Source: Nitrospirae bacterium GWB2_47_37 (lineage in GTDB: Bacteria > Nitrospirota > Thermodesulfovibrionia > Thermodesulfovibrionales > Dissulfurispiraceae). Taken from it: 32,551 bases of DNA. Below, piece after piece: positions 1-32,551 of the stretch (position 1 is its first letter; each line of letters starts with the position of its first letter). The notes below the pieces were generated by a model, which was given only the letters and a program-made list of their open reading frames with translations, searched no databases and was not told the origin of the DNA. The position numbers and the translations under genes were made by a program. The stretch spans positions 1 to 32,551 of the forward strand of contig MHDU01000015.1 of the NCBI GenBank assembly GCA_001803635.1. Reading direction: 5' to 3'.

Positions 1-1
1 C

Positions 2-919
2 AATAAAATCGATCTCATTATAGAATCGCTTTCGGCCTACCTGCAGGGCAAAGAGCACGCATTGCGGCTTTCACTGACCGCCTTTTTCTCAAAAGGCCAT
101 CTCCTGATAGAAGACCTGCCCGGTCTCGGAAAAACGACATTGGCCGTAGGCATTGCCCGGTCACTCGGATTGAGCTTCGGCAGGATACAATGCACAAGCG
201 ATCTTCTTCCCACCGACATTACAGGATTGTCCATTTACAACAAAAGCCTCGGGGAGTTCGAATTCCACCCCGGCCCTATCTTCAGCAATATCGTGCTCGT
301 GGACGAAATAAACAGGGCTACTCCCAAGACGCAAAGCGCGCTGCTTGAGGCGATGGAAGAGGAACAGGTAACCGTGGAGGGCAAGACCTACAAACTTCCG
401 AAGCCTTTTTTTGTGATAGCTACGCAGAATCCGGCAGAGCACTTCGGCACTTTCCCTCTGCCCGAATCGCAGCTCGACAGGTTCATAATGAAGATAAACA
501 TAGGATACCCTTCGGGCGAGGCTGAAAAGGAGATATTGAAAAGCGGGAGCAAAAGGGAAGAGTTATACGCTATGGAGCCTGTAATAACGCCCGAAGATGC
601 CTCGCTAATTCAGGACGAGGTAAAGGATAATATTTACGTGTCGGATAAGGTGCTGGATTACGCCATGAAAATAATACAGGCAACAAGAAGCGGCAAATAT
701 CTCAATGCGGGACTTTCGACGAGGGGAGCGCTGGCCCTGACCTACACCGCAAAGACAAACGCATACTTCCACGGAAGGGACTTCGTCATACCCGAGGACA
801 TAAAAGAGCTGGCCGAATATACCATTACCCACCGTGTAATGTTCAAAGAAGAATACGAGAACCTTAATAAAAAGGAGATAATAAAGTCATTAATAGAAAC
901 AATAGCGGTTCCGGTCTAA
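2..919 (+). CDS. MoxR family AAA+ ATPase (5' end outside window)
   Basis: MoxR-type AAA+ ATPases act as chaperone-like partners of the DUF58 and transglutaminase proteins encoded beside them. The sequence shows Walker A (EDLPGLGKTTLA), Walker B with the MoxR-type VLVDEINRA, the ATQNP sensor 1 motif and a C-terminal lid ending IAVPV. The frame stays open to the left edge and encodes family-like residues (NKIDLIIESLSAYLQGKEHA) before the first in-window start-like codon, TTG at 62. The gene therefore begins upstream, and 62 is not its start. It ends 19 bases before a DUF58 gene, the usual MoxR-DUF58-TgpA order. Family assignment is secure. The client process (envelope maturation, stress) cannot be read from the sequence. 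Confidence 0.93.
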   Translation, partial: NKIDLIIESLSAYLQGKEHALRLSLTAFFSKGHLLIEDLPGLGKTTLAVGIARSLGLSFGRIQCTSDLLPTDITGLSIYNKSLGEFEFHPGPIFSNIVLVDEINRATPKTQSALLEAMEEEQVTVEGKTYKLPKPFFVIATQNPAEHFGTFPLPESQLDRFIMKINIGYPSGEAEKEILKSGSKREELYAMEPVITPEDASLIQDEVKDNIYVSDKVLDYAMKIIQATRSGKYLNAGLSTRGALALTYTAKTNAYFHGRDFVIPEDIKELAEYTITHRVMFKEEYENLNKKEIIKSLIETIAVPV

Positions 920-938
920 ATGAGGTTATTTAACTATT

Positions 939-1865
939 GTGGTTAAAAAGCAGTCCTTGCCTGTAATAAAGATAACTAATGCCGGTTGGTTATACATCGC
1001 ATTAACGCTGTTTTTAGGCTTTGCCGGGGTCAACACTTCAAACAACCTCATTTATCTCATAGTCTCCGCGCTGCTCGGTTTTATGGGCATCTCCGGTTTT
1101 TTCGGGAAGAGGAACCTGTCGAAGATCGATATCGATGCGGAAATTCCTCAGGAGATATATGCTAATAAGGAATTTCCGCTGAAGATACGCCTTAAAAACA
1201 GGAAGAGGTTTCTTCCCGTCTTTTTGATGAGAGTGAAGATAATACAGGACGAGCAGAGATCGCATGAAACCCTGTTCCCGTTTGTCGATAAAAAGAGCGA
1301 TTCGTCCGGATATCTGGACATATCTTTCAAAAACCGGGGCAGGCACAGCATAAAAGAGATCTACATATGCTCGGTCTTTCCATTTAATTTTTTTGTGAGA
1401 TGCAGAAAACTCGACGCGTCTTTCGACTTTATCGTGTTCCCGGAACCTGAAAAATCGGCGCTTTTAAACATCCTTGAAAGGCAGCGGCTTTCAAAAGGCG
1501 AGATACAGACGGACAAGACCGGATACGAATCCGAGATGCTCTCCATAAGGAAATACGTCACGGGCGACCCTTTTAAATATATAAACTGGAAGGCCACGGC
1601 AAAGACAGGAGACCTCAAAACAAAGGAGCTTTCATCACTCTCGTATCAGCCCATTGTGATAGATTTTGAAAAAATCGACATAAAGAATATTGAAGAAAAG
1701 ATCTCGTGCATCGCGTATATGATCTTGCAGCTTTTGAAGAAAAATATACCGGCAGGGCTCAGGATAGACGGTAGGTTTTATGCTCCGGATATTTCGAATG
1801 CCCATAAGATTTCCATGCTGAAGGAACTTGCCTTATACGGAATTGAAAAGCATGAAACCGAATAA
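939..1865 (+). CDS. DUF58 domain-containing protein
   Basis: This is a DUF58 family protein of about 308 residues and unknown biochemical role, nearly always next to MoxR. The N-terminus carries one or two hydrophobic segments (roughly residues 15-55), so it is probably a membrane-anchored protein with a cytoplasmic body. The DUF58 core is recognised by YVTGDPFKYINWKATAKTG at about residues 205-225. The start chosen is GTG at 939, just after the MoxR stop. No strong ribosome-binding site is visible, so translation may be coupled to moxR. Its 3' end overlaps the next gene by 14 bases, which supports one transcript. Confidence 0.9.
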   Translation: MVKKQSLPVIKITNAGWLYIALTLFLGFAGVNTSNNLIYLIVSALLGFMGISGFFGKRNLSKIDIDAEIPQEIYANKEFPLKIRLKNRKRFLPVFLMRVKIIQDEQRSHETLFPFVDKKSDSSGYLDISFKNRGRHSIKEIYICSVFPFNFFVRCRKLDASFDFIVFPEPEKSALLNILERQRLSKGEIQTDKTGYESEMLSIRKYVTGDPFKYINWKATAKTGDLKTKELSSLSYQPIVIDFEKIDIKNIEEKISCIAYMILQLLKKNIPAGLRIDGRFYAPDISNAHKISMLKELALYGIEKHETE

Positions 1866-3825
1866 CATCCGCTCCATAAGAATAGAGACTGCCGTAAAGA
1901 TAACGGCTGCAATCATAGGGTTGATAGGATTCCTGTCTGTCGCCGGATACATAAGCATCGTTTACTCCTCTCTGTTCATGCTGCTCTTCCCGTTCTCCAT
2001 ATACCTCGAATACAAAAAAGTCGGCCATCCGCAGCGTTGGCTTTTGAATCTTGCGGCGCTGGCCGTAATAATATTCTCGTTTCTAAGGCTCGATTCCAAA
2101 GACCTCGTCACCCCGACCGTCGAAGGGCTTTTAATGCTCATCTGCGTCAAATTCCTCGAAGACAAGAAATTCCGCGACTACATGCAGATATACGCCATAT
2201 CCCTTTTTCTCCTTGCGGGTTCTGCGCTGCTTTCGATAGACATAGCGTTTTCGATATATTTCATGGGCCTCGTGTTCCTGCTGCCGGCGGCAATAGTCCT
2301 GCTCACTTACTATTCCCAAGAGCCGGACCTCGAACTCGCAAAGGGCACGGTCATCAAGATAATCTCAAAATCCCTGCTCATACCCCTTATAGCCATGCCG
2401 GTAACGCTGGTTTTTTTCATAGCCCTGCCGAGGACAAGCAATCCCCTATTCAATTTTTTGAACAGGGGAGAAAAGGCGAAAACCGGCTTTACGGATAAGG
2501 TAAAGCTCGGCGGCATATCAGGCATTCAGGAAGACTCTACAGCCATATTCAGGGCGCAAATGGACAAAGTTGACGACAGGATCCTGTACTGGCGCGGAAT
2601 TGTTCTCGATTCCTTTGACGGCGCATCATGGACGCGGTCCGGAGAAGGCGCTTCAGGAGAGTATCAATTGAACATAACAGGCAGGAAAATAACGCAGATC
2701 ATATATCTCGAACCCTATGAAAATATTTATGTCTTTGCTCTGGACAAGCCTTATTCCATCGCAATCAAGGATTTGAAAAAACACGGCGACCTTGCCTTCA
2801 CAACGCCGAAAACAATCGACAGGAGAATACGGTACGAGGCGGTATCGGTCATGTCGGACGCGATAACCGAAGAAAATATAAACAAAAACCATTACCTGCA
2901 ACTACCTGAAGACATATCTCCGGAGATAGTGAAAGCAGCAAAAGAAACGGCATCTAAAGCCGAATCCGGGACTCAAATACCGAATGCCGTCTTGAATTTC
3001 TTAAGTAGAGGTAATTACAAATATTCCCTGCAGAACCTCCCGATAACCAAAAACCCCCTCGAAGACTTTCTTTTCAAGCACAAATACGGCAACTGCGAGT
3101 ATTTCGCGTCGGCAATGGCTGTTATGCTCAGGGCCGCCGGCATACCTGCGCGGCTTGTAGGAGGTTACAGGGGCGGATACTACAACGATATGGGTAAATA
3201 TTATCTGGTGCCGCAGAAAAACGCGCATGTGTGGGTCGAGGCGTACGTAAACAACAATTGGATGAGGTTTGACCCTACCCCGGCGCCGATCCAGGGCTTC
3301 GTATCGCAGCGGGAATTAGGCATACTTTTTAAGATACGGCTTACCGTCGATTTAATAAACTATTACTGGAACATCACCGTTATCAACTACGATTTTGAAA
3401 GGCAGATATCCCTTTTCAATAAGATACGGATGGGGATTAAAAAGCCGGCGTTCAATCTGTCCATAGACAGGGAAATGCTCATCAGATATTTTATAGGAAT
3501 TTTTATTGCAGTCGCGGCCGTATTCGCGGGATACGCTGTTTTGTCCGGCAAAAGATCCCCTGAAACAAGGCTTTTAACCGTGTTTCAGAAGAGAATGGAA
3601 GGCTTCGGGTACAGGAGGGGAGGATCTCAGGGTCTTGAGGAATTCGCGGAATCCGTTAAGGACGAAAGGCTCAAAGAGCATGCATTGAGGTTTGTCAAAG
3701 AATTCGAGAGAATTTATTACAAAGACAGGCGGTTCAACAAGGAAGAAATAAAAAGACTGAAGGCTGTTATCGAGGAACTTAAATCCATAATCCCAAAGCG
3801 CAAATCCGCTTCAAAGCCTTTATAA
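1852..3825 (+). CDS. TgpA-like membrane transglutaminase (DUF3488/transglutaminase-like/DUF4129)
   Basis: This is a membrane protein with a periplasmic transglutaminase-like domain. About six N-terminal membrane segments (residues ~10-200) precede the catalytic domain, and another helix (about residues 545-565) precedes a C-terminal cytoplasmic tail resembling DUF4129. The papain-like triad is visible as Cys415 (NCEYF), His459 (NAHVWVEAY) and Asp474 (FDPTPAP), counted from ATG 1852. I prefer that ATG to the in-frame TTG at 1828 because it gives the shorter overlap with the DUF58 gene. At 657 residues it matches TgpA-type proteins. Homologues are tied to cell-envelope integrity. The substrate is unknown and the enzyme may act as a protease instead of a cross-linker. 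Confidence 0.9.
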   Translation: MKPNNIRSIRIETAVKITAAIIGLIGFLSVAGYISIVYSSLFMLLFPFSIYLEYKKVGHPQRWLLNLAALAVIIFSFLRLDSKDLVTPTVEGLLMLICVKFLEDKKFRDYMQIYAISLFLLAGSALLSIDIAFSIYFMGLVFLLPAAIVLLTYYSQEPDLELAKGTVIKIISKSLLIPLIAMPVTLVFFIALPRTSNPLFNFLNRGEKAKTGFTDKVKLGGISGIQEDSTAIFRAQMDKVDDRILYWRGIVLDSFDGASWTRSGEGASGEYQLNITGRKITQIIYLEPYENIYVFALDKPYSIAIKDLKKHGDLAFTTPKTIDRRIRYEAVSVMSDAITEENINKNHYLQLPEDISPEIVKAAKETASKAESGTQIPNAVLNFLSRGNYKYSLQNLPITKNPLEDFLFKHKYGNCEYFASAMAVMLRAAGIPARLVGGYRGGYYNDMGKYYLVPQKNAHVWVEAYVNNNWMRFDPTPAPIQGFVSQRELGILFKIRLTVDLINYYWNITVINYDFERQISLFNKIRMGIKKPAFNLSIDREMLIRYFIGIFIAVAAVFAGYAVLSGKRSPETRLLTVFQKRMEGFGYRRGGSQGLEEFAESVKDERLKEHALRFVKEFERIYYKDRRFNKEEIKRLKAVIEELKSIIPKRKSASKPL

Positions 3826-3882
3826 GTGTTGAATTTTTTAGCTGCGGATTACGGTTAAATCCGATATCAAAAGCCCATAATG

Positions 3883-3891
3883 TGTTAAAAT
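3883..3891 (+). promoter_or_regulatory. Candidate extended -10 promoter for gyrA
   Basis: TGTTAAAAT fits an extended -10 element (TG-N-TAAAAT) about 40 bases before the gyrA ATG. The -35 position (3863-3868, GATATC) is poor. A 6-bp hairpin, CGGATT/AATCCG at 3845-3863, lies just upstream. It has no U-tract and is not called a terminator. Confidence 0.3.
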
Positions 3892-3930
3892 ATAACGTTT
3901 TCATTACTAATTAAGCGAGGTATAGTCTTT

Positions 3931-6345
3931 ATGTCCATTTCCAATTTATCCGTCAGCATAGAAGAAGAGATGAAGGTAAGCTACCTTGATTACGCCATGA
4001 GCGTAATCATAGGCAGGGCATTGCCTGAGGTCAGGGACGGGTTGAAGCCTGTCCAGAGAAGGATACTCTACGCTATGTTCAGGGAAGGACTGCTTCCCGG
4101 CAAGAAATATTCTAAAAGCGCCGGTGTTGTAGGCGAGGTATTAAAAAAATATCATCCGCATGGCGATTCGGCAGTTTATGACGCTATGGTCCGTTTGGCG
4201 CAGGATTTCAATATGCGCTATCAACTTGTTGACGGTCAGGGAAACTACGGCTCGATAGACGGAGATCCGGCTGCCGCATACAGGTACACGGAGGCGCGAC
4301 TCGCGAAGATAGCCGAAGAACTGCTGGCGGATATAGACAAAGAGACCGTAGATTTCACGCCTAATTTCGACGAGACCGTCGAAGAGCCCCTCGTATTGCC
4401 CACAAAGGTTCCCAATCTCCTTATAAACGGCTCAGCCGGAATCGCGGTCGGAATGGCCACGAACATCCCGCCCCATAATTTAAAAGAGGTCATCGACGGG
4501 CTGATTATGCTCCTCGATAATCCGAAGGTTACTATTGCGGATTTGATGACCGCCGTTAAAGGCCCTGATTTCCCCACCGGCGCGATGATTTACGGGACAA
4601 AGGGAATAGTAGACGCTTATACCAACGGCAGGGGCCTGATCAAGGTAAGGGCAAAGGCCATGATAGAAAGGGAGGCAAAGGGCGGGGACAGCATAATAGT
4701 ATCTGAGCTTCCATATCAGGTCAATAAGGCGCGGCTCATAGAAAAGATAGCGGAACTCGTCAGGGAAAAGCGCATCGAAGGCATATCCGACATAAGGGAC
4801 GAGTCCGACAGGGACGGAATAAGGGTAGTCCTCGAACTCAAGCGCAACGAGGTTCCGCAGGTAATCCTGAATAATCTCTACAAACATACGCAGATGGAAT
4901 CCACCTTCGGCATCATCATGCTCTCTCTCGTCGGAGGACAACCTCATATCCTCAGCCTCAAAAAGATGCTCGATTATTTCCTGCAGCACAGGAGAGACGT
5001 AATACTGCGCAGGACGAAATTCGAGTTGAGAAAGGCGGAAGAAAAAGCCCATATCCTCGAAGGACTGAAAATAGCGCTCGACCATCTCGATGAGATAATA
5101 AGCCTTATCAGAAAATCAAAGAGCCCCGAAGAGGCTAAGAACGGATTGATGACCAACTATCCGTTAACGGAGATACAGGCGCAGGCCATACTCGACATGA
5201 AACTCCAGAGACTCACCGGCCTCGAAAGGGACAAGATAATAAACGACTACAAAGAAACCCTGAAGGAGATAGAGAGGTTAAAGGAAATTTTAGCGAGCGA
5301 GGCGCTCGTATCTAAAATAATAAAAGAAGAGCTTGCCGAGATCAAAAACAAATACGGAGACGGGCGAAAGACCGAGATATTGGCAGAGACCGCCGAACTG
5401 ACAATAGAAGACCTCATAACAGAGGAGGAGATGGTCATAACCCTGACCCACAACGGGTACATCAAGAGGATCCCGCTCTCCACTTACAGGAGCCAGCGCC
5501 GGGGCGGCAAGGGCCTTACCGGCATGGAGACGCGGGAAGAGGACTTCGTGGAGCAACTCTTCATCGCCTCCACCCACGACTATATGCTCTTCTTCAGCAA
5601 CATGGGCAAGCTTTACTGGTCCAAGATATACCAGGTTCCGGAGGCGAGCCGCACCGCAAAGGGCAAGGCACTGGTCAATCTCCTGTCCCTGTCCGAAGGA
5701 GAGCGCATAACCACCGCCCTCAACGTGAGGGACTTCAAGGACGGATATCTCGTCATGTTCACCAAGGCCGGGATAGTAAAGAAAACGGCGCTGGATGAAT
5801 ACAGCAACCCCAGGGCTAAAGGCATCATAGCCGTAAACCTGGACGAGGGGGACGAGCTGATAGCCGTAAAGAAAACAAACGGCGACAATGACATTATCAT
5901 CGGCACGTGGAACGGCCTCTCCATAAGGTTCAAGGAAACGGAGGTCAGGTCGGTCGGAAGGACCGCGAGGGGAGTTATCGGCATAAGGCTCGAAAAAGGC
6001 GACACCGTGGTCTCCGCCGAAGTAGTGGAAAACAGGACATCCCTTCTAACCATCACCGAAAAGGGGCTCGGCAAGAGGACAAAGGTCGAGGAGTATTCGG
6101 TCCAAGGTCGCGGCGGCAAGGGAGTTATCTCCATCAAAGTCACCGAAAGGGGCGGCAAGGCCGTGGGTCTCCTACAGGTAAAGGACGAGGACGAGTTGGT
6201 CATAATAGCCGGCAGCGGCAAGCTAATCAGGATCGTTGCGGGCAACATCTCGGTGCTGGGCAGGAATACGCAGGGCGTCAAGCTTATGGACATGGAGGCT
6301 GACGACAAGATCGTAGGCATAGGAAGGGTTGTGGAAGAAGAATAA
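3931..6345 (+). CDS. gyrA: DNA gyrase subunit A
   Basis: GyrA cuts and rejoins DNA in the GyrA2GyrB2 complex to introduce negative supercoils. The N-terminus has the GyrA/ParC core ([17 protein letters not shown]). The catalytic tyrosine is Tyr119 in the [15 protein letters not shown] segment. A coiled-coil tower follows (about residues 360-490), then a six-blade-type C-terminal DNA-wrapping domain. The GyrA box QRRGGKG at residues 522-528 separates gyrase from topoisomerase IV ParC, which lacks an intact box. The length of 804 residues is normal for the family and the C-terminal tail is short. A GCGAGGT motif precedes ATG 3931. No gyrB lies beside it. The restriction island starts 60 bases downstream. 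Confidence 0.93.
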
Positions 6346-6405
6346 AGTAGAGATATTTTTGTCTAACGACGAAGAAAAAACTAATGCTGTGCCGTTCATT
6401 GGGTA

Positions 6406-9222
6406 ATGAGTCCGAAACCTGAAGATAAAGCTCGTGAAGTAATCGATGATATGCTTGAAAAAGCAGGGTGGCATATCTGCAATCTTGATGACGCCAATAT
6501 CTATGCACACCGCGGTGTAGTCATCCGCAATTTCCCTCTAAAATCCGGCCATGGTTTTGCTGATTATCTTTTTTATGTTGACGGAAAGGCTGCCGGTGTT
6601 ATCGAGGCAAAAAAAGAGGGCACAACACTCACAGGCGTTGAGATTCAGTCGGATAAATATAAACACGGCTTGCCTGACATTCTCCCTGCATGGCATAGGC
6701 CATTGCCGTTCTGTTATCAGTCAACTGGAATTGAAACACGCTTCACAAACGGATTGGAGCCTGATTCACGGTCAAGGAATGTCTTTTCCTTTCACCGTCC
6801 TGAAACAATATCCGACTGGGTCAATGATATAAAGCCGAATGCATTAGACCGCGCAGCCGAGGAGCCGGCAGTATACGGCGCCCCCTCAACCCTCCTTTCA
6901 GGACTCAAAAACATGCCTCCATTAAAAGAAGAAGGTCTCTGGCCTGCCCAGATAAAGGCGATTAAAAACCTTGAAACATCCCTTGCTGAAAACAGGCCGC
7001 GCGCTCTCATCCAGATGGCAACAGGAAGCGGAAAGACATTTACGGCAGTGACAGCGATTTACAGGATGATAAAATTTGGAGGGGCGAGGCGTGTTCTTTT
7101 CCTTGTTGACCGTGCGAATCTGGGGAGGCAGACATTAAAGGAGTTCCAGCAGTACAACTCTCCTTACAGCCCTTATAAATTCGCAGAGGAATATATCGTC
7201 CGTCAGCTTAAATCCAACCAGTTAGATAAAACAGCCCGTGTCTGCATCTCAACAATCCAGCGGCTCTACTCAATGCTAAAGGGAGAAGATATCGACCCGG
7301 AGATTGAGGAAGATTCCCTCTTCGACCACTCAGACCTTTATAAAGAGCCCGTGCCTGTTGAATATAACCCTGCTATTCCGATAGAAACTTTTGATGTAAT
7401 CATTACCGATGAATGCCACCGCTCTATTTATGGCCTCTGGAGACAGGTGCTTGAGTATTTCGATGCATTCATCATCGGGCTTACTGCAACCCCCAACAAG
7501 CAGACCTTCGGTTTCTTCAACCAGAACCTTGTTATGGAATATCCCCACGAACAGGCAGTTGCAGATGGAGTGAATGTAAATTACGATGTCTATCGGATCA
7601 GGACAGAGATAACTCAGAAAGGCTCAAAAGTAGAGGCAGGCTATTACATTGACAAGCGTGATAGAGAAACAAGGGCGCTCAGGTGGGAGAGGCTGGATGA
7701 AGAACTTGAATACGCTCCTGAGCAGTTGGATAGGGATGTAGTTTCTGTTGACCAGATAAGGACTGTTATACAGACATTTCGGGATAAGCTATTTACAGAA
7801 ATATTCCCCGGAAGAAAAGATGTTCCTAAAACACTCATTTATGCAAAGGACGACTCCCACGCTGAAGACATTGTAAAAATTGTCAGGGAAGAATTCGGAA
7901 AAGGGAATGATTTCTGCCAGAAGATAACGTATAAGACAACAGGCAGAAAGCCGGAAGACCTTATAGCAGAGTTCAGAAACAGCTATTTCCCGCGCATAGC
8001 CGTTACGGTTGATATGATTGCTACAGGAACGGACATCAAGCCTCTGGAAATAGTTCTTTTTCTCAGAACCGTTAAATCCCGGACTTACTTTGACCAGATG
8101 AAAGGCAGGGGCGTGCGTGTGATAAATCCGAATGACCTTCAATCAGTTACGCCTGATGCGCCCGCAAAGACCCATTTCGTGATTGTTGATGCAGTAGGCG
8201 TATGCGAAGAGGATAAGACAGACTCAAGACCAATGGAAAGAAAGCCAAGCGTATCTCTTGAAAAGCTTCTTCAGGCAGTTTCATTAGGAAATACAGAGAC
8301 GGATGTGATTTCTTCAATAGCAGGACGACTTGCCCGGCTTGATAAGAAATTGAACCCCGAAGAAAGGGCAGAGGTCAAAAAACTTGCGGCAGGAAAAAGC
8401 CTTAAGGAATTAACAGGAGAGCTTGTTCTTGCCATTGACCCTGATAAGCATATTGAGCTTGCCAAGAAAGATAACCCTGAAATTAAAGAGCCTGCACAAG
8501 ACCGAATAAAAAAGGCTGCTGAAAAGATAATCAAGGAATCTGTAAAACCTTTTCATAACCCTGAGCTAAGACGAAGGCTTGTTGAATTGCATAAGACAAC
8601 AGAGCAGACGATCGATGCAATCAGCAAAGATGCGGTGATAGAGGCAGGATTCAGCGCAGATGCCTTGGAAAAGGCAAAGGGTCTTGTTACTTCATTCGAG
8701 CAGTTCATCAAAGAGCATAAGGACGAGATAACAGCCCTTCAGATACTTTACAGCAGGCCGTATAAAGAGAGATTGCGTTTTGAAGAGATAAAGACTCTGG
8801 CCGAGCTTATCGAAAAGCCTCCATATCTCTGGCGTATTGACAGGCTATGGAATGCGTATGCTGCTTTGGAGAGATCTAAGGTTCGCGGCGCAGGAAGCCA
8901 CAGGATATTGACTGACCTTGTTTCATTGATCCGTTTTGCCCTTCATCAGGAGGATGAATTAGAGCCATATTCAGAGCATGTAGAGACTCGGTTTAATAAA
9001 TGGCTTTCAGAACAGGGGAAGACAGGCAAAAAATTCAGTGATGAGCAAATGTTTTGGCTTGAGAAGATAAAGGAGCATATTACCGGAAGCCTGAGCATAG
9101 ACAAAAAAGATTTTGAATACACTCCTTTTAAAGAAAACGGCGGGCTCGGCAAGGCATATCAGCTTTTCGGAGAGGAATTGTGGAAGATGATGGATGAGTT
9201 GAATGAGGCGCTGGCGGCGTAA
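6406..9222 (+). CDS. hsdR: Type I restriction enzyme R subunit (EcoEI-like HsdR)
   Basis: This is the ATP-dependent translocation and cleavage subunit of a type I restriction enzyme, acting with HsdM and HsdS on unmethylated DNA. The N-terminal PD-(D/E)xK nuclease is visible as Asp53, Glu68 and Lys70 (IEAKKEG). The superfamily 2 motor has Walker A MATGSGKT (Lys210), the DECH box (Asp335/Glu336), GLTATP and motif VI QMKGRGVRVI. The C-terminal part from about residue 690 resembles the EcoEI R-subunit C domain that contacts the methylase. The length of 938 residues is intact. ATG 6406 gives a full N-terminus. No strong ribosome-binding site is visible. About 90 bases and a new promoter separate it from the toxin-antitoxin pair. 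Confidence 0.93.
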   Translation: MSPKPEDKAREVIDDMLEKAGWHICNLDDANIYAHRGVVIRNFPLKSGHGFADYLFYVDGKAAGVIEAKKEGTTLTGVEIQSDKYKHGLPDILPAWHRPLPFCYQSTGIETRFTNGLEPDSRSRNVFSFHRPETISDWVNDIKPNALDRAAEEPAVYGAPSTLLSGLKNMPPLKEEGLWPAQIKAIKNLETSLAENRPRALIQMATGSGKTFTAVTAIYRMIKFGGARRVLFLVDRANLGRQTLKEFQQYNSPYSPYKFAEEYIVRQLKSNQLDKTARVCISTIQRLYSMLKGEDIDPEIEEDSLFDHSDLYKEPVPVEYNPAIPIETFDVIITDECHRSIYGLWRQVLEYFDAFIIGLTATPNKQTFGFFNQNLVMEYPHEQAVADGVNVNYDVYRIRTEITQKGSKVEAGYYIDKRDRETRALRWERLDEELEYAPEQLDRDVVSVDQIRTVIQTFRDKLFTEIFPGRKDVPKTLIYAKDDSHAEDIVKIVREEFGKGNDFCQKITYKTTGRKPEDLIAEFRNSYFPRIAVTVDMIATGTDIKPLEIVLFLRTVKSRTYFDQMKGRGVRVINPNDLQSVTPDAPAKTHFVIVDAVGVCEEDKTDSRPMERKPSVSLEKLLQAVSLGNTETDVISSIAGRLARLDKKLNPEERAEVKKLAAGKSLKELTGELVLAIDPDKHIELAKKDNPEIKEPAQDRIKKAAEKIIKESVKPFHNPELRRRLVELHKTTEQTIDAISKDAVIEAGFSADALEKAKGLVTSFEQFIKEHKDEITALQILYSRPYKERLRFEEIKTLAELIEKPPYLWRIDRLWNAYAALERSKVRGAGSHRILTDLVSLIRFALHQEDELEPYSEHVETRFNKWLSEQGKTGKKFSDEQMFWLEKIKEHITGSLSIDKKDFEYTPFKENGGLGKAYQLFGEELWKMMDELNEALAA

Positions 9223-9258
9223 AAAATGTCGCTTGAATGATTTGCGATTTTTAAAGGA

Positions 9259-9287
9259 TTGACGCCAGTTAAAAAATGGTATAAAAT
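9259..9287 (+). promoter_or_regulatory. Promoter of the Phd/RelE-type pair (and probably hsdS)
   Basis: TTGACG (9259-9264) and TAAAAT (9282-9287) are separated by 17 bases, close to the sigma-70 consensus. An overlapping TATAAA at 9280 is an alternative -10. It is the best vegetative promoter in the island and lies directly upstream of the antitoxin, with hsdS coupled downstream. Confidence 0.65.
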
Positions 9288-9288
9288 A

Positions 9289-9306
9289 AGTACTGAAATA
9301 GATACT
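9289..9306. promoter_or_regulatory. Candidate antitoxin operator
   Basis: AGTA and TACT arms flank a 10-base centre immediately after the -10 element, and TACTG is also directly repeated here. Phd/YefM antitoxins usually bind such short palindromes at their own promoter. The specific site is inferred. Confidence 0.35.
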
Positions 9307-9322
9307 GGAAGGAGTGCTTACA

Positions 9323-9586
9323 ATGAATACCTTGGCTGCACAGGAAATTAAGCGGAAAGGCATCTCAGCCGTAGACGAGGCGCTAAAGGAAGGCCCGGTC
9401 CACGTCATCAAGAACAACCAGCCGCAGTATGTGGTTCTTTCCGAAGAGCGATACCGCGAATTGCTTGAGTCCGAGGATGCGGCGTATAATGCGCGCATCC
9501 GCGAATCTCTTGCTGATTTAAAGGCAGGAAGGGTAAAGCGCGGGACTGCAAAAGACTTGATACGCGAGCTGGAATTGGAAGACTGA
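9323..9586 (+). CDS. Phd/YefM family antitoxin
   Basis: This 87-residue antitoxin is predicted to neutralise the RelE-type toxin encoded two bases downstream and to repress their common promoter. The N-terminal half shows the Phd/YefM fold signature: a helix (QEIKRKGISAVDEAL), then strands around HVIKNNQPQYVVLSEERYRELL. The acidic C-terminal tail (AKDLIRELELED) is the part expected to wrap the toxin. The start is ATG 9323, not the GTG at 9314, because GGAAGGAG (9307-9314) lies eight bases before the ATG. The pair sits inside a restriction operon between hsdR and hsdS. Confidence 0.87.
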   Translation: MNTLAAQEIKRKGISAVDEALKEGPVHVIKNNQPQYVVLSEERYRELLESEDAAYNARIRESLADLKAGRVKRGTAKDLIRELELED

Positions 9587-9588
9587 GG

Positions 9589-9864
9589 ATGTATATCCTC
9601 GTCTGGACTGCACATTTCACACGCGCTGCGAAAAACTTTGCAAAACGTCATCCGGAGTTGAAGAAGAAGGTTGCAAACATTCTTCGTGATCTCGAAAAAG
9701 ACCCCTTTCAGCCGCATCTGAAATATCACTACCTTGGGGGAAAATATAAGGGGATGCAGGCAATAAGCATTACCGACAGCTACCGAATCAGCATGACTGT
9801 CATGATTACCGAGAAAGAAATTCTCCTGTTTGACATAGGCCCGCATGATGAGGTGTACCGGTGA
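9589..9864 (+). CDS. RelE/ParE superfamily toxin (probable mRNA interferase)
   Basis: This 91-residue RelE/ParE-fold protein pairs with the preceding Phd/YefM antitoxin. It starts with a strand-helix pattern (YILVWTAHFTRAAKNFAKRHPELKKKV) typical of the fold. It then carries YRISMTVMITEKEILLFDIGPHDEVYR, where the conserved Arg and the terminal His-Asp-x-x-Tyr-Arg match RelE-type endoribonucleases. RelE toxins cut mRNA on the ribosome and ParE toxins poison gyrase. The HDEVYR ending favours the RelE type, but the activity is inferred. Its stop codon overlaps the GTG start of hsdS (GTGA), so toxin and specificity-subunit translation are probably coupled. Confidence 0.85.
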   Translation: MYILVWTAHFTRAAKNFAKRHPELKKKVANILRDLEKDPFQPHLKYHYLGGKYKGMQAISITDSYRISMTVMITEKEILLFDIGPHDEVYR

Positions 9865-11273
9865 AATCCAAGCAGCAGGAGCGGCAGAATAATTCACAGT
9901 TGCCGGAGGGGTGGGAGTGGAAGAGGTTGGGCGCCGTCTTATCAGACATTGTCGGAGGCGGTACACCCTCCAAATCCAATCCCAAATACTGGTCAGGCAC
10001 TATCCCTTGGTTGACCGTAAAAGACATGCGGACACGGCAGCCAGCCGACTCAATTGATCACATCTCCGCGGATGCAATTAAGAAAAGTGCAACAAATCTG
10101 ATTCCGAAGGATACTGTGATTATTGCAACACGTGTCGGTCTTGGTAAAGTTATTCGCGTGCCCTATGAGGCGACAATCAATCAAGACCTCAAGGCCTTAA
10201 TTGCCTCAGCTGACGTTTATAAGAGCTATCTTGAATATTGGATTATGTCTATTGCTCAATACTTAGAGTCTATTGGATCGGGAACAACAGTCAAAGGTAT
10301 CCGTCTCGAAGCACTGCGTGAGATTCCCTTCCCCCTTGCCCCTCTTGACCAGCAAAAACAAATTGCCTCCGAGATCGAGAAACAATTCTCCCGCCTGGAT
10401 GAGGCGGTGGCTGCGCTCAAGCGCATAAAGGCGAACCTTAAGCGTTACAAGGCCTCTGTGCTCAAGGCTGCGGTTGAAGGGAAATTGACTGAGGAGTGGC
10501 GCAAACGAAATCCCGATATTGAATCCGCCGAAAAGCTTTTAAAAAGAATTCTTGCCGAAAGAAAAAAGAAATGGGAAGAAAAGAATCCGGGGAAGAAATA
10601 CAAAGAACCTGTCGCGCCTGATACATCAAACCTGCAGGAATTGCCTAAGGGATGGGTGTGGGCAAAATTGAGGGAGATTAAAGAGGACATTGAAAATGTT
10701 AATCCAAAAATGAATCCTGACAAAGATTTTATTTATTTGGACATCGCTTCAATTGATAACACTCAACAAAAAATAACAACACCTAAAAGGTACTTAGGTA
10801 AAGATGCACCTTCGAGAGCAAGACAACTTATCAAAACAGGTGATATTCTTTTTTCTACCGTAAGAACATACTTGAAAAACATTGCTATAGTTTATGAAAA
10901 ATACAATAATCAAATTGCTTCTACAGGGTTCTGTGTAATAAGGCCACTCAATCCAATCAATAAAAAGTTGTTTTTTTATTATGTACAAACAAAATCTTTC
11001 CTTAATTCATTAAACCAGATTCAACGAGGCACGAGTTATCCTGCTGTTAGGGATTCTGATGTTTTTGAGCAGGTTTCCCCTCTTCCTCCTGTCCTTGAAC
11101 AACAAAAAATCGTTGAAGAAATTGAAAGCCGACTATCTGTCGCGGAAGAAATAGAAGAAACAATTAACATTAATCTCAAACGCGCTGAACGCCTGCGGCA
11201 GTCGATTTTGAAAAAGGCGTTTTCAGGAAGGCTGATATCGTCTCCTCAAGATATGGAGCGTGCAGATGTCTAA
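9861..11273 (+). CDS. hsdS: Type I restriction-modification specificity subunit S
   Basis: HsdS chooses the bipartite DNA target for both methylation and restriction. The 470-residue protein has the usual two target-recognition domains. TRD1 (about residues 10-150) begins with LPEGWEWKRLGAVL, and TRD2 (about 250-410) begins with LPKGWVWAKLREI. They are separated by a conserved helical spacer (about 155-225, LAPLDQQKQIASEIEKQFSR) and closed by a matching C-terminal helix (EQQKIVEEIESRLSVAEEIEE). The start is GTG 9861, overlapping the toxin stop by four bases. The TRD2 DNA (about 10680-11040) is clearly more AT-rich than its surroundings, as expected for an exchanged domain. The next gene overlaps its 3' end by eight bases. 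Confidence 0.93.
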   Translation: MKSKQQERQNNSQLPEGWEWKRLGAVLSDIVGGGTPSKSNPKYWSGTIPWLTVKDMRTRQPADSIDHISADAIKKSATNLIPKDTVIIATRVGLGKVIRVPYEATINQDLKALIASADVYKSYLEYWIMSIAQYLESIGSGTTVKGIRLEALREIPFPLAPLDQQKQIASEIEKQFSRLDEAVAALKRIKANLKRYKASVLKAAVEGKLTEEWRKRNPDIESAEKLLKRILAERKKKWEEKNPGKKYKEPVAPDTSNLQELPKGWVWAKLREIKEDIENVNPKMNPDKDFIYLDIASIDNTQQKITTPKRYLGKDAPSRARQLIKTGDILFSTVRTYLKNIAIVYEKYNNQIASTGFCVIRPLNPINKKLFFYYVQTKSFLNSLNQIQRGTSYPAVRDSDVFEQVSPLPPVLEQQKIVEEIESRLSVAEEIEETININLKRAERLRQSILKKAFSGRLISSPQDMERADV

Positions 11274-12687
11274 AAAGAAGACGCTCACCGCTGATGAAGA
11301 ACCTGTTGTTCCATTAATTGAAAACCTTGTCTCTCTTGGCCCGGAAAGGCTTGCAAAGATGCTGATGAAAGAGGCTGAAAAAAGTGATGCTCTGTCGCGG
11401 CGTATTAATCTGTCCCTTGCTGCAAGAGACTCTGTCGAGACTTTAGCCAAACATCTTCGCCGGAGTTTCAAAAACTGCATAAAGGAAAAATACTTTATCG
11501 GCAAAGGCGGCAGTTTTGAATATGCCGGAGAGCTTGATGACCTTCGCGCAACAATCGTTGAGAAGATTTCTCCGCAAGCTCCGGAGACAGCCGCTGCATT
11601 GCTTGATGAATTTATCGAACTCCATACAAAAGCATTTTATGTTGCAGATGACTCATACGGTGCAATAAGCGATGTATTCAGACAGGCTGTACAGGATTGG
11701 GGCAATGCATGGAGTAGGTGTAAAGCCAAAGACACAACGGCGCTCGCGCGGAAAGTCTACGACAAGCACATTGCAAATGATTACGGTGTTTATGACGAGA
11801 TTGTGCCGGCTTTTGGCGAAGCGCTTAGAGAAAATGGACTTGCTGTTCTTGAGAAACTTGCGCTGGATGAATTGAAGAAACTGCCTCCTATTCCAGAGGG
11901 CGACAGGGCAAGGCATTTTGACGAGAACTGGTCCGTCCGCTGCAGGATAGGCCATATTATGGAGGGAATCGCGGACATCAGAAAAGACCCTGATAGTTTT
12001 ATTGAGGCTGTCCGTGTTCTCGGCAGAGATACGATTCACGGCGTTGAAATAGCGGAAAGGTTTATAGACGCAGGCCGTTTTGAAGAAGCGCTTGAATGGT
12101 TGAGCCGAAATACGGGAGTGCAGCGAACATATGAGATACCATATCTCAAAGCAAAATGCCTGATTGCTCTTAGCCGAAAAAATGAAGCAAGGGATGTTCT
12201 TTGGAAGCATTTCCTTGAAACATTTACTTCCAACGCATATAAAGAAGCTCTCTCCCTTGCTAAACCGGAAGACATTAAACAGATGCAAAGAGAAGCGCTA
12301 ACATCGGCAAGTAAAAGCAATCGATTGCTTGATGCCCTTTCTTTTTTAGCCGAAGAGAAATTTCTGCGAGAGGCAGCAACGCTTGTGCTTGAGCGCTGGA
12401 AGGAGATTAACGGCAGTGTCTATACAACTCTGGGAGATATTGCAAAGAAACTGGCAAAAGACTATCCGCTTTCATCGGTAGTGCTGCATCGCCTTATGGC
12501 AGAAGCAGTTTTGGACAAAGGGATTTCAAAATATTACGGCTATGCTATCCGTGATCTTCGCTCTGCGGAGCGCTTAGGCTTAGAGGTAACAGAGTGGCAC
12601 GATTTTAAAAATAATGAGGAATATATTCAGGAACTGCGGGGGAAACACAGACTTAAGAAATCTCTTTGGGAACGGTACGAGAAGTGA
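11266..12687 (+). CDS. DUF6880-like helical repeat protein of unknown function
   Basis: This 473-residue soluble protein appears almost entirely alpha-helical. Its N-terminal third (LVSLGPERLAKMLMKEAEK, then LDDLRATIVEKISPQAPETA) and the segment DDSYGAISDVFRQAVQDWG resemble DUF6880 family proteins as I remember them. That needs a profile search. The region at about residues 265-400 (RFIDAGRFEEALEWLSRN and similar pairs) reads like TPR/SEL1-type helical hairpins. No catalytic motif or membrane segment is seen. The start is ATG 11266, preceded by GGAG at 11255-11258, not the GTG at 11260. It overlaps hsdS by eight bases and ends one base before fic. It is therefore co-transcribed with the restriction genes and could be an accessory or scaffold protein. 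Confidence 0.72.
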   Translation: MSKKKTLTADEEPVVPLIENLVSLGPERLAKMLMKEAEKSDALSRRINLSLAARDSVETLAKHLRRSFKNCIKEKYFIGKGGSFEYAGELDDLRATIVEKISPQAPETAAALLDEFIELHTKAFYVADDSYGAISDVFRQAVQDWGNAWSRCKAKDTTALARKVYDKHIANDYGVYDEIVPAFGEALRENGLAVLEKLALDELKKLPPIPEGDRARHFDENWSVRCRIGHIMEGIADIRKDPDSFIEAVRVLGRDTIHGVEIAERFIDAGRFEEALEWLSRNTGVQRTYEIPYLKAKCLIALSRKNEARDVLWKHFLETFTSNAYKEALSLAKPEDIKQMQREALTSASKSNRLLDALSFLAEEKFLREAATLVLERWKEINGSVYTTLGDIAKKLAKDYPLSSVVLHRLMAEAVLDKGISKYYGYAIRDLRSAERLGLEVTEWHDFKNNEEYIQELRGKHRLKKSLWERYEK

Positions 12688-12688
12688 C

Positions 12689-13333
12689 ATGAAAAAATCA
12701 GGCCGATATAAAACAGCACATTCGATTGAAGACCAGTTCGAGCCGGGGTCTAACAATCAGGTGCTCAAAAACAAATTGGGGATAACAAACCCTGATGAAA
12801 TGGACGATACAGAAGCTATTGCCCTGAAAGAGGCGACGGACAATATGGTCAGGAAGTTCGACGAGCACCATCGCTTTACGGCATCGGATATCTGTAATTT
12901 TCACAAAATCTGGTTAATCGAAATATACGAATGGGCCGGCAAATACCGGCAGGTGAATGTGAGCAAGGAAGATTTTCCATTTGCGGCGGCTATACATATT
13001 CCATCTCTCATGAATCAGTTCGAACATGATGTCCTCGCCCGCAACACGCCCTGTAATTTCAAAAATAGGGAAGAGGTTATTCATGCGCTTGCTGAAACTC
13101 ATATCGAGATGGTTTTAATCCATCCATTTAGGGAAGGGAACGGTCGGGTAGCGAGAATTCTTTCGACATTGATGGCACTTCAGGCGGGGTTGCCGCTTCT
13201 CAGATTCGATTTGATTGCCGGCGAGATGAAGAAAGAATATTTTGCTGCAATTCAGGCCGGGATGAATAAGAACTACCAGCCGATGGAGAAGTTACTCTCG
13301 GTAATTATCGAGAAGATCTATGTGGTTTTATGA
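12689..13333 (+). CDS. Fic domain protein (probable AMP-transferase toxin)
   Basis: Fic enzymes usually transfer AMP from ATP onto a target hydroxyl. The complete active-site motif HPFREGNGRVAR starts at His145, with the catalytic His, the acidic residue and the anion-binding GNGR all present. The upstream flap region includes YEWAGKYRQVNVSKEDFPFA (about residues 81-100), the typical hairpin that positions targets. No clear inhibitory (S/T)xxxE(G/N) helix is visible in this protein. Such a motif does appear in the small antisense gene at 13305-13496. ATG 12689 follows the previous stop by one base. The length of 214 residues is complete. The C-terminal 29 bases overlap the antisense gene, which is probably its antitoxin. 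Confidence 0.9.
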   Translation: MKKSGRYKTAHSIEDQFEPGSNNQVLKNKLGITNPDEMDDTEAIALKEATDNMVRKFDEHHRFTASDICNFHKIWLIEIYEWAGKYRQVNVSKEDFPFAAAIHIPSLMNQFEHDVLARNTPCNFKNREEVIHALAETHIEMVLIHPFREGNGRVARILSTLMALQAGLPLLRFDLIAGEMKKEYFAAIQAGMNKNYQPMEKLLSVIIEKIYVVL

Positions 13334-13496
13334 TTTTTTCTGTTTTGTCACTCTCTGTAAGTTTGCGTACTATAGACTCGATCGATTCTTCGGTCTCGAT
13401 GGCGGTCGAACTGGCGACATTGGCGAGCAGAGCCTGCCGGTATTTCTCCGGTGCTTTCAGATAAGGATTGGTTTCGAGCAATGACTTTTTTGACAT
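13305..13496 (-). CDS. Small putative Fic antitoxin (convergent with fic)
   Basis: This 63-residue minus-strand ORF faces fic and overlaps its last 29 bases. The protein begins MSKKSLLETNPYLKAPEKYR and contains ASSTAIETEESIE (about residues 29-41). SSTAIE resembles the S/TxxxE core of the inhibitory helix that blocks ATP in Fic proteins, with Thr where Gly or Asn is usual. It may therefore be a separately encoded inhibitor like VbhA. I also recall small Fic-neighbour proteins with an NPYLKxPxKYR start. A TATAAT box lies five bases before the ATG, so the mRNA may be leaderless. It is more likely real than a shadow because much of it lies outside fic and fills the fic-hsdM gap. No functional proof is visible. 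Confidence 0.68.
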   Translation of the reverse strand: MSKKSLLETNPYLKAPEKYRQALLANVASSTAIETEESIESIVRKLTESDKTEKIIKPHRSSR

Positions 13497-13501
13497 GTTA
13501 T

Positions 13502-13507
13502 ATTATA
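13502..13507 (-). promoter_or_regulatory. -10 box of the putative Fic antitoxin
   Basis: A perfect TATAAT reads on the minus strand five bases before the ATG at 13496. The candidate -35 at 13525-13530 (TTCCGT, 17-base spacer) is weak. Transcription would begin at or next to the ATG, giving a leaderless message. The same 45-base interval carries the GGAAGG ribosome-binding site for hsdM on the plus strand. Confidence 0.45.
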
Positions 13508-13540
13508 CCATTTGATAACAACATACGGAAGGCATAAACA

Positions 13541-15025
13541 ATGACAAACGGTTCGGCAACAATAGTTCAAAAACTCTGGAATTACTGTAACGTCCTTCGG
13601 GACGATGGGATGAGTTATGGCGATTATGTGGAGCAGCTTACATATCTGCTCTTTCTTAAAATGGCTGATGAGAGGGCAAAGCCTCCGTATAATCAGCCAA
13701 GCCCGATCCCTGCTAAATACAACTGGCAGAGTCTTCTGAAAAAAGACGGTGATGATCTTTTCGACCATTACCGCCATCTGCTCGAAAAACTCGGTCAGGA
13801 GAAGGGTCTTTTAGGCTTAATCTTCGGCAAGGCACAGAATAAATTTCAGGACCCTGCAAAGCTCCGGCGTTTAATTGTTGATCTCATTGATAAAGAAAAC
13901 TGGTCAATAATGAGCGCTGACGTGAAAGGCGACGCCTATGAAGGGCTTCTTGAAAAGAACGCGCAGGACACAAAGACAGGAGCAGGCCAGTATTTTACGC
14001 CCCGGCCTTTAATACAGGCTGTTATTGATGTCATGGCTCCGAAGCCTAATGAAACCATCTGCGACCCTGCATGCGGGACAGGAGGTTTTCTTATTGCAAG
14101 TCATGAATATATAGCTAAACATTACAAGCTCACCAAAGACCAAAAAAGATTTCTCGATGAAAAGGCATTATGGGGATGGGAGCTTGTGCAGAATACCGCT
14201 CGGCTCTGTGCCATGAATTTTATGCTCCACGGAATAGGCGGTGATACGCTTCCGATTACTGTAGCGGATTCTTTGGCGAGCGATCCGGGCGAAAGGTTCG
14301 AGATGGTTCTGACCAATCCGCCGTTCGGCAAAAAGTCCAGCACAACAATAGTTGCTGAAAACGGGAAGGCGTCAAAAGAGAAAGAGACAATCGCGAGGGA
14401 TGACTTCTGGGCAACTACATCGAATAAACAGCTTAATTTTGTCCAGCACATTAAGACTCTCTTAAAACAACATGGCCGCGCAGCTATGGTTGTGCCTGAT
14501 AATGTTTTGTTTGAAGGAGGCGCAGGAGAGACTGTAAGGAGGAAATTGCTCCATGAATGCGACGTGCATACTCTTTTAAGACTTCCGACAGGGCTTTTCT
14601 ACGCACAAGGAGTGAAGGCAAATGTAATTTTTTTCGACAAAAAACCTGCTTCTGAAACTCCGTGGACAAAGAAGCTCTGGATCTATGACTTAAGGACTAA
14701 TAAAGATTTCACGCTTAAGACAAATCCTTTGAAAAGGGATGACCTCGATGAATTTGTGAAATGCTACAACCCGGAAAACCGCCATAGCAGAAAACCTACA
14801 TGGTCGGAGAAAAACCCTGACGGCAGATGGCGGGCTTTTGATTACGAAGAGTTGATTAACCGCGATAAGGCAAGCCTCGATATCTTCTGGCTCAAAGACG
14901 AAAGCCTCGAAGAATCGGATAACTTGCCTGAGCCTGATGTGATTGCAAGAGAAATAGTCGAAGACCTCGAATCGGCATTGGAACAAATAAGAGAGATTGT
15001 GGAAGACTTGGAGTGCAAAGGATAA
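13541..15025 (+). CDS. hsdM: Type I restriction-modification DNA methylase subunit M
   Basis: HsdM uses S-adenosylmethionine to methylate adenine N6 in the target chosen by HsdS. It has an N-terminal helical HsdM_N domain (about residues 5-135) and then the N6 methylase domain. The SAM-binding motif is DPACGTGGF (from Asp175) and the catalytic motif is NPPFG (from Asn259). GGAAGG at 13527-13532 supports ATG 13541. The length is 494 residues. The C-terminus carries two diverged copies of REIVEDLE, likely a short coiled coil that contacts HsdS. It lies last, separated from hsdS by three genes on two strands, which is unusual since hsdM and hsdS are usually adjacent. Confidence 0.94.
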   Translation: MTNGSATIVQKLWNYCNVLRDDGMSYGDYVEQLTYLLFLKMADERAKPPYNQPSPIPAKYNWQSLLKKDGDDLFDHYRHLLEKLGQEKGLLGLIFGKAQNKFQDPAKLRRLIVDLIDKENWSIMSADVKGDAYEGLLEKNAQDTKTGAGQYFTPRPLIQAVIDVMAPKPNETICDPACGTGGFLIASHEYIAKHYKLTKDQKRFLDEKALWGWELVQNTARLCAMNFMLHGIGGDTLPITVADSLASDPGERFEMVLTNPPFGKKSSTTIVAENGKASKEKETIARDDFWATTSNKQLNFVQHIKTLLKQHGRAAMVVPDNVLFEGGAGETVRRKLLHECDVHTLLRLPTGLFYAQGVKANVIFFDKKPASETPWTKKLWIYDLRTNKDFTLKTNPLKRDDLDEFVKCYNPENRHSRKPTWSEKNPDGRWRAFDYEELINRDKASLDIFWLKDESLEESDNLPEPDVIAREIVEDLESALEQIREIVEDLECKG

Positions 15026-15073
15026 GAGATTGAGATTGTGCGGGGGAAAAGGGTAAACTAACCGAACTAATTT

Positions 15074-15253
15074 ATGAAAAACACCGAGATATGGCTCTTT
15101 ATATTCGCGCTCGGGCTCCTGGGCCTGAACTGGCCCCTGCTTGAGATATTCCATACCGACGCGCCGGCTTATTTATTCGTGTTCTGGCTCCTTTTTATAC
15201 TCCTTATCGCATGCGGGGCTTTTAAGGCCGAAGAAAAAAGGCAAAAAAGCTGA
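15074..15253 (+). CDS. Small two-helix membrane protein upstream of the transporter-kinase
   Basis: A 59-residue ORF starts MKNTEIWLFIFALGLLGLNW. It has two hydrophobic segments (about residues 6-24 and 31-48) and a charged tail, FKAEEKRQKS. It lies just before the symporter-histidine kinase gene on the same strand. A short membrane-protein ORF at this position recalls the small proteins that precede some sodium/solute symporters and the cbrX ORF reported upstream of cbrA in Pseudomonas. Homology was not tested. The codon style matches the following kinase and not the restriction island, so it probably marks the return to native chromosome. No strong ribosome-binding site is visible. It is too short to be found by a 60-residue ORF cut-off. 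Confidence 0.72.
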   Translation: MKNTEIWLFIFALGLLGLNWPLLEIFHTDAPAYLFVFWLLFILLIACGAFKAEEKRQKS

Positions 15254-15266
15254 TTCTTTTTTTGCC
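15239..15266. other. A/T-rich hairpin at the end of the small membrane gene
   Basis: A GGCAAAAAAG arm pairs with a later TTTTTTTGCC arm around an eight-base centre. It overlaps the last codons of the small gene and ends 32 bases before the kinase ATG. It might attenuate transcription or only be part of the leader. No U-tract follows the stem. Confidence 0.3.
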
Positions 15267-15297
15267 TGAATCATAGAAATGCCGGAATATAAAAAAG

Positions 15298-18267
15298 ATG
15301 TTTCTACCGTATAATCTTTTCTTTATAGTTTTGTGCTATCTCCTGCTACTTTTCGCCGTGGCGTATTACGCGGAGCGAAAAGAGAAGGCGGGAAAGAGCA
15401 TCGTCAACAATCCCTACATTTATTCATTCTCGCTCGCGGTATACTGCACATCATGGACGTTTTACGGAAGCGTGGGAAAGGCGGCTACATCCGGGCTTTC
15501 CTTTCTTACCATATATCTCGGCCCCACTCTCATGGCCGCCATATGGCTTGTCGTTCTTAAAAAGATAGTAAGGCTCGCAAAAACAAACAGGATTACGACC
15601 ATATCCGATTTTATAGGCTCGAGATATGGCAAATCCCTGTTCCTTTCCAGTCTGGTCACAGTAGTGGCTGTAGTGGGAATAGCGCCGTATGTGGGGCTGC
15701 AGATAAAGGCGATCATAAGCACATTCGTCATTATATCGGGAGAAACTACCGGAAGCGCGGCAGCGGGTCTTTTCATCACATTCATCCTCGGCGTCTTCGC
15801 CATCATGTTCGGAGCGAGGAAGCTCGACTCTTCGGAAAGGCACGGCGGCCTCGTGTTTGCTATCGCATTTGAGTCCATAGTCAAACTGGTGGCCTTTATC
15901 GCGGTAGGTATTTTCGTGACATACAATCTCTTTAACGGGTTCGGAGACATATTCGACAGGATAAAAAACTCCGAACATTCGGTTCTTCTCTTTTTAGGCA
16001 CAGGCACTGGAACCGCCTATTTCGAATGGTTCGCCCTGCTCTTTCTATCCATGATGGCCATCATGTTCCTGCCGAGGCAGTTCCAGATGGCCGTTGTGGA
16101 AAATTACGACGAGGCTCATATAACAAAGGCGTCGTGGCTTTTCCCTTTATATCTCTTTCTTATAAACATCTTTGTGCTGCCCATAGCATTCGGCGGGCTT
16201 CTGCTGGGAGGCAGCGAAAAAATGGCGGACTACTTTGTCCTTACACTGCCGCTGAATCACGGAGAGCGTTATCTCTCGCTCCTTGCGTTTATCGGGGGTT
16301 TTTCCGCGGCGACCGGAATGGTCATAGTGGAATCATTGGCCCTAAGCACTATGGTAATGAACAGCATTATCATGCCTGCGTTAATAAATTTCCACGACGC
16401 CCCTAAATTCCCGTCTGCGGTGCTTAATATAAAACGGCTCGTGATATTAGGGGTAGTTTTTTTAGGCTATCTCTTCGCCACGTCAATAGGCGAATTTTAC
16501 AGCCTTGTGGATATGGGGCTTAAATCCTTTGAGGCCGTAACCCTTTTCGCGCCCGCGTTCCTTCTCGGGCTTTACTGGAAAAGGGGCACTAAGGCAGGCG
16601 CGATAGCAGGGCTTATGGCCGGATTCGGCATATGGTTTTACACTCTCATTATACCGGCCATGACCAAGGCCGGACTCATCGACAGTTCCGGCATAATAGG
16701 AATTCTGACAAATTCCGAGATGCTTAACCCTAACAGCCTCTTCGGCATTAAGGGCCTCGGCAAGTGGGGCCATTCCCTTTTCTGGAGCCTGTCCTTTAAC
16801 CTGATGTTCTATATAGGAGTCTCGGTATTTACGAGGCAGTCAAGGGAAGAGGAGATACAATCCCTCATATTCGTTGAATCGTACGAAAACGTCAGGGAGC
16901 TTACGTTAAGCAGCTCTTATAACGTAGGCGATATCGAAAATATCCTCGCGCAGTATTTGGGCAGGCAGGAGGCTCGCGACGCGATAGGTAATTTTTTATC
17001 CAAGAAAAACAAAAAACGGGACGAGCTTGCATCGAAAGAGCTTTCCGAACTGAGGAACGAGGCCGAAAAAATACTCGCCGGCGCCATCGGCTCTTCCATA
17101 GCCGCCATTATCTTTGAGGATAAACTCGTGCTGACGGAAAAGGAAAGGGGAGAGCTTTCCGAATCCATCAAGCATATAACCGCTAACCTCCGTCTTTCGA
17201 GGCAGGAGCTGGCCGACGCCAACAGGCAGCTTTCGTATCTGAAGGAATTCAGCGAGAACATCATCGAAAGCGCGCCGGTCGGCATCGCCACGATCGACGC
17301 CCAGTTAAAGGTCAAATACTGGAATAAGGGGATAGAGACCATCACCGGCATTAAAAAACCGGACGCGTTCAACAACTCGATAGTGCTCCTGCTGCCTTGG
17401 ATACCCGGCGACATATTATTGCAGAACGAGCAGAAAGAGCTGTCTTTCGAGACGCCCGAACACCGGACATTCAAAATAAATATCAGCCCGTTCAAGGATT
17501 CATCCGGAGATATGGGCGGCGGGTTTGTCTTTATCCTCGAAGATATAACCGAAAATAAAAAAATGGAGGAGCAGCTTCTCCAGGCATCGAAACTCGCCGG
17601 CATCGGCAAACTGACTGCGGGAATATCTCATGAGATCGGCAACCCTCTCGCGTCCATATCTTCTCTCGTGCAGGAACTGGATTCTATGGACATGAGATCA
17701 GCCGAAGGCATGGAGTTTACCGAAAAATCCCTCCAGACGATCAACAATCACATAGAGAGGATCGCGAGGATAGTACGGAGCCTCGGAGATTTCGCGAGAG
17801 TGTCGTCGGCCGAGAAAAAGGTATGCAACATAGCGGAAATACTCGACCGCACCGTCACGCTCGTGAAATACGATAAGCGATTCAAAAATATCAATCTCGT
17901 CACCGAGATAGAGGGCGCTCCCGAATTGTACGTAAACCCCGACCAGATACAGCAGGTCTTCATGAATTTTATGCTCAATGCCATAGACGCGATGCCGGAC
18001 GGCGGAGACCTCACGATATCGATGAAAAGAAAGGGAGAAAATGCGGAAATCGTTTTCAGCGATACGGGCGCGGGCATGGACGAATCCGTAATAGACAGGA
18101 TATTCGACCCCTTCTTTACCACAAAACCGCCGGGCAAAGGCACCGGGCTCGGCCTCAGCATTTGTTATGGTATAATCAGGGAGCACGAGGGGACGATCAC
18201 GGTAAAAAGCAAAAAGGGGGAGGGGACGACGTTTACTATAAGTTTCCCGCTGGAACACGATGGCTGA
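15298..18267 (+). CDS. Sodium/solute symporter-histidine kinase fusion (CbrA-like)
   Basis: This is a sensor kinase whose input domain is a whole SSS-family transporter. Residues 1 to about 510 form roughly 13 membrane helices with symporter-type sequence (for example YCTSWTFYGSVGKAA). A linker and coiled coil (about 530-655) and a PAS domain (about 655-755) follow. The HisKA domain carries the phospho-acceptor His778 in ISHEIGNPLASI. The ATPase domain shows the N box (MNFMLNAIDAM), G1 (DTGAGMD) and G2 (GKGTGLGLS). The length of 989 residues matches CbrA-like kinases that respond to carbon or nitrogen sources. The ATGGCTGA overlap couples it to the receiver gene that follows. The ligand is unknown. 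The downstream acetate-type genes suggest a carboxylate. Confidence 0.93.
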   Translation: MFLPYNLFFIVLCYLLLLFAVAYYAERKEKAGKSIVNNPYIYSFSLAVYCTSWTFYGSVGKAATSGLSFLTIYLGPTLMAAIWLVVLKKIVRLAKTNRITTISDFIGSRYGKSLFLSSLVTVVAVVGIAPYVGLQIKAIISTFVIISGETTGSAAAGLFITFILGVFAIMFGARKLDSSERHGGLVFAIAFESIVKLVAFIAVGIFVTYNLFNGFGDIFDRIKNSEHSVLLFLGTGTGTAYFEWFALLFLSMMAIMFLPRQFQMAVVENYDEAHITKASWLFPLYLFLINIFVLPIAFGGLLLGGSEKMADYFVLTLPLNHGERYLSLLAFIGGFSAATGMVIVESLALSTMVMNSIIMPALINFHDAPKFPSAVLNIKRLVILGVVFLGYLFATSIGEFYSLVDMGLKSFEAVTLFAPAFLLGLYWKRGTKAGAIAGLMAGFGIWFYTLIIPAMTKAGLIDSSGIIGILTNSEMLNPNSLFGIKGLGKWGHSLFWSLSFNLMFYIGVSVFTRQSREEEIQSLIFVESYENVRELTLSSSYNVGDIENILAQYLGRQEARDAIGNFLSKKNKKRDELASKELSELRNEAEKILAGAIGSSIAAIIFEDKLVLTEKERGELSESIKHITANLRLSRQELADANRQLSYLKEFSENIIESAPVGIATIDAQLKVKYWNKGIETITGIKKPDAFNNSIVLLLPWIPGDILLQNEQKELSFETPEHRTFKINISPFKDSSGDMGGGFVFILEDITENKKMEEQLLQASKLAGIGKLTAGISHEIGNPLASISSLVQELDSMDMRSAEGMEFTEKSLQTINNHIERIARIVRSLGDFARVSSAEKKVCNIAEILDRTVTLVKYDKRFKNINLVTEIEGAPELYVNPDQIQQVFMNFMLNAIDAMPDGGDLTISMKRKGENAEIVFSDTGAGMDESVIDRIFDPFFTTKPPGKGTGLGLSICYGIIREHEGTITVKSKKGEGTTFTISFPLEHDG

Positions 18268-18631
18268 GAAACTGCTCATAGTCGAAGACGAAGACACGCT
18301 CTGCGAATCACTTAAAAGGGTATTCACAAAAGAGGGATATGAGACGGACATAGCGGAGAGCGCGGAAGCCGCCTTCGAACTCCTCAAAGACAAAACCTAC
18401 GACCTCATAATAACCGACATAATCCTGCCCGGCATAAGCGGCATAGAGCTTTTATCGAGGTACAAAAAACAGAACCCCGATCAGAAGGTCGTGATCATGA
18501 CGGCGTATGCCTCGATGGAAACGGCGGTCGAAGCCCTTAAAGCAGGCGCGTGCGACTTTATCATCAAACCCATAATGCACGACGAAATGAAACGGATTGT
18601 AAAAAAGGCCCTCTCAAAGGGAAACGCCTGA
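18260..18631 (+). CDS. Single-domain response regulator (receiver only)
   Basis: This 123-residue CheY-like receiver has no output domain. The acidic pocket is VEDED near residues 8-12, the phospho-acceptor is Asp53 (LIITDIILPG) and the switch Lys is in IIKPIMHDE. It overlaps the kinase stop by eight bases, so it is probably the kinase's first partner. It is close in sequence to the receiver of the sigma-54 regulator at 20579, with IITDIILPGISGIELL against VITDIILPGINGIELL. That points to duplication of the receiver. A stand-alone copy may act as a phosphate sink, or may contact the DUF294 protein encoded next. Confidence 0.92.
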   Translation: MAEKLLIVEDEDTLCESLKRVFTKEGYETDIAESAEAAFELLKDKTYDLIITDIILPGISGIELLSRYKKQNPDQKVVIMTAYASMETAVEALKAGACDFIIKPIMHDEMKRIVKKALSKGNA

Positions 18632-18640
18632 TCACCCGCA

Positions 18641-20557
18641 ATGGCAAACGCCGGCAATATGATAATGGAAGAGGTCGTAGAGTTCCTCTCAAACACGCCC
18701 CCGTTTAATCGGCTCGACGCATCCCTTATAGGAGATATAGCATCCGGAGTTTTAATGGAATTCTATCCGAAAGGGCATGTAGTACTGATGCAGGGCGGCC
18801 CTGCTGCGGACTGCATGAGCATTGTAAAAAACGGCGGGATCAAGGTCTTTGTGAAGACCGGCGAGAATGAAGATATCATGGTCGATTACATCGGAGAGGG
18901 AGAATCCTTCGGCCTGTTGTCGGTCGTAAGCGGCGGCATGTCGCATGATACGGTTACGGCCGCCGAAGACACGGTATGTTATTCCATAAAAAGAGAGAGC
19001 GTCCTCAATCTAATGGAGACAAACGCGGCTTTCTCATCGTTCTATATGAAATCGTTCTTCAAGAAATTTATAGATATCGGTTATAAAGAGATCCATGACA
19101 GGAGCCTGCTTTACGGCGGCGGCGACAAGCTGCTGTTCACCAATACCCTGAACGACATAGCTTCGCGGAATATAATCACCGCGCCGCAGGACATATCCAT
19201 AAAAGAGGCTGCCGATAAAATGTCACGGCATAAAATAAGCTCTCTCGTACTCCTCGATCCGGACGGGTTCCCGGCCGGGGTGGTAACGGATAAAGATCTG
19301 AGGAACAAGGTAACGGCAAAAGGCAGGGATGTCGGCGAACCCGTAAGCAATATAATGAGCGTTACTCTGATAAAGTCGGAGGCGGGAGATTACTGCTTCG
19401 AGGCCCTCCTTAAAATGATACGGTACAATATCCACCATCTGCTGATAGTAAATAAAGGCAATATAAGCGGCATAATGACGGGCCATGACCTCATGATGAT
19501 GCAGGGCGCGTCCCCGCTTTCCGTTGCCCGCGAAATAGAAAACCAGAGCACGCCGGACGGGCTGATACCCGTATCGAAAAAGATAAACAAGATAATAACC
19601 GTGCTGATCAAGGAAGAGGCAAAGGCGAGCAACATTACGAGGATAATAACCGAGATAAACGACAGGCTTGTGAGAAAACTGCTGGAGATTACCGAAAAAA
19701 GGCTCGGCCCCCCGCCGGTTAACTATTGCTGGATAGTCTTCGGAAGCGAAGGAAGAAAGGAGCAGACATTCAGGTCCGATCAGGACAACGCGATTATTTA
19801 CGCTGACCCGGAAAAGGACGGAGACAAAGTCGAAAAATATTTCTCGGATTTCACTCTTTACATGAAAGAAGCCCTTGTGAAATGCGGGTTCCCGGCATGC
19901 CGGGCGGATTATATGGCGAGCAATCCCAAATGGCGCGGGCCTTTAAAGGCGTGGAAGGGCTATTTCTCAAAATGGATAAATACACCCACTCCGGAGGCTG
20001 TCCTGTCTTCCCTTATATTTTTCGACTTCAGGCCGGTGCACGGAGATTTTACGCTCGCCGAAAAACTTAGGGCGTATTTAGGTTCGGCGCTCAGGAACCA
20101 AAAAATGTTCCTCACGCATATGGCTGCGACGATCTTAAAAAACAGGCCGCCTATCGGCCTTTTCGGAAGATTCACGCCGGAAAAAAAGGGCGATCAAAAA
20201 GGCTCCGTTAATATAAAAATGAACGGCCTCGGCCCGATAATAGACGCGGCGCGGCTGTGCGCCCTCGATATAGGCATGTATAATACCTCTACCCTCGAAC
20301 GGTTGAATGACCTTAAGGACAGGCATTCGGCAGTCGCGGAATTCTGCGAAGAACTCGCGCAGTCGTTCGAATTCCTCATGAGCCTCAGGCTCAGGCATCA
20401 GTATAGACAAATGGAGTCCGGCATAGAGCCGGACAATTTTATAAACCCTGAAACATTGGGCTCTCTCGATCAAAAAATGTTGAAGGAACTGTTCAGGATT
20501 GTTTCAAGGGCGCAGGAATCGATCAAAAGGCAATACGCCGAAGGCATGGCGCACTAA
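18641..20557 (+). CDS. cNMP-binding/CBS/DUF294 nucleotidyltransferase-like protein, copy 1
   Basis: This soluble 638-residue multidomain regulator has, in order, a cyclic-nucleotide-binding-like domain (about residues 15-135), a CBS pair (about 165-290) and a GlnD-like DUF294 nucleotidyltransferase domain. The NT motif FGSEGRKEQ has Ser369 followed by Asp380 and Asp382 (DQDNA). A helical DUF294 C-terminal substrate-binding region follows (about 490-635). The catalytic residues look intact, so it could nucleotidylate a protein, but no target is known. The start may be ATG 18641 or ATG 18659 (MIMEEVVEFL). The latter matches the beginning of copy 2 at 22509. Neither has a clear ribosome-binding site. 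It lies between the receiver and the sigma-54 regulator. Confidence 0.9.
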   Translation: MANAGNMIMEEVVEFLSNTPPFNRLDASLIGDIASGVLMEFYPKGHVVLMQGGPAADCMSIVKNGGIKVFVKTGENEDIMVDYIGEGESFGLLSVVSGGMSHDTVTAAEDTVCYSIKRESVLNLMETNAAFSSFYMKSFFKKFIDIGYKEIHDRSLLYGGGDKLLFTNTLNDIASRNIITAPQDISIKEAADKMSRHKISSLVLLDPDGFPAGVVTDKDLRNKVTAKGRDVGEPVSNIMSVTLIKSEAGDYCFEALLKMIRYNIHHLLIVNKGNISGIMTGHDLMMMQGASPLSVAREIENQSTPDGLIPVSKKINKIITVLIKEEAKASNITRIITEINDRLVRKLLEITEKRLGPPPVNYCWIVFGSEGRKEQTFRSDQDNAIIYADPEKDGDKVEKYFSDFTLYMKEALVKCGFPACRADYMASNPKWRGPLKAWKGYFSKWINTPTPEAVLSSLIFFDFRPVHGDFTLAEKLRAYLGSALRNQKMFLTHMAATILKNRPPIGLFGRFTPEKKGDQKGSVNIKMNGLGPIIDAARLCALDIGMYNTSTLERLNDLKDRHSAVAEFCEELAQSFEFLMSLRLRHQYRQMESGIEPDNFINPETLGSLDQKMLKELFRIVSRAQESIKRQYAEGMAH

Positions 20558-20578
20558 AATTATTCGAATGGGAGAATA

Positions 20579-21925
20579 ATGGCCGAGCGGATACTTATAG
20601 TAGAAGACGAAGAGACATTGAGGACATCTCTGAAGAGGGTCCTCTCAAAGGAAAATTACGACGTTGCCGGCTCAGGCAGCGCCGAGGATGCCCTTGAAAT
20701 GCTCGGGAAAAGCGCCTACGATCTCGTGATAACGGACATCATCCTTCCGGGGATCAACGGCATCGAACTCCTCAGAAAAATACGGGAAAAATCGCACGAG
20801 CAGGTTGTGATAGTGATTACCGCTTACGGTTCCCTCGAAACCGCTGTCGAGGCCATCAGGGCAGGGGCTTACGATTATGTGGTTAAGCCCATTATTCACG
20901 AAGAGATAAAGCAGATAGTCAAAAACGCCCTCAAGCAACGGGCGCTCCAGATAGAAAATACGCTTTTAAAAAAACAGATAGAAAGGCACTACGACTTCGG
21001 CAGGATAATAGGGGAAAATTCCTCCATGCAGAAGATACTGGCCGAGGTTAAGAAGATAGCGGACGCGCGAAGCAACGTACTTCTGCTCGGAGAGACTGGG
21101 ACGGGAAAGGAACTCATCGCGCGCGCCGTGCATTTCAACAGCAACAGGGCGGATAAGCCCTTCATCCCGATAAATTGCAGCGCGATCCCGGAAAACCTCT
21201 TAGAGTCGGAGCTCTTCGGCCATGTGCGCGGCGCTTTTACCGGCGCGGTAACCTCGAAAAAAGGGCTTTTTGAAGAGGCGAACTACGGCACCGTATTCCT
21301 CGATGAGATAGGGGACCTGAGCATGGCCCTTCAATCAAAGCTCCTCAGGGCGCTGGAAGACCGTGAGATAAGGCCTGTGGGCGGAACTCAAAGCGTCAAG
21401 GTCGACCTTAGGTTCATAGCCGCTACCAACAAGGATATAGATATCTCTGTAAAAGAAGGCAGATTCAGGGAAGACCTTTTTTACCGAATAAACGTTATCG
21501 CCATAAAACTGCCGCCTCTGCGCGAGAGAAAGGGAGACATAAAACTTCTGATAAGGCACTTTATTCAGAAATACTCCAAAGAACTCGGCAAAACAGTAAG
21601 CGACATAGACGAAGCGGCGCTGAAATATCTCATTGCCTATCATTGGCCCGGCAATATCAGGGAACTCCAGAACATAATCGAAAGGGCGATACTGATATCC
21701 GAAGACGGCATTATCCGGGCCGAGCATTTGCCCGAAGGCATAAAGGCCGAGGAATCCTTCCCGTGCCGAACCCTCGCGGATAAGCTTTCCATAGAAGATT
21801 ATACCAAGGCGTTTATTCAGAAATACCAGCATGAATTCAACGAACAGCAGTTAGCCGACATGCTCGGCATTACCCGCAAGTCTCTCTGGGAAAAAAGAAA
21901 GAGATGGGGTATAAACAAAGGGTAA
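20579..21925 (+). CDS. NtrC-family sigma-54-dependent response regulator
   Basis: This 448-residue activator turns on sigma-54 promoters when phosphorylated. The receiver occupies residues 1-120 with phospho-acceptor Asp53. The AAA+ domain (about 140-375) shows Walker A GETGTGKE, the sigma-54-contacting GAFTGA loop, Walker B VFLDEIGDL and the RIN/REL segments (FYRINVIAIKLPPLRER). A FIS-type helix-turn-helix closes the protein (QQLADMLGITRKSLWEKRKR). GGGAG precedes ATG 20579 by a suitable distance. It is the presumed output of the symporter-kinase. The best sigma-54 promoter seen by eye lies about 540 bases downstream, before DUF294 copy 2. CbrB- or NtrC-like roles are possible. Confidence 0.94.
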   Translation: MAERILIVEDEETLRTSLKRVLSKENYDVAGSGSAEDALEMLGKSAYDLVITDIILPGINGIELLRKIREKSHEQVVIVITAYGSLETAVEAIRAGAYDYVVKPIIHEEIKQIVKNALKQRALQIENTLLKKQIERHYDFGRIIGENSSMQKILAEVKKIADARSNVLLLGETGTGKELIARAVHFNSNRADKPFIPINCSAIPENLLESELFGHVRGAFTGAVTSKKGLFEEANYGTVFLDEIGDLSMALQSKLLRALEDREIRPVGGTQSVKVDLRFIAATNKDIDISVKEGRFREDLFYRINVIAIKLPPLRERKGDIKLLIRHFIQKYSKELGKTVSDIDEAALKYLIAYHWPGNIRELQNIIERAILISEDGIIRAEHLPEGIKAEESFPCRTLADKLSIEDYTKAFIQKYQHEFNEQQLADMLGITRKSLWEKRKRWGINKG

Positions 21926-22037
21926 CAACAAACTCAGCGAGCGCCCTTCAGCCTATTGTCCCAAAAAGCCATTCAGAAAACTTATGCCATGGAACAGCCG
22001 GATTAGTTTGATGGAATTTGAGCGTAGAAAAATAATA

Positions 22038-22247
22038 TTATTCAACAATAATCTTATGGCCTTGAAATTCAACAATATCCCCTTTACGCACTTTATACCG
22101 CTTGCGCAGTTCCAGATTGCCGTTGACATTGACCCGGCCTTCGGCAATAAGAGCCTTTGCCGCGCCCCCGCTCTCGCATAGTCCCATGACTTTCAAAAGA
22201 TTATTCAACTCGATAAATTCTTTGCTTTGCAATTTAAATTTTTCCAT
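22038..22247 (-). CDS. Small S4-domain RNA-binding protein (YbcJ-like)
   Basis: This 69-residue minus-strand protein consists almost only of an S4 RNA-binding fold. The motif runs NNLLKVMGLCESGGAAKALI and then EGRVNVNGNLELRKRYKVRKGDIVEF, the alpha-L pattern typical of S4 and YbcJ proteins. Homologues bind structured RNA and are linked to ribosome or tRNA metabolism. Its role here is unknown. It stands alone between two plus-strand operons and faces the end of the sigma-54 regulator. The plus-strand ORF covering the same bases is a shadow. Its promoter would lie within the AT-rich 261-base gap shared with DUF294 copy 2. Confidence 0.85.
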   Translation of the reverse strand: MEKFKLQSKEFIELNNLLKVMGLCESGGAAKALIAEGRVNVNGNLELRKRYKVRKGDIVEFQGHKIIVE

Positions 22248-22353
22248 GCAGGATTATAGCAAATATTTATTTATAAAAAAATGGAATTGACGGATTCCCT
22301 TGAGGATCTCTCACCTCAAAACAAACTCATTAATATTTATGCCTATTTTAAGC

Positions 22354-22370
22354 TGCTACATTAAGTAGCA
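22354..22370. promoter_or_regulatory. Inverted repeat 1, candidate enhancer site
   Basis: TGCTACATTAAGTAGCA has perfect 6-bp arms around five bases. Its right arm continues into TAGCATTCA, which is repeated at site 2. It lies about 100 bases before the sigma-54 -24 element, a usual place for NtrC-type activator binding. Confidence 0.5.
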
Positions 22371-22405
22371 TTCATAGAATAATCATTACTTTTAGTTACA
22401 AAATT

Positions 22406-22422
22406 GTAGCCTATGCGGCTAT
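22406..22422. promoter_or_regulatory. Inverted repeat 2, candidate enhancer site
   Basis: GTAGCC and GGCTAT flank TATGC, with 5-bp perfect inner arms, and run into TAGCATTCA at 22422-22430. The centre is 52 bases from site 1, about five helical turns, so both sites would face the same side of the DNA. It lies about 50 bases before the -24 element. Confidence 0.45.
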
Positions 22423-22462
22423 AGCATTCACACAACTCATTGTTTTAAAAATTATTTTCAGG

Positions 22463-22480
22463 CTGGTATTTTATTTGCTT
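22463..22480 (+). promoter_or_regulatory. Sigma-54 (-24/-12) promoter
   Basis: TGGTATT-TTAT-TTGCT has the invariant GG (22465-22466) and GC (22477-22478) exactly ten bases apart and a full TTGCT -12 box. The transcription start would be near 22490. GGGGAG at 22494-22499 then serves as ribosome-binding site for the ATG at 22509. The preceding gene block encodes a matching NtrC-type activator. Confidence 0.7.
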
Positions 22481-22508
22481 CTTATTTCTTCCCGGGGAGA
22501 TATAGCTC

Positions 22509-24416
22509 ATGATTTTAGAAGACGTAATAGAGTTTTTAAAGAAGGCTCCGCCGTTTCAGTTTCTCGACGAATCCGTCCTGAAAACTGTGGCAAACAGCAT
22601 ATCCATGGAGTTTTATCCCAAAGACACCCTGATTCTAAAGCAAGACGGCCCTCCGAGCGAAAGCCTCAGGATAATAAAAAAAGGCGGCGTAAAGGTTTAT
22701 ATGCAGTCCGGCAGCGACGACGAGGTTGTAATAGATTACAGGGGCGAAGGCGAGAACTTCGGCTTTCTGTCAATCGTCGGGAAGGATAAGGTAAGGTCGA
22801 ATGTAAAGGCCGTAGAAGATACCATATGTTATCTGGTGGACAAGGATACGGTTTTAAGGCTGCTCAATTCCAACCCTGTATTTACGGAATATTTCCTGAA
22901 ATCGCATCTCGATAAATACATAGACAAGACTTACAGGGAAATGCACGGCAAGAGCCTTTTTTACGGCGGCAGCGACCGGCTTCTTTTCACGACTCAGGTA
23001 GGCGACATAGCGGCAAAGGCGGTTATCACGACAACGGACAACACATCTATTCAGGAAGCCGCGCAGATAATGTCAAAGCACAAGATCAGTTCGCTGATCG
23101 TGACCGACGGCAAAGACCTGCCGGTAGGCATCGTGACCGACAGGGACTTAAGGGAAAAAGTCGTTGCAAAGGGCAGGGATGTGGACGAGCCTGTTAAGAA
23201 TATAATGAGCATACCTCTCATGCGGGTAGATTCGAAGGACTACTGCTTCGAGGCCGTATTGAAGATGATAAAGCATAATATCCACCATATCCTTGTAATC
23301 AAGGACGGGAAACTTCAGGGCGTTATAACCAACCACGACCTCATGCTGCTTCAGGGAACATCGCCCCTGTCGTTTTCAAAAGATATCGAGAACCAGCAGA
23401 CAATAGAAGGGCTCATACCCGTATCGAAAAGGATAAACAGCGTCGTGAGCCTGCTGCTGAAGGAAGGCGCGAAGGCAGGCAATATAGCGAAGATCATCAG
23501 CGAACTGAACGACAGGCTTGTAAAAAAAATACTCGCAATCGCGGAGAAAAAATTCGGGGCGTCTCCGGTTCCTTACTGTTATATAGTTTTCGGGAGCGAG
23601 GGCAGGAAGGAGCAGACATTCAAGACGGATCAGGATAATGCCCTTATCTACGCGGATATTACTTCTAAAGAGATAGAAGCGGAGGCGAATAAATATTTTC
23701 ATGAATTCACGCTCTTTGTAAGGGAAAGTCTTTTAAAATGCGGTTTTCCTTTATGCCAGGCAGATTACATGGCGAGCAACCCGCAGTGGCGCAGGCCGCT
23801 TTCGGAATGGAAGAAATACTTTTCACGCTGGATCTCGACACCGACTCCGGAGGCGGTTCTCAAGTCGCTTATCTTCTTCGACTTCCGTCCTTTATACGGC
23901 GAATTCGGCCTCGCGGAAAACCTGAGGGATTATCTTATAAAGACATTAAAAGGCCAGAACGTATTTTTGGCCCGCATGGCGAGCGCGATAACAAAAAACA
24001 GGCCGCCCCTCGGCTTTCTAAAGACCTTCATAGTCGAAAAGAGCGGGGAGCACAAGAACGAACTGAATCTGAAGTTCAGGGGCATAGGTCCTCTGGTGGA
24101 TATAGTAAGGCTCTTTGCCCTTGAGTCAGGCGTATCCGAGACATCCACCATCGAAAGGATAAAGGCGCTGAAAGAAAAACATCCGGTCATAAAAGAGGTC
24201 GGAGACGAGCTTGAGCAGGCATTCGAGTTCATAACCCTTCTAAGGATCCATCACCAGATAGAGCGGATAGAGGCATCCGCAGAGCCGGACAACTTTATAA
24301 ATCCGGGAACCCTGAGCAACCTCGAAAAGAAATCGCTGAAGGAATCCTTTCAGGTCATATCGACGGCGCAGGATATCATTATAGAACAATACAAGCCGGG
24401 GATGGTGGGAAGCTGA
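22509..24416 (+). CDS. cNMP-binding/CBS/DUF294 nucleotidyltransferase-like protein, copy 2
   Basis: This is a 635-residue paralogue of the protein at 18641 with the same domain order: a cNMP-binding-like domain (about residues 10-130), a CBS pair (about 160-285), a DUF294 nucleotidyltransferase domain and a helical C-terminal region. The NT motif FGSEGRKEQTF has Ser363, then Asp374 and Asp376, all conserved. The two copies align over their whole length, with roughly half the residues identical by eye in the N-terminus and higher similarity around the NT motif. Unlike copy 1, this one has its own sigma-54 promoter and leads the transporter operon. Its TGA overlaps the ATG of the exonuclease. 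Protein nucleotidylation is a possibility, not shown. Confidence 0.91.
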   Translation: MILEDVIEFLKKAPPFQFLDESVLKTVANSISMEFYPKDTLILKQDGPPSESLRIIKKGGVKVYMQSGSDDEVVIDYRGEGENFGFLSIVGKDKVRSNVKAVEDTICYLVDKDTVLRLLNSNPVFTEYFLKSHLDKYIDKTYREMHGKSLFYGGSDRLLFTTQVGDIAAKAVITTTDNTSIQEAAQIMSKHKISSLIVTDGKDLPVGIVTDRDLREKVVAKGRDVDEPVKNIMSIPLMRVDSKDYCFEAVLKMIKHNIHHILVIKDGKLQGVITNHDLMLLQGTSPLSFSKDIENQQTIEGLIPVSKRINSVVSLLLKEGAKAGNIAKIISELNDRLVKKILAIAEKKFGASPVPYCYIVFGSEGRKEQTFKTDQDNALIYADITSKEIEAEANKYFHEFTLFVRESLLKCGFPLCQADYMASNPQWRRPLSEWKKYFSRWISTPTPEAVLKSLIFFDFRPLYGEFGLAENLRDYLIKTLKGQNVFLARMASAITKNRPPLGFLKTFIVEKSGEHKNELNLKFRGIGPLVDIVRLFALESGVSETSTIERIKALKEKHPVIKEVGDELEQAFEFITLLRIHHQIERIEASAEPDNFINPGTLSNLEKKSLKESFQVISTAQDIIIEQYKPGMVGS

Positions 24417-25099
24417 TGCTCTGTTTAAAAATATTCAAAAAACAGGCCGAAGGAACGGGCATGGGACTGAAACCCGCGCCTGCAATAGACCTTTCTACCC
24501 CTATAGACATGTGTCCTTATGTCGTCATAGACACGGAACTTACAGGGCTGAATCCCAAAAAAGATTCCATCGTATCCATGGGGGCGCTGAAGATGTCGGG
24601 AGGCAGGATAGAGGTAGGCAATTTTTATTACAGGGTCGTGGCGCCCGAAACCGAATTGACGGGCAGCAGCGTCGTGATTCACGGTATTACGCCGTCCGAG
24701 GCCGCGGAATGGCCCGATATAGAAATGCTGCTTCCGGAATTTTACGATTACTGCAAGAACAGCATTATTGTAGGCCATTTCCTGAACCTCGACATGTCGG
24801 TAATAAACAGGGAAATGAGGAGGCTGACCGGCCGCCGTTTCGAGAATCTCTCGGTTGATACATACAAGATATACGAGTGGATTAAAGTCCACAGCGGCGA
24901 CTCCAGCAGGCATTTCGGAGCGAACGGAAACGGCGACCTGTTTTCGATAGCGAAGAAATATCAGATCCGGACGTCGGAAGCTCACAATGCGTTGACCGAC
25001 GCTTTCATAACCGCTCAGCTTTTTCAGAGGTTTTTAAGCCGCCTGCCCGGTTTAGGGGTAAGGACGCTTAATGACCTCAAAAGAATAGGAAAACATTAA
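24416..25099 (+). CDS. DEDDh 3'-5' exonuclease domain protein (DnaQ/PolC-like)
   Basis: This 227-residue stand-alone exonuclease fold has all DEDDh metal ligands: Asp39 and Glu41 (VVIDTELTGLNP), Asp126 (NLDMSVINREM), and His190 with Asp195 (EAHNALTDAF). It is therefore likely active on DNA or RNA 3' ends, although nothing else in this operon concerns DNA replication. The start ATG 24416 shares one base with the stop of DUF294 copy 2, so their production is probably coupled and the two may work together. Such DUF294-exonuclease neighbours of acetate-type symporters recur in other bacteria, as I recall. Their joint function is not known to me. A processive polymerase domain is absent. Confidence 0.88.
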   Translation: MLCLKIFKKQAEGTGMGLKPAPAIDLSTPIDMCPYVVIDTELTGLNPKKDSIVSMGALKMSGGRIEVGNFYYRVVAPETELTGSSVVIHGITPSEAAEWPDIEMLLPEFYDYCKNSIIVGHFLNLDMSVINREMRRLTGRRFENLSVDTYKIYEWIKVHSGDSSRHFGANGNGDLFSIAKKYQIRTSEAHNALTDAFITAQLFQRFLSRLPGLGVRTLNDLKRIGKH

Positions 25100-25122
25100 G
25101 GGAGAGGAGGTGAAACGGGGAG

Positions 25123-25153
25123 AATTTCAAATTTGAGGCTTTAAATTTCAAAT
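25123..25153. repeat. Short direct/inverted repeat before the symporter genes
   Basis: AATTTCAAAT occurs twice, starting 21 bases apart (25123 and 25144), which is two helical turns. ATTTGA and TCAAAT also form an inverted pair across GGCTTTAA. It lies about 20 bases before the symporter small-subunit ATG and could be an operator. AT-rich chance is the main alternative. Confidence 0.4.
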
Positions 25154-25173
25154 CAACAAAAGAGGAGGCAGCA

Positions 25174-25440
25174 ATGGCAGACAAAAAAACGCTCGAAGCG
25201 TACTGGAACGAAAACAAAAAGCTGACGGCATTCACTATGATAATCTGGTTTGTCGTCACGTATGTCGCGGCATTCTTTGCCAAGGATCTGAACAACATCG
25301 TAATATTCGGCTTTCCGTTCGGATACTATATGGCAGCGCAGGGCTCACTCATAGTATTCGTGTGGCTCATATTCAATTATGCCTTCAAGATGAACAAGCT
25401 CGACAGGAAATACGGTGTGCAGGAAGAGGAGGAGGAATAA
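25174..25440 (+). CDS. DUF4212 symporter small subunit
   Basis: This 88-residue membrane protein has two helices (about residues 20-37 and 44-72) and ends in an acidic tail, EEEEE. It matches DUF4212, the small subunit usually encoded immediately before a sodium/solute symporter of the VC_2705 type. The ribosome-binding site AGAGGAGG lies close to ATG 25174. Its stop codon abuts the start of the large subunit with no gap, so the two are made in step. By analogy it is needed for assembly or activity of the acetate-type transporter. The biochemical role is not proven here. Confidence 0.9.
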   Translation: MADKKTLEAYWNENKKLTAFTMIIWFVVTYVAAFFAKDLNNIVIFGFPFGYYMAAQGSLIVFVWLIFNYAFKMNKLDRKYGVQEEEEE

Positions 25441-27447
25441 ATGGCAAAACAAAAATCGGCGTTTCTCGATAACTTAGGCAAAATCTATCTGATGTACACC
25501 GGCATTTTCATCGCTTTTGTCATAGGACTCGGCATAGCGGAAAAGATGGGAATGTCCAATAAGACTATGGGTTATATGTTCATGGGCGTTACCATCGGCG
25601 TTTATGCCTTGATAGGCGTATTGTCGAGGACCGCGAAGATATCCGAGTACTATGTTGCAGGAAGATCGGTCCCCGCGTTTTTTAACGGAATGGCGACAGG
25701 CTCGGACTGGATGTCCGCCGCGTCCTTCATCGGAATGGCCGGAACAATTTTCGGCCTCGGCTATGACGGTCTCGCGTACATTATGGGATGGACGGGCGGC
25801 TACGTGCTTTTAGCGGTATTCCTCGGCCCGTACCTCAGAAAATTCGGACAATACACTATTCCGGACTTCCTTGGAGCGCGTTACGGCGGACATGCGGCGC
25901 GCACAATCGGAATTATTGCGGCTATCACGGCTTCATTCACCTATCTGATAGCGCAGGTTACAGGCGTCGGTATCATCATGAGCCGCTTCCTCGCCATCGA
26001 CTTTCAGGTCGGCGTCTTCGTCGGTTTGGCGGGAATTCTCGTATGCTCGATGCTCGGCGGTATGAAGGCCGTTACATGGACGCAGGTCGCGCAGTACATT
26101 ATCCTCATCGTCGCGTATCTTACGCCTGTTACGGTTATGTCGTATAAAGCAACAGGCGTTCCGATATCGCAAATAATGTACGGTCAGGTTCTCCAGAAAA
26201 TAGACGCGAAAGAAAAGGCCATAAACGCAGACGCGAAAGAGGCTGAAGTGCGGGCGTTATGGAAAAAAGAGGTCGCAAAGATCGACGCGGATATAAAGGG
26301 CTTGCCGGCAAGCCTCGACCAAAAGAAGCAGGACCTCGATGCAAAACTTGCCGCACTTCCCGCAGACGCGCCTGCTAAAGGCAGGGAGGCTGTAGAAAAG
26401 GCGATCAAGGGACTCCCAAAAAACCCTGAAGAAGCAAAAGAAAAATGGACTGCGGCCAAAACCGCGGCGGCCGGCAAATCAAAGCCGATCAAACCTTACC
26501 TTGAGCCTTTCGCAAGGCTGGACATGAAGAACATGCTTGCCCTTACCTTCTGCCTTATGGTCGGAACAGCGGGACTGCCGCACATACTGATGCGTTATTA
26601 CACTGTTCCGTCGGTTAAGGACGCGCGCATTTCAGTAGGGTGGTCTCTGTTCTTTATATTTCTTCTCTACTTTACGGCCCCGGCATACGCGGCGTTTGCG
26701 CGTAACGAGGTGCTGAGTAACATTGTCGGCCTTCCCATAGCATCTCTTCCAACATGGATGGCTAACTGGGCAAAGGTAGGGCTGGTATCGTTCAAGGACA
26801 TTAACGCCGACGGCATCCTTCAGTTCTATGAGCTGACAATCGGGCCTGACGCTATTGTTCTTGCAACCCCGGAAATAGCCGGACTGCCGTATGTAGTATC
26901 AGGCCTTGTGGCGGCAGGCGGTCTTGCCGCAGCCCTCTCGACAGCGGACGGATTGCTTCTCACGATCTCAAACGCGCTTTCGCACGACCTCTACTACAAA
27001 ATTGTGAACCCGAAGGCGTCGATCCTGAAAAGGCTCACGATTTCGAGAGTTCTGCTCGTGGTCGTTGCTCTCATATCGGCATACGTCGCAACATTCAAGC
27101 TCACCATTATAGTCGAGCTTGTGGCATGGGCGTTCTCCATAGCCGCAGCATCCTTCTTCCCCGCGCTCGTTATGGGAATATGGGACAAACGGGCCAATAA
27201 AGCCGGGGCGCTCGCCGGCATGTGGGCAGGATTCGGGACATGCCTGTTCTACATGATAGGCAGCAGATTCTACGGCCTCGACTGGTGGGGCATAAAGACA
27301 ATCTCATCCGGTCTCTTCGGAATTCCGCTCGGATTCATCACCATTTATGTGGTATCGAGACTGACGGCGGCTCCGACAAAAGAGATGCAGGAACTGGTCG
27401 AAAGCGTAAGAATTCCAAAAGGCGCTGGACAAGCGCACGCAGAATGA
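25441..27447 (+). CDS. Sodium/solute symporter large subunit (VC_2705-type, probable acetate uptake)
   Basis: This is an inner-membrane SSS-family transporter with roughly 13 helices. Typical SSS sequence includes YYVAGRSVPAFFNGMATGSD near residue 70 and the sodium-site region AALSTADGLLLTISNALSHD near residue 500. Related ActP/VC_2705 proteins import acetate or other short carboxylates, and the acetyl-CoA synthetase gene nearby supports this. The protein has 668 residues, longer than the roughly 550 usual in the family. The excess is a charged Ala/Lys/Glu-rich helical insert at about residues 250-355, between membrane segments. It is preceded directly by the small subunit and followed by a stem-loop and yggT. 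Confidence 0.92.
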   Translation: MAKQKSAFLDNLGKIYLMYTGIFIAFVIGLGIAEKMGMSNKTMGYMFMGVTIGVYALIGVLSRTAKISEYYVAGRSVPAFFNGMATGSDWMSAASFIGMAGTIFGLGYDGLAYIMGWTGGYVLLAVFLGPYLRKFGQYTIPDFLGARYGGHAARTIGIIAAITASFTYLIAQVTGVGIIMSRFLAIDFQVGVFVGLAGILVCSMLGGMKAVTWTQVAQYIILIVAYLTPVTVMSYKATGVPISQIMYGQVLQKIDAKEKAINADAKEAEVRALWKKEVAKIDADIKGLPASLDQKKQDLDAKLAALPADAPAKGREAVEKAIKGLPKNPEEAKEKWTAAKTAAAGKSKPIKPYLEPFARLDMKNMLALTFCLMVGTAGLPHILMRYYTVPSVKDARISVGWSLFFIFLLYFTAPAYAAFARNEVLSNIVGLPIASLPTWMANWAKVGLVSFKDINADGILQFYELTIGPDAIVLATPEIAGLPYVVSGLVAAGGLAAALSTADGLLLTISNALSHDLYYKIVNPKASILKRLTISRVLLVVVALISAYVATFKLTIIVELVAWAFSIAAASFFPALVMGIWDKRANKAGALAGMWAGFGTCLFYMIGSRFYGLDWWGIKTISSGLFGIPLGFITIYVVSRLTAAPTKEMQELVESVRIPKGAGQAHAE

Positions 27448-27458
27448 TATAATAAGTA

Positions 27459-27486
27459 CAGGCAGCGGGTAATCGCCCGCTGCCTG
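27459..27486 (+). terminator. Strong stem-loop after the symporter gene
   Basis: An 11-bp perfect stem (CAGGCAGCGGG paired with CCCGCTGCCTG) encloses a six-base loop, TAATCG. Only CTTT follows, so it is a weak terminator or an mRNA stabiliser and attenuator between the symporter and yggT. Confidence 0.5.
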
Positions 27487-27496
27487 CTTTAAAAAC

Positions 27497-27766
27497 ATGA
27501 AAATCTGGATAATACAAATAACGAACTATACTCTTTCGTTTCTGATGTGGATGATCATGGGCAGGATAATCCTCACGCTCATGATCGGGAACAGGCAGAA
27601 CATTATGATGAATGCATTTATAAAAATTACGGAACCGGTTTACAGGATAACGAGGAAGATAATGCCTTTTGCAAAGGAAAGCTGCACACCGGGACTGTCT
27701 ATAGTATTGCTCATTATAATCCGTCTGGCAATTGTGCTGACATTGCAGCCGGGGACTTATAAATAA
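27497..27766 (+). CDS. YggT family membrane protein
   Basis: This 89-residue protein has two hydrophobic segments (about residues 5-28 and 65-84) separated by a basic stretch. The central ITEPVYRITRKIMPF is the recognisable YggT signature of an amphipathic segment between helices. YggT proteins are linked to osmotic tolerance and membrane organisation. Their molecular function is poorly known. The gene sits between the symporter and acetyl-CoA synthetase on the same strand. ATG 27497 lies just after the stem-loop and has no clear ribosome-binding site, so expression may be low or may depend on read-through of that stem-loop. Confidence 0.85.
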   Translation: MKIWIIQITNYTLSFLMWMIMGRIILTLMIGNRQNIMMNAFIKITEPVYRITRKIMPFAKESCTPGLSIVLLIIIRLAIVLTLQPGTYK

Positions 27767-27809
27767 AGTTCATATCATTTTTTGAAAATAATAAGAAAGG
27801 GAGGCACGT

Positions 27810-29786
27810 ATGTCTGAGGCAGGAAAGATCGAGGTTTTATTGTCTGAAAACCGGACGTTTTCGCCGTCTAAGGAATTCAGCGAAAAGGCGCATATCAAGA
27901 GCATGGGGGAGTACGAGAAGATTTACAAACGATCCGTAGAAGACCCGGAAGGTTTCTGGGCTGAGATGGCGGAAAAGAATATAACATGGTTCAAAAAATG
28001 GGACAAGGTTCTGGAATGGGACTTTCACAAGCCGGAGATTAAATGGTTCCAGGGCGGAAAGCTCAATGCTTCCTATAACTGCCTTGACCGTCATCTAAAC
28101 TCGGCTGTCAGAAACAAGGCAGCCCTCATCTGGGAGGCCGACAGCGGGATATACCGGACATATACTTACCAGCAGTTACACTACGAGGTAAACAGGTTCG
28201 CCAATGTCCTGAAAAAACACGGCATAAAAAAAGGCGACCGGGTGACGATATACCTGCCGATGATCCCGGAATTGGCAATCTCCATGTTAGCCTGCGCCCG
28301 CATCGGGGCTATTCACAGCATTGTCTTCGGGGGGTTCAGTTCGCAGGCGCTGCGCGACCGCATTCAGGACTGCAAGTCTAAAATGGTGATTACCGCCGAC
28401 CGGAGCGTCAGGGGCGGCAGGTTCGTGCCTCTCAAGGCAAATTCCGACGCGGCACTGCAGGAATGCCCTGCTGTTGAAAAGGTCATAGTGGTTAAGAGGA
28501 CAGACCAGAACATAGATATGGAGCCCAAAAGGGACCTTTGGTGGGACGAGGAGATGAAGGCGTCCGACATATCCAATTTCTGCGAGCCCGAACAAATGGA
28601 CGCCGAAGACCCGCTTTTCATCCTTTATACCTCCGGTTCAACCGGCAAGCCGAAAGGCGTTCTGCATACTACGGCAGGATATCTTCTTTACACAAATCTC
28701 ACTTTCAAATGGATATTCGACTATCATGACGAGGACATTCATTTCTGCACCGCAGATATCGGATGGGTCACCGGACATAGCTATATCGTTTACGGGCCGT
28801 TGAGCAGCGGGGCTACCAGCCTTATGTTCGAGGGCATCCCGACATATCCGGACGCAGGAAGGTTCTGGGACATCTGCGACAAGCACAAGGTGAATATTTT
28901 CTATACCGCGCCGACCGCCATAAGGGCATTGATGCGTGAAGGCGAAACATGGCCCGCGAAGCACGACCTTTCTTCCTTGAGAGTGCTCGGCTCTGTGGGC
29001 GAGCCGATAAACCCCGAGGCGTGGATGTGGTATCACATTAATATAGGGAAGGAGAAACTTCCGATAGTCGATACATGGTGGCAGACAGAGACCGGCGGAA
29101 TACTCATAACTCCTCTGCCCGGCGCAATGACATTGAAGCCCGGCTCGGCCAACAGGCCGTTTCCCGGCGTAGTTCCGGCTATATTAAAAGAGGACGGCTC
29201 TCCGGCGGGTACGGATGAGGGAGGATACCTCGTCATAGAAAAACCATGGCCCGGCATGATAAGAGGAACATACGGAGACGTTGAAAACAAGAGGATAAAA
29301 GAGGTCTATTTCTCGAGATTCGCCGGCAAGTATCTGACAGGAGACGGCGCGAGGATAGACAAAGACGGAGACTACTGGCTCATGGGCAGGATAGACGATG
29401 TCATAAATATTTCCGGCCACAGGCTCGGCACTGCCGAGGTGGAATCCGCTCTTGTCAGCCATGAGACCGTTGCCGAAGCGGCGGTGGTCGGCTTTCCTCA
29501 CGAAATAAAGGGAGAAGGCATTTACGTCTATGTTACCCTCAAAGACGGACAAACCCCCTCCGATGAACTGAAAAAGATACTTATAGGCCATGTAAGGACA
29601 GTCATAGGCCCTATAGCCACGCCGGACAAACTTCAGTTTGCGCCGGGTCTGCCGAAGACGAGGAGCGGCAAGATAATGAGAAGGATATTAAGAAAGATTG
29701 CGAAAGGAGACGTTGAGGATCTCGGAGATACTTCCACCCTCGCAGACCCCTCGGTAGTGGATGAGCTTCTTAAAGGCAGACTGTAA
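27810..29786 (+). CDS. acs: Acetyl-CoA synthetase (AMP-forming)
   Basis: This enzyme makes acetyl-CoA from acetate, ATP and CoA through acetyl-AMP, the step that follows acetate uptake. The adenylate-forming P-loop [10 protein letters not shown] starts at Thr274. The acetate-type TWWQTETGG motif is present, as is the C-terminal hinge and lid with [17 protein letters not shown]. In that motif, Lys621 is the lysine that protein acetyltransferases switch off in other Acs enzymes. The length of 658 residues is standard. GGGAGG precedes ATG 27810 at good spacing. It follows yggT by 43 bases and ends with a clear intrinsic terminator. The specificity could include propionate, but the tryptophan in TWWQTE favours acetate. 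Confidence 0.93.
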
Positions 29787-29812
29787 ATAAACCATTCGCA
29801 TATTAAGACCTG

Positions 29813-29845
29813 AATAGGGCTGGAAGTTTCCAGCCCTATTTTTTT
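29813..29845 (+). terminator. Rho-independent terminator of acs
   Basis: ATAGGGCTGGAA pairs with TTCCAGCCCTAT around a very tight loop, and seven T residues follow (29839-29845). It lies 27 bases after the acs stop codon and closes the acetate operon. Confidence 0.9.
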
Positions 29846-29863
29846 GCCCACATCCTATTTAGG

Positions 29864-29898
29864 AAGGCATATATGCCTTACATAAAAGGTATATACCT
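29864..29898. promoter_or_regulatory. Two tandem palindromes, candidate operator
   Basis: AAGGCATATATGCCTT (29864-29879) and AGGTATATACCT (29887-29898) are both perfect palindromes with a shared AGG/CCT and TATA core. Their centres are 21 bases apart, two helical turns. They lie upstream of the -35 box of the next gene, which suits an activator of the rhodanese gene. Confidence 0.55.
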
Positions 29899-29919
29899 CG
29901 ATTTTCTTGAAATCAACAG

Positions 29920-29948
29920 TTTACAAGTCAAAAGTTTTATGATATGCT
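29920..29948 (+). promoter_or_regulatory. Candidate promoter of the rhodanese gene
   Basis: TTTACA (29920-29925) and TATGCT (29943-29948) are separated by 17 bases. The start of transcription would be near 29955, leaving a leader of about 70 bases. The -10 is only partly consensus, which fits activation from the palindromes upstream. Confidence 0.45.
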
Positions 29949-29984
29949 AAGTTTATAAATTATGAATATATATAATTCTAAAGT

Positions 29985-29999
29985 TCTGCCTTTGGCAGA
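29985..29999 (+). other. Small hairpin in the rhodanese leader
   Basis: TCTGCC pairs with GGCAGA around TTT, 17 bases before the ribosome-binding site GGAGGGAG (30017-30024). It may stabilise the mRNA or be a protein site. No further structure is clear. Confidence 0.35.
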
Positions 30000-30026
30000 C
30001 ATATTAATCGATATTTGGAGGGAGAT

Positions 30027-31382
30027 ATGAGTAAAAAAAGATTGCTCATAACAGCAGCCCTGCTTATAGCAGCCGGGCTCTTTTCTATCAACTCCACCGT
30101 TTCCGCGCAGGCGAAGCCGCAAACAGCGCCGCCATGTCTGCAATGCCACAAGCCTGATGAAAAGGTTTTACGCGGCGCTCTGGGTAATGTATCCATGAAG
30201 GCCGAGACCATTCAGGTACAGACAGGAGCCGCGGTATGGCTCGTAAAATTCGACGATAACACAAAACTTACAGGCGCCGAAAAACTGAATAAAATACCCA
30301 GGGAAAAGGAAATAGCAATATCCTTTACGGAAAAAGACGGCGGCCTTTATGCCGCGAGCGTATCCGTGAAACCTCCGGCAAAGATAAGGGACGAGCAGTT
30401 TATCAATGCAGGAGAGCTTGCGAAACTTGTTGCCGCAGGCCCCGAACAGGGAAACTTCACACTCGTTGATTCGAGGCCCGCGCCTAAGTTTAACGAGGGC
30501 TTTATACCGGGGGCAATAAATATTTACGACGCCCAATTCGACAAGAACATTGCTAAGCTGCCTAAGGAGAAGGACGAACTTCTCATATTCTACTGCGCCG
30601 GACCTACGTGAAGGCTCAGCCCGTCCTCTGCCGGTAAGGCGGAGAAATTAGGCTACACAAAGGTCAGGATATTTATCGACGGCATGCCTGAGTGGAAAAA
30701 AGCAGGCAACCTTGTAGCATCAACGGTAGCCAATCTTAAAGAGCATATCGATAAGGATATGCCCCATGTGCTTATCGATGCAAGAGACCTTGATGCCGCG
30801 GAAAAAGAGCATATCAAAGGTGCGGCATCCATTCCTCTTTCTGAAATCGTGCCTGCAAAAGACAGGCTGCCCGGAGACAAAAAAGCGCCCATCATTATTT
30901 ACAGTGACTCGGCTAAAACTTCCGAAGACGCATTCAAGACCGTAAGAAAATGGGGCTATCCCAATGTTGCTTACCTTACCGGCGGGATAGAGGCATGGAA
31001 AAATGCCGGAAACCCTGTGATGAGCGGAGAGCTTAAGCAGAATATCGTTTATGCATCCAAGCCGAGGCCGGGAGAAGTAGGCGTCGAAGACTTCAAAAAT
31101 ATTGCAGAGACGCTTCCGAAAGATAAATTCATACTCGACGTAAGGGATGAAGATGAAGCGGCAGACGGAATGTTCAAGGGCGCGAAAAATATCCCGACGC
31201 AGGAAATAAAGGCAAAATTAGCGGACATACCGAAAGACAAGGAAATTATCGCGCATTGCTCGACAGGCGTAAGGGCTGAAATAGCCTATCACGCATTGAA
31301 AGAAGCCGGATATAAGGCAAGGTTCCTGAATGCGAAAATAAAAATAGACAAAGACGGGAAATACGAAATAACCAAAGAATAA
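30027..31382 (+). CDS. Secreted haem c/triple-rhodanese protein with in-frame TGA, probable selenoprotein
   Basis: Read through the TGA at 30609-30611, this is one 451-residue protein. It has a signal peptide (about residues 1-27, ending VSA), one haem c site, CLQCH (Cys37, Cys40, His41), a small beta-rich segment (about 45-115) and three rhodanese domains. Domain 1 has the active loop C-A-G-P-T-U, with Cys190 and selenocysteine 195 at the TGA. Domain 2 has Ser in place of the catalytic Cys (IIIYSDSAKTS). Domain 3 has a normal loop HCSTGVR with Cys411. The frame is unchanged across the TGA and a SECIS-like hairpin follows it. The start ATG 30027 is preceded by GGAGGGAG and is better than the TTG at 30015. 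The likely role is periplasmic sulfur or selenium transfer. A plain nonsense mutation is the alternative. Confidence 0.85.
30618..30654 (+). promoter_or_regulatory. Candidate bacterial SECIS element
   Basis: An apical stem CTCTGCC (30626-30632) pairs with GGCGGAG (30638-30644) around the loop GGTAA. A lower stem AGCC/GGCT joins 30618-30621 to 30651-30654. The loop's G-G-U begins 22 bases after the TGA, within the spacing seen for SelB-dependent elements, whose loop normally contains a G followed by U. It lies inside the coding sequence, as in other bacterial selenoprotein mRNAs. Confidence 0.75.
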
Positions 31383-31427
31383 AAAGTATGGATTAAGGCG
31401 ACCAGTTCGGACCGGTCGCCTTAATCC
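31381..31427 (-). terminator. Terminator of tolB, overlapping its last codons
   Basis: A perfect 14-bp stem (31390-31403 with 31414-31427) encloses a ten-base loop. On the minus strand it is followed by ATACTTTTTATT, a U-rich tract suited to ending tolB. The stem includes the tolB stop codon and final codons. On the plus strand it could also stop rhodanese transcripts, but the T-run there is poor. Confidence 0.75.
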
Positions 31428-32551
31428 CCTTTGTCGTTATCCTCTTCGGGTCTTCACCCGTAATCCTCATCAGATATATCCCCTTTGCGCCGTCCCTGTC
31501 GGATGTGAAAGTTATATGCCTGCCGTCAGGAGAAAATGAAGGCTCTTCGTTATTTCCCCTGTCCGTTAATTGTGTCAGGCCGCTGCTGTCGGGCTTAATA
31601 ACGAATATCTGGTTCTTCCCTCCTATCATTCTTACAAAGACAATCCTGTCCCCTTTGGAAGACCATGCCGGAGAAGTATTATAAGAACCTTCGAATGTGA
31701 GCCTTCTTACGCCGTTGCCGTCATTATTCGCTATATATATCTGCGGGCTTCCGGACCTATTGGAAACGAACAATATATGGTTGCCGTCGGGCGACACCGA
31801 CGGAGACACGTCTATCCACGGGGAAGACACGAGCTTCCAACCTTTCATGTTCGAAATATCTCCGACATGTATATTCGATTTGCCGTCCTTTGACGACGAA
31901 AAAACAAATTCCCTGTTGTTCGGGAAAAAATTTCCGGACATGTTCAACCCGCCGAGCCTCACGATATTTTTCTCCTTCATTGTCCCCATGTCGAGCGCGT
32001 ATATATCCCAGCTCCGGTTTCGCTCGGCCGAATAAAGCAGTTTTGTCCCGTCCGGGGACCACCTCGGGGACAATAAAATCCCGCCTCTTATTCCGAGCCC
32101 ATACGACCGCTGCCCGTCCCAATCCATGACATAGAGTTCGGAATTTTTGACATATGCTATTTTAGTCCTGAATATCCCCTGCTGTCCCGTAAGAGTTTTG
32201 TATATATCGTTCGCAATGGAATGTGCAAGCGGCCTTAAGAGGTCGGAAGACCCGGAATATTCCTTTCTTAAAACTTCAGCCGCGCTCGAAACATCATACG
32301 CGGAGACAACGACTGTCAGCCCTTTGCCCGTAATAACTCTGCCCTTTACCGCAAGCTCCACGCCGAGCCCTTTCCAACTGTTGGGATTAAACGGCTGATC
32401 GGGACGTTCTATCTGCGCGGCGTCGTCAATGCAGTCAAAAAGGCCGGTGAAATTAAGATCGTCCTTTATTATGTCGGATATTTCCTTGCCTCCGGTAAAA
32501 TTCTGAACGGCAACCGGCAGCTTCTTCATACCCGGAGACGTTATGTCGATG
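31393..32551 (-). CDS. tolB: TolB, Tol-Pal periplasmic beta-propeller (5' end outside window)
   Basis: TolB is the periplasmic protein of the Tol-Pal system, which keeps the outer membrane attached during division. The N-terminal domain (VAVQNFTGGKEISDIIKDDL) is followed by propeller repeats of the WSPDGTKLLYSAERN type: SPRWSPDG, SPSVSPDG, SPAWSSKG and EPSFSPDG. The frame is open past the internal ATG at 32529 to the window edge. It encodes IDITSPG, which matches the sequence that normally follows the TolB signal peptide. The true start is therefore outside, and 32529 is not the start. Pal and TolQRA would be expected further right. The gene converges on the rhodanese gene with ten bases between the stop codons. 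Confidence 0.92.
   Translation of the reverse strand, partial: IDITSPGMKKLPVAVQNFTGGKEISDIIKDDLNFTGLFDCIDDAAQIERPDQPFNPNSWKGLGVELAVKGRVITGKGLTVVVSAYDVSSAAEVLRKEYSGSSDLLRPLAHSIANDIYKTLTGQQGIFRTKIAYVKNSELYVMDWDGQRSYGLGIRGGILLSPRWSPDGTKLLYSAERNRSWDIYALDMGTMKEKNIVRLGGLNMSGNFFPNNREFVFSSSKDGKSNIHVGDISNMKGWKLVSSPWIDVSPSVSPDGNHILFVSNRSGSPQIYIANNDGNGVRRLTFEGSYNTSPAWSSKGDRIVFVRMIGGKNQIFVIKPDSSGLTQLTDRGNNEEPSFSPDGRHITFTSDRDGAKGIYLMRITGEDPKRITTKGIKATGPNWSP

Follow-up and report, generated by a model that had tools for sequence, protein, structure and literature searches.

The question raised by this locus is whether a TGA triplet on the forward strand ends a gene or is read as selenocysteine (Sec) in the middle of one. 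The window, i.e. the whole stretch of 32,551 nucleotides that was analysed, is divided here by a plain gene caller into two genes, 30015-30611 and 30684-31382, while the original prediction saw two reading frames of the same phase parted only by the TGA at 30609-30611, and placed that codon inside a rhodanese catalytic loop, C190-A-G-P-T-U195. Translation of the window agrees on both points: this TGA is the sole stop within the frame 30027-31382 (+), and the read-through product of 451 residues carries U195 in the context YCAGPTURLSPSS. On comparative evidence it is almost certain that Sec is inserted at this TGA, directed by a SECIS element lying within the gene, and that the gene encodes a selenoprotein. 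The coding region comprises the following features:

30017-30022, forward strand: Shine-Dalgarno sequence GGAGGG preceding the ATG at 30027 (by inspection).
30027-31382, forward strand: whole coding region with TGA read as Sec, for a predicted secreted haem-motif triple-rhodanese selenoprotein of 451 aa.
30027-30113, forward strand: Sec-type signal peptide, residues 1-29, with likely cleavage after AQA (by inspection).
30135-30149, forward strand: haem c motif CLQCH, residues 37-41; C, C and H are kept in 52 of 56 aligned rows, and some homologues have CX4CH.
30165-30371, forward strand: small beta domain, residues 47-115, seen as strands in the structure model, with no Pfam match.
30396-30707, forward strand: rhodanese domain 1, residues about 124-227, bearing CAGPTU (Pfam and NCBIfam profile matches).
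30594-30596, forward strand: Cys190, the catalytic-position Cys of rhodanese domain 1 and partner of U195; of the 56 rows, 55 have C here and the remaining one has U.
30609-30611, forward strand: Sec codon TGA (U195), which closes the catalytic loop of rhodanese domain 1; the column is common to 48 homologues and holds Cys in five.
30726-31007, forward strand: rhodanese domain 2, residues 234-327, without a catalytic Cys (Pfam match and alignment).
31074-31340, forward strand: rhodanese domain 3, residues about 350-438, with the classical loop C411-STGVR (Pfam and NCBIfam matches, alignment).

The predicted composition of three rhodanese stretches and one haem c motif was recovered, as PF00581 (rhodanese) matches the product in three stretches (165 bits) and a CxxCH motif stands at residues 37-41. 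In domain 2 the loop region reads IIYSDSAK and has no catalytic Cys. The D-x-R strand motif in domain 1 does not vary across the homologue alignment. A Foldseek search with the structure model returned matches to rhodaneses; the model (mean pLDDT 74, pTM 0.44) is good for individual domains, and neither the Cys190-Sec195 geometry nor the packing of the domains can be read from it. The product appears to be exported by means of its predicted signal peptide, and its periplasmic location, and with it a Cys-Sec pair in a periplasmic protein as had been proposed, is well supported at sequence level. The mark of a c-type cytochrome, a conserved CxxCH motif, is present, with export judged by inspection; no cytochrome domain was matched among Pfam families in the window protein. 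From the conserved motif, the product probably carries one putative c-type haem.

Homologues were sought in 296 sampled genomes of the phylum and were found in 50 of these, 45 of which have an in-frame TGA in the gene; a contig scan with a single protein as query reached close relatives only, and those with public titles were mostly Nitrospirae MAGs. The alignment holds TGA at the identical column (CxGxTU) in 48 of 56 homologues, down to 31-33% identity, whereas Cys, encoded by TGC or TGT, takes the same column in five rows. In two further rows a shifted CxGC loop is seen, and the remaining row, a distant one, lacks both Sec and Cys. In a maximum-likelihood tree built without the Sec/Cys column, the Cys rows represent at least five separate switches between Sec and Cys, all forced by well-supported branches. 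The family thereby shows a recognised sign of selenoproteins, a conserved in-frame TGA that aligns with Cys elsewhere, which was the outcome that the original prediction had looked for at this column. Distant two-domain rhodaneses carry CNGVKC, and it follows that a Cys pair of such spacing exists in ordinary relatives.

Several loops depart from the common form. In L065 and L068:1290-2649 (genomes G146 and G170) a shifted loop, CVGGC (CxxxC), replaces CxxxxU, and in G170 this copy adjoins a CxxxxU copy. Another homologue (L107:4828-6197 in G203, also L076) has TGA at both loop positions (UGGYHU), with an intact SECIS and a later frame break; it may be a selenoprotein with two Sec residues or else a copy in decay.

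The hairpin that had been described after the TGA, of 7 bp with the loop GGTAA and starting 15 bases past the codon, is present as described:

30626-30644, forward strand: 7-bp apical hairpin of a bacterial SECIS, with the loop GGTAA, within the coding region, marked by covariation, by synonymous constraint and by its breakdown in most Cys homologues.

The stem is formed by 30626-30632 with 30638-30644, the loop occupies 30633-30637 and the gap from TGA to stem is 14 nt. A fold of this one sequence would not prove a SECIS, because it is only modestly better than shuffled sequences (z -1.7 to -1.9). The proof is comparative, since the homologues share the TGA column, the hairpin covaries and the synonymous constraint there is the strongest of the gene. 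In 48 distinct TGA sequences 92.6% of the stem cells are paired, against 40-54% when the partner strand is slid by 1-3 bases; cells changed on both sides number 36, compared with 13.9 in shuffles, and compensatory change occurs at five of the seven pairs. The stem variants include TCTGCC/GGCAGA, TCCGCC/GGCGGA, TCTGCT/AGCAGA, TTTGCC/GGCAAA and TTTACC/GGTAAA. The third positions of Ser201 and Ala205, both synonymous, are paired in 48 of 48 sequences, and TCC is found only together with GCG. Among 175 codon columns the four most constrained at synonymous positions are residues 201, 198, 202 and 205 (ranks 1-4), all of them in the hairpin or just before it. Nearly all TGA-carrying homologue genes keep the hairpin, with G(U/G) in its loop, and a SECIS stem-loop shortly after the TGA, the other recognised sign of a selenoprotein, is consequently present.

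Among the Cys homologues, four (L032, L042, L054, L071) have a broken stem and one, L075, has a whole one. In the latter (L075/L067, genome G256), a gene split across two contig ends, the Cys codon is TGT and the SECIS is fully intact, which looks like a recent switch from Sec to Cys with a relic SECIS. A candidate lower stem (columns 10-13 with 43-46) was rejected, being 76.6% paired with zero compensatory change. The Rfam scan of the window gave no match; Rfam is not known to hold a general bacterial SECIS model.

The machinery for Sec insertion, whose four genes had been named as a check, is complete in the window's genome: selA (625 bits), selB (391 bits, above cut-off), the tRNA-Sec gene selC (71 bits, anticodon TCA) and selD (323 bits) were all found. 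The selD gene (L017, G000:C44:18111-19025) has one in-frame TGA itself, in the context RAAGUAAKMG, and serves as an internal positive control because SelD is a known selenoprotein family. A hairpin, GGTCC-GTC-GGACC, lies downstream of the selD TGA. Of the 45 genomes with a TGA-carrying gene, 42 have selA above cut-off, a further one has a fragment of it, and the other two lack it; one of these two is 74% complete and the other (G215) 96%, where perhaps an assembly gap is responsible. The co-occurrence of selA and the gene is consistent with Sec insertion but weak as evidence, because nearly all of the sampled relatives have selA, including those that do not carry the gene. Genome G186, which has the Cys version only and is 99% complete, has no selA.

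Two other explanations of the TGA have to be weighed against Sec. It could be a true stop, a sequencing error or the mark of a decaying gene, the halves being a pseudogene or re-initiated separately; this agrees with the split made by the standard caller and with the normal use of TGA as a stop in this organism, where it ends 6 of the 19 genes checked in the window. The TGA is, however, shared at one column by 48 homologues, and its recurrence in many genomes removes the doubt about a read error that accompanied the original prediction. Moreover, pN is about 0.17-0.28 before the TGA and 0.19-0.28 after it (pS 0.75 or more), and since it is equally low on both sides, selection at the protein level acts on the downstream part too. 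Re-initiation would have to begin at M220, within domain 1, where only 21 of 55 rows have Met, and the compensatory changes of the hairpin likewise speak against a stop, which makes this explanation extremely improbable. Decoding of the TGA as another amino acid, Trp or by near-cognate readthrough, would likewise leave the frame under selection; against it, the residue that replaces in five rows is Cys, and Trp never occurs in the aligned loop. The SECIS-like hairpin with its usual distance and G(U/G) loop, the Sec machinery together with the TGA of selD, and the Cys-version genome devoid of selA all point the same way, and the chance of such decoding is every bit as slight. Insertion of Sec is therefore retained as the reading of the codon.

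In the window the gene is a solitary one, flanked by an acetyl-CoA synthetase-like gene and by tolB. No conserved operon was found around it in the relatives' loci, only synteny of the TolB region in some of them. Upstream of the window gene no sigma-54 promoter consensus was found (one occurs in L031). Sigma-54 activators adjoin several homologues, and the plasmid search gave no match. A paralogue in the same genome (G000:C38, L078:3960-5324), whose setting says more about function, also has an in-frame TGA, with the loop CRGGTU. It belongs to a cluster (L078:758-15135) with two NtrC-type two-component pairs, two YeeE/YedE Sulf_transp genes and TusA; its members include an NtrC pair, the selenorhodanese, a two-domain rhodanese, YeeE/YedE, TusA, the second two-component pair and another two-domain rhodanese. 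YeeE/YedE and TusA act in thiosulfate uptake, and from this neighbourhood a periplasmic sulfane-sulfur role is inferred. As the window gene has no conserved operon, the case for a sulfur role is built from its domains and from the neighbours of the paralogue.

A further structure was noticed ahead of the gene:

29985-29999, forward strand: 5' leader hairpin TCTGCC-TTT-GGCAGA; comparable hairpins occur in several close relatives.

It sits about 28-42 nt upstream of the ATG and perhaps serves translational control. Leader hairpins upstream of the start codon are also present in L022, L024, L028, L029, L036, L038 and L076, and in relatives the stems are altered yet complementary (CTGTC-TTT-GACAG, ATGCC-TTT-GGCAT, TCGCC-CTT-GGCGG).

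Taken as a whole, the locus is very probably best explained as encoding an exported haem-motif triple-rhodanese selenoprotein that would act in periplasmic sulfane-sulfur handling, probably as a Cys-Sec sulfane-sulfur transferase or reductase. SelB with Sec-tRNA binds the hairpin 30626-30644 and the ribosome inserts Sec at the UGA, the step that the comparative evidence shows. C190 then takes the usual place of the catalytic Cys and U195 is the last of the six loop residues, which gives a CxxxxU pair. In the proposed mechanism C190 would take up sulfane sulfur to form a persulfide, which U195 would attack, with sulfide released or the sulfur handed on; the resulting selenenylsulfide at U195 would need re-reduction. 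C411 of domain 3 and the haem may take part in sulfur relay and electron exchange, in a setting of periplasmic thiosulfate or polysulfide handling. The chemistry of a C190 persulfide and a U195 selenenylsulfide is advanced tentatively, at somewhat less than even chances, and the fact that two-electron reduction of a Se-S bond is beyond a single haem by itself counts against it.

It may also be that the rhodanese folds are a scaffold and that the selenoprotein works in thiol-disulfide or peroxide redox reactions, electron transfer or sensing. In favour of this, a Cys-Sec pair is suited to redox chemistry, the Cys of domain 2 is gone, a haem motif is present and sigma-54 activators lie beside several homologues; it is a serious competitor that falls a little short of an even chance. 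What argues for sulfur chemistry instead is the classical CxTGxR rhodanese loop kept in domain 3, the invariant D-x-R strand motif of domain 1 and the grouping of the paralogue with YeeE/YedE and TusA. The boldest form of the sulfane-sulfur reading, a Se-dependent periplasmic transferase or reductase whose rhodanese loop has been turned into a redox pair of Cys and Sec working with a c-type haem, would be a novel type of enzyme that occurs widely in a single phylum; this is possible but less likely than not.

Rhodanese selenoproteins as such are already known. TsoB (NF045694), reportedly defined by Haft and Tolstoy in 2025, is a rhodanese/DsbD fusion-like protein with UxxxxU. Its rhodanese region is related to the window protein (E 8e-19, residues 114-240 only) and the five-residue spacing of the two loop positions is equal, homologue L076 having U at both; TsoB differs in possessing two Sec and a DsbD-like part, whereas the window protein has C first, three rhodaneses and a haem motif. 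The window protein scores 67 bits against the TsoB cut-off of 805, and in 198 genomes of the phylum there was no TsoB above cut-off and only a partial, DsbD-like match. NF041203 (LYCAU, CxU, 'form 3') shares the rhodanese fold and a catalytic Cys followed by Sec within the loop, but its motif is CxU in place of CxxxxU, its 126 model positions could not accommodate three rhodanese repeats plus a haem region, and the window protein reaches 70.8 bits against a cut-off of 115. The two-domain rhodaneses L080, L081 and L083 (CNGVKC) have a CxxxxC pair of identical spacing; they differ by Cys in place of Sec, two domains and the lack of a haem motif. In the NCBIfam release of June 2026 the window protein stays below the cut-off of every model, NF041203 and TsoB being the nearest of the selenoprotein models.

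An inventory of 2026 counts 119 selenoprotein families or subfamilies in prokaryotes, five of which are rhodanese forms (UxxS, UxxG, CxU, UxxG and UxxxxU), and treats a different Sec motif on the same domain as a separate subfamily (PMC13188914). Rhodanese-like forms 1, 2 and 4 (UxxS, UxxG; Table 1 of PMC13188914) resemble the window protein in joining a rhodanese domain with Sec, but their listed motif is Sec-first and has no preceding Cys, whereas here Sec stands at the loop end after a kept Cys. CxxxxU is absent from the five forms (PMC13188914), and a mention in the supplement of the paper defining TsoB is possible. Because the Sec motif differs on the same domain, the protein counts under the inventory's own rule as a new subfamily within a kind already known; the CxxxxU triple-rhodanese/haem form is likely such a subfamily, apparently unlisted, and not just a new member of a listed one. 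The suggestion that the combination may be new stands for this form, and has to be narrowed for selenium in rhodaneses and for the spacing, which TsoB already shows.

The subfamily adds to the known selenoproteins, as it falls outside the 119-family inventory and is called by no NCBIfam model, and therefore public annotation of the phylum probably cuts such genes in two. With Sec closing a rhodanese loop across from a retained Cys, and with a haem motif nearby, the use of selenium in sulfane-sulfur chemistry becomes directly testable. The repeated switches between Sec and Cys form a natural series on the loss of Sec; one of them retains a relic SECIS and another lies in a genome that lacks selA. 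If the proposed reading is true, a Se-dependent type of sulfane-sulfur enzyme would have been overlooked because annotation ends its gene at the TGA.
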